From: Calothrix anomala FACHB-343
GTDB lineage: Bacteria > Cyanobacteriota > Cyanobacteriia > Cyanobacteriales > Nostocaceae
Assembly (NCBI RefSeq): GCF_014696435.1
Contig: NZ_JACJQG010000037.1
Coordinates: forward strand, 24,736-88,735
Reading direction: 5' to 3'
Length of the DNA stretch: 64,000 nt
Position 1 is the first letter of the stretch. Every line of letters begins with the position of its first letter. A program made the translations under genes and the position numbers. Positions 1-64,000 of the stretch are shown piece after piece. The notes beneath the pieces were generated by a model that saw only the letters and a program-made list of their open reading frames with translations, was not told where the DNA came from and made no database searches.

Positions 1-1
1 C

Positions 2-754
2 GGTTCTCAACGTGTAGCGGTGGAAAAACCCCAGGTAGCTGATACTTTTGCGATGCGTAAGTATGCGCCCGATGTGCCGTTATTTGCTAATTTGGGTGCT
101 GTGCAACTTAACTACAAGTATGGTGTAGATGAATGTTTGCGGGTAGTCGAGATTCTGGAAGCTGATGCTTTGATTTTGCACCTCAATCCTCTGCAAGAAT
201 GCATTCAATCTCGCGGAGATACTAATTTTCGCGGCTTGCTTGACAAAATAGCGGATGTATGCTTTAAGTTGCCAGTACCAGTCATTGCCAAGGAAGTAGG
301 TAATGGGATTTCTGCAGCGATGGCAGAGAAATTGCTGGCAGCTGGGGTAGCGGCGATTGATGTGGCTGGTGCTGGGGGTACTTCTTGGGCGAAGGTGGAA
401 AGCGAACGAGCGGATAATATATTACAACGCCGCTTGGGTAGGACTTTTGCGGATTGGGGTTTGCCTACAGCAGATTGTATTACAAATATTCGCGCGATCG
501 CTCCTGATGTCCCCTTAATTGCGTCTGGCGGGTTGCGTCATGGATTAGATGTAGCAAAAGCGATGGCTTTAGGTGCAAATATCGCCGGGTTAGCCATGCC
601 ATTTTTGCAAGCCGCCGTTGTTTCCGAAGCCGCATTAGTGGATTTAGTTGAGTTGTTAATAGCCGAAATCACGACAGTTTTATTCTGTACGGGGAATGCT
701 AATTTAAATCAATTGCAGCATTCTGACAGTCTAGTGCAATCAAAGGCGATGTGA
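2..754 (+). CDS. fni: Type 2 isopentenyl-diphosphate delta-isomerase, C-terminal part (5' end outside window)
   Basis: FMN-dependent enzyme that interconverts IPP and DMAPP in isoprenoid synthesis. The reading frame is open from base 2 and begins [12 protein letters not shown], so the gene starts upstream of the window and about 250 codons are present. Visible family features are the HLNPLQE segment, the phosphate/FMN-binding [15 protein letters not shown] loop and the [19 protein letters not shown] barrel end. The C-terminus (LFCTGNANL...) looks complete. The last ~56 bp overlap the 3' end of the convergent NACHT gene. The family call is clear. Confidence 0.93.
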
Positions 755-3341
755 AATTCTGTGCTAACTCTTCTAAAGCGATACGGCACACATTTACATC
801 TTCATCAACAGTTGCACGGTGTTGCAAGAAGCCGATGGTGTCGGGATCATGTGAAAAATTGCCAGCTAATTCTTGCAAGCTGACACTGCGTACATGGCAA
901 TTTTCATCACCAATAGCGCGTTCTTTCAAGAAGCCAATGATATCAGCATCGTCTTGAAAGTTACGCGCTAATTCTCTAATTGCGGTGCAGCGTAACTGGG
1001 AATTATCATTAACAGTAGCGCGTTCTTTTAACCAATAGTTGATTTTTAAGTCATCTTTCCAAGTAGCTGCAATTGCTGCGACTGCTTGTGTTTTAATTTC
1101 TCCTACTAGTTTGGCGGCTTCACCTGGAAATAAATATTCATAGTAATACAGTAGATTGTATTGTGCGATCGTCTGTAACTGCTCAAGTAAATGATTTGCT
1201 GTTGACGCAATTACTGCCCGGTTTTTTACTTCTGCTAAACATTTAGCAGCTAAAAATAAATTGATAAATTTCTTACCTGCGCCATTTTGATTCATTAAAA
1301 AATCAATAATTATCCCTACAAACTTAGCGTCAATCATCCCCGCAATCAGGCGCAATACTTCATGCCAAGTTTCATCTTGCCAATATTTACCAAATACTTC
1401 TAATTTGAGTTGTTCTAAAGAAAGTGTTTGGGTTTCTTTAAACTTCCAGACAAATTCCCAAGCACAAAAATATTCTAAAAATGTGCGATGGACAAAAGCA
1501 TAGTAATCTGCACCTAAATAACACAACATAAAGTTACGGGTTCGCAGTTGATGAATTAATACTTTGGCTTTATCTCTAGCATTGCTCACTTCAATACTTT
1601 TTAAATATGTAGTAAAAATCTGCTCTAAATTTCTAGCAGTCATTAAATTTCCGGCAACCTCTTGATTACTGGTTTGCATATAATAAGCAACTTGGCGTAA
1701 CATTGCTTGTTTATCTTGATAATCAATTGTTGCTGGCATATATCGTTCATTCATTAAGGCGCGTTCTACATCCCATTTATACAGCAATAATTCTGAAGCC
1801 TTTTTATATAATTTCGCTCTATCTCTTGGTAATTCTTGGTTACGGTTAAGAATTGCCATCATTGTTAATAGCAAGGGGTTAGCTGCTAATTCGGCAATTG
1901 CTTTGGAAGTTTTGATTGATTTTTGAAATCGTTGTTTTCTTCTCTGTTTATCTGCCGCAAATGTAAAAGTTAAATTATGCCAGCGATTGATAAAATCTTG
2001 AATTTGTTCGTTATTTAAATCTTGCAGCATAAAGTGGCGAAATTGTGCATCTCGCAAACGTTGGGGTTTATAACCAATGATGCGAGAAGTTACAATTACT
2101 TGAACCTTAGGGTAATCGTTACTAAAGCAATGGATAGCTGTAATTATATCGTCGCGTTGTCCAGTATCGAATACTTCATCTAAACCATCAAACATCACTA
2201 AAGCATTACCAGCTTTTAGCTGTGCTTGTAATTGATGCTGATTGAGGTGAGAAATTGCACCGGGACTTTGATGGAAAAATTCCAAAAAGTTTTTGCAATG
2301 TCCATCGTTATAATTGCGGATATAAGCGCGTAATTCAATTAGTAACGGAATGGCTGGAACATCGAATCCAGGTTTACCGATTTTATCGAGAGTTTTTTCT
2401 ACCCAATCTAAAGCTAGGTATTGCAATAATGTAGACTTACCGGAACCTGGATCGCCTAAAATGACTATATATTTATAAGTTTCTGGTTGATTGATAATTT
2501 CCAACACCGAACGCATTGGTTGTTCCAAATAAGCACGTTTATATAGTTCTATTTCTTCAGGAATAATTGCTGCTGATTCTAGTTGATGATTTGCTTGTAA
2601 TCGCCGCAAATGTTCTTTAGGTAGTTCGTAAACTTGAGGTAATACTTGATGAATTTCGCGGACATTCGGCGGAGTAAATATCTGCCACAATCGCAGTTCG
2701 TTATAAGCATAACCACTGGTATCTAAACTATCTAATTTTAAATTGACATAGCACTCGCGAATTGCTTCTTGATATTTGCGTAAGTCAAAATCAGGAATAA
2801 TACCAACTGTTGCTTGGGTATATTTCTCAATGGCTTTGAGATTACGTGTGTTAAGTAACTCCCGTAAATCTTCTGTTTCTGAAAGAATCTGCTGACATTT
2901 TCTTAAATAACGATCTGCTACTAATTGCCAATTAAATTTAGCTGGTAACGTAGGTAAATACAGGTAGTCCCAGATACTTTCTAGGCTTTGGTAATCTATC
3001 TCATCACAATCAATGTCAAAACCCTTCGCTAAGATTTCTTGCACAGATTTGTGGTGAATAAACTGCTTTAGCGGTTCAGCAAATATATTGATATCTTCAT
3101 CCGCTAGCTTGCGTAAATTTAATTCATCTTCGATTAATTGCAAAAATTCTCTAAGCGCTTTAGCAACAGCTTTCTGCATTTTATCTTGCTGTAACATTGT
3201 TGCTACTTTCTGCAATCTATTTTTCAGAAAATCCTTAGCATATTCTTTAGTGATGTCTTTAAAGAAGTCTTCGTTGACAATAGACTTAACTAGCAAACCC
3301 ACAGCGTTTTTCGCTACCAAACCAACTATCCATTCCAGCAT
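699..3341 (-). CDS. NACHT-domain STAND ATPase with short C-terminal HEAT-like repeats
   Basis: 880 aa. Helical N-terminal region (about 1-250), then a NACHT NTPase with Walker [10 protein letters not shown] (296-304) and Walker [11 protein letters not shown] (381-390), the sensor segment [10 protein letters not shown] and the helical [13 protein letters not shown] block. The C-terminus has about three 31-33-residue HEAT-like units (WLKERATV..., FLKERAIG..., FLQHRATV..., each ending ELA.NF). Related bacterial NACHT proteins are known or proposed antiphage sensors in which the C-terminal repeats sense the trigger; that role here is inference. No classical effector domain is visible; the N-terminal helices may be the effector. 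It stands alone and its last 17 codons lie antisense to the end of fni, suggesting the repeat array was cut short. ATG start at 3341. Confidence 0.88.
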
Positions 3342-3794
3342 AAAACTTTTACCTGTAATCGCTCTTGACTACGAGTATACACACCAGATTTAGTAATTTT
3401 CTCTTATATTCAGGTAATTAAATGAATAATATTCCCTGAGAGATATATCTCTTGCAAATACTCTTTGCTCTATTCCTAAGATGTGGCGTTAGTAATATAA
3501 GTTCCCATGATTAAGGATGTAAGTATTTAAATGATTAGGGTAATATAATCAACAAAAGTGACTAGTTAAATAAACTATGTAAGTATAAGTAATTTTTTCT
3601 AAAATATTACTTATACTACTCTAATTATCGGCGTTTTTTGGCAGGAAGAATTATAGGTAAATACTTGTGTATAACCTGAATTAATGTTTAAGTGTATTAG
3701 ATTTTTTCCATGAATTTATATTTTTTAGCAAAAATTCCAAATATTCTGCTTTGTGAAAACATGCTAGATGTATAAATCTATTACAAAATGCAAC

Positions 3795-3991
3795 TATAGG
3801 ATTCATATTTGATTTTTGAACAAATACGTAGGGGAGCCAGTCGCATGGGCGGGTTTCCCGACTTGAGCGAACTGGCGTTGTGTTGTCGCGCAGCGCAACG
3901 CACCAAATCCCATAATACGGTGCGTTATCACGAAGTGTAACGCACCCTACCTATACTTAGATTTTTTCAGAAATCAAATCGGATTCCTATA
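3795..3991. repeat. Miniature inverted-repeat element, family A, copy 1
   Basis: About 197 bp, opening tataggattcatatttgatt and closing as an imperfect inverted copy (aaatcaaatcggattcctata). The interior carries hairpins, including ccagtcgc/gcgaactgg and a palindromic gtgcgttatcac...gtaacgcac segment. Two further copies lie at 8062 and 21666. There is no coding capacity, so it is MITE-like. Confidence 0.8.
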
Positions 3992-4166
3992 TTCCTGAAA
4001 AATAAATAGTTTTTGGCGACTAATTAAGTATTTATTTGCCGAAAATAGTAGTATTTAAAACGTAAAAAATACATAAGTTTTATTAACAAAGTGGTGACAT
4101 TTTTACCTAATTTTGTCCCAAGTTCCATAATAGAACTGAGAGTCATCGAGAAAGGAATGGTTGACT

Positions 4167-4202
4167 ATGTATCTAACCGATCCACCTCATCCCCCTAAAT
4201 AA
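4167..4202 (+). pseudogene. Possible N-terminal remnant of a gene (11 codons)
   Basis: Reads MYLTDPPHPPK then stop, preceded by AAAGGAA. The string resembles the N-terminus of Uma2 (DUF820) proteins. The family B miniature element starts 12 bp after the stop, so a gene may have been cut here. Very short, weak support. Confidence 0.2.
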
Positions 4203-4213
4203 GTCTTGCAACC

Positions 4214-4317
4214 TAATACCAATTCAAATAATCTTTGCGACACATCAAAATATTCTCGAGGGCATGGCAGTGCCAGTGCCCCTACAATCTGTCGCATTCT
4301 TTTTTCCAATTGGTATA
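4214..4317 (+). repeat. Miniature inverted-repeat element, family B, copy 1
   Basis: 104 bp with termini taataccaatt and aattggtata. The interior reads gcgacacatcaaaatattct and ggcatggcagtgccagt. A near-identical copy in the opposite orientation is at 34551-34655, and a decayed relative is near 22779-22846. Confidence 0.8.
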
Positions 4318-4466
4318 ACCTGCTTTTTACTACCTTCTCATCCCTTGGGTTTCCCTGCAACCAGAGATTGTTTGCCATCCAAGTTACTTTGTAGTATACT
4401 TGTAGTATGTAAACCTTACTGCTGAGGCGGTAATAATTTGTTGCATCAATAATCAAGGAAGTTATT

Positions 4467-6479
4467 ATGGTTCCCCGAGAACGTATCCGAAACATTGGTA
4501 TTTCTGCTCACATCGACTCTGGTAAAACTACACTGTCAGAGCGCATTCTCTTCTATACAGGCAGAATCCATGCAATTGAAGAAGTACGGGGAGGTGGCAA
4601 GGGTGCAACGATGGATTTTATGCCTGAAGAAAAGTTACATGGTATTACCATTACTTCAGCCGCGACAACTTGTCAGTGGCACAATACGCAAATTAATTTA
4701 ATTGATACACCAGGACATGTTGATTTTACGATAGAAGTAGAGCGCGCTCTGCGGGTATTGGATGGGGCGGTAATGGTGCTGTGTGCGGTTGCGGGGGTGC
4801 AATCCCAATCAATTACTGTGGATCGTCAGATGAAGCGCTATCGCGTACCCCGCATTGCATTTATCAACAAAATGGATCGCATCGGTGCAAATCCATTTCG
4901 GGTGGTGCAAGCTATGCGCGATCGCTTGCAGTTAAATGCCATACTACTTCAGTATCCTATTGGTAGCGAAGATCAATTTCAAGGGGTCATTGACCTAATT
5001 GAAATGGAAGCTTCCTATTTTGCAGGTGAAAACGGCGAAAATTGGGTGAAACAATCAATTCCTGACGCCCTTGTTGAAGAGGCACAGCAAGCCAGAGAAA
5101 AACTGCTGGATGCTTTGTCATTCTTCTCTGAAGCGATGACAGAGATGTTATTGGAAGGTAAGGAAGTTCCCAAAGAATTAATTTGGCAAACTATTCGCCA
5201 AGCCACCTTAACTTTGCAACTGACACCAGTATTGCTAGGTTCGGCATTCAAAAATAAAGGCGTACAAAATTTACTAGATGCGATCGCCTATTATCTCCCA
5301 TCGCCGGTAGACAGGGAAATCGTCAAAACTGTAGAGTCTGTTAGCCTGTACCCCAATCCTGACGATCCTTTAGTGGCATTGGCGTTTAAACTCACTGTAG
5401 AATCCTTTGGACAGTTAACCTACACCCGAATTTATTCGGGGACATTAAAACAGGGCGATACTGTTTACAACGCCCGTACTCAACAACGGGTGCAAATTGG
5501 GCGCTTGGTGAGAATGCACGCTAACAAGCGCGAAGAGGTGAAGGTTGCTGAAGCTGGGGATATTATCGCCATGCTGGGTATCGATTGCGCCTCTGGAGAT
5601 ACCTTTTACTCTGGAGAAACACTAGTATCTTTAGAAAAAATGTATGTACCAGAACCAGTAATTACACTGGCAGTGACGCCGAAAAAACAAGAAGATAGCG
5701 ATCGCCTTTCCAAAGCACTCAATCGTTTCCAAAAAGAAGATCCTACCTTTAAGTTGAGCATAGATCCCGAATCAGGAGCTACTCTAATTTCGGGGATGGG
5801 CGAACTGCATTTAGAAATCTACTTGGAACGCATTCAACGGGAATATAGCACGGAGGTGTATGTTGGTAAACCCGCAGTTGCCTATCGGGAAACTATTGGT
5901 CAAAAAGCATACTTTGATTATCGACTGAGAAAACAAAGCGGTGGTTCTGGACAATACGCCCATGTCAGTGGTTGGATTGAACCTACAGAAGAACCCTTTG
6001 TATTTGAAAACCGAGTAGTTGGCGGTGCAATTCCTAAAGAATATATTCCTGGTTGCGAAAAAGGTTTCCGCGAAGCTATGCAATCGGGGATTTTAGAAGG
6101 TTATCCTGTTACCGGGGTAAAAGTCGTTCTCGAAAGCGGTTCCTATCACTCGGTAGATTCGTCAGAATTGGCTTTTCGTTCAGCTTCCCATCAAGCCTTA
6201 GAAGAAGCGATTAACAAAGCCAAAGCCTATATTCTCGAACCAATTATGCTTGTAGAAGTGGAAACACCTAACGAGTATTTAGGTAGAGTTCAGGGCGATA
6301 TCTCCTCCCGTCGCGGTTTGCTGTTGGGTTCCCAAACTATGCAAACATACTCTGTAATTCGGGCGGAAGTACCTCTAGCGCGCATGTTTGGCTATTCTAC
6401 AGACTTGCGATCGCAAACTGCGGGTATGGCAACTTTCACAATGGAATTTGCCTGTTACAGACAAGCGAGTAACCAATAG
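4467..6479 (+). CDS. Elongation factor G paralogue
   Basis: 670-aa translational GTPase of the EF-G family. G motifs are [14 protein letters not shown] (G1), GITIT (G2), DTPGH (G3), NKMD (G4) and GSA (G5), followed by domains II-V with the conserved [10 protein letters not shown] and [12 protein letters not shown]-type segments (here [12 protein letters not shown]). It is about 20 residues shorter than typical bacterial EF-G. The switch I form ([15 protein letters not shown]) recalls the divergent spd/mitochondrial-type EF-G1 branch rather than the str-operon fusA. No rpsL, rpsG or tuf gene adjoins it, which also argues for a paralogue. SD AAGGA lies 7 nt before the ATG. A rho-independent terminator follows. 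Likely role is translocation or ribosome recycling under special conditions (inference). Confidence 0.9.
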
Positions 6480-6492
6480 TTGATATAACAAG

Positions 6493-6519
6493 AAGGTAGA
6501 CAATATTGTTTACCTTTTT
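6493..6519 (+). terminator. Rho-independent terminator after the EF-G paralogue
   Basis: Near-perfect 12-bp arms (aaggtagacaat / attgtttacctt) directly followed by a T run, starting 14 nt after the EF-G stop codon. Confidence 0.85.
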
Positions 6520-6576
6520 GTTAATTTCCGGAATTTTTACTACTGCTGTAAAAATGCCAACTTACCTTGCTTGCTT

Positions 6577-8055
6577 ATGAATATTCCCCAAAGTCAATCA
6601 ACAGCAGATGGGTTCACAAATACACCCATCAACAAAATCTACGATGTTATCATAGTTGGTGCTGGCCCTATTGGTTTAGCCACTGCTGTTGGTTTACGCA
6701 AACGTGGTATTGACAATATTCTCGTCATAGATCAAACTCGTGCTTTTCGTCAAGTTGGTCAGGTTGTGGATCTTCTGCCTAACGGATTAAAAGCTCTAAA
6801 ATATTTAGACGAGCGCGCATATCAAGCAGTCAAAACAGCGAATCTGACTTTCACTAATTACCAGCCTGCTGAAGAAGAGAAAACCACCGCAGTCATTGAA
6901 CCAAAACTTCCTAAACCTTCACTAGAATGGGTTTCAAAAAACTTCCAGGGGCAGAAAGTTCGCGCAATTCCTCTGAGTTTTGATGTTTGGTTTAGTGAGT
7001 ATGGCGAAGGTCGAGTTTCCATTTCTTGGTATAATTTACAAACTGCCTTAAGACAACTACTTCCAGAAGACCAAGTTAAACCGAATCACCGTTGTATTAA
7101 TGTAGTAGATGAGCCTGAATTAGGCTGCATTCGCATTGATTGTGTTAGTAGTGCGAATGTTGAGGCTAATCCATATGCATATTGGTTAGATACACAGTCT
7201 GAAAATTCAGACAGTACGCCTCAACCATCACTGACAAAATCATTCCGCGCTAAGTTAATTGTTGCCGCAGACGGAATTAACTCTACAGTGCGTCAGATAC
7301 TTTATGCTGATAGCTCTAACCTACCTTTTGCCACACCAGAATATTCTGGATTTGCGGCAATATCTTGTCGAGAAATACTCGATATTCCCCAAGAACTGCG
7401 ATCGCATATTGAAGAAAAATTTTTGGCAGAATCGCCAATTCTTACAGTAGCTAACTACGATCTGAGCAATCGCGCTTTTAGTGAAACGCCCAGAATGTTG
7501 TTAATGAATAGACAAAGTATGGGCTATTTACTGCATGTAGCTGTACCTTTGGAGTCACTGTCAGGGAAGTCTGGTAGTGATTTGCGTAACTTAGGGCTGC
7601 AAGAGTTAGAAAAAGCTGGATTTCCTAAAGTACTACAAGAATTAGTGCAATTATCTCCACCAGAAAATATTTTTCAACGTCCTTATTACATTCATCGTGC
7701 TGCTATGGATGAAAATATCTTACCAAGTTGGAGTGCAGGACGAGTTGTATTAGTTGGTGATGCTGCACATGGTATGCCTCCTTTTATGGCTCAAGGAGCT
7801 AATCAAGGATTAGAAGATGCAATGGTAATGACAACATTAATTACTAATATTGCTCAAGAAAATCATTGGCATAACCAGCAAGCTATAGCCTCAGCTTTCG
7901 ATAAATATGAACGTCTTCGTCGCCCGTTTATGGAATATATTCAACAGGCAACATTAACCCAATTTCCCCACTCTTCAAACCAAGCATGGCAAGAGTATAG
8001 CAACAAAGTCTACAGACGCAACTTTGAGCAAATAACTTCGGAATTATTAGTTTAA
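6577..8055 (+). CDS. FAD-dependent monooxygenase (class A flavoprotein hydroxylase family)
   Basis: 492 aa from the ATG at 6577; an in-frame TTG at 6571 is less likely. N-terminal dinucleotide-binding VGAGPIGLATAVGLRKRG, the middle AADGINSTVRQ (DG motif) and the C-terminal GDAAHGMPPFMAQGANQGLEDA block (shown here only as family marker GDAAHGMPP) define the salicylate hydroxylase/zeaxanthin epoxidase-like superfamily. The substrate cannot be read from sequence. No membrane segment or signal peptide. It sits alone between the EF-G terminator and a family A miniature element that begins 6 bp after the stop codon. Confidence 0.85.
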   Translation: MNIPQSQSTADGFTNTPINKIYDVIIVGAGPIGLATAVGLRKRGIDNILVIDQTRAFRQVGQVVDLLPNGLKALKYLDERAYQAVKTANLTFTNYQPAEEEKTTAVIEPKLPKPSLEWVSKNFQGQKVRAIPLSFDVWFSEYGEGRVSISWYNLQTALRQLLPEDQVKPNHRCINVVDEPELGCIRIDCVSSANVEANPYAYWLDTQSENSDSTPQPSLTKSFRAKLIVAADGINSTVRQILYADSSNLPFATPEYSGFAAISCREILDIPQELRSHIEEKFLAESPILTVANYDLSNRAFSETPRMLLMNRQSMGYLLHVAVPLESLSGKSGSDLRNLGLQELEKAGFPKVLQELVQLSPPENIFQRPYYIHRAAMDENILPSWSAGRVVLVGDAAHGMPPFMAQGANQGLEDAMVMTTLITNIAQENHWHNQQAIASAFDKYERLRRPFMEYIQQATLTQFPHSSNQAWQEYSNKVYRRNFEQITSELLV

Positions 8056-8061
8056 TTTACA

Positions 8062-8410
8062 TATAGGATTCATATTTGATTTTTGAACAAATACGTAGGG
8101 GAGCCAGTCGCATGGGCGGGTTTCCCACGCCAGTCCGCACAACGGGGGGAACCCCCGCAAGCGGCTGGCTCGACTTGAGCGAACTGGCGTTGTGTTGTCG
8201 CGCAGCGCAACGCACCAACTCCCATAATACGGTGCGTTACACTTCGTGATAACGCACCCTACTGGACTGACACAGCTAAAATGTTGCAATAAATTTCTTC
8301 TCTTCTCTCTGTGTTCTCTGCGCCTCTGCGGTTTATTAATGCACTATTTTAGCCTTGCCTCGCCACTACATATACTTAGATTTTTTCAGAAATCAAATCG
8401 GATTCCTATA
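8062..8410. repeat. Miniature inverted-repeat element, family A, copy 2 (with insertions)
   Basis: Same ends as the element at 3795, but longer. It carries an extra 45 nt at 8127-8171 (the 19-mer hairpin element) and about 100 nt of a C/T-rich 'ctctgtgttctctgcgcctc' repeat before the right end. It starts 6 bp after the monooxygenase stop codon. The 8411-8735 remainder before the next gene holds no recognisable gene. Confidence 0.8.
8140..8158 (+). repeat. 19-mer hairpin core, copy 1
   Basis: CAACGGGGGGAACCCCCGC, flanked by arms CCAGTCCGC and GCGGCTGG. The same core occurs at 57467 (+) and 62503 (-) with different arms. Family A copy 1 lacks this insert, so it acts as an empty-site comparison. 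Confidence 0.75.
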
Positions 8411-8735
8411 TAGCAATCCTAAATCATTTGTGAAATTTACTAATTCTCATTTTTTTCTCTTCTCCTTGGCGTACTTGGCGGCTTGGCGGTTCATTAAAAA
8501 AATATTTTCACAACTCAGATGGGATTGCTATATTTGGGTATAACCATTTCATTATTGCTTTGGAAATGCCTACTATCCAAGGTATGAAATCAAATAATAA
8601 CCTTAGCTAGTGATAAGAAAAAAATCTGCTGGCTATGATAGTTTAAGCGTATTTTTTCAGCCTCTGTTGCCAAGGCTAAGTCATAAATTAATTGCTGTGA
8701 CTTTCAACGTAACAAAAATAAGCGGAGCATAATCT

Positions 8736-9266
8736 ATGCAGGCAGATGAACTCCTAAAAAACTATGCTGCTGGTACAAGAGACTTTACAGGTATTAACCT
8801 CAGCGAAGCAAATTTGCGAGAAGTAAATCTCAGTGGCGCAATATTAGATAGAGCAATTTTAGATGGCGCAAATCTGAGTCATGCAAATTTAAGCCATACT
8901 AGCTTAGTTGAGGCAGATTTAAATGGAGCTAATTTGAGTGATGCTAACCTGACAGAAAGTAATTTAACTGGTGCAATATTGGATGGCGCAATATTAGACG
9001 GTGCTGTTTTAGATGGCGCGAATTTAACTCAGGCTGATTTAACTGTTGCTAAATTAATTGAAGCAAATCTCAGTGAAGCAGAGTTAACCGAAGCTACTTT
9101 AGTTGCTGCAAATTTAGATAAGGCTGATTTGAGCGGTGCAGACTTAACTGTAGCAGATTTGACTCAGGCGAATTTGGCGCAAGCAGACTTAAATCAAGCA
9201 AATTTAAGTGGTGCAAATCTAGAAAAAGCTAATTTGGAAGGCACAATTCTAGATGAGAATAGTTAA
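8736..9266 (+). CDS. Pentapeptide-repeat protein
   Basis: 176 aa made almost wholly of A(D/N)LXX pentapeptides (for example NLSEANLREVNLSGA, ADLNGANLSDANL) from about residue 18 to the end, which predicts a right-handed quadrilateral beta-helix. No signal peptide or transmembrane helix, so probably cytoplasmic. The family is very common in cyanobacteria and most members have no known role; some protect DNA gyrase. SD GGAG lies 8 nt before the ATG. No operon partner. Confidence 0.9.
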   Translation: MQADELLKNYAAGTRDFTGINLSEANLREVNLSGAILDRAILDGANLSHANLSHTSLVEADLNGANLSDANLTESNLTGAILDGAILDGAVLDGANLTQADLTVAKLIEANLSEAELTEATLVAANLDKADLSGADLTVADLTQANLAQADLNQANLSGANLEKANLEGTILDENS

Positions 9267-9387
9267 ATGAGTTTTTTGTCCTTTGTTATAGCAATGCAAC
9301 AAAGATTTGCGGTATATTAATTATTTTTGCTTCAGCAAATTGTTATCAAAACCACCGAATTTAGTCCAGAATAGGAATTGACAAAAA

Positions 9388-9420
9388 ATGCCAAGCGATA
9401 AATTATGAGGTGCTTGGCAT
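9388..9420. promoter_or_regulatory. Perfect 9-bp inverted repeat upstream of the dehydratase gene
   Basis: ATGCCAAGC ... GCTTGGCAT with a 15-nt spacer, ending 52 nt before the chosen start codon. No T run follows, so an operator or leader hairpin is more likely than a terminator. The role is inference. Confidence 0.4.
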
Positions 9421-9472
9421 AGATGCTATTTCAGATAAAAATAATGAGCGAGAATGTTTTATACTCCCAGCA

Positions 9473-10438
9473 ATGCTACAGGAAAATTCGCTCACTATTA
9501 CTGACGTAAAAGCTGCTTACAATCGGCTTTTGGGAATTTCCCAACAAACACCAGTGCTAACTTCCAGAACAGTGAATGAACTGACTCATAGCGAGGTGTT
9601 TTTTAAGTGCGAAAACTTTCAACGCGCAGGGGCTTTTAAGTTTAGAGGTGCATATAACGCATTAACACAGCTATCTCAAGCCCAAAAACAACAAGGGGTG
9701 ATTACTTTTTCATCGGGGAATCACGCACAGGCGATCGCACTGGCGGGAAAATTACTCAATATCCCCACAACTATTGTTATGCCCGATGATGCACCCGCAG
9801 TCAAGCAAACAGCTACTCGCGGTTATGGGGCGGAGGTGATTCTCTACAATCGCCACAATACTAATCGGGAAGAACTCACCCAAAGTTTAGCCCGCGATCG
9901 CAATTTGAAACTCATTCCCCCTTACGATCATCCCCAAATCGTCGCCGGACAAGGTACAGCTGCTTTAGAATTAATCCAGGAAGTAGGCGAACTCGACTTT
10001 TTATTAGTACCTTGCGGTGGTGGTGGTTTACTATCCGGATGCGCGATCGCAACTAAAGCACTATCGCCAAAATGTCGGGTAATTGGCGTTGAACCCGAAT
10101 TAGCCGATGATGCTACTCGTTCCTTTTACAGCAAAACTCTGCAAACTGTCCATAACCCGAATACAATTGCTGATGGTGCGCGTACTCCTAGCTTGGGGAA
10201 AATTACCTTTCCTATCATCTTGAATTACGTTGATGATATGGTCACAGTCTCAGAATCAGCAATTATCCGCACCATGTTTTTTCTTTGGGAACGCCTCAAA
10301 ATAGTTGTTGAACCCACAGGAGTATTAGCCGCAGCAGCTTTACTAGAAGGTATTGTTACAGTACCAGTAGCCAGGATTGGAATTATTCTCAGTGGCGGAA
10401 ATGTCGATTTAACAGAGATTTACAACCTCAAACAATAG
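9473..10438 (+). CDS. PLP-dependent serine/threonine dehydratase (threonine ammonia-lyase family)
   Basis: 321 aa from the ATG at 9473 (MLQENSLTITDV); a GTG at 9410 would add 21 residues not expected in the family. The PLP lysine lies in AGAFKFRGA, the asparagine loop is SSGNHAQA and the phosphate-binding glycine loop is PCGGGGLLSG. Length and architecture match single-domain catabolic-type threonine dehydratases or serine racemases with no C-terminal ACT domain, so it is not the feedback-regulated biosynthetic IlvA. Likely reaction: deamination of Thr/Ser to 2-oxobutyrate/pyruvate. Exact substrate is uncertain. Confidence 0.88.
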   Translation: MLQENSLTITDVKAAYNRLLGISQQTPVLTSRTVNELTHSEVFFKCENFQRAGAFKFRGAYNALTQLSQAQKQQGVITFSSGNHAQAIALAGKLLNIPTTIVMPDDAPAVKQTATRGYGAEVILYNRHNTNREELTQSLARDRNLKLIPPYDHPQIVAGQGTAALELIQEVGELDFLLVPCGGGGLLSGCAIATKALSPKCRVIGVEPELADDATRSFYSKTLQTVHNPNTIADGARTPSLGKITFPIILNYVDDMVTVSESAIIRTMFFLWERLKIVVEPTGVLAAAALLEGIVTVPVARIGIILSGGNVDLTEIYNLKQ

Positions 10439-10546
10439 CCTATCACTGAGGGGAGGGGGTAGGGGGCAGGGAAGCAAATTACGTATTAAATAGGCGGTTT
10501 TTAGTATCAGTAATTACCATTACTTAAATATTAAATCTTGTTGAAT

Positions 10547-10573
10547 AATTTGTGGGGTAAGACCCCGCAAATT
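10547..10573. terminator. Hairpin, possible terminator after the dehydratase gene
   Basis: aatttgtggggt / accccgcaaatt arms with a 3-nt loop. No strong T run follows, so only moderate support. Confidence 0.4.
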
Positions 10574-10716
10574 GAAAAAATAGATTTAAAGTTTTGCAAT
10601 TAATTTGATGAGGATTTTTTAGATTGCTTGTGACGACGTAATGCTCAAGTTAGAATATGATTGTTTATCAACAAAATAAACTATATTTTTGGCGATAGTC
10701 GGCCTTAATTTAACGT

Positions 10717-10917
10717 GTGAATTATCCAGGAAATCTACATGTATATGCCCCAGCACTGATATCTTTAGAAGAACGTGACTGGAAAGTTATGACTGAATTA
10801 TTTGATAGGGAAGATAGTGATGAAATTGAAACTGATATCCGTAATAGTCTACTGTTGATGATTCCTGAACCATGTTGGGAAGACGATCCTTTTGACTTCC
10901 TGAGTGAATATCTTTAA
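10717..10917 (+). CDS. Small acidic hypothetical protein
   Basis: 66 aa with a GTG start (MNYPGNLHVYAPALISLEER...), rich in Asp/Glu and ending PFDFLSEYL. I do not recognise the family. No good SD is visible, so it may be a real small gene or a fragment of a larger one. It converges on the ABC transporter ATPase gene 21 bp downstream. Confidence 0.35.
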   Translation: MNYPGNLHVYAPALISLEERDWKVMTELFDREDSDEIETDIRNSLLLMIPEPCWEDDPFDFLSEYL

Positions 10918-10938
10918 AAATTTAGTTTTTGGCAACTT

Positions 10939-11694
10939 TTAAACAACATTTAAACGACTGAGGAAAATACGTAGGCGATCGCTTTGAGGATAAGTTAAAA
11001 CTTCATGGGCTGAACCTTGTTCCACGACAACGCCGCGATCTAAAAATATGACTCGATGCGCGACTTCTCGCGCAAATTGCATTTCATGGGTAACGACTAC
11101 CATTGTCATTCCTTCCGCCGCTAATTGCTGCATGACTTGTAGCACTTCACCAACCAATTCGGGATCTAAAGCGCTGGTAGGTTCATCAAACAACATAATC
11201 TGCGGATTCATACATAAACTCCGCGCAATCGCTACACGTTGTTTTTGTCCCCCAGAAAGTTGTTCTGGATAGGCTGATGCTTTATCAAACAGCCCGACTT
11301 TTTCTAGATATAATCCGGCTAATTGAGCGCTTTCTTTGGGTGTTTTCCCTAAAACTTTACGGGGAGCAAGTGTGAGATTTTCTAATACGCTGAGGTGGGG
11401 AAATAAGTTAAATTGTTGAAAAACCATACCCACTTGGGTTCTCAGTTCCCGCAATTGAGTGTAGTTAATCTCAGATTGTGATAAATCTATACCATTAACT
11501 ATTAAACGCCCGTGATTAATGGTTTCTAAACGATTAAAACAACGCAGTAAAGTACTTTTACCACAGCCGGAAGAACCAATCACCGCCACTACCTCGCCGC
11601 GATTGATTTCGCCTGTGATTCCTTGAAGAACTTTTAGGGAACCGAAGCTTTTTTCGATATTCTCAAAAGTAATCGCTGATGGGAAATTGTTCAT
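10939..11694 (-). CDS. Polar/basic amino acid ABC transporter, ATP-binding protein
   Basis: 251-aa ATPase of the GlnQ/HisP family. Walker [12 protein letters not shown]-loop [11 protein letters not shown], signature LSGGQKQR, Walker [14 protein letters not shown] and the switch His in [10 protein letters not shown] are all intact. It starts 21 bp from the divergent fused binding protein/permease gene and is its obvious partner; together they form a Bgt-type importer for glutamine and basic amino acids (function by family, specificity inferred). The cyanobacterial equivalent is called BgtA, but orthology cannot be shown here because such ATPases are shared and numerous. Confidence 0.9.
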
Positions 11695-11715
11695 GAGATT
11701 TGAGGGAAATCAATA

Positions 11716-13215
11716 ATGGCTGGATTGGCTCAGGTACCTTGGCTAAACTCGTTAGTCGCTACAGTATTGAGTTTATTTTTACTCGTTGGCTGTAGCGTTA
11801 ATTCTACTTTAGGAAAAACTCTGCGGGTTGCTAATGAACCAGCGTTTCCACCTTTTGAGTTTCTCGGAAGTGGCGGTAAGTTGCAAGGTTTTTCGATTGA
11901 TTTGATGCAGGCGATCGCAACTGCGGCTAATTTTAAAATAGAAATTCAAAGCATACCCTTTGATGGTATGATCCCAGCTTTGCAAGCTAAAACCGTAGAT
12001 GCGGCAATTAGTTCGATTACCATTAGCGAAGAGAGAAGCAAAACAGTTTCCTTTTCTCGTCCTTATTTTAAAGCGGGATTAGCGATCGCCATTCGCGCAG
12101 ACAATCAAGATATTACTAACCTGGATACGCTGCAAAATAAACGAATTGCTGTACAAATTGGTACAACTGGCGCTAAAAAAGCCCAGAGTATTCCCGGAGC
12201 AAAAATTCGCAGTTTTGATTCTGCACCCCTAGCCCTGCAAGAATTAGCCAATGGTAATGTGGATGCAGTCATTAACGATGCTACCGTAACTTTATACGCC
12301 ATTAATACTGGCAATCTCAAGGGGTTAAAAGTAGTAGAGCAATTGGTCACAGAAGAATATTATGGCATTGCCACAGCGCAAAACTCAGCAAATCTAGTAT
12401 TAATTAACGACGGACTCGATAAAATCCTCAAAAATGGCACCTACGCCCAAATTTATCGCCAATGGTTTAAAGCCGAGCCTCCAAACTTACCAGCTACATC
12501 ACCTTTCGAGCAACAAACGGGTAGCACCAGTGGCATATTCTATTCATTAAACATCATTTGGCGTTCTTTCCCCATACTTCTACAAGGCGTATTGGTGACA
12601 TTACAATTAACAGTACTATCTGTAGTTCTGGGATTAATTGGTGGTTCCCTGCTAGGTATGATTCGCCTTTCCCAGATCGCATATTTGCGTTGGTTGGCGC
12701 GCGCTTATATAGATTTTTTCCGAGGAACGCCTTTACTCGTGCAGATTTTTATGATTTATTTTGGCATACCTGCACTCATCCAAGAACTTGGTTTAACTTT
12801 TTCTTTCGATCGCTTAATTGCAGGGGTAATCGCCTTAACATTAAATAGCGCCGCCTATATTGCAGAAATCGTCCGCGCTGGGATTCAATCAATAGAACCA
12901 GGACAAGCTGAAGCTTCACAATCTCTTGGTTTAAGTTCTTTGCAAACCATGCGTTATGTAGTTTTCCCTCAAGCTTTCCGCCGGATGATTCCACCTTTGG
13001 GGAATGAATTTATTAGTTTATTGAAAGATACTACTTTAGTTTCTGTAATTGGCTTGGAAGAACTTACCCGCAAAGGACAGTTGATTGTTGCAGATAATTA
13101 TCGCGCCTTTGAGATTTACGTTGCTGTAGCGATATTATACCTCTGCTTAACACTGCTATCTTCTCAAGCATTTAGTCGCCTAGAAGTCTGGATGAATCCG
13201 GTGAAACGTTCTTGA
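11716..13215 (+). CDS. bgtB: Fused amino acid-binding protein and ABC permease (BgtB-type)
   Basis: 499 aa. An N-terminal lipoprotein-type signal ends in LLVGC (Cys26). A periplasmic solute-binding domain (about 32-255; LRVANEPAFPPFEF, ITISEERSKTVSFSRPY, IGTTGAKKA) is followed by a His/Glu-family permease (about 275-490) with the ATPase-contact EAA loop EASQSLGLSSLQTMRYVVFP. This single-chain GlnH-GlnP arrangement is the BgtB architecture known from cyanobacteria, used for uptake of glutamine and basic amino acids. The ATPase is the divergent neighbour. GAGGG precedes the ATG. The 21-bp gap between the two start codons leaves no room for two separate promoters. Confidence 0.88.
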   Translation: MAGLAQVPWLNSLVATVLSLFLLVGCSVNSTLGKTLRVANEPAFPPFEFLGSGGKLQGFSIDLMQAIATAANFKIEIQSIPFDGMIPALQAKTVDAAISSITISEERSKTVSFSRPYFKAGLAIAIRADNQDITNLDTLQNKRIAVQIGTTGAKKAQSIPGAKIRSFDSAPLALQELANGNVDAVINDATVTLYAINTGNLKGLKVVEQLVTEEYYGIATAQNSANLVLINDGLDKILKNGTYAQIYRQWFKAEPPNLPATSPFEQQTGSTSGIFYSLNIIWRSFPILLQGVLVTLQLTVLSVVLGLIGGSLLGMIRLSQIAYLRWLARAYIDFFRGTPLLVQIFMIYFGIPALIQELGLTFSFDRLIAGVIALTLNSAAYIAEIVRAGIQSIEPGQAEASQSLGLSSLQTMRYVVFPQAFRRMIPPLGNEFISLLKDTTLVSVIGLEELTRKGQLIVADNYRAFEIYVAVAILYLCLTLLSSQAFSRLEVWMNPVKRS

Positions 13216-13230
13216 ATTATTTGTCAGAGG

Positions 13231-13305
13231 CAGAGACGCGATGAATCAGAGACGCGATGAATCAGAGACGCGATGAATCAGAGACGCGATGAATCGCGTC
13301 TCTAC
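13231..13305. repeat. Four tandem 16-mers ending in a palindrome
   Basis: Four exact copies of cagagacgcgatgaat (13231-13294), then cgcgtctctac, which pairs with the last unit to give GAGACGCGATgaATCGCGTCTC. Single-copy versions of the palindrome are at 14440, 22189 and 39920. Confidence 0.85.
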
Positions 13306-13420
13306 AAGATGTTCCCCTGTATAAATTTATTTTCGGGGAAAATTAATCTGTATTAATGCCTTGATTTCCAGCCTAAATTTACCGATACTGAGTAATTGCA
13401 GGCATTGCCCCAAAATCAAC

Positions 13421-14020
13421 ATGAAATCTCTGCACCGTCCAGATCTCTATGGTTGGTCTCATTTTAATCCCGCTAGAAATATTGATTTCAACGGGATTGC
13501 TTGGATTCGTCCCCAAGGGAATATTCTCATCGATCCAGTGGCTTTATCAAACCATGATTGGAATCACATTACATCCCTGGGTGGTGTAGCTTGGATTGTA
13601 GTGACAAATTCCGATCATATTAGGTCAACTCCAGAAATTGCTAATCAAACTTATGCCAAAATAGCAGCACCAGCAGGAGAGAAAGATAATTTTCCCATAG
13701 CTTGCGATCGCTGGTTGGTTGATGGTGAAGAGGTAGTTCCGGGATTAAAGGTGATTGAACTCCAAGGTTCTAAAACCCCTGGTGAATTAGCGCTATTACT
13801 AGAGGAAACAACTTTAATTACTGGAGATTTAGTCAGGGCGCACAAAGCCGGTAATTTGACCATTTTACCACAAGAAAAGCTGGTAAATCGCCAAGAAGCA
13901 GTGGCATCTGTGCAGAGATTAGCAGCGCTAACTGAGGTAGAAGCTGTATTAGTTGGGGATGGGTGGTCAATTTTTCGCGATGGACGCGATCGCTTAAAGG
14001 AACTTGTGGCAAGTTTATAG
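13421..14020 (+). CDS. Degenerate metallo-beta-lactamase-fold protein
   Basis: 199 aa from the ATG at 13421 (MKSLHRPDLYGWSHFNP); a TTG at 13361 is the alternative. The order GNILIDPVAL, VVTNSDHIRS, LITGDLVRAH, AVLVGDGWSIF follows the MBL fold, but the HxHxDH motif is reduced to NSDH and the second metal-binding histidine region reads TPGELAL. Catalytic zinc binding is therefore doubtful. It may be a binding or regulatory protein, or use a different metal. Starts shortly after the BgtB gene on the same strand, but the 16-mer array intervenes. Confidence 0.7.
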   Translation: MKSLHRPDLYGWSHFNPARNIDFNGIAWIRPQGNILIDPVALSNHDWNHITSLGGVAWIVVTNSDHIRSTPEIANQTYAKIAAPAGEKDNFPIACDRWLVDGEEVVPGLKVIELQGSKTPGELALLLEETTLITGDLVRAHKAGNLTILPQEKLVNRQEAVASVQRLAALTEVEAVLVGDGWSIFRDGRDRLKELVASL

Positions 14021-14072
14021 TTATTTAGGCGATCGGATTGAGTCAAGATGCGATCGCCAAGTAAATTAATTA

Positions 14073-14387
14073 TTAGCGATCCAAACGCGCTTTGAGATCG
14101 GCTGCAAAGTCTTCATATCTTCTCAGGGGAGTTACCTCTACCTGAACGCGCTGACCATTTTTCTGGATAATGGGTAAATCTAAGAGAATTTGATCCAACA
14201 GATCGGGAGTAGGAACATTAACAATCGCAATGACCCTTCTGGTACCAACACACTTCCATAAATCTACAACTACCCCTGCTTCTTTTGCTTTGAGCGCCGC
14301 ATCAGCTTCTTCCGCCCAAATTGCAAATAGTTCTTTCTGAGATACATTATCAGGGTATTCTACATGAAAATCTAAGTGGTACAGCAT
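14073..14387 (-). CDS. Muconolactone isomerase-like (ferredoxin-fold) protein
   Basis: 104 aa, MLYHLDFHVEYPDNVSQKEL..., with the DLWKCVGTRRVIAIVNV centre and PLRRYEDF end typical of the muconolactone delta-isomerase family. No aromatic degradation genes lie nearby, so the true substrate is unknown; cyanobacterial members are usually annotated only by fold. Monocistronic. Confidence 0.75.
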   Translation of the reverse strand: MLYHLDFHVEYPDNVSQKELFAIWAEEADAALKAKEAGVVVDLWKCVGTRRVIAIVNVPTPDLLDQILLDLPIIQKNGQRVQVEVTPLRRYEDFAADLKARLDR

Positions 14388-14439
14388 AATAATTCACATC
14401 TTTAACCAACCACTAGATATAGTATCAGGATGATTGCTT

Positions 14440-14462
14440 AGAGACGCGATGAATCGCGTCTG
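14440..14462. repeat. Dispersed palindrome GAGACGCGAT..ATCGCGTCTC
   Basis: agagacgcgatgaatcgcgtct, one copy. Other copies are at 13279, 22189 and 39920; each is followed by tgtac, ctac or ttgcc. Confidence 0.8.
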
Positions 14463-14491
14463 TACAATTGTCATTGGTAAGATTTTTTAGA

Positions 14492-15028
14492 TTAATCGTC
14501 ATCATCGTCATCTACAGAATTTAGTGATTCCTCAGTAGTTCCAGATTTATGATGACTTTTATGGCTAAAAAATAGGCGTTTGAGCTTTTTTACGCCGCTT
14601 AAGGTTATTAAAGTCAGTATTCCTCCTAATAATCCCATTTGCCACAAACCACAGCCAATAGCTGCACCTAGTCCTGCCGCAGTCCAAATACAAGCAGCAG
14701 TGGTTAAGCCACGTACTTTTGGCGTAGTCGATTTTCTTGGCGATTCTTGAAGAATCAACCCCGCACCGAGAAACCCTACACCAGTTGCGACACCCTGAAT
14801 TGTGCGACTCAACGCATTGGTAGACACAAAGGTACTATCGCCTTCAGCCTGCAAAGGTATCATTACAAATAAGGCCGCTCCCATACTTACCAGCATGAAC
14901 GTTCTCATCCCTGCTGGTCTACCTCCTTGCTGACGATTCCAGCCGATCGTGCAGCCTACTATCAAGGCTAGAGTCAGTCTGAAGGCTATATCTAGCCAAT
15001 CATCAGCATGAATTAACATCGGCCCCAT
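14492..15028 (-). CDS. MgtC/SapB-family membrane protein
   Basis: 178 aa. About four transmembrane segments with the family core TLALIVGCTIGWNRQQ, GRPAGMRTFMLVSMGAAL, GVGFLGAGLIL and VRGLTTAACIWTAAGLGAA (family block shown shortened). It ends in a cytosolic tail with seven consecutive aspartates. MgtC proteins are inner-membrane factors linked to Mg limitation and ATP synthase modulation; the cyanobacterial role is not established. The Asp tail could bind divalent cations (inference). Start is M1 or M4. Confidence 0.88.
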   Translation of the reverse strand: MGPMLIHADDWLDIAFRLTLALIVGCTIGWNRQQGGRPAGMRTFMLVSMGAALFVMIPLQAEGDSTFVSTNALSRTIQGVATGVGFLGAGLILQESPRKSTTPKVRGLTTAACIWTAAGLGAAIGCGLWQMGLLGGILTLITLSGVKKLKRLFFSHKSHHKSGTTEESLNSVDDDDDD

Positions 15029-15893
15029 TATTATATTGCTCCTAGCTAGATAACTGAATTTTTCGCCTATTCTCCATAGACTGAAGCGCGATCGCTCTTT
15101 CGTTACACTTTACGTTAAGTAAATTAGTATACATAAAAATGCTATTAGGCTCGTCCTCTTAGCGATAGAAACTTTCTCTGAGCATGAGAAAACCCTCTTG
15201 CTAGACTCAGAAGAATATGCGATACTTCTTATCCAGGGCTAAAATACAGTATGTCTATCGGCTTACCGTAGTTTACAGGTATAAGACTTATGCAGCTATT
15301 ATCGTCCATTACCACCGAAAATTATAGATATTGTTTAGTAGAATTTATGACTAATAAATATTGCTGTATCGACTGTAACAGTAATTATAAATAGATTGTG
15401 AAATATTACATAAAAGTTTGTCAACCGTTAATACTCAACAGGCAAAACTGATACTTTTCCCAACCTTAATAGTATTGGGATAAAACTAATCGATCAAAGT
15501 ACTAGTAATCAAGTTTATACCTCCGTTCCTGTGTAGCAGATGGATATTTATATTCATCTGCTACCTTTCTCAAAAATGGACTCAGCTATTTCTGAAAATT
15601 GAATTTAATTAAGTCAGTAAAAAGGGAGCATCCCAAATGTGCAAAAACGCCCTCACCCTATAAGGGTGGGGCTAGAAATACCAAGCCTGCCTTCGCAGGC
15701 TATCAAACTTTTAGCCTGCGAAGGCAGGCTTTGTTGGTATAGCAATACCCTTCTAGGGTATTGCGTCAAAATTGGGATGCTACCAGTAAAAATGCTTCTT
15801 ACCTCTTATTTATGGGTATTATCTTTTTACTTTTTACTTTTTACTTTTTACTTATTAAAGAAGTCCTATGTTTATTGTTCAAAGGAGAATGAT
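15029..15893. other. Gene-free spacer between the MgtC-like gene and the DUF7219-like remnant
   Basis: AT-rich. It contains a 161-bp palindromic element (15624-15784) and a short t-rich 'ttactttt' direct repeat (15829-15852). I see no gene or structured RNA in 15029-15600. Confidence 0.55.
15624..15784 (+). repeat. 161-bp palindromic miniature element, family D, copy 1
   Basis: Ends gggagcatcccaa and ttgggatgctacc. In the centre two exact inverted 18-nt arms (agcctgccttcgcaggct at 15684-15701; its complement at 15713-15730) flank the loop ATCAAACTTTT. Each arm is itself a small hairpin. The second copy, at 18032, has the loop inverted. Confidence 0.9.
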
Positions 15894-16143
15894 ATGACAA
15901 AAGAATCAGATTTTCTGGCGGAATTATGCGATTTTTCTATTATATCCGCGTAGTTCTTACTACGGACAATTTCAGCCAGAGTATGTAGTTTTTAATGCCA
16001 ATCTCCAAGAATTTTCGCAGCGAGTAAGTTATATTTGCGATTTGCAAACAGGTGGTAAAATTTCTCCAGAAGAAGCTTACAAACAAATTCATGTACTCTG
16101 GAAACAATTAAAACGAGCTAAAAAAGAATTACATATTAAGTAG
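15894..16143 (+). pseudogene. Frameshifted small cyanobacterial protein (DUF7219-like)
   Basis: A good SD (AAAGGAG) precedes ATG 15894, which reads MTKESDFLAELCDFSIISA and stops at 15953. The family-like body lies in another frame: LLYPRSSYYGQF, PEYVVFNANLQEF, RVSYICDLQTGGKISPEEAY, ending at TAG 16141-16143. Removing 22 nt around the direct repeat gattttct/gatttttct would restore ESDFLLYPRSSYYGQF. The family name is from memory of similar ~75-aa cyanobacterial proteins. A sequencing error cannot explain a 22-nt change easily, so a broken gene is likely. It lies 24 bp upstream of mtnD. Confidence 0.65.
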
Positions 16144-16167
16144 ACGCGATCGCTTTGAGGAAGATTT

Positions 16168-16719
16168 ATGGCGATACTCAAACTAGAAAATGGCACTGAA
16201 TACCAGAATTTACCAGAAATTACCAGAGAATTGGCAGCTTTGAATATTCAACTCAATTATTGGGATATAGGAAGCGATCGCCAATTACATCAATTATTAG
16301 CCCAAGATAGCCTCAACGAAGCCGAGAAAGAACAAGTACTGCAAGCATTAGATGGCTATTTTCAGCAATTGCAACAAACAGCCGGCTATCAATCGCGAGA
16401 TTTGATTGTACTACATCCCGGAATTGCCAACTTAGATGAGTTACTAGTTAAATTTGCATCAATTCACACCCACGCTGATGATGAAGTGCGCTACATCATC
16501 GATGGCGAAGCAGTTTTTGGCTTTGTCCGTCCTGATGGTAGCCAAGTAGAATTAACAGTGCAACCACAAGAATATATCAACGTCCCCGCCAATACCGAAC
16601 ATTGGTTTCATCTGACGCCAGCCAAGCGAGTCAAAGCCGTGCGTTATTTTATTAGCACGGAAGGCTGGGTTCCTGAGTATACAGCCAAAGAAATTCGCAT
16701 TCCCCAAGCTGTAGGCTGA
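16168..16719 (+). CDS. mtnD: Acireductone dioxygenase
   Basis: 183-aa cupin enzyme of the methionine salvage pathway. It oxidises acireductone to formate and 4-methylthio-2-oxobutanoate (Fe form) or gives an off-pathway product (Ni form). Metal ligands are visible as His100, His102 and Glu106 in HTHADDEVRY and His145 in TEHWF. First gene of the tight mtnD-mtnX-mtnB run, with GAGGAAG just before the ATG. Full family length. Confidence 0.93.
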   Translation: MAILKLENGTEYQNLPEITRELAALNIQLNYWDIGSDRQLHQLLAQDSLNEAEKEQVLQALDGYFQQLQQTAGYQSRDLIVLHPGIANLDELLVKFASIHTHADDEVRYIIDGEAVFGFVRPDGSQVELTVQPQEYINVPANTEHWFHLTPAKRVKAVRYFISTEGWVPEYTAKEIRIPQAVG

Positions 16720-16754
16720 AATAAGAAAAACAATCGAGACTGGGAGGATAAAAA

Positions 16755-17384
16755 TTGAGGCGAATTGTCTTTTGCGACTTTGACGGGACGATTACAACCG
16801 AAGAAACCTTTGTTGCAGTTTTAAAAAAGTTTGCACCAGAACTATCAGCAAAATTACTGCCCCAAATGTATGCCAGAGAACTGACACTGCGACAGGGAGT
16901 CAGACAAATTCTCGAATCAATTCCCGCTTCACGCTACAACGAAATTTTGGAATTTACCCAAACCCAACCAATTCGCCCCGGATTTGTCCAATTACTCGAT
17001 TTTCTGGAATTTCAGGGAGTACCGTTAGTGGTAATTTCTGGTGGGTTGCGAGGAATGGTAGAAACTGTTCTCGATAGATTAGTGGAACGAGTTCATGGGA
17101 TCTATGCGGTGGATGTAGATACTAATGGTTCCCACTTAAAAGTTATTTCCCCCTATGAGGGAGGTACAGAACTAGTTGCCAAAGTCGAAATCATGTCTAA
17201 ATACCCAGCTTATCAAAAGATTGCGATCGGTGATTCCTTAACCGATTTAAATATGGGATTGCAAGCTTCTGTGATCTTCGCACGCGATCGCCTAGCCGAA
17301 TATTTAGATGAGCAAAAAAAACCCTACATTCCTTGGGATAATTTCTCGCAAATTCGCGAACATCTAGTGAAAATGTGGAAATGA
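16755..17384 (+). CDS. mtnX: 2-hydroxy-3-keto-5-methylthiopentenyl-1-phosphate phosphatase
   Basis: 209-aa HAD phosphatase that dephosphorylates HK-MTPenyl-1-P to acireductone, the substrate of MtnD. HAD motif I is CDFDGTITTEET (Asp8, Asp10), motif II VVISGG, and the acidic motif GDSLTDLNMG. The start is TTG, chosen because GGGAGGA sits about 7 nt upstream and MRRIVFCDFDGT matches the family N-terminus. It overlaps mtnB by ATGA. Use of MtnX implies a separate MtnW (RuBisCO-like) enolase elsewhere; none is in the window. Confidence 0.92.
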   Translation: MRRIVFCDFDGTITTEETFVAVLKKFAPELSAKLLPQMYARELTLRQGVRQILESIPASRYNEILEFTQTQPIRPGFVQLLDFLEFQGVPLVVISGGLRGMVETVLDRLVERVHGIYAVDVDTNGSHLKVISPYEGGTELVAKVEIMSKYPAYQKIAIGDSLTDLNMGLQASVIFARDRLAEYLDEQKKPYIPWDNFSQIREHLVKMWK

Positions 17385-18007
17385 CAACCCCCAACCGCAC
17401 AGATCCGCGCTTGGAACTCATCAACACCGCCCGCAGCTTTTATCAAAAAGGTTGGATGGTAGGAACAGCCGGAAATCTTTCCATCCGCCTAGCCGATGGT
17501 AGCTTTTGGATTACAGCTAGCGGTCGTTCTAAAGGCGAATTATTACTGAGTGACTTTGTTTGCATTGATGCCAGTGGCAAAGTCCAAGCATCATCAATTG
17601 ATGTCAAACCTTCCGCCGAAACTGCGATTCATCAAATACTTTATACCCTCTTCCCAGAAGCACAAGCTTGTTACCATATACACTCAGTTGAGTCTAATTT
17701 AGTTACCAACTTTACCCCAGAAGATGACCTTCCCTTACCACCTTTAGAAATGCTCAAAGGCTTAGGAGTTTACGCAGATAATCCCAGTTGTGTAATCCCC
17801 ATCTTCGCCAATCATTTGCAAGTTTCCCGCATCGCAGCAGAAATTCAACAGCGCTTTACCAATACCTCAGCACAAATCCCTGCCCTCCTCATCCGCAATC
17901 ATGGTGTCACAGTTTGGGCATCTTCCCCCACAGCAGCCCGTAATTATATCGAAATCATAGAATACATATTCCGCTACATGGTTGGTGCTCGCAGTCTGGG
18001 AATTTAG
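17381..18007 (+). CDS. mtnB: Methylthioribulose-1-phosphate dehydratase
   Basis: 208-aa class II aldolase-fold zinc enzyme that dehydrates MTRu-1-P to the diketone. Zinc ligands His99/His101 (CYHIHSVES) and the NHG histidine near the C-terminus are present, with the conserved GTAGNLSIR and TASGRSKGEL segments. The ATG overlaps the mtnX stop (ATGA), indicating translational coupling; a GTG 6 nt earlier is the alternative. Last gene of the operon; a family D element begins 25 bp after its stop codon and may act as the end of the transcript. Confidence 0.92.
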   Translation: MTTPNRTDPRLELINTARSFYQKGWMVGTAGNLSIRLADGSFWITASGRSKGELLLSDFVCIDASGKVQASSIDVKPSAETAIHQILYTLFPEAQACYHIHSVESNLVTNFTPEDDLPLPPLEMLKGLGVYADNPSCVIPIFANHLQVSRIAAEIQQRFTNTSAQIPALLIRNHGVTVWASSPTAARNYIEIIEYIFRYMVGARSLGI

Positions 18008-18031
18008 CAGGAAAGGAAAGGCTGTGATTTA

Positions 18032-18192
18032 GGGAGCATCCCAAATGTGCAAAAACGCCCTCACCCTATAAGGGTGGGGCTAGAAATACCAAGCCTGCCT
18101 TCGCAGGCTAAAAGTTTGATAGCCTGCGAAGGCAGGCTTTGTTGGTATAGCAATACCCTTCTAGGGTATTGCGTCAAAATTGGGATACTCCC
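18032..18192 (+). repeat. 161-bp palindromic miniature element, family D, copy 2
   Basis: Nearly identical to 15624-15784 and in the same orientation, but the 11-nt loop between the 18-nt arms reads AAAAGTTTGAT (18110-18120), the exact reverse complement of the loop in copy 1. The two copies bracket the mtn operon. Confidence 0.9.
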
Positions 18193-18224
18193 GTGATTTA
18201 TACCGCCTTTCCCTCTTCATATCA

Positions 18225-20174
18225 CTACTTTTTCTCAACTCTATTCCACTCAACCTGAGTAGATTCAACGCTAGAAGTGGGAATAATCACATCTTTTCGC
18301 TTGGGTACTTGAACTCTCGTCCCAGGTCGTACCACATTACCATTAACGATGCTGTTTCCTCCCACGGTTGTGCCTTTGGTGGTGTAACCTGTTGCCAAAG
18401 CAGGTAAGATACTATTCCCTTTTTTGGCAATTTCGTTCACAACCATTAACTCCGCAGGAGAAGCTTCTCGTGGTGTTCCTACAAAAGGCTGCGACAAGTC
18501 ACTATCTACCACGCCAATCAAACGATTTTGGTAAGTGAAAGCATATCCAATTTGCTGTAAAGAAGAAAGAGCCATTCCTTTTTCCTGAGCAATCCTTTTC
18601 GCTTCTTCCTCTAAGTTGAAAGTCTTGTCTCGTTCTTCAGCTTGTAGAAGATTACGAATCTCTTCAAAAGCTTGTTTAGGTTCCCGGTCAGCTGCAATTT
18701 TTTGGGCTTGTTCCAAGGCTTGAGGAGATATAGGCTTACGGACAAAGAGGATCTTGTCGGAGACACCTTCTACTTCCACAGCATCAACTACCAGCTTTTC
18801 AACAACCTGCGCTTTCTTTCCTGTCCAACGTTCAGATTGGAGGCGATATCTTTCTGGATTAGCATTGGGAGGAGTTAACCCAGCCTTTCTAACCTCAGCG
18901 GCAGATGGATTAGCGCCAATGAGGGTAACAAGGTATTGAGTCACTTTAACCACGTTAGAAGAGGCGCTAATCCGTTTGATTTCACAAGGATTTCCCAGGA
19001 AGTCTAAATTCCAGACCCCTCTTAGACCCCATTCCGAGTCTTGGTTAGAGCCAACAGTATAGTCTCCAACTACACTGACATTAGAAGCACAAGATACAGC
19101 CAGCGCCATTCCTCCAGAAATTCTTGCTGCTTGTCCTTGTGAAGTCTTTGCCAGGGAGTACAAGCGTTGAGCAGCTTCTGCTTGAGCAAATACAGAGACT
19201 TTTTCGCCAACTGGACGTTGAACTCCTCCGATAATTCCTACGTTTCCAAAAGCAGTCTGAGAAACTTCATCTCCGCCGGTGTTACCAAAACCAACGACGT
19301 TACTATAAACCCCGATATAGCTGTTGTGGCGAACAGACTTTCCAGGCGCATTAAATACAACTCCAGTAGTCACACCTCCTACTCCAATTGCTTTAGATGG
19401 TGCTACAGGATTGTATGTAGCTTGTCCAAAGAGGAAGGTATTTTTAGATAAGCGATAGCTCACAGTACCTTCAACTCCCGCACTTGCGAAGGTACCACCT
19501 CCAGCAAACACGGAACCAGAAACATTTGTATGTCCTACTTTTACCCTTCTGATTCCAGTAAGTTGTATGGAAATAGGAACTAGATTTCCAACGTTTTTAC
19601 CTTTAGTTTCTACTGGCGTTTCTGGATTGGGTTGAGGGTTTGGTTGGGGATTACCTTGAGGATTATTGGGATTGGGTTGTGCATTTGGATTGGGGTTCGG
19701 ATTAGACTCAGGATTGGGATTGGGTTTTGGATTAGATTCCAGATTGGGATTGGGGTTCGGATTAGACTCAGGATTGGGATTAGGTTTTGGATTGGACTCA
19801 GGATTGGGGTTAGGTTTCGGATTGGACTCAGGATTGGGGTTAGGTTTCGGATTGGACTCAGGATTGGGGTTAGGTTTCGGATTGGACTCAGGATTGGGGT
19901 TAGGTTTCGGATTGGATTCCGGATTGGGATTAGGTTTTGGATTGGGGTTAGGTTTTGGATGAGATTCCGGATTGGGATTGGGTTGGGGTTTTGGATTGGG
20001 GTTAGGTTTTGGATGAGATTCCGGATTGGGATTGGGTTGGGGTTTTGGTTGGGGATTGTGTTGGGGATTATGTTGGGGATTATGTTGTGGTTTTGGCTGG
20101 GGATGTGCGAATGCAGATTGCGTCACCAAAATTAACAACAGATTAGATAATGCAACAGAAGCTTTATGAATCAT
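18225..20174 (-). CDS. Secreted protein with Pro/Asn decapeptide repeats and a beta-rich domain
   Basis: 649 aa with ATG at 20174 and GGAGAG upstream. A cleavable signal peptide ([19 protein letters not shown], cleavage after SAFA) is followed by about 160 residues of alternating X-Pro repeats, chiefly the decapeptide [10 protein letters not shown]. Next comes a beta-strand-rich region (about 190-400: [45 protein letters not shown]) that looks like an outer-membrane barrel or autotransporter-like sheet. The C-terminal region has helices and ends basic. Alternating X-Pro runs form stiff polyproline II rods, as in TonB. I do not recognise the family; a periplasm- or wall-spanning surface protein is inference. 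The rod is encoded by a DNA minisatellite, so length variation is expected. Confidence 0.75.
19690..20050 (-). repeat. 30-bp minisatellite encoding the Pro/Asn rod
   Basis: On the + strand the unit reads ggattggggttaggtttcgg plus attggactca, period 30 bp, with at least five nearly exact tandem units around 19790-19920 and diverged units on both sides. A 30-bp period keeps the frame whatever the copy number. Confidence 0.9.
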
Positions 20175-20653
20175 CAGATTCTCTCCTCACTTGTGTAGAT
20201 TTAAAACTCTCTGTTTTCATGGTTTGAGTTAGCAGATATCAGAAACAACCACCCAAACTAGCTCATAATGACAAATGCCAAAAAGGCTATGAAAATCACT
20301 TGATTGGGAGCAAATGATGGGTAAATTGTCTCTTGCAAGCCGTAATATATGCATTGACTACCTATTCCAAAATTACAAAATTTGAAAATTCTATTTTTTG
20401 TCTAGAAAATAGGATAAAATATGCCCAAATTATGATTGGCAACTTAATCGAAGATGCAAAAGCAACCTTTACAAAAGCTGCAAAGGTTTTACTATAAATT
20501 TCTCAACCAGCCTATGTACTTAGTTAATAAAAAACATGAAGGATTTCAACTCTGAATTTTTATGAGATACCGTCTCAAAGTTGATAAAATTACTCAAACT
20601 ACAAACTAATCTTGTAGTTAGCTCTAGCACTACGATAATATTTTGAGAAAATT

Positions 20654-20683
20654 AAACACCTTATTTCATCAAAAAGGTGTTTT
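20654..20683. terminator. Hairpin in the gene-free interval
   Basis: aaacacctt / aaggtgttt arms with an 11-nt loop and a short T run on the + strand. No gene on the + strand lies just upstream, so the transcript it would end is unknown. Confidence 0.4.
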
Positions 20684-21348
20684 CAGCTATTTACTGGCGT
20701 CAAAAAATCAAAATAAGGACTGATTGCAGATTATGACTATCCTTGGTAATTTCAAGTATTTTATATAATAACAATCAATGCCACTATTTTGAATCTCTCA
20801 ATTCGACTAATTGTCAAAATTACCTCACAATATGTAGACTTATTTACCCTGATTTCTTTTTTGGAGACTCGAAAACATCAGATAACTTTTGTACCTGATG
20901 ACATAGTTCAATAGCCTGTTTTACAAGCTGCTATAAAAGCCTGTATTTCAGACTGCTTGAAAATATTTATTAATTTCCAAAAAATAGGCTGGAAACCTTA
21001 CAAAATAAGATTTTGAGCGAATAATATCGATGGCAACTATTTACTGAGAAAATTAACGCTCAAATACTTACCCTATATACATCTGAGAGTTTTAATCTTG
21101 CTTTTATCCGTTCACAGCAATCGGAACTAACTAAAAACTGTGAATCTCTTGAACTTTGGCTGATGCACTCAAAAACAAAATTCATATTTGTTAGTGGAAA
21201 TGCTTATAGATATTCTTTTACCATATACTTATCTGGTTTTTATATAAGTTACACACATATTCATCTGGCATATATAGGGTTGACATAATATTCTATATGT
21301 GTATTTGGCTCGCTATGAAAAGATTGCTTATTCAGGAAACCTTCATTT

Positions 21349-21420
21349 ATGGCTGAAAGTTGTGGCAACTGCAAGCATTTTCAGCTTGACAACTCAAGTC
21401 AGGGTATGAAGTCATGCTAA
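21349..21420 (+). CDS. Possible 23-aa Cys-rich peptide or gene remnant
   Basis: MAESCGNCKHFQLDN... ends GMKSC and stop. The CGNCKHF motif resembles the N-terminus of small Cys-rich metal-binding proteins, so this may be the first exon-like stump of a broken gene. No clear SD. Weak support. Confidence 0.2.
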   Translation: MAESCGNCKHFQLDNSSQGMKSC

Positions 21421-21665
21421 ATTATTTAAAATATATTTAGTTTGGTTTAATAGAAAATAGATTATTCAATAACAGTATTTTTTTGTTTAAAAATCTATTA
21501 AAAGGTGTTGCTGAAAAATAAGCGATCGCATTTAACATGCTATTTATTTGTGAAGCTGCACAAAACTAGATTTTTATTTAACGCAAAGGTACGCTAAGGT
21601 TAACGCAAAGGTACGCAGAGTTTTTTTCAGTTCTATATCTTCCAAGATAATTATGTGTATCTTCA

Positions 21666-21786
21666 TATAGGACTAGTATTTGATTTCTGAAATTATTTGC
21701 GTAGGGAGGGAACAGGGAACAGAGAACAGGGAAGAAGGAATCAAAGTATACTGAGTTTTTTTCAAAAATAAAATATGAATCCTATA
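21666..21786. repeat. Miniature inverted-repeat element, family A, copy 3 (short)
   Basis: 121 bp with ends tataggactagtatttgatt and aaataaaatatgaatcctata, matching the inverted termini of the 3795 and 8062 copies. The interior is different: a gggaacagggaacagagaac purine repeat. It ends 57 bp before the next gene. Confidence 0.75.
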
Positions 21787-21843
21787 TTAAATTGGTATTA
21801 GTTGAAATAAAATCTTTCTATTAACTGTTGCAACAATTAAAAA

Positions 21844-22143
21844 ATGACAAACCAAACCATTCGCGTTGTAGCCCGTGTTGTGGCTTTACCCGATAAAATA
21901 GAAGCACTCAAAGCAGTTTTGTTGGAATTAATTGAACCAACCCGACAGGAAACAGGTGCTATCACCTATGAACTTTTACAAAATCAGCACGATCCCACAG
22001 ATTTTACTTTTGTTGAAGAATGGACTTCTAACGAGGCATTAAATAATCATTTAGATTCACCCCATCTCCAAGAAGCAGCAGCCAAATTAGAAGGTTTAGT
22101 AGCTAATGCACCAGATATTCGCCGTTATTATCTTGTGGCTTAA
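21844..22143 (+). CDS. Putative quinol monooxygenase (ABM/YgiN family)
   Basis: 99-aa single-domain ABM-fold protein: IRVVARVVALPDKIEALKA, PTRQETGAITYELLQNQHDP (family pattern), FVEEWTSNEALNNHLDSPHL and a final strand IRRYYLVA. Such dimeric ferredoxin-fold enzymes act on quinols or small aromatic/signal molecules without a cofactor. Substrate unknown. Monocistronic, no clear SD. Confidence 0.85.
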   Translation: MTNQTIRVVARVVALPDKIEALKAVLLELIEPTRQETGAITYELLQNQHDPTDFTFVEEWTSNEALNNHLDSPHLQEAAAKLEGLVANAPDIRRYYLVA

Positions 22144-22188
22144 GTAAATCGGCGCGATTAAATATAACTTGTCATTGGTCATTTTCTA

Positions 22189-22209
22189 GAGACGCGATTA
22201 ATCGCGTCT
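22189..22209. repeat. Dispersed palindrome GAGACGCGAT..ATCGCGTCTC
   Basis: gagacgcgattaatcgcgtct, another copy of the palindrome seen at 13279, 14440 and 39920. It lies in the convergent gap between two genes. Confidence 0.8.
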
Positions 22210-22247
22210 GTACAAGTTTCAGTTGTCTTCCTTATCTTCCTTGTCTC

Positions 22248-22682
22248 TCACCCTCCTTCGCTAAATTCTCCGGTAATTAATAGCCAAATTCGAGAAGGGA
22301 AGTAGCCTTGTACGGGATTTTTCTGAATTGATTTTGCTAGAATTGCGCCCAATAAACCACGACGTACTTCTGAATCTGTGACGCCGGAAATGCTTCGTGC
22401 TCTAGAAAAATTAATAATGGCTGTATCGTAATCATCCCGATTAGCAGCAGCTTGAATTGCAATTCGCATCAATCGGGCATATTCTGCACCATAGCTGGGG
22501 TTAATCCACAAGCCATTGGGAATGCAATCTCCGGAGAAGACATTACCTGCTTTACCTGTGATTTGGCTGACGCATTTTGTCTTATCTTGAGCAGCGACAT
22601 CTGGTAGATTTATTACTGTGAAAGTGGTAATAGTCGCTGCTCCTACTATTACTAAACCCTGATTAAGATAGTCATTTGTCAT
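22248..22682 (-). CDS. Hypothetical protein, possibly exported
   Basis: 144 aa. A hydrophobic N-terminal stretch (GLVIVGAATITTFTVINL) precedes DVAAQDK, which suggests a signal peptide or anchor. Two cysteines (CVSQ, GDCIPNGLW) and helical TPR-like segments (MRIAIQAAANRDDYDTAIIN, SRARSI) follow. It resembles small exported cyanobacterial proteins of unknown role. The start codon falls inside a TGACAAA heptamer array that offers several ATGs and no SD, so the true start is uncertain. Confidence 0.6.
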   Translation of the reverse strand: MTNDYLNQGLVIVGAATITTFTVINLPDVAAQDKTKCVSQITGKAGNVFSGDCIPNGLWINPSYGAEYARLMRIAIQAAANRDDYDTAIINFSRARSISGVTDSEVRRGLLGAILAKSIQKNPVQGYFPSRIWLLITGEFSEGG

Positions 22683-22700
22683 TTGTCATTTGTCATTGGT
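22671..22700. repeat. Heptamer tandem array (TGACAAA)
   Basis: About four units of gtcattt on the + strand, overlapping the start of the preceding reverse-strand gene. The rest of 22700-22957 holds a gcccaatgcccaatgc-type array and a decayed family B segment. Confidence 0.8.
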
Positions 22701-22957
22701 AAGCATTTCTAGTTTATTTACCATTTATTTATTGATTTTTGTTTATTTACACCTACTTACAACAATTCATATCATATTTGTGATGTGTTCATATATTTTT
22801 AGAGGGCACGGCAATGCCATGCCCCTACTGATTTGTAATAAGTGGGAATAGGGTATAAAGAAAAACCAATGCCCAATTCCCTATGCCCAATGCCCGAAGC
22901 GGCGGGGCGACTAATCCCAAATATCCATGAGAAAATAAAGCTTCCCGCCGCTTTCAA

Positions 22958-25738
22958 TTAACTGCGTTTTTGCGCTGTCGGTTGAGAACCTGCAGTTACA
23001 ATGACTACATTCTCTGGTTTAATTAACTCCTGAATGACTTTTTGCACATCTGCCATAGTTACAGACTCAATTTGGCGGGGAAATTCTTGGATTTCTTGAG
23101 GTGAAAGTCCGTAGACATCATTATCCAAAATAATGCTGGCGACAGCACTAGGATTAGCTAAATCTACGGGGTAGCTGTTGCTAATTGAGCGTTTGGCGGT
23201 GTTCAATTCTGCTTGAGTTATGCCTTGTTCCCGCAGCTGTTTGAGTAAGGCTAGGGTACTAGCGATCGCTTTTTCTGCATCTTGGGGATCTGTCTGCATT
23301 TGAATCAAGAAGGGGCCGGGGTTAACTCCTGCAGCAAAGCCGCTGTAAATACCATAAGTTAAACCTTGGCGATCGCGTACTTCTGTACCTAAACGACTAG
23401 ATAAGGTATCGCCACCCAAAATTTGATTCAGGACTAAAGCTGCATAGTAACGCGGATCTTTGCGGGAGATGCCATTATAACCAAGGTAAGTGACAGCTTC
23501 GGCTTTACCAGGAATTACTTTATTCAAGCGTGTCAAAGTTGCGGGTAACTCTACAGGTGGTAAATTCAGTTGCGGTGATTTACCTTGGGCTTGCCATTTA
23601 CCGAAACTTTGATTCAGCAAGGCTTTGACCTTTGCTGGCTCAAAATCGCCTACTAAAGCGATCGTTGTTGTATCTGGGCGGTAATGTTCCCGATAGAAGC
23701 GCAGCACATCATCGCGAGTAATATTGTTTAAGCTTTCGATGGTAGCAAAGCTATGGAACGGATGATTTTCTGGGTAAATTACTTGTTGAAAGGCTCTTCT
23801 TCCTAAAGATTGGGGATCGTCAAGTTGGACTTTTAAGCTAGTTAACACCCGTTGACGAGTCAATTCTAACTGGTCGGCGGGGAAGGTAGCATTTTGTGTC
23901 ACATCTGCTAAAGTTTGAATTAATATTGGCAGATCTGCTGATAGTCCTTGAGCGCCAATATTGACGCCTTCGCGACTAGCGGAAAATTCCAGACTTGCGC
24001 CTCTATCTTCTAAAGTTTCCGCCAAAGTCAAAGCATCTTGAGTTTTCGTCCCATTCATTAAGTTGTTAGCTGTAAGATTTGCTAACCCAGCTTTTTGATT
24101 ACCATCAAACACAGTCCCCGCGTCAATTTGTCCGCTTAAATTAATTGTCGGTACACTGCGATCGCGTAACAGCAAGACTCGTAAACCATTAGCTAAAGTA
24201 AACTGTTCTGGTAGCGCTTGTTGGCTATTGCTAGTACTAGAAGTAGCAGGAGGTAAATATTTAGCTAATTCGGCTGGATCTACAGGTTGACCAGGGCTAA
24301 AATTTTCACTAGTGCGGCTAGAACCACCGCTAGCATCCGCTTGTTCGCCATTTGCTTGGCTTGGTTCAAAGAAGCCGATGGTTTGTTTGGCTGGATTGAG
24401 GTAAGTTTTTGCAACTCGCTGTACATCTTGAGGGGTAACTTTAGCGATCGCAGCTAAATATTTTTCGACAAAATGATAATCTTCCGCGATCGTTTGGTTA
24501 TACCCTAATTGGTTGGCTTGACTGGTGATATCCTGGTTACCCAAAATAAATGAAGCTTGGAGTTGGGTTTTAGCGCGGTTTAATTCCTCTGTCGTTACTG
24601 GCTGTTGTTGCAGTTTCACCAAAGATTGTTGCATTACTTGGGCAATTTTGCCTAATTCTTGACCTGGAGCTGCTGTAGCATTCAGTTCATACCAACCCGG
24701 CTCTATTAATTCTGCGGCGCTACCACTTACAGCGCTAGCCAGTCCAGATTCTACCAAATCCTGATAAAGGCGAGAACTACGTCCACCAGTTAAAATCATA
24801 TCCATGACATCAATTGCGGGAACATCAGGATGTTTTAAATCTGGTAGCGGATAAACAGCTTGCAGTAATGCTGCACTTCCTGCTTCTTTCAAGACAATTG
24901 GCGTTTTTTGTGCGGGGACAGCACTCACGGCTTTCTTAGGTTCCTGTATTCCTAAGTTTTTGTTGGCTCTTGGCGTTACTTTACCAAAAGTTTCTTTAAC
25001 AGCCTTGATTGTTGGTTCTGTGGTAAAATCCCCTGTAATTACCAATGTGGCATTTTCTGGGCTGTAGTACCTTTGGTAATAATTACGTACCTGGTCTACC
25101 GTGAATTTCTCCACATCAGCTTTTGTTCCGCCGACAGGTAAACCATAAGCACGGTTAGGAAAAGCCGCTTGCATCACTGCTCGGTTTAAACGATAGCTCG
25201 GTGAGTTTTCATACCCTTGTAACTCGGATATAACTACCCGTTTTTCACTAGTTAGTTGCTCAGTGCCAATCAAGGAATTTTTCATGCGATCGGCTTCTAA
25301 GGTCAGTAATGCTTCTAGTTTATCTCGGCGCACTGTGCCAAAGTATACAGTTTCATCATAGCTAGTAAAAGCATTAAATTGACTGCCTAAAGCACTAAAT
25401 AACCGCCCAAACTGCACCGGACGCTCTTGTGTACCCTTAAACATTAAATGTTCTAATTGGTGAGAAATGCCACTTTCTCCCTTACCTTCATTACGAGAGC
25501 CTACTTTATACCATACCTGCACGCTAACTACAGGCGCTGTATGTATTTCTTTCGTTAGTACAGTTAAGCCATTGTCTAACACCGTCTTTTTCACGCCTTG
25601 GGACAGGGAGAGAGTAGATACAGGTGCTACTGCTGGAGGTGTTGCAGCATTGGTGAGATGACCAGAAACCGGCACAGTACTAAGCAGTAGACTGAGTAAT
25701 AACCCTATTAGCATGTATGAGCGTAGCTTCATAAACAT
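22958..25738 (-). CDS. M16-family zinc metallopeptidase, two-domain, exported
   Basis: About 926 aa. N-terminal signal peptide (MLIGLLLSLLLSTVPVSG). The first M16 domain has the inverted zinc motif HQLEH (about 93-97) and the downstream glutamate region SEKRVVISELQ. A second M16-like domain (about 500-915) lacks HxxEH and is presumably structural, as in processing peptidase pairs and pitrilysin halves, with the R/Y region YGIYSGF. A Ser/Gly/Asn-rich linker (about 455-490) separates the halves. Likely a periplasmic or envelope peptidase that degrades short peptides. Start ATG at 25738 (or 25732); the TTG at 25741 is less likely. Confidence 0.9.
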   Translation of the reverse strand: MFMKLRSYMLIGLLLSLLLSTVPVSGHLTNAATPPAVAPVSTLSLSQGVKKTVLDNGLTVLTKEIHTAPVVSVQVWYKVGSRNEGKGESGISHQLEHLMFKGTQERPVQFGRLFSALGSQFNAFTSYDETVYFGTVRRDKLEALLTLEADRMKNSLIGTEQLTSEKRVVISELQGYENSPSYRLNRAVMQAAFPNRAYGLPVGGTKADVEKFTVDQVRNYYQRYYSPENATLVITGDFTTEPTIKAVKETFGKVTPRANKNLGIQEPKKAVSAVPAQKTPIVLKEAGSAALLQAVYPLPDLKHPDVPAIDVMDMILTGGRSSRLYQDLVESGLASAVSGSAAELIEPGWYELNATAAPGQELGKIAQVMQQSLVKLQQQPVTTEELNRAKTQLQASFILGNQDITSQANQLGYNQTIAEDYHFVEKYLAAIAKVTPQDVQRVAKTYLNPAKQTIGFFEPSQANGEQADASGGSSRTSENFSPGQPVDPAELAKYLPPATSSTSNSQQALPEQFTLANGLRVLLLRDRSVPTINLSGQIDAGTVFDGNQKAGLANLTANNLMNGTKTQDALTLAETLEDRGASLEFSASREGVNIGAQGLSADLPILIQTLADVTQNATFPADQLELTRQRVLTSLKVQLDDPQSLGRRAFQQVIYPENHPFHSFATIESLNNITRDDVLRFYREHYRPDTTTIALVGDFEPAKVKALLNQSFGKWQAQGKSPQLNLPPVELPATLTRLNKVIPGKAEAVTYLGYNGISRKDPRYYAALVLNQILGGDTLSSRLGTEVRDRQGLTYGIYSGFAAGVNPGPFLIQMQTDPQDAEKAIASTLALLKQLREQGITQAELNTAKRSISNSYPVDLANPSAVASIILDNDVYGLSPQEIQEFPRQIESVTMADVQKVIQELIKPENVVIVTAGSQPTAQKRS

Positions 25739-25963
25739 CAAAAATGGAAATTCTCAATTTAACTGAGAATAAAAATAAATGGTAGCAATTTGAAGCTTGG
25801 GAGAGGGAAGGGGGTAAGCCGATAATTAGTATTATTCTTTTTTGACTGCTTACTTAAGTAAATACACTGCCAATGCAGATATTGTTCCTTAACAACACAT
25901 CATCGCGGGCACTGTGAGAAAATAATTTTGTTGTCCTATCAGGAATGCGATCGCCTAAGAATT

Positions 25964-26029
25964 ATGATTTCTACCATCAAGCGCCGCTACACGTTGGATG
26001 AATATCGCGCCATCGAAGAAAAATTGTAG
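25964..26029 (+). pseudogene. Uma2-family (DUF820) N-terminal remnant
   Basis: 21 codons, MISTIKRRYTLDEYRAIEEK plus L, then a stop. This matches the usual start of cyanobacterial Uma2 nuclease-fold proteins (YTLEEYRALEE), after which nothing follows. The remaining 25739-26214 spacer holds no other gene. Confidence 0.5.
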
Positions 26030-26214
26030 AACTAAAAGGGCAAATAGCTTTCTGATTTCAGTAGTTAATCAGTGATACTACTTTTTCTGCTTGTATCAAA
26101 AGCTATTGTAATTTTGCAAAAATTCTCTCATGCCGATCAATAGGGAAATTTTTTAAGGTAAAGAAGATTAAGCGTACTTTAACTGGCTAAATAGTTTCCT
26201 TAAGGTAATTTCCT

Positions 26215-27669
26215 ATGCCCATCATTTTTCCTTTTGTCATTCAGGCCGTTTTACCTGCTTTAAGTACTATTTTTGCTCTTTTAGTACCTGTATTGGCTGC
26301 TGTTATCAATTTCACATTGACTCGTATCCCTAAAATTCCTTCCTATATTCGCCTTATAAAAATTTTGTATTGTGATATAAATTCATCTGCCAAAGAGCGC
26401 AAAATCATTACCGGAGGACTCTTAGTAATTGGTAGTATTTTGACGTTTATGGCTTATTCTTTGATACCTTGGACTGGAGTTCCTTTAATTGGTGCTGTTA
26501 CTAGTCCCATTGCAGCTGCTATTGCGCTTGTTGTTGCCCTAGTGGTTTTAGACACTATTTTTGAGATTAACAAAGGTTATTATCTTGAACGGCTCAAAAA
26601 AGAAAATTTTGCTGGACTAGATGAAATAGAAGCTGATATCAGAAATTTAAAAAGAATTTTTGGTAGTTCGTGGCAGAAAGTTGTCACTACCATTAATGAT
26701 GCTAGCCATAAAATATATGAAGAAGGTAGTAAAAGCGGCATTTCTTTTAGCGATCAAGGTTATCAAAACTATCTTGACCATGAATTAGAAGGATTGAATG
26801 TATATGTTGCTAAAAGCTCAATTGAAAATTATCAAAATCTAAATGCAGATTTATTAAAGCAAAATAACAGCGATAGTTGGTTAAAAGATGCACTGTCTTT
26901 TAGTACAAGTGCATCTGTAGGGACATTGGCTGGTGTTGGAACTTCAGCCGTTGCCTCATCATTATTTGTGCCAGCTAGTATTTGGACAACTGTTCAAGGC
27001 TTTTTTGGAATATCTACAGGTATAGTTGTTAGTGCATCAACATACTCATTGCTAACGCTCGCTGCTCCTGTTGGATTGGGAGTATTGGCAACTGTGGGAA
27101 TTTATAGCGGTTTGATGAATTGGAGCAATAAAGAAGAAGCCGCCAAAATGAGTAAATTTTTGTCAGAAATTATTATTGCTGCTTTACCTATGGCTTGGAT
27201 AGATGGTGAATTAGCTCAACAGGAGGAAGATGCCATAGATGGGTTGATAACTACCTCAGGAATCAGGCAGCAAGAACAATCTCTGGTTTGGAAAGCTATA
27301 AAAGAACGCAAAACTTTTGACCAAATTATCCAAACAAGTATTCTTTTCGACAATGAACATAGGGAAAAAACTTGTAGCCAAAGCAATAACGAGCGGCTGA
27401 AACATCGCCTAATGTTGTGTGCTGCTTGGGAAATTGCTATTTCTGATGGAAAAATTGAGGTATCAGAATTGCAACTTCATAACCGCATGGCAGATAAGCT
27501 GGGTATTTCGCGTGAAGAAGTCCAAGAAATTCGTCGGGTTATCAATCTTAAACACAAAGGTGAGCTTTTACAAGTAACAGAAGTATTACAGCCAACCGGT
27601 TCTAAGACCAAGTTATTAAGAGGTGTTCGCGAACAATATCGCCTACGACCAGCGCCTGATGATCTTTAG
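26215..27669 (+). CDS. Membrane protein with C-terminal TerB-like domain
   Basis: 484 aa. Two to three hydrophobic segments near the N-terminus (about 5-35 and 65-115), a soluble helical region (115-225), further hydrophobic glycine/serine-rich segments (about 230-300) and a C-terminal helical domain with two acidic TerB-like loops: ALPMAWIDGELAQQEEDAI and AAWEIAISDGKIEVSELQL. TerB domains bind metal through such acidic DG.I...E loops and occur in tellurite/stress and phage-defence contexts. The full architecture is not one I can name. AAGG precedes the ATG. No ter genes adjoin. Confidence 0.6.
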   Translation: MPIIFPFVIQAVLPALSTIFALLVPVLAAVINFTLTRIPKIPSYIRLIKILYCDINSSAKERKIITGGLLVIGSILTFMAYSLIPWTGVPLIGAVTSPIAAAIALVVALVVLDTIFEINKGYYLERLKKENFAGLDEIEADIRNLKRIFGSSWQKVVTTINDASHKIYEEGSKSGISFSDQGYQNYLDHELEGLNVYVAKSSIENYQNLNADLLKQNNSDSWLKDALSFSTSASVGTLAGVGTSAVASSLFVPASIWTTVQGFFGISTGIVVSASTYSLLTLAAPVGLGVLATVGIYSGLMNWSNKEEAAKMSKFLSEIIIAALPMAWIDGELAQQEEDAIDGLITTSGIRQQEQSLVWKAIKERKTFDQIIQTSILFDNEHREKTCSQSNNERLKHRLMLCAAWEIAISDGKIEVSELQLHNRMADKLGISREEVQEIRRVINLKHKGELLQVTEVLQPTGSKTKLLRGVREQYRLRPAPDDL

Positions 27670-27751
27670 TCATACTATGCAGTCTAATTCCCTATCTTTA
27701 TTACCTTAATTCATTAGCAAAATTAAGCACAGCCATCCCTTAAGTAAATGG

Positions 27752-27961
27752 CGATCGCCCAAGTTCACTGGCATCTTGTTTACAGGAGTTGCTTGGTATG
27801 ATGACCAACTGAAACCTCACTCTAAACTTGCAAAGCGTGAAGTGAGACGTTGGATTAGTCGAGTTGGTCATCAAGGTATGTTTGTGCTGTTAAAACGGAT
27901 GAAATAAGGTGAGAGTGTTGATGATGCTTACAAGTCAATGTACGAGCAAATCAAGCAGTAA
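27752..27961 (+). pseudogene. Unrecognised gene remnant with an in-frame stop
   Basis: An open frame without a start codon reads RSPKFTGILFTGVAWYDDQ..., REVRRWISRVGHQGMFVLLK..., then TAA at 27905 and [17 protein letters not shown] to a second stop. The VRRWISRVG-type helix faintly recalls HD domains of tRNA nucleotidyltransferase-like proteins, but this is weak. It overlaps the 3' end of mfd by 11 bp. Confidence 0.35.
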
Positions 27962-30900
27962 CAGCTTCTAAAATTGCTCCCTGCATTCTCCCCAAAGCAT
28001 CAATTAAGCTTTGCAATTGTAAATCGGCTTTCATCACAGCTAAACCCCGCACTGTCACCTTCCCAGGTGAGTAGACAAACCGGGTTTTGAGATGATCTGG
28101 TAAGTTCGCCGCCAGTAAATTCCAAGCAGGTTCTTCCATTGGCGTTTCTAAAATTACGTGCTGTTTGTTTTCTGGTTTAATGCGGCTAAATCCTAATTTC
28201 TTGGCTAGCTGCTTCAGTTCCATAACGCGCAATAATTGACTGGCTGGAACTGGAATTGCACCATAGCGATCGCTCCATTCTCCCGCAATTTGTGTTAATT
28301 CTTCTTTCGATTTAGCCGCCGCTACTGCACGATATGCACTCATCTTCTGATCGACATCGGTAATATAATCGGCGGGAATAAATGCTGTCAGGTTGAGGTC
28401 AATTTGTGTATCGTCAACTTGGGGAATTTCCTGTCCGCGAATTTCGCGAATCGATTCTTCTAGCATTTGCATATATAAATCAAAGCCGATCGCATCCATT
28501 TGACCGGATTGTTCTGCACCTAGCAAGTTACCTACACCCCGAATTTCCATGTCGCGCATGGCTAATTGATACCCAGATCCCAATTGGGTAAATTCCTGAA
28601 TCGCTCGTAATCTCTGCCTTGCCGCTTCCGATAATGTGCGTTGTTGGGGGTAAAATAACCAAGCGTGAGCTTGAATTCCTGCCCGTCCTACCCGACCGCG
28701 TAATTGGTATAATTGCGATAACCCAAAGCGGTGGGCATCTTCAATTAAGATGGTGTTAACTCTGGGAATATCTAAGCCAGATTCAATAATTGTCGTACAA
28801 ACTAAAATATCTGCATCACCATTGTTAAAGGTGAGCATGGTTGATTCTAGCTGTCCTTCGTCCATTTGACCGTGAGCTACAGCAAATCTGGCTGAGGGTA
28901 TGATCTCTCGCAATTTTGTGGTTGTCTCTTCAATTCCTTCTACTCTGGGAACTACGTAAAATACCTGACCACCTCTGTCTAATTCTTGACGAATAGCTGT
29001 GCGGATGGTTTCATAATTCATCTGGGCGAGGTGCGTTTTAATCGGTCGTCGGGATGGGGGTGGTGTGGTAATTAAGCTCATTTCCCGAATCCCCGACAAA
29101 GACATGTATAAGGTACGGGGAATGGGTGTAGCAGAAAGTGTCAGCACATCTACCTGGGTTTTCAGGCTTTTAATTTTCTCTTTTTGGTTGACGCCAAAGC
29201 GTTGTTCTTCGTCAACTACCAACAATCCCAAATCGCGGAAGGTGATACCTTTACCTAAAAGTTGATGGGTACCCACGACTACATCTAATTCCCCCGTTGA
29301 TAACCGCTTTTGAATTTCTCGCCGTTCTTCAGCAGTGCGGAAGCGGTTGAGTAAACCGACATTAACCGGATAAGGTGCAAAGCGTTCTTTAAGGGTGTGG
29401 TAATGTTGCTGGGTAAGGATGGTGGTAGGTGCAAGTAAGGCGACTTGTTTACCTGCGGTGACAGCTTTGAAAATGGCGCGAATGGCGACTTCTGTTTTCC
29501 CGAAACCGACATCACCACAAACTAAGCGATCCATTGGGCGATCGCTTTCCATATCTCTTTTCACATCTTGGGTAGCTTTAAGCTGGTCTGTGGTAGGTTG
29601 ATAAGGGAAAGAATCTTCCATTTCCTCTTGCCAAGGCATATCTTGAGGATAATTAAAGCCTTGTTGTTGCGATCGCGCTGCGTATAATTTCAGCAAGTCT
29701 ACCGCTAATTTCTTAATCGCTTTGCGGACTTTATTCTTGGTATTCTCCCAAGCTTTACCCGTCATTTTATGCAGTTCTGGCGCTTTATCGGCGGTAGTCC
29801 TAAACCGCGATAAAGAACCAACTTGATCGGCGGCGACTCTCAGCAAACCGTCAGCATATTGCACGACAATATAATCGCGGGTTTCATCGTTAATAGTCAG
29901 ACTTTCTAACTTGACGAATTTCCCGATTCCGTGACTTCTGTGAACTACATAATCTCCCTGACGCAGCTTATTTGGATCTACTTGCTTGGAAGCAGCTTGA
30001 CGACGCTTGCGGATATAGCTGGGAGTCGCTAAAGAATGCTGTCCGTAAAATTCCCTATCTGTAACTACTACCAAGCGGAATGTCGGGAGAATAAAACCTT
30101 CTAATTCCGCCAACCCAGAATATTTCAGCGCTACAGGGATGTGGTTAATTTGTAGCTTTTCAATCGCTAGGTAATCGCGGGGATTGGGGATAAACTGCGC
30201 CGGACAGTCATGTTCTTGGAGTAGGGAAACAGAACGGGAAGGTTGCGCCGAAATTAACCAAGTCGAGAAATTGCGATCGCGTTCTTGGCGTAATGTGTCA
30301 GCTAATTTCGCAAATTGATGTGGTGTAACGGGAACCGGTCTACTAGCGAGATTAATTCCGGTATTTTCTTCTGCTAGTTCCGACAAATATATTTGTTTAA
30401 ACTTCGCCGCAACAGCTAAACAATCATCAAAAGACCGATGGATTTTTGGTAATTGTAAAGCACCAAGCCCAATTTCCCCAGTTCCTAAAGACCATTGTTC
30501 CTCAGCATTTTCTACCCAGCGATCGCTATGGGCGTGACATTGTTCTGGTTCATCAATGGCAACTAAAGTATTTTCGCTCAAATAGTCTAAAAGTGAAGCA
30601 GGTTGCGCAAAAGCTAACCCCAAAAAGCGACGACTACCTTCAAGTTTATCGGTGTCAAATTCCGACTCCGCACTCAGTACTGTTACTTCAGGAATATTCT
30701 TCAATTCAGCGCTGACAATCGCCGCAAAACTAGTCGGAGTGAGAATAATTTGGTTAACTTTATCTAGCGCCGAACGTTGGGTTGCGGGGTCAAATTCCCG
30801 AATTTGCTCAATTTCATCGCCAAACCATTCCAAGCGCACAGGTAACTCTGACGCTACAGGAAAAATATCAACAATATCCCCCCGACGACTCCATTGTCCT

Positions 30901-31496
30901 TCTGTTTCTACTAAGGGGACTCGTTCATAACCCAAAGTAGTAATTTTCGTACTGAAGGTATTTAAATCAAATTCCATCCCCTTCTTTAACGTCAAGCAAA
31001 AAGGAATGAAAGCCTCAGGCGGTGGTAAATGGGGTTGTAATGCCCCTGTAGTCGCCACAATGGCAATTTTTGACTGTTGACCGTTGACTGTTGACTGTTG
31101 ACCGTTGACTGTTGACTGTTGACCGTTGACCGTTGACTGTTGACTATTAGACTCTTGAATTTTGACCAAATCAGCCAAAACCTGCATTTGACCCCAAGTC
31201 ATTTCCGTTTCTGGATCAAAGGGTTCATAAGGCGACGCTTCCGAAGTCGGGTAGAAATAGACATTCTTCCAACCCATCGCTTCTAATTGTGCATAGGCGC
31301 GTCCGGCTTCCTCCAAAGTGGCACAAACCACAAATAAATTATTTTCCGAACTTTGCGCCAGTGCAGAAGCGACCAAACCCTTAGGAAGGCGAGGAATACC
31401 ATTTAACCGTAAATCTTGTTGACGATTAAGTTTAGAAAGTAGTTCAGTAGTTAAAGGCGATCGCGCTAAAGCACGCACAATAGAAGAAAATGCCAT
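27951..31496 (-). CDS. mfd: Transcription-repair coupling factor
   Basis: 1181 aa from ATG 31496 ([20 protein letters not shown]). Mfd displaces RNA polymerase stalled at lesions and recruits UvrA. UvrB-like N-terminal modules, the RNA polymerase-interacting domain ([18 protein letters not shown]), then a RecG-like translocase with Walker [16 protein letters not shown] (VVDEEQRFG), [10 protein letters not shown] and [10 protein letters not shown], and a C-terminal TRCF domain. Between residues about 117 and 140 it carries repeated QQSTVNG units encoded by a heptamer DNA array, an insertion into an otherwise normal N-terminal domain. An upstream TTG-type start at 31541 would add 15 atypical residues. 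Confidence 0.95.
31070..31147. repeat. CAACAGT-type heptamer array inside mfd
   Basis: About eleven units of ttgactg/ttgaccg. Three heptamers equal 21 nt, so the array is read as a 7-residue repeat (QQSTVNG) without a frameshift. Confidence 0.92.
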
Positions 31497-31605
31497 AAAT
31501 TTTAATGTAAATGCAAGTCGTTGTGAGGAAGCTGATGTCACTTATTTTAAATACTGTTAACAGCCCCCTGAACTTTTGGATCAAAGAATTTGACAAGGGA
31601 GGACG

Positions 31606-31667
31606 GTTGACTGTTGACTGTTGACTGTTGACTGTTGACTGTTGACCAATGACTATTGACTATTAAC
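31606..31667. repeat. CAACAGT-type heptamer array upstream of mfd
   Basis: Tandem ttgactg units followed by diverged ttgacca/ttgacta units and then tgccctatgcccaatgcccc. It fills most of the 31497-31800 spacer between mfd and the divergent CNNM-type gene, where the promoters must lie. Confidence 0.9.
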
Positions 31668-31800
31668 CCATGCCCTATGCCCAATGCCCCATGCCCATTA
31701 CTTAGGACTTTATGTACAATTAAAGCGTTTATAGATGCACCTTTAATACTAGATACTAGGAATTAAGCTAAGTTCGCTCTTGATAGCGGCAAATATAAAG

Positions 31801-33114
31801 ATGTCCTCCATGACTTTTGAAATTTTAATCATTTTGGTATTAATTATTGCCAATGGGGTGTTTTCTATGTCCGAGATGGCGATTGTCTCGGCACGGAAGG
31901 TAAGATTACAACAAATGGCTAATCAAGGAGACCTGAAAGCCAGAGAAGCGTTAAAGCTGGCTGAATCTCCGAATCAACTTTTTTCTACTATACAAATTGG
32001 TATTACCCTGATTGGAATTCTGACTGGTGCTTTTGGTGGCGCGACAATTGCTGAGAAATTAGCGGTTTATGTAAGGTCAGTACCGTTTTTAGCACCTTAT
32101 AGTCAACCATTCTCCTTTGGGCTAGTGGTTTTAATCATCACCTATTTGTCCCTGATTGTAGGCGAATTAGTCCCCAAGCGATTGGCTTTAAACAACCCGG
32201 AAGGGATTGCAGCTTTTGTGGCGATTCCTATGCAAGCTGTAGCAGCGATCGCATCTCCCGCAGTTTTTCTTTTAAGTGCTTCTACGGAAATGGTTTTGCG
32301 TGTGTTAGGAATTAGACCGTCAACAGAACCGCAAGTTACGGAAGAAGAAATCAAAATTTTAATTGAGCAAGGCACAGAAGCGGGAACCTTTGAGGAAGCC
32401 GAACAGGATATGGTAGAGCGAGTTTTTCGCTTAGGCGATCGCCCTGTCAGCGCTTTTATGACACCCCGTCCGGATATTGTCTGGCTCGATTTGGAAGACA
32501 GCGCCGAAGAAAACCGCCAAAAAATGGTGGACAGCGCCTATTCCCGCTACCCAGTCTGTCAAGAAGGACTGGATAACGTCTTAGGTGTGATTCCCGTGAC
32601 AGATTTATTAGCCAGAAGTTTTAGAGGTGAATCTTTAGATTTAACTGTAGGCTTGCGACAACCAGTATTTGTCCCCGAAAGTACCCGTGGCTTAAAAGTT
32701 TTAGAGTTATTTAAGCAAACTGTAACGCACATGGCGCTGGTAGTTGATGAATATGGAGTCATTCAAGGACTAGTTACCCTCAATGATATTATGAGCGAAA
32801 TTGTGGGTGATGTGCCAGCCGACCCAGGACAAGACCAACCCCAAGCCGTACAGAGAGAAGATGGTTCTTGGCTATTAGATGGCATGTTACCTGTAGAAGA
32901 ATTTTTAGAAATCTTTGACATGGAAGAATGGGAATCTGAAGAACACGGTAGCTATCAAACCTTAGGCGGCTTTGTCATCACACACTTAGGACGCATCCCC
33001 GCCGCCGCCGATCATTTTGAATGGGAAGGAATGCGCATCGAAGTCATGGATATGGACGGTAATCGAGTCGATAAAGTATTGGTAATTCCCAAACCCAATA
33101 AATCGGCAGGGTAG
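31801..33114 (+). CDS. CNNM/CorC (HlyC)-family membrane protein
   Basis: 437 aa from ATG 31801 (alternatives 31780, 31810). DUF21/CNNM transmembrane domain (about 1-190; IANGVFSMSEMAIVSARK, TIQIGITLIGILTGAFGG), a CBS pair (about 205-340; MTPRPDIVWLD, LGVIPVTDLL, GLVTLNDIMSEI) and a C-terminal CorC_HlyC domain (about 350-430; DGSWLLDGMLPVEEF, LGGFVITHLG). Family members are associated with Mg2+/Na+ transport; the 'hemolysin' label is historical. Divergent from mfd. Confidence 0.93.
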   Translation: MSSMTFEILIILVLIIANGVFSMSEMAIVSARKVRLQQMANQGDLKAREALKLAESPNQLFSTIQIGITLIGILTGAFGGATIAEKLAVYVRSVPFLAPYSQPFSFGLVVLIITYLSLIVGELVPKRLALNNPEGIAAFVAIPMQAVAAIASPAVFLLSASTEMVLRVLGIRPSTEPQVTEEEIKILIEQGTEAGTFEEAEQDMVERVFRLGDRPVSAFMTPRPDIVWLDLEDSAEENRQKMVDSAYSRYPVCQEGLDNVLGVIPVTDLLARSFRGESLDLTVGLRQPVFVPESTRGLKVLELFKQTVTHMALVVDEYGVIQGLVTLNDIMSEIVGDVPADPGQDQPQAVQREDGSWLLDGMLPVEEFLEIFDMEEWESEEHGSYQTLGGFVITHLGRIPAAADHFEWEGMRIEVMDMDGNRVDKVLVIPKPNKSAG

Positions 33115-33235
33115 GGGATTGGGCATTGGGCATTGGGCAAAAATCAAATAGAATTCTTAATTTTGAATTTTGAATTTTGAATTTTGAATTGTTTGTCCCC
33201 CTGCTCCCTGCTCCCTGCCCCCCTGCCTCATCCCC

Positions 33236-34417
33236 CTAACTCTGAGACAACCGCTTCACCTCTTCCCCCAGCAAAAGCTGATGTGCTTGCGTCAGTATTT
33301 GGGGGATTTTATTTGCATGGGGACTAGCAGCTAAACATGTGCTTAAGTCTAATTCCCAAATGCGATCGCTTTTATTACCAGGAAACCAGTGACTAGCATT
33401 ACCTAAAAGGTTGTAGCGCATTTTGGCGTAGTCTATCATGTCGTAGGCGATCGCTAAATTCCACAGCCACAAAATCACTGGAATATTCACTTCCCCTGGT
33501 GTTTGTTCCCAACTGGGTAAATTCACTCGCCAGGTTTTCGCCCAGTCTTCTCCTAAAGTAGCGATCGCTTCTTGTTCTAACCTAGCCAAAATTGGCGGTA
33601 AAATTTCATCTGCCCGATCTAGCAAATCCAAAGTTTTGATATGTTCGTCAAAATCTTGGGGATTTGCTGCGCCTATACTCAAAGTATGCACTTGGGGATG
33701 ACTCAGGCAAAATAAATTGTTAAATACCATTGGGCTTAAAGGCGCACACAAATTCACTAATTTTTCTGGTGCTTCATACAGCATTCCGCCTTTATTCGAT
33801 GGACTAATAATAAACACGCCCATATCATGCTGTGTAGCGGCGGTAATTGCTGGCCAGTTCCATTGATTAATGTAATACCAATGCAGGTTAACATAATCAA
33901 ACAAATTGGTATTAATAGCTTGCACGATTGTATCTGTAGATCCGTGGGTAGAAAAGCCAATAAATCTCACTTTCCCTTCAGCTTGTAACTGTTGTGCCAC
34001 TTCTACACAACCACCAGGACGGATACTGTAATCTAAACTCTCGTCATGATTAACGCCATGTAGCCCTAGTAAATCTACGTAATCTAACTGGAGATAATTA
34101 AGCGATCGCTCAAATGTCTCGCGAAATTCTTGCGGATCTGCAACCGGGCTAACTTTAGTTTGCACAATCAACTTTTCCCGGGGGAATTTCGGTAATATTT
34201 GCCCTAATTGCATTTCTGAAGTGCCATAACCACGCGCCGTCTCAATGTGATTAATACCTAATTCAATCGCCCGCCGAATAGTTGCTTCTAAATTCTCCTG
34301 ATTATCTTGGAGAATCTCATCAGGGGAAACATCCTGCCATTTGAACTGATATCTCATCCCGCCACAGGAAAACACTGGCATTTGTAATTCTGTGCGTCCA
34401 AATCTTCTGTATAGCAT
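33236..34417 (-). CDS. Aldo/keto reductase family protein
   Basis: 393 aa. TIM-barrel oxidoreductase with the N-terminal RRFGRTELQMPVFSCGGMRY, the Tyr of the tetrad in ETARGYGTSE, Lys in LIVQTKVSP and His in LLGLHGVNHD; a phosphate-binding end SIGAANPQDF. The ~90-residue C-terminal extension (WLWNLAIAYDMIDYAKMRYN) is typical of the cyanobacterial subgroup related to iron-sulfur AKRs, but no CxxCxxC cluster motif is present. Presumed NAD(P)H-dependent; substrate unknown. Confidence 0.88.
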   Translation of the reverse strand: MLYRRFGRTELQMPVFSCGGMRYQFKWQDVSPDEILQDNQENLEATIRRAIELGINHIETARGYGTSEMQLGQILPKFPREKLIVQTKVSPVADPQEFRETFERSLNYLQLDYVDLLGLHGVNHDESLDYSIRPGGCVEVAQQLQAEGKVRFIGFSTHGSTDTIVQAINTNLFDYVNLHWYYINQWNWPAITAATQHDMGVFIISPSNKGGMLYEAPEKLVNLCAPLSPMVFNNLFCLSHPQVHTLSIGAANPQDFDEHIKTLDLLDRADEILPPILARLEQEAIATLGEDWAKTWRVNLPSWEQTPGEVNIPVILWLWNLAIAYDMIDYAKMRYNLLGNASHWFPGNKSDRIWELDLSTCLAASPHANKIPQILTQAHQLLLGEEVKRLSQS

Positions 34418-34550
34418 TAATAGACTTTAAATTAGTTCTGAAGTTAAAATCTCAATTTTTAAATTTAGCGCATCAACCAGAACTAACAGTTCACAATGCC
34501 ATGATTCTTGATTCCCTAGTACAGTATGAGAAATTCAATTAGGTAGCAAT

Positions 34551-34655
34551 TAATACCAATTAGAAAAAAGAATGCGACAGATTGTAGGGGTACTGGCACT
34601 GCCATGCCCTCTAGAATATTTTGATGTGTCGCAAACATTATTGGAAACGGTATTA
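34551..34655 (-). repeat. Miniature inverted-repeat element, family B, copy 2
   Basis: 105 bp, about 90% identical to the reverse complement of 4214-4317, with the same taataccaat / attggtatta type ends. Confidence 0.85.
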
Positions 34656-34683
34656 ATTAAATATGAGTCTTCTTAAATACAGA

Positions 34684-34716
34684 AAGAGACCGTAATTTAC
34701 AGTCTCTTAAAAGTTT
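34684..34716. terminator. Terminator-like hairpin
   Basis: aagagaccgtaa / ttacagtctctt arms with one mismatch, then aaaagtttttt on the + strand. Possible bidirectional terminator; on the minus strand it is 288 bp past the 35004 stop. Confidence 0.5.
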
Positions 34717-34797
34717 TTTATCTTACACTAGACTAGATTAATTAAGTAAATTTGCAGAAATTAAACCACATCTATTTTGAGAACCATAGTTTTAAAA

Positions 34798-34879
34798 GTA
34801 GTGGGAGCATCTTGCTCCCTGGGCTTCTTAGCGGGCAAGACTTCGGCGTGAGCGCTCAGTCGAACGCTACCCGCACTAC
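34798..34879. repeat. Miniature element, family E, copy 1
   Basis: 82 bp, gtagtgggagcatcttgctc ... cgcactac. A second member is at 58429-58533 with the same gtagtg/cactac ends and the gagcatcttgctc palindrome. Confidence 0.7.
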
Positions 34880-35003
34880 TCCAGGTTTCAAAATGGACGA
34901 GGTTTAGCGTTTATTATTTGCTTACCTCCAAAATTCTTGCCTGTGGCAATAAATACGTAACTTCACAAAGAATTGCTATTATCCCCAAACACCAGAATTG
35001 ATG

Positions 35004-35729
35004 TTACAAACTAGCCAAATTCGGGAACAGACTAGTAGTTTGCTGTGTCACTGTTGTCACTGAGGGTAAAAATCTTTCTTCTAATAATTGACTAAAATTA
35101 TTGACATCTTGTTGCCAATTCTGCATTATTTGCTTGAGGTTTTGCAGTTTCTCACTCTCCGAATTAGCAGATAAAGGATAGTTGTAGTTACCAGAAAAGA
35201 CTACTGCTGATTCTGTTTTATCAGGATATTGAATTTTGGCTTGATTGATACCTAAAATTAGCTGACTTTGCTTGAAGGTATAAGCTAACTGTAGCCCAAC
35301 TTGCATAGGTTCTTCACCAAATTCTTGCCATGAACCAGGAGAAAGCAGATGTTGACAGAGGTATTGATGGCTTTGTTGATCTGAGCCAAACATAAACAAT
35401 CCTACAGGATTAATACCCACACTTTGATAATCAACTTTAGGTAACTTGTCTACTAACTGACAAGCAATTTGCGCAACTTGAATTTCCTGTAATTCTCTAG
35501 TTCCAATAGCCTCAGTAATCACAATGCGGTTAGGTTGCGCCACAATTGATAGCCCATTGCTAAATATCATCTGGGCAATACCATTGGCGTATACTGGAGG
35601 TCTCCCCAATTCCCAATCACCAGGAATCACCCCGGTATATTTCAAAAAGTCAGGATTAAGAACTGTGGGATTAAGATTTTTAGCAGCAATTGCGATCGCT
35701 AATTCTTGAAGAAACAAATTTTTGCTCAT
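35004..35729 (-). CDS. Conserved hypothetical protein
   Basis: 241 aa, no signal peptide and no membrane segment. It contains VIPGDWELGRPPVYANGIAQ and a mixed alpha/beta pattern (IVAQPNRIVITEAIG, QVGLQLAYTFKQSQLILGIN) with a helical C-terminus (LKQIMQNWQQDVNNFSQLLE). I cannot assign a family or role. Codon use and length look like a genuine gene. Monocistronic. Confidence 0.65.
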   Translation of the reverse strand: MSKNLFLQELAIAIAAKNLNPTVLNPDFLKYTGVIPGDWELGRPPVYANGIAQMIFSNGLSIVAQPNRIVITEAIGTRELQEIQVAQIACQLVDKLPKVDYQSVGINPVGLFMFGSDQQSHQYLCQHLLSPGSWQEFGEEPMQVGLQLAYTFKQSQLILGINQAKIQYPDKTESAVVFSGNYNYPLSANSESEKLQNLKQIMQNWQQDVNNFSQLLEERFLPSVTTVTQQTTSLFPNLASL

Positions 35730-36076
35730 AAATTTCTTTGTAGGTTCTACGTTTCAATATTTTTGGCATGAAAAATGACGCTATCTTGCGTTGTCGCACT
35801 TTGGTAGCGCGATGATTTAGCAAAATAACCAGAACAACACTGTTTTAAAGCTAAGGAATCTGTATTAGGTTGGTTTCAGCAAATATTTCAGCCGTTTTCG
35901 GTTGTAGAATGTACAATATGATTCTGGTAGATTATCCCAATACTAATGAGTTAGAGCAACCACTTTCATCAAATATTTATGATATCCGCTAAATCTGCAA
36001 GGAATATGTAAAATTTACATGAGCCAGAAACCTCAGCTATTTCCCAGATATGACAAATTCCCCTATCTGTTTAAGA

Positions 36077-36199
36077 CTTAGGACTTACGCAAAATCATGA
36101 GAAAACGAACCACGAAGTACGCAAAGAACACGTAGACACGAAGTGGCTTCCCAAAGGGTAGTAAAAAGGGTTTGAGAGAGTTATCGCATAAGTCCTAAG
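36077..36199. repeat. Miniature inverted-repeat element, family C, copy 1
   Basis: 123 bp with terminal inverted repeats cttaggacttacgc / gcataagtcctaag (13 of 14 matching). Related elements with the same ends are at 48611 and 59062. The rest of 35730-36327 has no gene that I can support. Confidence 0.85.
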
Positions 36200-36327
36200 A
36201 TTATCAGCCTGTAACCAATAACCATTTGATAAAACAAGTTAAAAATTTAGCTACTTAAATCAGAAAACTATAAGATTCACAATGAAGTCTTGTATTAGGA
36301 CATACATCTAAATGTCTAGAGGTGCTC

Positions 36328-36558
36328 ATGCCAGAGAAATTTCATAATTATTTAATTATTGACTCAGTTCATATCGAACAATCTACGCATAATTCAGTAT
36401 ATATTAATACGTTTATTTGGCTCGATATCATTATTATTCACGTTTTATTATTTGTAGCATTTAATGCTTATCATAAATATCGCGCTACCATACTCCGCCA
36501 AAAAGTAGCCACCTTAGAAAAACTGTGGCTTTTAGAAATTAATAAGAAAAAAGCTTGA
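36328..36558 (+). CDS. Small single-pass membrane protein
   Basis: 76 aa from ATG 36328 with AGAGG 7 nt upstream. One hydrophobic segment (FIWLDIIIIHVLLFVAF) separates a polar N-terminus from a basic C-terminus (YRATILRQKVATLEKLWLLE). No family recognised. It ends 21 bp before the TPR protein gene on the same strand, so the two are probably co-transcribed. Confidence 0.6.
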   Translation: MPEKFHNYLIIDSVHIEQSTHNSVYINTFIWLDIIIIHVLLFVAFNAYHKYRATILRQKVATLEKLWLLEINKKKA

Positions 36559-36579
36559 ATAAGTAGAAATATTCAGACA

Positions 36580-38205
36580 ATGAAATACTTATGCTTAATT
36601 TGGGTGCTTGTACTCAGCTTAGTTCTTCCTACTGAAGCTATGGCGCAAGCACAACAACCTTATGCTTTAATTTCAGGATTGGGAACGCACCACCATTCGG
36701 TTTCTACCCAAAATCCTGAAGCACAGCAGTTTTTCGATCAAGGGTTAAATTTAATTTACGCCTTCAACCATGATGAAGCGGCGCGTTCTTTTAAACATGC
36801 GGCGGAACTCGATCCGCAATTAGCGATGGCATATTGGGGTATTGCTTTAGCCCTGGGCCCTAATATTAACTTGGATGTGGATAGCGATCGCGAATTAGCA
36901 GCATATCAAGCCATCCAACAAGCCATAGCCTTGTCTAACCACGCCTCAAAACCAGAACAGGACTATATTAACGCCTTAGCCAAGCGCTACTCTAACAATT
37001 CTCACGCTTATTTATACAAGCTAGCCGTTGATTATAAAAATGCAATGGCAGATTTAGTCAAGCGTTATCCTCAAGACTTAGACGCCAAGACTTTATACGC
37101 CGAAAGCTTAATGGATTTGCACCCTTGGCAACTCTGGACTAAAGATGGTAAACCTGGGGAAAATACGGAAGAAATTGTATCTGTTTTAGAATCTGTATTA
37201 AAAAGCGATCCCAATCATCCCGGAGCCAATCACTATTATATCCATGCAGTAGAAGCTTCCCTAAATCCAGAACGCGCCTTAGCCAGCGCCAAACGCCTAG
37301 AAACCCTAGTACCAGGGGCAGGACATTTAGTACACATGCCTTCCCATATATATTTCCGCGTAGGAGATTATACCGCAGCCATGCATTCAAATGCCCTAGC
37401 GATCGCCCAAGACGAAACTTACATCAGCAAAAATCACATCCAGGGTTTTTATCCAGCTTCTTACTACAGCCACAACGTGCATTTTTTGGCAGTAGCCGCC
37501 GCGATGGCTGGTAAATATGAAGATGCCGTACAAGCAGCAGATAAATTAGTCACAATGGCGACTCCCTTAGTTGCAGAAATCCCAATGGTTGAGGGTTATC
37601 TAGGCACTAAACTCTTAATTCAAGTGCGCTTAAGTGACTGGGATAACATTTTAAAATCTCCTGCTCCCGATGACAAATTAGTTACAACCAAAGCTTTGTG
37701 GTATTTTGCTCATGGTATGGCTAACGCTGCCACTGGTAAATTAGAAAATGCAATTAGCGATCGCACTGCTTTACTCAACGCTCAAAAAACAATTTCCGTC
37801 GATGCAACTATCGGTATGAGTCCTGCCAGTAGTATTTTAGACATAGCTATTAACCAGTTAGACGGCAAAATCGCCAGAGCCAAGCAAGACTATAAATCTG
37901 CAATCCAATACCTAGAAACAGCCGTAGCCCAAGAAGACGCCCTTAATTACATGGAACCGCCAGACTGGTATATACCCTCACGAGAAGCATTAGGTGGTGT
38001 GCTATTAGCAACAGGCGATTATGCTACCGCCGAAAAAGTCTTCCGTGCAGACTTGCAAAAATATCCCTTAAATGGGCGTTCTTTATTCGGCTTGCAAGCC
38101 AGTTTACAAGCACTCAATAAAACTGCTGAGGCGCAACAAATTCAGGCTCAATTAGCTACAACTTGGAAAAATGCCGATATACAACTAGCCCTAGAAAAAT
38201 TGTAA
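36580..38205 (+). CDS. Exported tetratricopeptide-repeat protein
   Basis: 541 aa. Signal peptide (MKYLCLIWVLVLSLVLPTEA, cleavage near AMAQA), then GLGTHHHSVSTQNPEAQQFF and LIYAFNHDEAARSFKHAAEL, a pattern shared by a widespread bacterial TPR family of unknown function. TPR units continue to the C-terminus (YKSAIQYLETAVAQEDALN, GDYATAEKVFRADLQKYPLN). His-rich patches (HHH near residue 38, HYYIHAVEAS, HMPSHIY) suggest metal binding (inference). Likely operon with the small membrane protein upstream. Confidence 0.8.
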   Translation: MKYLCLIWVLVLSLVLPTEAMAQAQQPYALISGLGTHHHSVSTQNPEAQQFFDQGLNLIYAFNHDEAARSFKHAAELDPQLAMAYWGIALALGPNINLDVDSDRELAAYQAIQQAIALSNHASKPEQDYINALAKRYSNNSHAYLYKLAVDYKNAMADLVKRYPQDLDAKTLYAESLMDLHPWQLWTKDGKPGENTEEIVSVLESVLKSDPNHPGANHYYIHAVEASLNPERALASAKRLETLVPGAGHLVHMPSHIYFRVGDYTAAMHSNALAIAQDETYISKNHIQGFYPASYYSHNVHFLAVAAAMAGKYEDAVQAADKLVTMATPLVAEIPMVEGYLGTKLLIQVRLSDWDNILKSPAPDDKLVTTKALWYFAHGMANAATGKLENAISDRTALLNAQKTISVDATIGMSPASSILDIAINQLDGKIARAKQDYKSAIQYLETAVAQEDALNYMEPPDWYIPSREALGGVLLATGDYATAEKVFRADLQKYPLNGRSLFGLQASLQALNKTAEAQQIQAQLATTWKNADIQLALEKL

Positions 38206-38230
38206 AGGAGCAGGGGACAAGGGACAAGAA

Positions 38231-38300
38231 ATTTTAGATTTTAGATTTGCGATTTTGGATTTCAATCTAAAATCTAAAATCCAAAATCCAAAATTGAATT
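38231..38300. repeat. Heptamer array TTTTAGA / TTTTGGA with inverted halves
   Basis: attttagattttagattt then, inverted, atctaaaatctaaaatcc, so the transcript could fold into a long hairpin between the TPR gene and rpiA. Confidence 0.75.
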
Positions 38301-38314
38301 GCCCCATGCCCTAA

Positions 38315-39025
38315 TTAAAACTGTCTTACCAGAGGTTGTCCGTCTTTGACTTCGCCGACTAAGACTAAATCGACGCAATTGACGAAAATGCCATTTTCGA
38401 GAACACCGGGAAGATTATTCAGGGTTTTCTCTAGGTTTACGGGGTCGTCAATGGAATCAAATCTGACATCTAAAACGAAGTTGCCTTGGTCGGTGATGAC
38501 TGGGCCTGCTTTTTTCACACCCATACGGAGTTCTGGTTTACCGCCGAGTTTTTTGATAGCATCAGTTACGGGAGCGATCGCCATTGGAATCACTTCTACG
38601 GGTACAGCAAAGCTAGAACCCAAACGTTCTACTAACTTTCCACTATCAACAACGACAATAAATTGATTCGCCAAGTAATCTACCACTTTCTCGCGGGTGT
38701 GGGCTGCACCACCGCCCTTAATCAAATTTTTCTGCGGATCGACTTCATCCGCCCCATCAATCGCAATATCAATACGATCGATAGCGTCCAAAGTAGTGAG
38801 AGGAACGCCGTATTGCTTTGCTAGCACTTCCGACTGAAACGAAGTAGGAACGCCCACAATATCTTTGAGTTCACCAGACTGGAGGCGTTCTCCCAAATAC
38901 TGAATAGTGTACGCCGTGGTTGAACCCGTACCCAACCCGACAATCGAACCTGATTTGACTAAAGCGGCGGCGGCTTTGCCAACTTCTTGCTTCATCAACT
39001 TCACGGGGTCTGCTGCTACGGTCAT
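38315..39025 (-). CDS. rpiA: Ribose-5-phosphate isomerase A
   Basis: 236 aa from ATG 39025 ([20 protein letters not shown]); the longer reading from 39064 adds an atypical 13-residue N-terminus. Interconverts ribose-5-P and ribulose-5-P in the pentose phosphate and Calvin cycles. Family motifs [15 protein letters not shown] and [11 protein letters not shown] (catalytic acid/base region) are intact. Monocistronic. Confidence 0.95.
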
Positions 39026-39216
39026 TCCCAAAAATGCTCCATAAAACTTATCTAAGAAGAACATAACCCAAAGTTACATACATTTTGCGCCTAGTTCTCA
39101 GTTTTCACAAAAGGTGGATGGGATACAAGGGTGATATGGGAGACGGGGAACACGGAGAATGAATATTAACGACTATTAACAAATGACCGTTGACCATCGA
39201 CCAATAACATTTAATT

Positions 39217-39894
39217 ATGCGTAAGTTTATCAGCACTGTATCTTTAGTTTTTTTACTCCAAAACTTCAGCACAATTCCTTTATTATCAGTGGCGCAAGCT
39301 GCTGCTATTGAACCATCAGAAGCGATTCAAAAAGTAGTCGCTGCCAAATGGATGACTAACTTTACTGATGGCAATTTTTATCCAGAAAGGTTTATTAGTC
39401 GAGCGGAATTAGCGGCGATTATGGTTAAAGTATTTCGCCTAGATAAACGTCAGGCTGTCAGTAAAGAAAATATAGTTATTTCCGATGTTCCATCATCTCA
39501 TTGGGCATTTAACGATGTTCAAATCGTCTTAAAAACTGACATTATGAAAGGCTATCGGGGTAATTTATTTTTCCCCAATCAACGGGTAACCAAAGCCGAA
39601 GCTTTAGCTATTTTTGCCCAAGCCTATGGTGTATTTCAGTTTCCAGAGGAAACAGTCAAAGAAATTCTGGCGTCCCATCCAGATGCAAACTCAATTCCCA
39701 CTTGGGCTAGACAAGCGATCGCCACCGTAATTACCGAAGGATTTATTAATACAGATGCCCAAGGTAATATTTCCCCCCTCAATCCCATGACTAGGGGCGA
39801 TATGGCTTATGTATTAAGCAAATATTTGCAACGCCAACAACAACAACCAGATACACCAGTTGTCCCCGGCGCGCCAGAAAATACGCAAAATTAG
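39217..39894 (+). CDS. Exported protein with S-layer homology (SLH) domains
   Basis: 225 aa. Signal peptide (FISTVSLVFLLQNFSTIPLL, cleavage near VAQAAA) followed by about three SLH modules: FTDGNFYPERFISRAELAAI, DVPSSHWAFNDVQIVLKTDI and the IPTWARQAIATVITEGFINT / NPMTRGDMAYVLSKYL unit. Nearly the whole protein is SLH, with a short Gln/Pro tail. In cyanobacteria SLH domains anchor outer-membrane proteins to peptidoglycan. No other functional domain. Confidence 0.85.
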   Translation: MRKFISTVSLVFLLQNFSTIPLLSVAQAAAIEPSEAIQKVVAAKWMTNFTDGNFYPERFISRAELAAIMVKVFRLDKRQAVSKENIVISDVPSSHWAFNDVQIVLKTDIMKGYRGNLFFPNQRVTKAEALAIFAQAYGVFQFPEETVKEILASHPDANSIPTWARQAIATVITEGFINTDAQGNISPLNPMTRGDMAYVLSKYLQRQQQQPDTPVVPGAPENTQN

Positions 39895-39919
39895 GGCAGG
39901 GGGACAAATTACAATTGTA

Positions 39920-39990
39920 GAGACGCGATTTATCGCGTCTTTGCCCAATGCCCCATGCCCAATGCCCAATGCCCCATGCCCAATGCCCAA
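39920..39990. repeat. GAGACGCGAT palindrome followed by CCCAATG heptamer array
   Basis: gagacgcgatttatcgcgtct at 39920-39940, then tandem gcccaatgccccatgcccaa units up to the stop codon of the next (reverse) gene. Confidence 0.85.
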
Positions 39991-39991
39991 T

Positions 39992-42634
39992 TTATTTCTT
40001 TAATTGTCCCTTTTGCAATAATTCGGTGATTTTTTGGACTGCAAGCGGGCGATAGAATAAATATCCTTGGACATCCTCACAATTAATAGATTTTAAAAAG
40101 TCTAGTTCTTCTTGTTTTTCTACACCTTCAGCAGTTAGCTTTAACCCTAAACTCTGCCCAAGCACAACAATCGCTTTGACAATATGCGCTACTTTTTGAT
40201 CTGTGGTCAAATCTTGAATAAAAGACTTATCGATTTTGAGATGATGCAGGGGCAATTGCTGTAGGCGTGATAAAGATGAATGACCTGTACCAAAGTCATC
40301 GATAGACAGATAAACACCCATTTGCCTTAAATTGTAAAGCACTGTTCTGGTGAAATCTAAATCTTCAATAGCAGTTGATTCTGTAATTTCTAAATCTAAA
40401 AACTTCGGATCTAGACCTGTCTCTTGTAAGATGCTAGTCAAGGTATCTACAAGATTTGGTTGGCGAAACTGTTTGGGAGACAGATTCACCGCAACAGTCA
40501 ACGGTGGAAATCCTGCATCTTGCCAAGCTTTATTTTGCTTACAAGCTGTTCTAATTACCCATTCGCCAATGGGGACAATTAATCCGCTTTCCTCAGCTAG
40601 GGGAATAAAAATATTTGGCGCGACTAGTCCCATTTCTGGATGTTGCCAGCGTAGCAAAGCTTCCATACCAGTAATTTCGCCCGTAATAATATTCACACGT
40701 GGCTGATAATACAGCATGAATTCTTCCCGTTCTAGGGCATAGCGTAAACTCTTCTCTAAGGTGAGGAATGCAGGTGTTCTTTTACTGAGTGAAGGTGTGT
40801 AAAACTGGTAGTTATTTCTACCTGCATCTTTGGCATGATACAAAGCTGCATCCGCATGTTGGATTAGGGTTTCGGCATCTGGGCTGTTGTCATTAAACAT
40901 GGCAATGCCGATACTAGCACTAATATAAAGTTCGTGGCCTTTAATTTCAAAAGCAGCAGTTAAAGTTTTGAGGATTTTCTGCGCTATTTGTTTGACATCT
41001 TCTTGAGATTTTATTTGTGGCAATAAAATTGTAAATTCATCACCACCCCAACGGGCAACAGTATCACCAATTCTCAGAGACTCTTGAACTCTTTGTGCAA
41101 CTAACTTTAATAGCAGGTCTCCTAATGTATGCCCTAATGTATCATTGATTACCTTAAAACGATCTAGATCGAGAAACATTACCGCTAGGCTTTCCTGGGG
41201 TATACCTCCATCAGGTAAAGCTCGATCCAGGGCATGATTAAACTGTAGGCGGTTAGGTAAGCCTGTGAGTAAATCGTGAAGTGCTTGGTAGCGAATTTTC
41301 TCTTCTACTTGTTGACGCTGCCAAGCACCACTGATACTAGCTGCCATTGTCAATAAGGTAGACTCTTCATGTCTTGACCATTGACGTTCTTGGGAACAAT
41401 CTGCTAAACCCAAGTAACCCCAAAACTTTTCTTCAAAACACAGAGGCACTAAAAAGATAGATTGAATTCTATCTCGTAATAAAATTTCTTGTTCAGCTAA
41501 AGGAAATTCGCGAGTCAGCCCCAAAATAGATTGTCCTTGAGACAGGGCTGTGTACCAACGCTCTAAGCCAGCAGTTTGATAGACGAGATTTTGCCATTGT
41601 AACTGTGTTGGCTCAATATGCGATCGCGTCCATTCAAACAGCAAACTTACTGCCATTTCTCCTTTATTGGGGTGAAGATGGTTTTTGAATAGATAGGTAC
41701 GGTCTACTTCAGCAGCTTCACCTAGTATAGCTAGAGTTTTTTCTACACCGCTTTCATAGTTCATGTCTACGAGCAAATAATTAGCAGCTTCGGCGACTGC
41801 TTGGAGTAATCTATCTCGCTGACGCAGTTCGGCTGTAGCTCGCTTTTGCTCAGTAATATCTCTAATAATAAAAGTTCTAATTAAATCACTTTCTGGCAGG
41901 TAATGAATAGATTGTTCAAAAATTTCTGCACCAACTTCTACCTCCCGCACAAAAGAATTACCTTCGCGATTTTTAATTGCGTTCAGCAATCCTTTTAATA
42001 CTGGGTGTCGTTCCCCAGATTCTCTCAGTTTGGGAAATTTTAAAGATGCAGCTGGATTGAGGTAAATCACGCTTCCCTCTGTATCCATTTCGATGATGGG
42101 ATTAGGGATGAGTTCTGGAAAGGATGCTAGGCGGGCGAGTACGGTTTCACTAGCACCCTCAAAGTTAGTATCGGGAGCGATCAGAGTATCAAAAGGATTG
42201 ACAGGATGCGCTTGTTCTGATAGGAAGCTAGAGATGTCTTCAACAGTGAAAGATTCAAAAAAAGCTTTCTCTGATAAGTTAGAAATGGCGTAGTATTTCG
42301 CACTAACTTGGTTATTCCCAAATGCAATTACATCTCCATGCTGAAGATTGTGAGAGTAGCATTTATTACCATTTACATAGATGCCATTGGTACTTTTTTT
42401 GCCTTTAAAATCACCATCAATAATTCTAAAGCCATATTGATCGGTTTCTGGAATAGTCACTCTTAATAAAATGGCATGTTGTCTTGACACGGAACGCGAT
42501 CGCAGGACAATAGCGTTTCTTGAATCCCGACCGAGAGAATAAGTAGCTTCTTGAAGGGGGATAGTTTGTTGTCCCTGTAAGTCTTTGACAACTAAAAGGT
42601 GACGTATTTTTTCCCGTTCATTTTCTTCTGGCAT
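39992..42634 (-). CDS. FHA-PAS-GAF-GGDEF-EAL cyclic-di-GMP signalling protein
   Basis: 880 aa, soluble. FHA domain (about 12-110; SLGRDSRNAIVLRSRSVSRQ), PAS (about 165-265; MDTEGSVIYLNPAA), GAF (about 280-435), diguanylate cyclase with intact VARWGGDEFTILL, and phosphodiesterase with intact MEALLRWQHPE, ITESTAIEDL and DDFGTGHSSL. Both catalytic motifs look active, so it may switch between making and degrading c-di-GMP. The FHA domain points to control by Ser/Thr phosphorylation, which is an uncommon N-terminal partner (inference). Confidence 0.93.
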   Translation of the reverse strand: MPEENEREKIRHLLVVKDLQGQQTIPLQEATYSLGRDSRNAIVLRSRSVSRQHAILLRVTIPETDQYGFRIIDGDFKGKKSTNGIYVNGNKCYSHNLQHGDVIAFGNNQVSAKYYAISNLSEKAFFESFTVEDISSFLSEQAHPVNPFDTLIAPDTNFEGASETVLARLASFPELIPNPIIEMDTEGSVIYLNPAASLKFPKLRESGERHPVLKGLLNAIKNREGNSFVREVEVGAEIFEQSIHYLPESDLIRTFIIRDITEQKRATAELRQRDRLLQAVAEAANYLLVDMNYESGVEKTLAILGEAAEVDRTYLFKNHLHPNKGEMAVSLLFEWTRSHIEPTQLQWQNLVYQTAGLERWYTALSQGQSILGLTREFPLAEQEILLRDRIQSIFLVPLCFEEKFWGYLGLADCSQERQWSRHEESTLLTMAASISGAWQRQQVEEKIRYQALHDLLTGLPNRLQFNHALDRALPDGGIPQESLAVMFLDLDRFKVINDTLGHTLGDLLLKLVAQRVQESLRIGDTVARWGGDEFTILLPQIKSQEDVKQIAQKILKTLTAAFEIKGHELYISASIGIAMFNDNSPDAETLIQHADAALYHAKDAGRNNYQFYTPSLSKRTPAFLTLEKSLRYALEREEFMLYYQPRVNIITGEITGMEALLRWQHPEMGLVAPNIFIPLAEESGLIVPIGEWVIRTACKQNKAWQDAGFPPLTVAVNLSPKQFRQPNLVDTLTSILQETGLDPKFLDLEITESTAIEDLDFTRTVLYNLRQMGVYLSIDDFGTGHSSLSRLQQLPLHHLKIDKSFIQDLTTDQKVAHIVKAIVVLGQSLGLKLTAEGVEKQEELDFLKSINCEDVQGYLFYRPLAVQKITELLQKGQLKK

Positions 42635-43759
42635 ACCTTTTTCTCACATTCTCATATTTTGGGTCTTCGTTGGAAAAATACTCATCCAAATAACTTGAGT
42701 TTTTACTTCAAAGATAAAGCCACTCAATTGACTTGATTGGTATTTATGAGAGGATAGCTTAGTTCTGGCGCAGAATTTAGCTATCTGGAACGATATGCCT
42801 AATTATTTAGCCAAGGCTTCCCAGGGGAATCATAGCTGTTTTCTCAACTCACTAGAATGATTGGAAAATTTGGCCTTACGGTCACATCTCTCGCCTTTTT
42901 GGTGTATTCACTACCAGAATAAATTCAAGTACCGAGGAAAATGTATGGTAGATTTGCGGATTTTTGGTAGATAGACGAAAATCCTAACAGCCCAACCTTT
43001 CTCATAACAGGGTCATAGAAATCGGCTAATTTTTTATAATTCATGAAAAATTTTCTTAAATTTCTCGTGAAGCGATGTCTGACTACAAGACACTGCCCAT
43101 ACAGGCAAATCTTTCTCATCAAGTAAAGTTTAATTGCAATCAGACTTACCCAAAATATTATAGTGATAAATTATTAATTGAAGCCGAAAAGCTTTCCTGG
43201 CAGATCCAACAGCCATCAGTCTAAAAGTTAAATTTAGTTAAGAGGTAAAAACGCTGTTTCTATATCTGTCTCGTCAACTAACGATAACACCCAAAACGAA
43301 AGCTGATATTTCCTCAAAATAGTGCCTTTAAGGGGGAGATGTGACTGATTTTTGAATTTTCTGTTAACAGAAAAGCCATCAGTACAACCCCAGATATTAC
43401 TGAGAAATTAGAGGAAAACTAAGCGAGTAGAAATTTGGGTGTTATTGTTTTAAGTAGAGTTTAAGTAGAGAAAATTATTAAGAATTATTTAGGCGATCGC
43501 ACCATTTTAAATTAATATAAAGCAATTCTATTTGATATCGCCACTAGGGAAGAAGGACAAGGGGGACAAGGAATTTTAGATTTTAGATTTTAGATTTTAG
43601 ATTCAAACCCAATCCAAAAGACGCTCGCGGACTCGCTAACGCTGCGCTAACAGATCGCCGGAAGCCGGCGCTCCGACTTTTCGCAAAATCCAAAATTGAA
43701 TTGCCCAATGCCCAATGCCCCATGCCCATTTTCAAGTTAGGTAGAGGTATATTTGCAAA
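42635..43759. other. Gene-poor spacer
   Basis: 1.1 kb with no convincing gene on either strand. The 3' part (43565-43729) is one arm of a long-distance inverted repeat. The remainder is ordinary AT-rich sequence with a HIP1 site at 43494. Confidence 0.5.
43565..43729 (+). repeat. Inverted repeat, left copy (partner at 60372-60550)
   Basis: Composite: (TTTTAGA) heptamers, caaacccaatccaaaa, a core cgctaacgctgcgctaacag with gccggaagccggc palindrome, tcgcaaaatccaaaattgaa, and CCCAATG heptamers. The partner is almost identical in reverse orientation and has about 20 nt extra in the centre. Confidence 0.85.
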
Positions 43760-44707
43760 CTAAACCTCTGGGTTTTTGACAGTGACAGACTCAACTAGCG
43801 GGGGTGCGCTAGAACCGTTACCTTGTGTTTTTTGTTGCTGTTGAGTTTTCGGCGTACCATGCAATTGGATTGGCGTTTGTGGTGGTTCTGGTTCCGGGCC
43901 TAGTGGTTGAGGTTGAGCTACATACTCAAATTCACCTTTACCATCCATTGAGGGGCCTTTTGCCCAACGACCTTCAGCACTTTCAGTACCTTCAGAGTGA
44001 TTCCAGAATTGATAGGCGAACTCGCGTTTCTCCAAGTCTAGGGGGAAAGAACTGGGAACAGGAGTAGTTTCCAATCCAGAACTTTCTAGGTCTTCAATAG
44101 CCGCTAACCATTGATTTTGATGCATGGTATCGCGAGCAATCATAAAGCTTAAGGTATCTTTCACGCCGCGATCGTTTGTCATCTCGTAGAGGCGTACAGC
44201 TTGCAAGCGTCCTTGAGATTCGGCGTGGAGATTTGAGCGGAAATCTGCTAAGAGGTTACCGCTAGAGACAATAAAACGACCATTCCAGGGATAGCCTACG
44301 CTATCAGATGGGGTAGCACCTAAACCAGAAACGATCGCATGTTGGGGATTCATAGCGGCTGCAATGACATCATTAATTACATCACCTGGTTTAGAACCAC
44401 CCATAACTGCACCAACCACAGCATCTCTAGCACCTTCTTCTTGTAATCTCAGTGGTGCTTTATCTAGAAGATGCGCGATCGTTGTTGCTAACATCTCAAT
44501 GTGGCCGATTTCTTCGGTTCCTGTATCTAGTAGCAAATCCCGATATTTAGCTGGGCCTCTACAGTTCCAACCTTGAAATAGATATTGCATCATCACAGTC
44601 ATTTCGCCAAAAGTCCCACCGATGAGTTCTTGAATTTTCATCGCGTAGACTGCATCAGGCTTTTCTGGTGGCTTGAAATATTGCAATTTCTTATTGTGAT
44701 AAAACAT
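43760..44707 (-). CDS. Manganese (non-heme) catalase
   Basis: 315 aa. Dimanganese ligands fit the family: Glu35 (GGTFGEMT), Glu66 and His69 (TGTEEIGHIEML), Glu163 (NLHAESQGR) and His196 (RDTMHQNQW). It disproportionates H2O2 without heme. The C-terminal ~50 residues are Pro/Gln-rich and not catalytic. First gene of a stress-type island; Mn catalases of desiccation-tolerant Nostoc have the same family features. Monocistronic, followed by the long-distance inverted repeat. Confidence 0.93.
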   Translation of the reverse strand: MFYHNKKLQYFKPPEKPDAVYAMKIQELIGGTFGEMTVMMQYLFQGWNCRGPAKYRDLLLDTGTEEIGHIEMLATTIAHLLDKAPLRLQEEGARDAVVGAVMGGSKPGDVINDVIAAAMNPQHAIVSGLGATPSDSVGYPWNGRFIVSSGNLLADFRSNLHAESQGRLQAVRLYEMTNDRGVKDTLSFMIARDTMHQNQWLAAIEDLESSGLETTPVPSSFPLDLEKREFAYQFWNHSEGTESAEGRWAKGPSMDGKGEFEYVAQPQPLGPEPEPPQTPIQLHGTPKTQQQQKTQGNGSSAPPLVESVTVKNPEV

Positions 44708-44876
44708 GTTATTTCCTAATTGATGAGATTGATTGATGAGCTATTTCTTCAGCAGACAATGTCATTTTGTCTTGCTTTACCTCTCTAGGAAACTAATTAA
44801 AACTGATATATCCATCAGCCTCCAGCCAGATAAACACATTACAAAAAATCCTGATATTTAGAACTATAGATACAAA

Positions 44877-44914
44877 CAAAAAAATACCGATAAATCTAGT
44901 CAATTTATCGGTAT
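44877..44914 (-). terminator. Rho-independent terminator after the adh-cupin pair
   Basis: On the minus strand ataccgataaa / tttatcggtat arms are followed by seven T residues. It lies 56 bp past the cupin stop codon. Confidence 0.8.
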
Positions 44915-44969
44915 AATTCTGTGTTGATTTGCTTTTATAAGAAGTAGAAACAGGTAGAACAGTTAAACT

Positions 44970-45311
44970 TTAATTTTCATCACGCCCATGCACTTGTGCA
45001 GGCGGACTCGTCGCTTCAACGGCGGTAAAGGATTCGAGAATTTTATATGTGTGGTTTGCACCTTTAGGAACCACCCAAGAATTCCCTGGTTCTAACAAAA
45101 TTGTTTGTCCTTCGATATGTAACTCAGCGCGACCGTTAATTACATAGCCGACAGTTTCATAATCGCGGGAAGTTGGCGGTTTATCTTCGCTTGGTTGTTC
45201 ATTTTCCCAAAGACGCATTGCGACAGTCTTACCAGATGCAAGATACTTCTGACCGAGTTTACCTTTAGGAGAATGGGTAGAGTCTACTTTTTTAACGCTG
45301 GTGTCACTCAT
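44970..45311 (-). CDS. Small cupin-domain protein
   Basis: 113-aa single cupin: YETVGYVINGRAELHIEGQT (motif 1, with the usual metal histidines replaced), LEPGNSWVVPKGANHTYKIL (motif 2 with His). Starts 6 bp after the alcohol dehydrogenase stop and is surely co-transcribed with it. The incomplete metal ligand set suggests a non-enzymatic or altered-metal cupin. Function unknown; context is oxidative or carbonyl stress. Confidence 0.8.
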   Translation of the reverse strand: MSDTSVKKVDSTHSPKGKLGQKYLASGKTVAMRLWENEQPSEDKPPTSRDYETVGYVINGRAELHIEGQTILLEPGNSWVVPKGANHTYKILESFTAVEATSPPAQVHGRDEN

Positions 45312-45317
45312 ATGCCC

Positions 45318-46493
45318 TTAATGTCCTGGTTTGAGTACAACTTTGATACAGTTATCTTTTTTGTGTTTAAAAATTTCGTAGCCGTGAGGCGCTTGTTCTA
45401 GAGGTAGGCTGTGGGTGATGATAAACGAGGGATCGATATCACCATTTTGGATATGTTCTAGTAAGGGTTTTACGTATCTATGAACGTGAGTCTGTCCCAT
45501 TTTGAAAGTTAGACCCTTATTCATCGCCGCACCCATCGGTATTTTGTCCAAAAAGCCGCCGTATACTCCGGGAATGGATAGGTGACCGCCTTTACCACAA
45601 GCAACTATTGCTTGTCTTAAAGCTGTGGGTCGGTCTGTTTCTAAACGTACTGCTTGCTTTACCTTGTCGTACACCGCCATCGCGTCTGTACCATGTGCTT
45701 CCATCCCTACCGCATCAATACAGGAGTCGGGGCCCCGACCGCCGGTCATTTCTTTGAGTGCTTCACCGACATCTAATTCTTCGTAGTTGAGGATTTCGGC
45801 TTTACCGTACTCTTTAGCCATTTGTAGGCGTTCGGGGATGCGGTCGATGGCGATCACTCTTTCTGCACCCAACATATAGGCGCTTCTGATAGCGAATTGT
45901 CCAACAGGGCCACAACCCCAGACAGCAACGATATCACCGGGTTTGATGTTGCAGTTTTCCGCCGCCATGTAGCCTGTAGGGAAAATATCAGTTAAAAATA
46001 GTACTTGCTCATCCGTTAAACCATCGGGAATTTTGAACAAGCCAACATCGGCAAAAGGCACTCTGGCGTATTCTGCTTGACCGCCAGCGTAACCACCCAA
46101 TAAATGAGAGTAGCCAAATAGACCTGATGGGGAGTAGCCCATTTGCTTTTCTGCTAACCAAGCATTGGGGTTAGAATTGTCGCACAAAGACCACAAATCG
46201 CGCTGACAGAAGAAGCAAGAACCGCAAGAAATAGTGAAGGGAACTACGACGCGATCGCCTATTTTTACATGTTTAACAGCAGTCCCTAGTTCAACGACTT
46301 CTCCCATAAATTCATGCCCAAGGATATCACCTTTTTGCATTGTGGGAATATAGCCATTGTAAAGGTGCAAATCAGAACCACAAATTGCTGTAGAAGTGAT
46401 TTTGATAATTGCATCACGGGGGTTAATCAGTTTGGGGTCGGGAACTGTATCAACCCTTACATCATTGGCTCCATGCCAACAAACTGCTTTCAT
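45318..46493 (-). CDS. Zinc-dependent alcohol dehydrogenase (formaldehyde dehydrogenase-like), paralogue 1
   Basis: 391-aa MDR enzyme. Catalytic zinc: Cys38 (ICGSDLH), His60-Glu61 (GHEFMGEV). Structural zinc: Cys90, 93, 96, 104 ([16 protein letters not shown]). Rossmann motif [11 protein letters not shown]. Belongs to the long-chain MDR group that includes glutathione-independent formaldehyde dehydrogenase; substrate not proven. SD AAGG present. Strongly similar (about 75% by eye) to 47362-48531, so a local duplication. Co-transcribed with the cupin gene. Confidence 0.9.
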
Positions 46494-46780
46494 AATTATT
46501 AATCCTTAGGCTTGAATTTTTTTTTGCTTTGGCACAATTAATATCTTGATTTACTGCAATTGCTACCAATTATTTGTAACACTATGCCCAATTCTCTTGT
46601 TCTCTTCTTCCTTGGCGACCTTCGCGTAGCGTCTCGCAGAGAAGACGCCAAGAACGCCAAGGGAAAAGAAGTATATTAAGTGCAAGTGACAGAGAATAGG
46701 TATCAGTCCCATTAGTAAGGAAATTGCTGACAATATGTTTTAAATATTTTGAGGTGGGCAATGCCCACCCTACAATACCT

Positions 46781-47332
46781 CTAATTATTCCGAGAACCGG
46801 AATTAACAACTTCTCCTACTTTGCTTTTTACGGAATGTAAAAAGTCTTTTGTCGCGCGAGGAGTGTCTTCATCTAAGTTCAGCTTTTCGCGAATATTATC
46901 AGCAGCGTTGCTGAGTTTGTTGCGGCTATTTTCAATTTGGCTATTGTCAGGAGTACCTTTGTAGTAGATACCTTCGGGAGTTCTTACTGTTTCACCAATA
47001 TTACTATTGCTGCTATTGGAGCCAGAGCCAGATCTTGTATCGCCATAATAACCGCGATCGCTATTAAAATTACCTCTAACATTATCACCAGAATTTGGCT
47101 TTAATGTATCTATAGCTTTATCCAACAGATTCTTACCACTGCTGTTATTACCAACATTATCAGGAGTACCTTTATAATAAATACCCTCTGGTGTTCTCAC
47201 AGTGTCGGCTTGAGCTAGCATTCCATTACTGTAGCCGAAACTTTGCATTCCTAAAAATGCCAAACTTACCATTAAAACTACTATTATCCGGCGCACAATT
47301 ACCTTTTGTACCCAAGAAAATACACGTACCAT
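46781..47332 (-). CDS. Exported protein with duplicated TVRTPEGIYYKGTPDN motif
   Basis: 183 aa with GGAGG 6 nt before the ATG. Signal peptide (IIVVLMVSLAFLGMQSFGYS, cleavage near MLAQA). The 16-residue motif TVRTPEGIYYKGTPDN occurs twice (about 44-59 and 115-130), separated by a Gly/Ser/Asn-rich linker. The C-terminal helix-rich part (LSNAADNIREKLNLDEDTPR) resembles LEA/stress proteins. Similar motifs occur in cyanobacterial 'low-temperature-induced' proteins as I recall them. Lies 29 bp downstream of ADH paralogue 2 on the same strand. Confidence 0.65.
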   Translation of the reverse strand: MVRVFSWVQKVIVRRIIVVLMVSLAFLGMQSFGYSNGMLAQADTVRTPEGIYYKGTPDNVGNNSSGKNLLDKAIDTLKPNSGDNVRGNFNSDRGYYGDTRSGSGSNSSNSNIGETVRTPEGIYYKGTPDNSQIENSRNKLSNAADNIREKLNLDEDTPRATKDFLHSVKSKVGEVVNSGSRNN

Positions 47333-47361
47333 AGATATCCTCCGTGAAATTAAAATTGAAA

Positions 47362-48531
47362 TCAGGGTTTGAGAACAACTTTGATACAGTTGTCCTTTTT
47401 CTGTTGAAAAATCTCGTAACCGTAGGGTGCTTGTTCTAGCGGTAATTTGTGGGTAACAACAAACGATGGATCGAGTTTGCCATCCAGAATCATATTGAGT
47501 AACAAATGCATATATTTCTGTCCATGCATTTGTCCCATTCTGAAAGTTAAAGCCTTGTTAATAGCAGCACCGAAGGGCATTTTGTCTACGAATCCACCGT
47601 AAACACCCATAATGGAAAGAGTCCCACCTTTACGTGCAGCTACCATCATTTGTCGTAGTACATGGGGACGATCGGTTTCTAATCTCAGCTTTTGTTTTGT
47701 CTGATCGTAGAAGTCTTCTAAACCGACACCATGCGCTTCTAAACCCACTGCATCAATGCAAGCATCGGGGCCACGGCCACCAGTCATCTCTTTCAACGCT
47801 TCGCCAGCATCAACATCTTCGTAGTTGATTGTTTCTGCTTTGGCAAACTTTCTCGCCATTTCTAGACGTTCGGGAAAGCGATCGATCGCGATCACTCTCT
47901 CTGCACCCATCATGTAGGCGCTAATCATGGCAAACTGTCCGACAGCACCGCAACCCCATACGGCTACGGTATCGCCTGGTTGAATATCACAAAATTCGGC
48001 TCCCATATAACCGGTGGGGATGGCGTCGGAGATAAATAGCAGCATCTCGTCCGGTAATTCGGGAGGAACTTTGACAACACCCACATCCGCAAAAGGTACG
48101 CGCACATATTCTGCTTGTGCGCCTGCATAACCACCTAATAGATGGGAGTAGCCGTAAATTGCTGAGGTAATATTGCCGTATAATTTTTCTTCCATCCAAC
48201 CTTTAGGATTGGAATTATCGCACAGCGACCACATATCACGCTGGCAATAATTGCAATAACCACAACCAATTGTTGAAGGAACAACGACGCGATCGCCTAT
48301 TTTTAAATTATGGACTCCCCTACCAACATCTACAACTTCCCCCATAAATTCGTGACCGATAATGTCACCTTTTTGCATTGTGGGAATATAGCCACCGTAG
48401 ATATGTAAATCTGAACCACAGATAGCTGTGGAAGTAATTTTGATAATAGCGTCGCGAGGGTTGAGAATTTTCGGATCGGGAACCGTCTCTACCCGGACAT
48501 CGTTGGCTCCATGCCAGCAAACTGCTTTCAT
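47362..48531 (-). CDS. Zinc-dependent alcohol dehydrogenase (formaldehyde dehydrogenase-like), paralogue 2
   Basis: 389 aa from ATG 48531 ([20 protein letters not shown]); an upstream start at 48558 is less likely because paralogue 1 begins at the same residue. Same zinc ligands as paralogue 1 ([30 protein letters not shown]) and [11 protein letters not shown] nucleotide motif. It differs mainly in the mid-region loops, so substrate range may have shifted. Followed by the exported repeat protein gene. Confidence 0.9.
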
Positions 48532-48554
48532 AGTTATTAGTCCATAGTCAATAG

Positions 48555-48596
48555 TCATTGGTCATTTGTCATTTGTCATTTGTCATTTGTCATTGG
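48555..48596. repeat. Heptamer array (TGACAAA)
   Basis: At least four gtcattt units just upstream of ADH paralogue 2, i.e. in its leader or promoter region. Confidence 0.85.
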
Positions 48597-48610
48597 TGTT
48601 GCTTACAAAT

Positions 48611-48694
48611 TAGGACTTACGCACAAACCCTCTTAAACTCTTATTTCTCTGTGTCCTCTGCGGTTTAATTTGACCTTACCTTTGCGTAAGTCCT
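48611..48694. repeat. Miniature inverted-repeat element, family C, copy 2
   Basis: 84 bp with taggacttacgca / tgcgtaagtcct ends and a ctctgtgtcctctgcggttt interior like that inside the 8062 element. Confidence 0.85.
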
Positions 48695-48732
48695 GCAAAT
48701 GAAAAAGGACAAATGACAACTGACAAACTCAA

Positions 48733-49431
48733 CTATTGCCGTCCAGAGGGTTGACCTTCTGTGGTGGCGATTTCTCCGGCTTCCATGAGCATTTTGAAGC
48801 GGCGTAAATCGTCGCCAATTTGTTGTTCTGGTTCTTCACCGAAGAGTTTAGCGATCGCAGCACTTAACTGCCCGCCAGGAATGTTATATTCTAGAACTAC
48901 CTTGACTTCTGTACCTCTGTTACCGGGTGCTTTTTGAAAGCGGACAAAACCAGAATTATCTACATCTGCACCTTCCACCGAAGCCCAAGAAATTAATTGA
49001 TTTTCTCGGTCTTCTAAAATGTCTGCATCCCATTCCACACTGTTACCCAAGGGTGCATTGGCAATCCAATGAGAACGTGTCTGGTTATACACCGTAACCG
49101 ATTTGAGATGCTTCATAAATGTCGGCAGATTCTCAAAGTTGTGCCAAAAACGGTACAGTTCCTCTACAGGTTTATTAATAGTTACCGTCTTTTCAACTTT
49201 GATAGGTTTATTCATCCCTACGGCTTCCTGTGCTTGCTGAATCGTGCTTTGTTTGGTAACACCTTGATATATCAGACCCCCACCAGCCAAAGCTGTGAGT
49301 GCGCCGCGTAACGAGCCTTGTTTCAAACCCATCAGCACCATAGCGCCGCCACCAATTAAAGAAGCCCAACGTTCAGTTTCACTGGCTTCACCTTGACTGG
49401 TGTTTGTTCTATCTCCTGGTGTCGCAGTCAC
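48733..49431 (-). CDS. Membrane-anchored SRPBCC (cyclase/dehydrase-like) protein
   Basis: 232 aa, GTG start with GGGAG 8 nt upstream. N-terminal glycine-rich membrane hairpin (WASLIGGGAMVLMGLKQGS, LTALAGGGLIYQGV; DUF2892-like) followed by a START-like SRPBCC domain (about 85-215: VEKTVTINKPVEELYRFWHN, FENLPTFMKHLKSV, WASVEGADVDNSGFVRF). Such fusions bind a lipid or small hydrophobic ligand at the membrane. Part of the stress-type island. Confidence 0.85.
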   Translation of the reverse strand: MTATPGDRTNTSQGEASETERWASLIGGGAMVLMGLKQGSLRGALTALAGGGLIYQGVTKQSTIQQAQEAVGMNKPIKVEKTVTINKPVEELYRFWHNFENLPTFMKHLKSVTVYNQTRSHWIANAPLGNSVEWDADILEDRENQLISWASVEGADVDNSGFVRFQKAPGNRGTEVKVVLEYNIPGGQLSAAIAKLFGEEPEQQIGDDLRRFKMLMEAGEIATTEGQPSGRQ

Positions 49432-49575
49432 TTTTTTTTCTCCCGATTACAGTACAATGACCAGTGAAGGCGCAAAGACTCTCTTCTTCTCTCTCTGTGT
49501 TCTTTGCGCTACGGACACTTCCCTATTTGGGAAAATTCCAGCATGGAAGTGTCCTCTTCTGATATGTCAAACAAA

Positions 49576-50673
49576 TTACATAGCTGTAGCCGCACCTGTG
49601 GTAGGTTTGGGCGGTTTCACTTCAGCGTTGACAAAGCGACGATATAGGGTGACTAATCGCTGTTCGCAGCTTAATAAATCTTGGTAAATTTGTTTGAAAA
49701 TCGCTGTAGCTACGGGATCGGTAAATTGGGCGCACAAATTCCCAATATCGCCAATTCCTGTTTGCAAATCGCCTAAAGCGCAGCGTATTTGATATACGTC
49801 ATCGCTACCGGTGAAGCTGGTTTTTACTTTGGCGTATTGTTCGGCGATATTTGCAGCTAAGGAAGGTTTTTCACCTAATCTATCAAGGTAAGTTTCTAGT
49901 TTTTGGATATGGTGCTGTTTAGTGGCAATTAGTTCTTGAAAAATGGATCTCGCATCTGTATTTGATTCTTTTTCGAGATATTTTTCTAAGGCTTCTAAAG
50001 AATAACGCTCGCCAGCTAAAGCAGTATTCAAACCTTTAACGATATCGCCTTTAGTTGATCCACCCCAAGCATCAGCGAGTTTCCACCATTCAGCAGATGT
50101 ATCGGTTTCTTTGGGTAAAGCTGCGTCTTTCCCGCCGTAACCCAAACGGCTGAGGATAGCTGTGGTGAAGATTGCTAAATCCCCCGGTTCGCGGGAAGTA
50201 ATCAAATTTCCATCAACTACTAGCGCTTCATCTATATAGTTTGCACCAGCGTTGATAATATCTTTGCGAATTGCACTAAAACCGGTGATGCGTTTACCTT
50301 TGAGTAAATCACCTTCAATCAAAAGTTGCGGCCCGTGACAGACAGCAGCGACTAATTTTCCTTGTTGTACAGCTTCTTGCACAAAGCTTACTGTATTGGG
50401 GTTACGGCGCATTTTATCGGGAGCCATACCGCCAGGAATTACCACTGCGTCATATTCGGCTGCGATCGCTTCTGTAGTGGTAGCATCAGCTTGAGTGCTA
50501 AGTTTACCTTGCTTACCCTTATATTTCTCATTCATCCGGGAACCAAGGATAACTACCTCCATTCCCGCTTGTTTTAAGCCGTTATAAGGTACAGTAAATT
50601 CTGCATCTTCAACGTTATTTTCAATGAGGATTGCAACTTTCTTTTTACCTGAATGACTGTTATGATGTACCAT
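49576..50673 (-). CDS. DJ-1/PfpI domain fused to a ferritin-like four-helix domain
   Basis: 365 aa from ATG 50673 (AGGA upstream; a TTG at 50700 is the alternative). Residues 10-185 are a PfpI/DJ-1 domain with nucleophile Cys112 in AAVCHGPQLL and the acidic residue in IENNVEDAEF, so protease, deglycase or chaperone activity is possible. Residues about 200-345 form a helical bundle (GLNTALAGERYSLEALEKYL, IATKQHHIQKLETYLDRLGE, DLLSCEQRLVTLYRRFV) resembling DUF2383/ferritin-like stress domains. I know both families separately; the fusion is unusual. Confidence 0.8.
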   Translation of the reverse strand: MVHHNSHSGKKKVAILIENNVEDAEFTVPYNGLKQAGMEVVILGSRMNEKYKGKQGKLSTQADATTTEAIAAEYDAVVIPGGMAPDKMRRNPNTVSFVQEAVQQGKLVAAVCHGPQLLIEGDLLKGKRITGFSAIRKDIINAGANYIDEALVVDGNLITSREPGDLAIFTTAILSRLGYGGKDAALPKETDTSAEWWKLADAWGGSTKGDIVKGLNTALAGERYSLEALEKYLEKESNTDARSIFQELIATKQHHIQKLETYLDRLGEKPSLAANIAEQYAKVKTSFTGSDDVYQIRCALGDLQTGIGDIGNLCAQFTDPVATAIFKQIYQDLLSCEQRLVTLYRRFVNAEVKPPKPTTGAATAM

Positions 50674-50770
50674 CTGATTTTTCCTAATTAAAATAGTCAA
50701 CTAATTTGGTAATTCATTTCCTAAAAAATGGCGGCATAATTCTTACTCACATGCAGCGAAGAATTGTTTA

Positions 50771-51160
50771 CTATGTGGTAGGTGCGGTAGTAAACAGTTC
50801 TTCGTAATCGTGAGAGAAATGGCTGTGAAAAGCCGTAAATATTTCTGGTGGAACTGCATTTTGCAAAACGGCAAACACAGCCCGCACATGATTTACCGCC
50901 GTTACTGGATCGATATTTTCTTTTTGACTTGTACGAGCTATAAACTCTTGGAGATTAAAGGATTTAGCAGACTCTTGATCACCTGCTTGGAGATAGTTAC
51001 GTAGTTCATCAGGTAACTGTGCAACTAATTTTTTGACTTCATCAGATCCAATTCGTTCTGCAATTGTTTCTATTGTCGCCAAAGTAGCAAGTTCTGCTTC
51101 TGCGCGCGAAGTTGATTGGGCTAGGCTTTGTACGTGGGTAATAAACTCGCTGTATTCCAC
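50771..51160 (-). CDS. DUF2267-family protein
   Basis: 129 aa, GTG start with GGAGG 6 nt upstream. Helical protein with the family's ATIETIAERIGSDEVKKLVA, LPDELRNYL and FIARTSQKENIDPVTAVNHV segments. Role unknown; DUF2267 genes often sit near stress proteins, as here. Probably transcribed towards the PfpI gene, 97 bp away. Confidence 0.85.
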   Translation of the reverse strand: MEYSEFITHVQSLAQSTSRAEAELATLATIETIAERIGSDEVKKLVAQLPDELRNYLQAGDQESAKSFNLQEFIARTSQKENIDPVTAVNHVRAVFAVLQNAVPPEIFTAFHSHFSHDYEELFTTAPTT

Positions 51161-51517
51161 TTTCTACCTCCGAGGTTTCCCAATAAATGCTGTAATTAGC
51201 ATTTAGGTAGTTGAAAGCAATCATCATATTTAAAAAATCTTCATTGCACAGACTGTTAATTTTCTTGAATAAAATATCAGTTATGAACAATAAATCGTAA
51301 AGCAAAATAGTTTGTTTATTAACTTATTGCCCATAACTAATAATTTCAACTACACGGGGTTTGACCATGAATTCATATTTACCAGATTATTGTTCAAATA
51401 CTAAATTATCGTCGTTCTCAGGGGATAGATTGTTTTCTTTCTAAAGTAATACATCCCTAGTTAGACTAGCTTTTTTACAGAAAAGGTTATGGTGAAGATG
51501 CCCTAAATTTGAGAATT

Positions 51518-51913
51518 ATGTCAGACAATAATCAACAACAAATCAACACAGAAGATTTACCCCAAGCGATTACTGAATCTTACGGCACTGGAGTCAAAGA
51601 CCTACCAGGATACAATATTGGTGGGCGCTCCATGCAAGCAGAACGGCGCGAATATACAGAAACTAGTCCCGAACTTACTGGTGGGGATGTTGATGCTTAT
51701 TGGGAAGATGCTGATGCGGTGGGTGATGAAGCTGTGGGTGGTACTGCGCCAACTCCCGATCAAAATGTCACTGAAGAATTAGAAGCAGCCGTTGGGCTAG
51801 AAATGGACGATCGCTCATTTCTCCGTACTAACGATATCCTAGAAGAGCGTGACGATCGCCGTTGGGAATTAGACCCCATGTCTTCTGAAGATTATACAGA
51901 CAGACGAGAGTAA
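51518..51913 (+). CDS. DUF6335-like small acidic protein
   Basis: 131 aa from ATG 51518 (MSDNNQQQINTEDL). Very acidic and likely disordered, with conserved-looking AITESYGTGVKDLPGYNIGG, TSPELTGGDVDAYWEDAD and a final RRWELDPMSSEDYTDRRE. This matches a cyanobacterial family I know as DUF6335, present near stress genes. Divergent from the DUF2267 gene; followed by a strong terminator. Confidence 0.8.
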   Translation: MSDNNQQQINTEDLPQAITESYGTGVKDLPGYNIGGRSMQAERREYTETSPELTGGDVDAYWEDADAVGDEAVGGTAPTPDQNVTEELEAAVGLEMDDRSFLRTNDILEERDDRRWELDPMSSEDYTDRRE

Positions 51914-51961
51914 TAAGCTAAAAATAATACTTATTCTCTAATTAAAAATATCTGGATCTCA

Positions 51962-51991
51962 ATGCACAATGATTATTGTGCATGATTTTTT
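51962..51991 (+). terminator. Rho-independent terminator
   Basis: atgcacaat / attgtgcat perfect arms, 4-nt loop, then gattttttaatttt; 49 bp after the DUF6335-like stop. Confidence 0.9.
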
Positions 51992-52807
51992 AATTTTAAA
52001 GCCGTATATTTGCTTGATTTAAATTTCAAAAAAATCACATACACCGTAGGGGTGGGGAAACCCCCATTGGTGTCAACTTAAGCTCAGAACCCTTCTCTAT
52101 CTCGTTTCCAGCCTCCGGCTGGAAATGCGTATTCGTGGGCTGCCGCCTCGTCTTCTAATAAATTGAGGCAGAGCCTCATAAATCTCAGCTCCCACGCAGA
52201 GCATGGGAGCTAGATGGAATGGGGTTTTACGTTAAGTTGACACGTATGGGAAACCCCACGCTTAATTGTGAGTGCGTTCGTCCTTGACGTTGCCGTAGGC
52301 ATCGCTCATCGGGTATTTTTGTATCAACAGGCGATCGCCCATAGTATAGTTGGAATAGAAATCAACAAAGCTGGTCTAAATTCTCTAGATTTAAGCTATG
52401 CTAAAATCAGTTATGCATTTTCTCTGTTAAGCAATCTAACATTAGGTTAATCTCTGTAAAGCCCTCGCAAGATAAATTGCCAATGCTAACCGAAAATCAA
52501 TGAAGCGCCAAGCTTGTCAAAGCAACAGCGCGGTGTTCTCCACAAATCATTGTCTCGGTTCAAGTTATAAAGCTAATCTCGGCTGAAATCCTCAAAGCCA
52601 GCCAAGACAGGTTTTATCGCAAAGGTAAGAACGCTCTAGGGCTAAGTTTTCATCTGCTAATAATCTGGCGTAATCCTGACTACCGTTCAATTCTGAGATT
52701 CTTGGTAAGTTTTACCAACCTCAGGTTAATTTTTGAAAAGTTTAGTTTATTTGATTATCTATATAGCCATAAAGTTATATAGGTAATTGAGAAGTTAGGA
52801 ATTGACT
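51992..52807. other. Spacer upstream of the low-oxygen tetrapyrrole cluster
   Basis: Contains a nested 174-bp element (52070-52243). The rest, including the region just upstream of the heme oxygenase gene where the promoter and any regulator site must lie, shows no gene; a short AT-rich -10-like stretch (tatatag) is at about 52759. Confidence 0.5.
52070..52243. repeat. 174-bp element with perfect 12-bp terminal inverted repeats, family F
   Basis: GTGTCAACTTAA ... TTAAGTTGACAC. The interior has three further hairpins (tccagcctccggctgga, gaggcagagcctc, agctcccacgcagagcatgg). The outer flanks ggggtggggaaacccc and tatgggaaaccccac resemble each other, so it may sit in an older element. Confidence 0.8.
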
Positions 52808-53560
52808 ATGAGTACCGATCTAGCAAGCAAGTTACGGGAAGGAACCAAACATTCCCATACAATGGCGGAAAATACAGCGTTTATGAAATGTTTCCTCAAA
52901 GGGATTGTAGAAAGAGAACCCTTTCGGAAACTCATTGCGAACTTGTATTTAGTTTATAGTGCCCTAGAAGAACAGCTTCAGCGTTATAGTACTCATCCTG
53001 TAGTCAGTTTGATTTATTTTCCCATATTGAACCGTAAAGCCAATTTAGAGAAAGACTTGGTTTTTTACTACGGTGAAAACTGGCGCGAGCAAATCTCAGC
53101 ACTAGAGGCAGGTAAAGTTTATGTAGAGCGAATTAATGAAGTCGCCAACACCGAACCTGCATTATTAGTTGCTCATGCTTATGTGCGCTACATGGGAGAT
53201 TTATCTGGCGGACAAAGTTTGAAAAAAATTATCCGTTCTGCTCTAGATTTACCAGCAAATGAAGGAACTGGACTTCATGAATTTGAGCAATTACCTTCAG
53301 TTGAAGCTATCAGAGCATTTAAAGGACAATATCGCGATGCTTTAAATGCATTACCTGTAGATGATGCTTTAGCGGAGAAAATCATCGCCGAAGCTAACTA
53401 TGCATTTGAACTCAATCGCAATGTTGTTCATGAATTAGAAGCAGATGTCAAAGCTGCTATTGGGGATCACGTTTTTGATTTGATTACCCGTCAAGATTTA
53501 CCCGGTAGCACCGAACGTTCACCTGGTAATAATGCAGTCAGACTCGTAGCGGCTGAATAA
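52808..53560 (+). CDS. ho: Heme oxygenase (biliverdin-forming)
   Basis: 250 aa from ATG 52808 (AGGA upstream); a TTG at 52802 is too close to the SD. Ferredoxin-dependent cleavage of heme to biliverdin IXa, the precursor of phycobilins. The proximal heme ligand is His17 in GTKHSHTMAEN and the distal helix is YMGDLSGGQSLKK. First gene of ho-hemN-chlE on one strand. In Synechocystis the second heme oxygenase gene ho2 sits next to hemN in a micro-oxic operon, so this is probably the low-oxygen isoform rather than the housekeeping HO1 (inference). Confidence 0.95.
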   Translation: MSTDLASKLREGTKHSHTMAENTAFMKCFLKGIVEREPFRKLIANLYLVYSALEEQLQRYSTHPVVSLIYFPILNRKANLEKDLVFYYGENWREQISALEAGKVYVERINEVANTEPALLVAHAYVRYMGDLSGGQSLKKIIRSALDLPANEGTGLHEFEQLPSVEAIRAFKGQYRDALNALPVDDALAEKIIAEANYAFELNRNVVHELEADVKAAIGDHVFDLITRQDLPGSTERSPGNNAVRLVAAE

Positions 53561-53602
53561 GCAGCAACCATGAAAATTACAATTTAGTTAAACTCCAGAT
53601 TT

Positions 53603-53814
53603 GGCGTTGCTGAATATGAGTATGAAATGCAAACATTAAATATTTCAAACTCTTATTCTCTCTAGTACCGCTACGCGAAAGTCAAAAGTCAAAAGTCAAA
53701 AAGTTAATATATTAAGGCTTGTGACTGTTTGAAATAGTAGCTTTATTTACGCCGTGTTGTACTAGCTCTGCGTCTAGCAAATAGTCCTAATTCATACTTA
53801 TTCGCAGCAACGCC
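53603..53814. repeat. 212-bp element with GGCGTTGCTG-type inverted ends
   Basis: Termini ggcgttgctgaatatgagta and, inverted, ggcgttgctgcgaataagta. The interior carries an aaagtca heptamer array. No coding capacity. It lies between ho and hemN. The remainder of 53561-54073 holds only the CCCCATG array at 54010. Confidence 0.75.
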
Positions 53815-54009
53815 TTGATTTTGTCTGAATTTTGTAAATCTTCCTCGTGTGGCTATCTTGACTCTACATATGAGATAACTGCACTCATAAAATACGACAA
53901 AAATTGTCTGTAAATAGCCTCAAATAGCTAAAATACCTAGCTATTTGACACAACTAATAATAGAAAAAAAGGCATATCAAAAGGATAAGGGATATCAATA
54001 ATAATTAAT

Positions 54010-54049
54010 CCCCAATGCCCCATGCCCCATGCCCCATGCCCCATGCCCA
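54010..54049. repeat. CCCCATG heptamer array in the hemN leader
   Basis: Five near-perfect tandem heptamers ending 25 nt before the hemN ATG, so within the untranslated leader or promoter. Confidence 0.9.
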
Positions 54050-54073
54050 AAATCATTTAAGGTTACTAGCATC

Positions 54074-55471
54074 ATGAAATTGGCGACGCAAACAGTAGAA
54101 TTCAACTCGGAGTTACTCAGAAAATACGACCAAGCTTTACCTAGATATACAAGTTATCCACCAGCAACAGAGTTAAAAGATAATTTTGGCGAGTTGGATT
54201 TACGGACAGCTATTGCAGTTGGTAATTATAAAAATACGCCCTTATCTCTTTATTTTCATATTCCTTTTTGTGAAACTGCTTGCTACTTTTGCGGTTGCAA
54301 TACAATTATTACCCAACGCAAGGAAATCGTCGATCCATATCTCAATTATGTAGCGCGAAATATTCGCCAGTTTTCTGACTTAATTTCTGACAAACGCCAA
54401 GTTCATCAACTCCATTGGGGAGGAGGAACGCCAAATTATTTAAATCAACATCAGGTAGAATTTCTCTGGAACAATATTAATCAAAACTTCCGCCTAGATG
54501 ACAATGCGGAAATCTCCATTGAAATTAATCCCAGATATGTTGATAAAAATTATATCTTTTTCCTCAAAAGCTTAGGCTTTAACCGAATTAGCTTTGGCAT
54601 TCAAGACTTTAACCCCCAAGTTCAAGAGTCAATTAATCGCGTCCAACCAGAATCTATGCTCTTCAATGTTATGGATTGGATTCGCGATGCAGGATTTGAA
54701 AGTGTGAATGTGGATTTAATTTATGGTTTACCTTATCAAAGCCTAGCTACTTTTAAAAATACAATTGCCAAAACTATCAAACTCGATCCCGATAGAGTAG
54801 CTGTATTTAACTTTGCTTATGTCCCCTGGATGAAGCCTGTACAAAGAAAGATTCCCCAGTCAGCATTACCTCCAGCTTCAGAAAAATTAGATATTCTGAA
54901 GATGACGATTGAAGAATTAACTGATAATGGTTATTGGTTTATTGGGATGGATCACTTTGCTAAACCCAATGATGAATTAACCATCGCGCAACAAGAAGGT
55001 AAACTGCACAGAAATTTCCAGGGATATACCACAAAACCTGAATCAGATTTATTTGGTTTTGGGATTACATCGATTAGTATGCTGCATGATGTTTACATCC
55101 AAAATATTAAGCAGCTAAAAAGCTATTATCAAGCAATTGATACAGGCAAAATGCCAATTGAAAAAGGCGTCAGTCTCAACCGCGATGATATTTTGCGGCG
55201 GACTGTAATTATGGAATTGATGTGTCAGTTCCGCCTGTCAATTGATGATGTGGAAGAAAAATATCATATAGCTTTTGATACGGATTTTAATGAATATTTT
55301 GCTAGAGAATTATCTGAGTTGCGATTGCTAGAAGCTGATGGCTTAATTCGGATGATACCCAATGGTATTGAAGTGACACCGAGCGGCAGATTACTAATTA
55401 GAAATATTGCCTCCATCTTTGACGCTCATACCAGACAGCGAAAAAATGCAGCTTTTTCTAAAGCAATTTAA
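54074..55471 (+). CDS. hemN: Oxygen-independent coproporphyrinogen III oxidase
   Basis: 465-aa radical SAM enzyme from ATG 54074 (MKLATQTVEFNSELLRKYDQ). The [4Fe-4S] motif is C66-X3-C70-X2-C73 (CETACYFC) with the HemN-typical following CNT. It decarboxylates coproporphyrinogen III without O2, replacing HemF under low oxygen. The upstream ATG at 54029 is inside the heptamer array and would only add repeat-encoded residues. Sits between ho and chlE. Confidence 0.94.
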   Translation: MKLATQTVEFNSELLRKYDQALPRYTSYPPATELKDNFGELDLRTAIAVGNYKNTPLSLYFHIPFCETACYFCGCNTIITQRKEIVDPYLNYVARNIRQFSDLISDKRQVHQLHWGGGTPNYLNQHQVEFLWNNINQNFRLDDNAEISIEINPRYVDKNYIFFLKSLGFNRISFGIQDFNPQVQESINRVQPESMLFNVMDWIRDAGFESVNVDLIYGLPYQSLATFKNTIAKTIKLDPDRVAVFNFAYVPWMKPVQRKIPQSALPPASEKLDILKMTIEELTDNGYWFIGMDHFAKPNDELTIAQQEGKLHRNFQGYTTKPESDLFGFGITSISMLHDVYIQNIKQLKSYYQAIDTGKMPIEKGVSLNRDDILRRTVIMELMCQFRLSIDDVEEKYHIAFDTDFNEYFARELSELRLLEADGLIRMIPNGIEVTPSGRLLIRNIASIFDAHTRQRKNAAFSKAI

Positions 55472-55480
55472 TTGCATTTG

Positions 55481-55513
55481 AAGGATGAAGTTGAAATTAA
55501 AAATTTCATCCTT
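55481..55513 (+). terminator. Hairpin after hemN
   Basis: aaggatgaa / ttcatcctt arms followed by attta; 9 bp after the hemN stop. Weak T tract, so partial termination or RNA 3'-end protection is possible. Confidence 0.5.
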
Positions 55514-55580
55514 ATTTATACCAATTGAACAAAATAACAGATTCAAACTTAGAAACAGGTTACCAATCTGTTTTTATTAA

Positions 55581-55610
55581 TTTTGAATTTTGAATTTTGA
55601 ATTTTGAATT
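55581..55610. repeat. TTTTGAA heptamer array
   Basis: Four units in the hemN-chlE spacer. A similar array is at 33157-33190. Confidence 0.85.
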
Positions 55611-55646
55611 GGTACCAGTCCTCTTTCAAGCAGCAGGAAAAAAACT

Positions 55647-57302
55647 ATGCGTATCATGATGATTCAGCCCAACTATCATTCAGGTGGTGCGGAAATTGCT
55701 GGAAATTGGCCACCTAGTTGGGTTCCTTATGTTGGTGGAGCTTTAAAACAAGCTGGCTTTACCGATATCCGGTTTGTTGATGCGATGACAGACTATATTC
55801 CTGATGATGTCTTAGCAGGAATTATCGCTCAACATCAACCAGATGTGGTGTTAGCAACGGCGATTACGCCGATGATTTATCAATCACAAATCACGCTACA
55901 AATTGTTAAGCAAGTTTGCCCCAATGCGAAGACAATTATGGGTGGGGTTCACCCTACCTATATGTACAATGAAGTGCTGCATGAAGCACCTTGGGTAGAT
56001 TATATTATTCGCGGTGAAGGTGAAGAGATTACAGTTAATTTACTACGCGCGATCGCAAATGGTACAGATGAGAGCGATCGCCGTAATATTTTAGGTATTG
56101 CCTTTCTGGAAGATGGTAAAGTCGTAGCTACACCAGCCCATCCCCCCATTGCTGACTTGGATACCCTCACCCCAGATTGGGATCTTTTAGACTGGAAGAA
56201 ATATATTTACACTCCTCTGAATGTGCGCGTAGCTGTACCCAACTATGCGAGAGGATGTCCATTTACTTGTCGTTTTTGTTCGCAATGGAAATTCTGGCGC
56301 AAATACCGTTCCGGTTCACCCAAGCGCTTTGTCGATGAAATTGAAATTTTGGTGAAAAAGCATAAGGTAGGCTTTTTCATTCTGGCTGATGAAGAACCCA
56401 CCATCAACAAACCCAAATTTATTGCGTTATGTAACGAATTAATCGAACGCAATTTAGGCGTATATTGGGGAATTAACACCCGCGTTACAGATATTTTGCG
56501 CGATGAAAAAGAATTACCCCTGTACCGCAAAGCTGGATTAGTTCACGTTTCTTTAGGTACAGAAGCAGCAGCTCAATTAAAGTTGAATTTATTCCGTAAA
56601 GAAACCACAATCGAACAGAATAAACGGGCGATTCAACTATTAAAACAAAATGGGATGGTTGCAGAAGCTCAATTTATTATGGGTTTAGAAAACGAAACCC
56701 CGGAGACAATTGAGCAAACCTATAAAATGGCGCTGGATTGGGAACCAGACATGGTGAACTGGAATATGTTCACACCTTGGCCATTTTCGGAATTGTTTCA
56801 GGAATTAGGCGATCGCGTGGAAGTGCGAGATTATTCTCAATATAACTTTGTCACGCCCATCATGAAGCCCACCGCAATGGAACGGGAAGAAGTTCTCAAA
56901 GGCGTGTTGCGGAACTACGCGCGGTTTTATATGCGCAAAACCCTTGAATATTGGTTTGTCAAAGATCCCTTCAAGCGCAAATATCTGTTAGGCTGCTTAA
57001 AGGCTTTTGCTCAAACTACCCTTAACAAACGCTTCTACAACCTCAAACGAGTGAAATATAAAGGACTGCATACCGAAATCGAGTTAGGTTTTGATAAGTC
57101 CAAAATTCTCACTGTTGAAGAAATCGCTAAACGCAAACAACAACATCCAGAATTATCAGCCGATGTGAATTTTACTGGCAATATCGGCGAAATTTCCGCT
57201 TGTGGCGCACCTAACGATGTGAGCGAGATTTCTGCTTGTGGCGCACCTAACGATTTAGAATATCATGGCGATCAAGAAGATGTTCCCAGCATGAAAATCT
57301 AA
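55647..57302 (+). CDS. chlE: Anaerobic Mg-protoporphyrin IX monomethyl ester oxidative cyclase
   Basis: 551 aa, B12-binding radical SAM protein of the BchE family. The N-terminus MRIMMIQPNYHSGGAEIAGN is close to purple-bacterial BchE. A cobalamin-binding fold spans about 1-140, and the radical SAM cluster is C204-X3-C208-X2-C211 (RGCPFTCRFCSQWKFW). Long blocks such as VGFFILADEEPTINKPKF and HVSLGTEAAAQLKL are BchE-specific. It forms the isocyclic ring of chlorophyll without O2, bypassing the O2-dependent AcsF. The C-terminus carries a 12-residue direct duplication (EISACGAPNDVS / EISACGAPNDLE). Third gene of ho-hemN-chlE. Confidence 0.93.
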   Translation: MRIMMIQPNYHSGGAEIAGNWPPSWVPYVGGALKQAGFTDIRFVDAMTDYIPDDVLAGIIAQHQPDVVLATAITPMIYQSQITLQIVKQVCPNAKTIMGGVHPTYMYNEVLHEAPWVDYIIRGEGEEITVNLLRAIANGTDESDRRNILGIAFLEDGKVVATPAHPPIADLDTLTPDWDLLDWKKYIYTPLNVRVAVPNYARGCPFTCRFCSQWKFWRKYRSGSPKRFVDEIEILVKKHKVGFFILADEEPTINKPKFIALCNELIERNLGVYWGINTRVTDILRDEKELPLYRKAGLVHVSLGTEAAAQLKLNLFRKETTIEQNKRAIQLLKQNGMVAEAQFIMGLENETPETIEQTYKMALDWEPDMVNWNMFTPWPFSELFQELGDRVEVRDYSQYNFVTPIMKPTAMEREEVLKGVLRNYARFYMRKTLEYWFVKDPFKRKYLLGCLKAFAQTTLNKRFYNLKRVKYKGLHTEIELGFDKSKILTVEEIAKRKQQHPELSADVNFTGNIGEISACGAPNDVSEISACGAPNDLEYHGDQEDVPSMKI

Positions 57303-57312
57303 CTTACCTCAG

Positions 57313-57360
57313 GCGATCGCTCTCTAGTTCTCTGACGCAATAAAAAAGAGCGATCGCTTT
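57313..57360 (+). terminator. HIP1-containing hairpin after chlE
   Basis: gcgatcgctct / agagcgatcgc arms with a 23-nt loop, then ttt. Two HIP1 octamers form the stem. Probable terminator of the cluster. Confidence 0.6.
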
Positions 57361-57466
57361 ACAAAAATTTACATTACTTATACTTTCTTATCCTCTCAAA
57401 TTCACCAAAATTGTCATTACGAATTACACCAATTCAAAATTCAAAATTCGTCTTGGAAAGTTTGCT

Positions 57467-57485
57467 CAACGGGGGGAACCCCCGC
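57467..57485 (+). repeat. 19-mer hairpin core, copy 2
   Basis: CAACGGGGGGAACCCCCGC flanked by GGAAAGTTTGC and GCAACTTTCC. The arms differ from those at 8140 and 62503 but again pair with each other. Confidence 0.75.
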
Positions 57486-57611
57486 ACGCAACTTTCCGCA
57501 AAATTCAAAATTAAGAAAGCTATATGTAGCAAGGGTTTTTGAATTTGGATCTGTTGCTGCATTTTGGAGAATTGGTATTACATAAGTTTTTCTCAAAACT
57601 TCGGACTTGAG

Positions 57612-57731
57612 ACAAAGACTATTAAAACTTGTAACAACAGTTTTTAGCCCCGCATCAATTACTAAAACTTCTCAAAGACTATTAAAACTTGTAACAACAG
57701 TTTTTAGCCCCGCATCAATTACTAAAACTTC
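57612..57731. repeat. Perfect 60-bp tandem duplication
   Basis: Two identical 60-bp units (57612-57671 and 57672-57731), each beginning caaagactattaaaacttgt. The rest of 57303-57783 contains the terminator and the 19-mer hairpin and no gene. Confidence 0.95.
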
Positions 57732-57783
57732 TCCCGGTGACACAGAGAAAATCTAAATTTAGCAAAAGCGTGCAGAAATTATT

Positions 57784-58041
57784 CTAAAACTGTAAAACGA
57801 CATTTGACGCTAAAGGCATGATCGCAGTAGCAATGTGAATAGTTTGGTTATCGGGATTCTGCCACTCTTTTACCAAAACAAACTCAGTCTCAGGATCGTA
57901 AAACAAAACTGCTAAAGATATCTGACCTTCCCAGCAATAATGTACATTGCCATCGTGAGACAAGTAAACCGCACCTCTTCCGTGCCCATAAAAGCCACTC
58001 ATAGCAGTTCGAGACAGAGTATTCCAAGAAACATATTTCAT
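57784..58041 (-). CDS. Small hypothetical protein
   Basis: 85 aa, MKYVSWNTLSRTAMSGFYGH..., with AVYLSHDGNVHYCWEGQISL and a beta-rich pattern. No signal peptide. I do not recognise the family. The length and the coherent hydrophobic pattern suggest a real gene; it could also be a fragment. Confidence 0.45.
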   Translation of the reverse strand: MKYVSWNTLSRTAMSGFYGHGRGAVYLSHDGNVHYCWEGQISLAVLFYDPETEFVLVKEWQNPDNQTIHIATAIMPLASNVVLQF

Positions 58042-58702
58042 CACGCTACCTCTCTAATTAATCTTTCATGTCCTTTCCATTCCACATATACTCATCAAAA
58101 CATAGTTAATCCGTATAAAAACTGAGTTTGTTTATATTTTTTCACCCAACACATCCAGAATGCAGGTGCTAACTGGATGCAGCCTAACTTAGGCATCAAG
58201 CAGAATACAGCAGCAATAAAAGATGTTTTGTCATGACATCCTTTCTGTCCATGCCATATTGTTAACTCAGATACATATGTGATCAATCAAACAAGCAGCA
58301 CATAAGCTAATGGGCGTCTAAATTGCATAACACCGTTGACTGTTGACTGTTGACTGTGAATACTCAACAGCCTTCATGATGGATTGTGCAATTTGAGGGG
58401 CTTACAAAAAATAAATTACCCAAATTCCGTAGTGCGAGCATCTTGCTCGCTTTTGAACACCAGCGAGCGAGACGTTTGTCCTTCGGACACGCTACGCGTT
58501 AAGCGAAGCTATGCCAAAGGCTTTACGCACTACAAATTGATTGGGTATTTAAAAAATTGGATGTCCCTAAAAGCCCAATAACTTACACTCTTTCTTGCAA
58601 TGCCCAATGCCCCATGCCCAATGCCCAATGCCCCATGCCCAATGCCCCATGCCCCAATTCCAGTACCATGATTAATTATTAATCAAGCTGAATTTATAGC
58701 TT
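58042..58702. other. Repeat-filled spacer
   Basis: Contains a short CAACAGT array (about 58333-58356), a family E element (58429-58533) and a CCCAATG/CCCCATG heptamer array (58599-58658). No gene seen. Confidence 0.6.
58429..58533. repeat. Miniature element, family E, copy 2
   Basis: 105 bp, gtagtgcgagcatcttgctc ... acgcactac. Its interior includes cggacacgctacgcgttaag-type dyads. Related to 34798-34879. Confidence 0.7.
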
Positions 58703-59056
58703 ATGTCTTCCATACCTCTAACATTGAACTTGGTAGAAGGTTCTGTTTCCTTCAGTTTTTCCCCCCAAGCAGCACAGGAATTAAAAGCAGCTTTAGAAGA
58801 ATTGGTATCTCGGCTAAAAACTGTCGCCGCTAAAACGACTCCAGGGGGCGGAAAAGTCACTCCCCAGGCTCCCGTAGAATATCGCTACACGGGTGAGGTA
58901 TTTTTAGAAATTTTCTGTAATCCAAATATCTGGCCGACACCCTTCGCTGCTAAAGTATTGCTTACCATCCGCGATTTAAATATTCGCTTAACCACAGAAG
59001 CAGAACTCACTCGCGTTATAGAAGACGTTAACCAATACCTAGAGCAAGTTGGCTAA
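58703..59056 (+). CDS. Conserved cyanobacterial hypothetical protein
   Basis: 117 aa: MSSIPLTLNLVEGSVSFSFS, a helix QELKAALEELVSRLKTVAAK, a Gly/Thr/Pro linker, then YRYTGEVFLEIFCNPNIWP and a final helix EAELTRVIEDVNQYLEQVG. Soluble, no motif of known catalysis. I recognise the pattern as typical of cyanobacterial unknowns but have no family name. A heptamer array lies just upstream. Confidence 0.65.
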   Translation: MSSIPLTLNLVEGSVSFSFSPQAAQELKAALEELVSRLKTVAAKTTPGGGKVTPQAPVEYRYTGEVFLEIFCNPNIWPTPFAAKVLLTIRDLNIRLTTEAELTRVIEDVNQYLEQVG

Positions 59057-59061
59057 GTTTG

Positions 59062-59217
59062 TAGGAATTACGCAGTATCATATATTTTTCATGCTTTTTG
59101 TCAATGGTCAATGGTCAATAGTCCATAGTCCAAAAACCTGAATTTTGACCATTGACTTTTGACTTTTGACTTTTGACCACCTTTGTGAGGGTTTTTGTAT
59201 TCGGTGCGTAAGTCCTA
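59062..59217. repeat. Miniature inverted-repeat element, family C, copy 3
   Basis: 156 bp with gtaggaattacgca / tgcgtaagtccta ends and an internal ttgactt heptamer array. It begins 5 bp after the preceding stop codon. Confidence 0.8.
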
Positions 59218-59245
59218 GTTTGTATACTGGGGAAGGCTTTTTGCG

Positions 59246-59285
59246 AAAAATTACCGGAGCAGTTTACCATAAAAAACTGCCCCGG
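59246..59285 (-). terminator. Rho-independent terminator for the DUF4327 gene
   Basis: On the minus strand ccggggcagttt / aaactgctccgg arms are followed by taattttt. It lies 242 bp downstream of the DUF4327 stop. Confidence 0.65.
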
Positions 59286-59526
59286 TTAGGGAAACTACAT
59301 ACTATACTGGCGACATCGGATATGTCAGATATAAGTGAGAATTGATTACCGATGCGATCGCTACTAAAAAAAAGCTTGTATAAATCAGACTTTAATGCTT
59401 CTGTTTGAACGGGAATTAAAGATGCTGGATTTGGAGTAATCATGGTGAAAATCAGAGATTATCCCGCAAATTCGGCTCTCAATCCAAAATCAATAATTGA
59501 GTCCACATCAGAAATTTACTAATTGA

Positions 59527-59763
59527 TTAGTCGTTATCCCATTCTTCACGACCAATCAGATCGCCAATGCGATCGCGTAACAAAAAATCACATTTTTCTA
59601 ATTCACATTCAACGCAAACCCACTCTCTGGCAGGGATGTATTGGCAGAGTGTATATATTGGCTGTTGCCGGCTCACCATTCCCTTCTCAACTAGTCGGCG
59701 TGCTTCGTCTTGAATTACATCCAAAGAATAGTAACTGATAGAGGGCACCGTATTCACACTCAT
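59527..59763 (-). CDS. DUF4327-family protein
   Basis: 78 aa. Strong match to a cyanobacterium-specific family: YYSLDVIQDEARRLVEKGMV, SRQQPIYTLCQYIPAREW, CVECELEKCDFLLRDRIGDL. Three cysteines in CVECELEKC may bind metal. Function unknown. ATG start at 59763. Confidence 0.9.
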   Translation of the reverse strand: MSVNTVPSISYYSLDVIQDEARRLVEKGMVSRQQPIYTLCQYIPAREWVCVECELEKCDFLLRDRIGDLIGREEWDND

Positions 59764-60160
59764 GATTTTTACTCACAAATTACACGTAGATAGTGTTCCC
59801 GATATTTAGATGGAACAAACATGACAACAATAGACTCGTAGCTAAGGTTTTGTAGTTTGCTATACGGAACTTATTTCATTTTGACGCTACACACCCTCAA
59901 ATTATCTTAAGAAATGTAAAGAAAGTCAACATATTCTGACATTGTGGCTAAATATGCTTCATATAAGCATAACAGGGTAGTCAACATTACCTGCTATGTA
60001 GTGCAGCTGAAATAATTTCATCACCATATATGCAAATAGGTATGAGGTATTGGGGATGAGGCAAAAGTAATAATTGCTATTCCCTTATGTCCCTAATTCC
60101 TATGTTCAAGCTAGACAGTCATGCGATCAATCACACAACGAGGTTATGAAAATCTCTCTG

Positions 60161-60192
60161 AACAGTCAACCGTCAACAGTCAACCGTCAACG
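60161..60192. repeat. CAACAGT-type heptamer array
   Basis: Four units alternating caacagt and caaccgt. Confidence 0.8.
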
Positions 60193-60371
60193 CTATTTCC
60201 AAGCTAGTCAATCATAGAAAAAACCCATAATAAAGCATGAAAATATCTCATACCGAGTCCTTAGTATGCAGTAATCTCTTGCAGAAATTAGAGTATAAAC
60301 TGTTGCAAAGTATTAGGTTAAAGTACACCAGGAAATCATACAGCCTTTCATCTGTTAATTATTTCTTAAAG

Positions 60372-60550
60372 ATGGGCATGGGGCATGGGGCATTGGGCAA
60401 TTCAATTTTGGATTTTGCGAAAAGTCGGAGCGCCGGCTTCCGGCGATCTGTTAGCGCAGCGTTAGCGACGCAGGAGCGTCACTTTTCAAGACGGATTTGC
60501 GATTTTGGATTGGGTTTGAATCTAAAATCTAAAATCTAAAATTCCTTGTC
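60372..60550 (-). repeat. Inverted repeat, right copy (partner at 43565-43729)
   Basis: Reverse complement of the left copy over its full length, apart from ~20 extra nt (tcaagacggatttgcgattt region) in the centre. Confidence 0.85.
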
Positions 60551-60675
60551 CCTAGTCCCTATCCCCTATCCATAGTCAAATTAAAACAGACGTTCTTTAG
60601 TTACGTCTGTAAACTGATGAGCGAATTTTCAGCAGTTAATTGTTCCAGAAGTTACTTTGTTGTTTAAATGACTGA

Positions 60676-61098
60676 TTACGCGAATTCATCATCCTCATCG
60701 TCAGCATTGTCATCCTCTGCTGACACATTTGCGGATGGATGTTCATGTTCAGTCTTGAGTTGATTCAATAGCGTCAAAATTCTTGTACCGCGTTCTAAAG
60801 AACGGTCTTCAATAAAAATTACTTCTGGGGTGCGGCGTAGTCTTACCCGTGCCCCAAGTTCGCTGCGCACAAAACCTGTAGCCGACCTCAAGCCAGCCAT
60901 TGTTTCTGCCTTGGCTTCTTCTGTGCCATAAATACTGACGTAAATTTTGGCATGTTGTAGATCCCCAGAGACATCAACATCTGTAACACTTACCATTCCT
61001 GTACCCACGCGGTCATCTTTGATGCCGTTGAGTAACATTTGGCTAACTTCCCGTTTGATTAATTCAGCAACGCGGGAAACGCGGCGATTTGTAGCCAT
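60676..61098 (-). CDS. rbfA: Ribosome-binding factor A
   Basis: 140 aa. KH-type 30S assembly factor: [58 protein letters not shown]. The acidic C-terminal tail ([15 protein letters not shown]) is a common cyanobacterial extension. GAGGAGG precedes the ATG. Downstream partner of the DUF751 gene, as often in cyanobacteria. Confidence 0.95.
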
Positions 61099-61217
61099 AA
61101 AAATTTTGCCTCCTCACAGAGGTTGTACAACATAACAATAGAGAAAAATTTGGGACGATAGCGCTTGCCCAACTGTCTGTAGGGCAAACCCCCCTATAGC
61201 CCCAACCTAGATTTTAC

Positions 61218-61415
61218 TTAATAGCCCAGCATAGCGCGCAGGGTAAAAGTAATAAAGGCCAAACCGCCAAACAATAACCCAATGAGAGGAATCAAGGTGA
61301 TTGGGCGTTTCAACAGAGGAAACAAAGGCTCAAATGTATTCAAAAAAATCCCGGCGAGGATGGTAATCAAGTAGCGGGGGTAGCGAAAGACGTTATCCCA
61401 GAATCCGTCAAACAT
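61218..61415 (-). CDS. DUF751 (Ycf33-like) membrane protein
   Basis: 65 aa with two transmembrane segments (YLITILAGIFLNTFEPLF and LIPLIGLLFGGLAFITFTL). FWDNVFRYPRYL is the family signature. Related to the plastid ycf33 product; role unknown. First gene of the pair with rbfA, 119 bp upstream of it. Confidence 0.9.
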   Translation of the reverse strand: MFDGFWDNVFRYPRYLITILAGIFLNTFEPLFPLLKRPITLIPLIGLLFGGLAFITFTLRAMLGY

Positions 61416-61567
61416 TTATTTAGGCTGCCTTGTTATAGACTATAAGTTTGTTTTGATATGCGTGTTTAATTTAATTGTAATGGATACTGTCTGAAAATTA
61501 ATAATTTCCTATAAAATATGATTCGTTAGTTTATAGTAGTTAGATTTAGTAACTAAGTTCCAATGCA

Positions 61568-62401
61568 ATGGTAAGCCAAATTCCTAAAGAAATTTACCCC
61601 CGTCCTTTTTTGAAATGGGCAGGTGGTAAAAGTCGGTTAATTCAACAATATATTCCTTATTTACCGTCAAAATATCAAACTTACTATGAGCCTTTTATTG
61701 GTGGCGGGGCTGTATTTTTTCATTTACAACCAAAAGTTGCTATTATCACAGATATCAACGCCGAATTAATTACCACATATTGTTGTGTTCGGGATCGGGT
61801 TGAGGAATTAATTGACCTTTTGAAAGAACATAAACTTCGTCATAGTAGAGAATACTATTATACTGTAAGAGCCAACCCGGGAAATACAGATTTAGAAATA
61901 GCTGCCCGCTTAATTTATTTGAATAAAACTTGTTTTAATGGTCTTTATCGAGTTAATTCTAAGGGTCAATTTAATGTACCCATAGGCAGATATAAAAATC
62001 CGAATATTTGTGACGGAGATTTGCTACGAGCAGCCTCAGCAGCACTTGCTCATACGCAAATTAAACAAGCTGATTTTGTAGAACTATTAAATTATGCAAC
62101 TAGCAGTGATGATTTTGTCTTCTGCGACCCGCCTTATTATCCGATAAGTAGTACGAGTTACTTTACAGGTTATAGTCGTGATTCTTTTGATGAAGAAGAC
62201 CAAAAACGTTTACGCGATACATGCGCAAAATTAGCCAAGCAGGGTGTAAAAGTGATGGTATGTAATTCCGATTGTGAATTTATTAGAAACTTATATCAGG
62301 AAATAGATTTTAAAATTTATCCCATAGCTGCAGCCAGGTCAATTAATTCTAATACAAAAAAACGCGGCATGATTTACGAACTATTAATTACTTCTTATTA
62401 A
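61568..62401 (+). CDS. dam: DNA adenine (N6) methyltransferase, Dam/DpnM type
   Basis: 277 aa. SAM-binding motif FLKWAGGKSRL and YEPFIGGGAVFF, catalytic DPPY in VFCDPPYYPIS, and the Dam-family LIYLNKTCFNGLYRVN block. This class modifies adenine in short sites, usually GATC; the site here is inferred. Next to a convergent PD-(D/E)XK nuclease-like gene, so it could be part of a restriction-modification system or the solitary Dam known in Nostoc-type cyanobacteria. Confidence 0.9.
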   Translation: MVSQIPKEIYPRPFLKWAGGKSRLIQQYIPYLPSKYQTYYEPFIGGGAVFFHLQPKVAIITDINAELITTYCCVRDRVEELIDLLKEHKLRHSREYYYTVRANPGNTDLEIAARLIYLNKTCFNGLYRVNSKGQFNVPIGRYKNPNICDGDLLRAASAALAHTQIKQADFVELLNYATSSDDFVFCDPPYYPISSTSYFTGYSRDSFDEEDQKRLRDTCAKLAKQGVKVMVCNSDCEFIRNLYQEIDFKIYPIAAARSINSNTKKRGMIYELLITSY

Positions 62402-62478
62402 AAGAAGCAATTTAAATATATACTATACAATTTTATCAAAAATTTTCAGCTATTAATAATTATTCAGTTAAGAATGAA

Positions 62479-62601
62479 TTGTAGGTTGGGGATCCAGTGC
62501 GTTGCGGGGGTTCCCCCCGTTGTAGCAACTGGCGTTTGAACGAAGTGAAACCCAACAAAAACCGGAAATGTTGGGTTTCGTTCCTCAACCCAACCTACAA
62601 A
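62479..62601. repeat. Miniature inverted-repeat element, family G, containing 19-mer core copy 3
   Basis: tgtaggttggg / cccaacctaca ends and an inner aaacccaaca / tgttgggttt hairpin. At 62503-62521 it carries the reverse complement of CAACGGGGGGAACCCCCGC between arms CCAGTGCGTTGC and GCAACTGG. Located between the methylase and nuclease genes; the rest of 62402-62709 holds a TGACAAA array. Confidence 0.8.
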
Positions 62602-62709
62602 TTTTAAAGTTTTTGGCAATAAATTTTATTGCCACATAATACATAAAATAAAAGTATGAGGAAATGCTATATCTAATAGCAAATGACAAATGACAAATGA
62701 CAAACTAAA

Positions 62710-63186
62710 TTAACAATGTTTATTCGCCCAAGCGATAAATCTATCTAAGTTATAAACACCTAATAAATTACCATTATAGGCAACTTGTTTTTTGAGCCAT
62801 TTAATAGCACCTTCTCTCATCCCTTCGCCACCAATCACAACAATAGTTGGAGCTGGATAAGATTGCTGAATATTCATATTTAAGTAAGGGAATTTTTCAT
62901 CAACCGATCCCCCACTTTCTTGCCATTTACACTCAATAATTAACCCTGCGGGGCTAACTGGTAAACCAACAACATAAAAGTCTACTTTTAAAGCAGTCTG
63001 ATAAATTCCTGTACCGATGGAAACCTGCTTGGCGTAACGTTTTGGTAATAAAGTGGCAGTTAAAAGAAATTCTTTAGTGACATGGCTTCCGACTTGGAAA
63101 TAATTATGTCCGCTCAAGACAGCTTCGATATTGCCTTCTAATATATTTCCTGACTTATTTGCTCGTGCGCCTTGAGTCATAGTCAT
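62710..63186 (-). CDS. PD-(D/E)XK nuclease-superfamily protein
   Basis: 158 aa from ATG 63186 (MTMTQGARANKSGN); CAGGGA upstream fits this start, a TTG at 63204 being the alternative. The core has the pattern Asp in ALKVDFYVV and Glu-X-Lys in LIIECKWQES, the nuclease signature, then TIVVIGGEGMREGAIKWLKK. Resembles type II restriction endonuclease-like or Holliday-fold unknowns. Convergent with dam, 308 bp apart; a restriction partner role is inference. Confidence 0.75.
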   Translation of the reverse strand: MTMTQGARANKSGNILEGNIEAVLSGHNYFQVGSHVTKEFLLTATLLPKRYAKQVSIGTGIYQTALKVDFYVVGLPVSPAGLIIECKWQESGGSVDEKFPYLNMNIQQSYPAPTIVVIGGEGMREGAIKWLKKQVAYNGNLLGVYNLDRFIAWANKHC

Positions 63187-63750
63187 CCTGAATCCCTGTG
63201 CCAAACAAAATCGCCCTTAATTCTAGGATTCCACGAAAGCCGTCACACAAAATGTGTTACTTAATATGAATTTTCAATTTTCAATTTAATACCAGTCAAC
63301 TTAACCTAAAATAGCTGCTTAGAAACAGCATCTACACAAACAAAACCTGCCTAAACAGGGTTTAAAGACCTAAATCTTCTGTGAGTATAGGCGACATGAA
63401 TTACTGACTTACTAATTAGTAGATAATGCCAGATGAGAATTTTATTAATTTGAATAGTAAGTACAAATGTATCAACAGATTTTAACATTATGCCTGCGAT
63501 TTGATACTGTTGCAGAAATTGCGGTTCTAGACACCTTACCCTAGCGCTCAAGAGCACAATATGAATAGCTAGAAATTGTACATTATTTCTAATTGTAGTT
63601 AAATTCACATCAAATTTATTTTTAATTTACCTTAATTACATAATTTTTTCACTTATACTTCATTTTTCATTAGTCTTAATTACAAAATTTTTATCTAGAT
63701 TTAAGGATTTTTAACGAACAATACTTTTTATACTACATTTAATTACACCA
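63187..63750. other. Spacer upstream of the RTX-type gene
   Basis: AT-rich, no recognisable gene or RNA. The region 63600-63740 is especially A/T-rich and probably contains the promoter of the RTX-type gene. Confidence 0.5.
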
Positions 63751-63906
63751 ATGAGTCTGAATGTTGTCTTGATCAATGGAACATCTTTTAACGACTCTCT
63801 TTCAGGCACTAGCCATGCTGATCAAATATTTGGACTAGCGGGCAATGATACTCTTTTAGGTGGTTTAGGAAATGACACCCTCGATGGTGGTTTAGAGGAT
63901 GTTTGA
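63751..63906 (+). pseudogene. RTX-type calcium-binding protein, truncated by an insertion sequence
   Basis: 51 codons: MSLNVVLINGTSFNDSLSGT..., then nonapeptide-like repeats GLAGNDTLLGGLGNDTLDGG. The RTX frame holds until Leu48 (63894); Glu-Asp-Val-stop come from the insertion sequence end. RTX proteins are normally hundreds of residues long, so only the N-terminus is left here; the rest may continue beyond the insertion outside the window. Confidence 0.75.
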
Positions 63907-63929
63907 AAAGTCGGACAGATTGTAAAAAA

Positions 63930-63978
63930 GCTCTCTCGGTATACGCTGTGAATAGATAGTAGACAGCACCGAGAGAGC
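63930..63978 (+). promoter_or_regulatory. Hairpin covering the transposase ribosome-binding region
   Basis: gctctctcggt / accgagagagc, perfect 11-bp arms with a 27-nt loop, ending 3 nt before the transposase ATG. The purine-rich gagagag that could serve as SD is inside the stem. Confidence 0.65.
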
Positions 63979-63981
63979 AAC

Positions 63982-64000
63982 ATGAGTAAAGCATATCCCA
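63982..64000 (+). CDS. IS5-family transposase, first codons only
   Basis: MSKAYP at the window edge. MSKAYP(S) is a frequent start of IS5-family transposases in cyanobacteria. Only six codons are visible. Confidence 0.5.

Follow-up and report, generated by a model that had tools for sequence, protein, structure and literature searches.

A ho2-hemN-chlE gene trio in Calothrix anomala FACHB-343 as a probable part of a micro-oxic tetrapyrrole regulon

Three genes for a heme oxygenase (ho2), an oxygen-independent coproporphyrinogen III oxidase (hemN) and an anaerobic-type cyclase (chlE) follow one another in the genome of Calothrix anomala FACHB-343, and we conclude that they are probably a split-off part of a micro-oxic tetrapyrrole regulon in a diazotroph. 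They were studied in a stretch of 64,000 nucleotides (the window) from contig C76 of the 9.24-Mb genome, which is assembled in 144 contigs. Two nifD genes scored above the cut-off in a profile search of this genome, in agreement with the nitrogen-fixing host implied in an earlier note on the same DNA. When O2 falls, HemN would take over coproporphyrinogen oxidation, ChlE, judging by its sequence, would carry out an O2-independent closure of the E ring, and HO2 would turn the scarce O2 to biliverdin production. The module would descend from an older cyanobacterial cluster of acsFII, sometimes hemF, ho2, hemN, chlE and often a desaturase gene. Since both parts of this cluster (the trio and an acsF-hemF part on contig C85) and a D1'-type psbA have one promoter dyad, we infer that they stand under one low-oxygen regulon.

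The ho2-hemN-chlE genes

Family scores bore out the names that the earlier note had given to the three genes (heme oxygenase, HemN and a BchE-type cyclase), and an ORF check found their frames open at the following places, all on the plus strand.

52808..53560, plus strand: ho2, heme oxygenase, low-oxygen isoform type (Pfam PF01126 Heme_oxygenase, 262.5 bits, cut-off 23)
54074..55471, plus strand: hemN, oxygen-independent coproporphyrinogen III oxidase (NCBIfam TIGR00538, 727.6 bits, cut-off 324.95)
55647..57302, plus strand: chlE, anaerobic-type Mg-protoporphyrin ester cyclase (NCBIfam BchE TIGR02026, 796.6 bits, cut-off 481.35; Pfam B12-binding and Radical_SAM)

The ATG of ho2 is at 52808, and the listed frame starts with a TTG 6 bases upstream. 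Its product showed 51% identity in an alignment with the second of the two heme oxygenases of the genome, encoded on contig C68. The hemN frame is open from an ATG at 54029, which sits within a CCCCATG repeat (54020-54050), and the ATG at 54074 (MKLATQTVEF) is of the start type seen in homologues. For these two reasons 54074 is probably the start of hemN; the gene named earlier stands, with a start that had probably been placed too far upstream.

Because the intergenic distances are about 513 bp (from ho2 to the hemN ATG at 54074) and 175 bp (from hemN to chlE), we infer rather than assert the co-transcription of ho2, hemN and chlE, and the 513-bp gap 5' of hemN may contain a second promoter. 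A generic scan for sigma-70 promoters and terminators gave no excess above shuffled sequence. The trio is not a chance arrangement, since the identical order recurs in other cyanobacteria. It was also found in Tolypothrix sp. FACHB-123 and Calothrix brevissima NIES-22, whose ChlE proteins are 100% identical (rounded) to that of the window.

A promoter dyad before ho2, acsF and psbA

In an alignment of the ho2 upstream regions of related strains, three conserved blocks were observed.

52717..52728, plus strand: AACCTCAGGTTA, an imperfectly conserved palindrome upstream of ho2
52733..52745, plus strand: TTGAAAAGTTTAG block, conserved upstream of ho2
52759..52782, no strand assigned: dyad CTATATA-N10-TATATAG, containing the 19-base motif ATAACTTTATGGCTATATA on the minus strand, conserved before ho2 in cluster-bearing Nostocales

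A whole-genome scan for the dyad as ATAACTTWATGGCTATRTA with at most 2 mismatches returned 3 matches in 9.24 Mb and 0 for the reversed control. The three sites lie before ho2, before the acsF of contig C85 and before a psbA gene on contig C63, the last being independent of the motif definition. This psbA encodes A80, L158 and A286, which we take to be hallmark residues of the low-oxygen D1' (the literature search found no paper for these residue names), whereas the other two full-length D1 genes read encode G, F and T and have no upstream dyad. A second hemN-acsF pair of the genome, on contig C59, is without the motif. A regulator that binds the dyad would be expected.

A relaxed dyad (1 mismatch), whose letters were picked after part of the loci had been viewed, gave 38 matches in 60 genomes of the family versus 16 for the reversed control. 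The matches fell in only 26 of the 60 genomes, leaving 34 without one, and 19 of the 31 loci read were beside ho, acsF, hemF, hemN, chlE or psbA (16 of 28 without the host genome). Forty column-shuffled motifs had a mean of 0.175 matches in the target promoters and a maximum of 2, and the real motif had 16 of 25. A still looser form gave 13 matches in the host genome versus 7 in the control. One further exact site of the loose dyad, the fourth, on contig C141, had no low-oxygen gene recognisable by eye adjoining it, nor was one recognised by eye at eight one-mismatch places (L220-L224 and L226-L228, L225 being L224 read on the opposite strand). Among the collected loci, the dyad with at most 2 mismatches stood upstream of 7 of 52 ho frames, 1 of 23 C85-type acsF, 1 of 6 C85-type hemF and 6 of 125 frames with BchE as best match, paralogues and fragments included.

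The dyad might instead, though this is unlikely, belong to the core promoter as an AT-rich element (a sigma-factor signature or an extended -10), in which case the three genes share a promoter class only. The dyad is indeed AT-rich, its distance to the start codons downstream is 26 to 64 bases, at psbA it continues into TATAAT, and the control rose above zero when the motif was relaxed. However, its orientation at ho2 is opposite to that at acsF and psbA, which would be odd for a -10 box, and 3 genome matches at 2 mismatches are far below the number of promoters.

Comparison with the ChlR regulon

The proposed low-oxygen regulon has a counterpart in the literature. In Synechocystis the targets of ChlR are chlAII, ho2, hemN and psbA1 according to the available part of PMC4500134, and the target set of Synechocystis PCC 6803 and Synechococcus PCC 7002 (chlAII, ho2, hemN and a low-oxygen psbA) is the same as the one proposed here, as far as the accessible text of PMC4500134 and PMC13421787 goes. 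A cis-element common to ho2, acsFII and the low-oxygen psbA was likewise found in the host, but the element differs: the host dyad reads ATAACT-N4-RGYTAT, whereas the ChlR box is given as TTMCC-N3/4-GGWAA in the part of PMC13421787 available. The low-oxygen role suggested in the earlier note is thus favoured by analogy with the regulon as described in PMC4500134 and by the common promoter dyad, and induction of the trio at low O2 would be expected.

The published ChlR box had no exact match in the whole window, where only a partial ACC-TCA-GGT core was found upstream of ho2, and this absence ruled the box out as the element of the trio. Among the upstream stretches scanned, three had an exact box: L087, where it separates a ChlR-like gene from acsF, and L089 and L142, where it precedes a desaturase frame. 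One query of the host genome, which a distant regulator could escape, found no 4-Cys ChlR, and the two HxlR homologues (46% and 40%) are both without Cys-X4-6-Cys-Pro. The 1-Cys HxlR proteins encoded on contigs C90 and C46 would be the first to consider as candidate regulators that bind the dyad. The HxlR-type genes beside acsF-ho2-hemN-chlE in four other loci (L086, L087, L089 and L096) encode Cys-X4-Cys-Pro and C-terminal cysteines, which are described for 4-Cys ChlR in PMC4500134; the 1-Cys type ChlR of Nostocales is left unexplained in the available part of that paper. The dyad was not found as a cis-element in the literature consulted.

Distribution of chlE and of the gene order

Of the 388 genomes sampled from the class, 46 had a TIGR02026 match, and the true chlE type was present in 41. 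Counting chlE by TIGR02026 alone was rejected, because the model over-calls: proteins of about 32% identity exceed its cut-off, and in 5 of the 46 positive genomes such proteins, on a very long branch of the tree, are the sole matches. In a scripted count, ho and hemN were upstream of chlE on the same strand at 19 of the 41 class-sample chlE loci, and acsF was no more than 7 kb away in 14 of these 19 full-cluster loci. One more locus (L075) shows the order by eye beyond the distance limits of the script and is outside the 19 of 41. The two locus sets behind the counts overlap in genomes, so that the counts are not independent. Six other genomes of the same family in the class sample have chlE alone, and examples of named Nostocales that retain the trio are Nostoc linckia FACHB-104, Nostoc carneum and Nostoc sp. 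T09.

According to the available parts of PMC4500134, Cyanothece PCC 7425 has bchE just downstream of chlAII-ho2-hemN, bchE is listed in two of 37 species, and Table 1 gives hemN and ho2 as clustered, with chlAII outside that cluster, in Nostoc punctiforme and two Anabaena. The Cyanothece PCC 7425 cluster is like the window in having ho2, hemN and an anaerobic cyclase downstream, but it contains chlAII, whereas the acsF orthologue of the window genome is by hemF on another contig. Nostoc punctiforme, Anabaena PCC 7120 and A. variabilis resemble the window in the clustering of ho2 and hemN without chlAII; however, Table 1 gives no bchE for them, whereas chlE follows hemN in the window. The ho2-hemN-chlE arrangement is therefore already known, being printed for Cyanothece PCC 7425 and recurring at almost half of the chlE loci above, and the novelty seen in it earlier has to be given up.

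Since chlE is absent from most sampled cyanobacteria and broken copies occur among relatives (L096, L064 and L167), the gene might be regarded as a dispensable relic that is redundant with the three AcsF of the genome. This is improbable: the frame in the window is intact with the catalytic cysteines retained, the protein matches that of Tolypothrix FACHB-123 at 100% (rounded), and the promoter elements are conserved between species.

Location of acsF

The earlier note had named acsF, hemF, ho1 and ChlR as genes to look for in the genome. Profile searches found three AcsF and two each of HemF, HemN and HO. No acsF lies beside the trio, all three being on other contigs; ho2 and hemN are adjacent on one strand, and chlAII (acsFII) is not in the cluster.

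The acsF on contig C85 is divergent from hemF and a desaturase-like frame. In a tree, the C85 AcsF grouped with 23 AcsF rows from chlE-flanking loci (support 99/96), and by this grouping it is the orthologue of the AcsF that flanks the cluster elsewhere. In three loci acsF, hemF, ho2 and chlE are all together (L100, L131 and L159; L100 and L145 probably come from one genome, as do L051 and L159). The older cluster thus appears to have been split in the host lineage, with acsFII and hemF now on another contig. It had been proposed that chlE replaces chlAII; because three AcsF remain and the C85 orthologue carries the promoter dyad of ho2, separation and not replacement is the better description.

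A fully O2-free pathway to chlorophyll, heme and bilin, with chlE in place of chlAII, has only a slender chance of being correct. HemN and ChlE both belong to O2-independent families, and no acsF adjoins the trio in the host genome. Against this, heme oxygenase consumes O2, and therefore bilin synthesis cannot run anoxically; moreover, three acsF persist, the cluster-type acsF has the same dyad, and elsewhere the cluster includes acsF as well as chlE at most full-cluster loci (14 of 19). The expectation that synthesis would continue without O2 fails at the bilin step, and because heme oxygenase needs O2 we favour a micro-oxic regulon over an anoxic pathway.

ChlE as a predicted cyclase

By score, domains and tree, the gene at 55647 is a true ChlE/BchE. 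The radical-SAM CxxxCxxC cysteines of the window protein (C204, C208 and C211) were present in all 47 sequences of an alignment. A structure alignment left out L179 and L181, because the stretches taken from them contain stop codons. In a 75-row tree (without L059), the window joined the 37 named cyanobacterial rows in one BchE/ChlE clade with support 99/100, separate from Chloroflexota, heliobacteria and proteobacteria, and within it stood with Tolypothrix FACHB-123 and Calothrix brevissima NIES-22. This topology speaks for a single clade of cyanobacterial ChlE rather than for recent transfers at scattered points. A position outside the ChlE/BchE clade had been set beforehand as the point that would speak against the naming of the gene; it was placed inside. 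Although TIGR02026 also passes its cut-off for the distant proteins described above, it is hardly credible that the gene encodes another cobalamin/radical-SAM enzyme and no cyclase, given an identity of about 69-75% to BchE of phototrophs, including one in a purple photosynthesis gene cluster.

Cyanobacterial ChlE has been shown to be active, in that it complemented a bchE mutant (Yamanashi et al. 2015, as cited in PMC4944227), and the verified proteins in the available part of PMC4944227 are two from Cyanothece, PCC 7425 and PCC 7822. The window ChlE is likewise a cyanobacterial BchE orthologue, and its activity is predicted.

The predicted model of the window ChlE (mean pLDDT 76.9) was nearest to the solved cobalamin radical-SAM enzymes AprD4, TsrM, MgmA, CysS and OxsB. 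Residues 506-551 are of low confidence and the tail is below 50, so that the model is uninformative on the conserved tail cysteine. The tail carries a short duplication.

57189..57254, plus strand: C-terminal tail of ChlE, EISACGAPND motif twice in tandem (read from the sequence)

The motif is single in most relatives of the window ChlE, and the CG motif of the tail was present in 88 of the 90 cyanobacterial rows read.

ChlE-receiver fusions in relatives

With a profile built in this analysis, a receiver-like C-terminal tail was detected in 30 of the 41 class-sample ChlE. The Pfam receiver model was above its cut-off in 8 of the 11 fused proteins scanned and below it in L095, L131 and L145; a LuxR-type DNA-binding domain is added in L130 and L131 (above the cut-off) and in L159 (below). 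The tail was present in 18 of 18 rows of one cyanobacterial ChlE clade and in 0 of 18 of the clade of the window, whose ChlE is, by this tree, from a sister clade without the receiver fusion. The phosphate-accepting aspartate of the receiver is seemingly lost in some fusions. A single 1193-codon frame at L080 holds HemN, ChlE and a receiver.

Tentatively, the fused ChlE may be a signalling protein, in which chlorophyll synthesis might be linked to transcription through phosphorylation or through the state of the oxygen-sensitive Fe-S/cobalamin core; in the unfused clade of the window, a dyad-binding regulator would do so. Nothing on ChlE/BchE fused to a receiver or response regulator was found in the literature searched, which leaves most subscription journals outside it.

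Significance

These results widen the known range of the anaerobic cyclase in cyanobacteria from 2 of 37 species, as listed in the available part of PMC4500134, to 41 of 388 sampled genomes. If functional, the ChlE-receiver fusions would be an enzyme and a signal-transduction protein in one chain. For the Nostocales, the dyad is a candidate cis-element that would join tetrapyrrole synthesis with photosystem II.

Fusions of ChlE with regulatory domains

A C-terminal response-regulator receiver was found fused to ChlE, the anaerobic-type Mg-protoporphyrin ester cyclase, in 30 of the 41 class-sample loci with a profile built in this analysis, and the Pfam receiver cut-off was passed by 8 of the 11 fused proteins scanned. 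Some fusions extend to a LuxR-type DNA-binding domain or to HemN, as listed below for collected loci of other genomes (coordinates within each locus).

L086 7998-10037, ChlE-receiver fusion (further examples in L079, L049, L101, L137 and others)
L130 4898-7117, a single frame joining ChlE to a receiver and a LuxR-type DNA-binding domain (GerE 36.1 bits, cut-off 23.5)
L131 8001-10270, the same arrangement in a single frame (GerE 26.9 bits, cut-off 23.5)
L080 7449-11030, HemN, ChlE and receiver in one open frame of 1193 aa

The GerE score of L159 was 19.6 bits, below the cut-off of 23.5.

ISACGAPND, a conserved tail motif of ChlE, is tandemly doubled in several Nostocales (window 57189-57254; L078, L108-L110). 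In Richelia intracellularis (L167 1414-3022), hemN adjoins a chlE broken into two frames of 107 and 439 aa, which reflects either decay or an assembly fault.

Annotation of bchE

Since cyanobacterial radical-SAM proteins only ~32% identical to ChlE (L056 to L063) exceed the TIGR02026 'BchE' cut-off, automatic bchE annotation over-calls the gene. A protein of 31% identity on an Allocoleopsis plasmid (L105) likewise carries this annotation.

Neighboring genes and the ChlR box

In L087 (13281-13666), a perfect match to the published ChlR box, TTACC-GCA-GGTAA, lies between a 4-Cys ChlR-like gene and acsF-ho2-hemN-chlE. The ChlR-like proteins are classed as HxlR in Pfam, whereas ChlR has been labeled MarR-type. 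A nitronate-monooxygenase-like gene is often located 3' of chlE in Leptolyngbya-like loci (L145, L147, L156); in L216, from the window's genus, a loosened form of the window's ho2 promoter dyad stands before a gene of this kind. On a Pseudanabaena plasmid (L101 8001-12561), chlE is ~1.4 kb from a psbA that encodes the D1'-type residues A80, L158 and A286.
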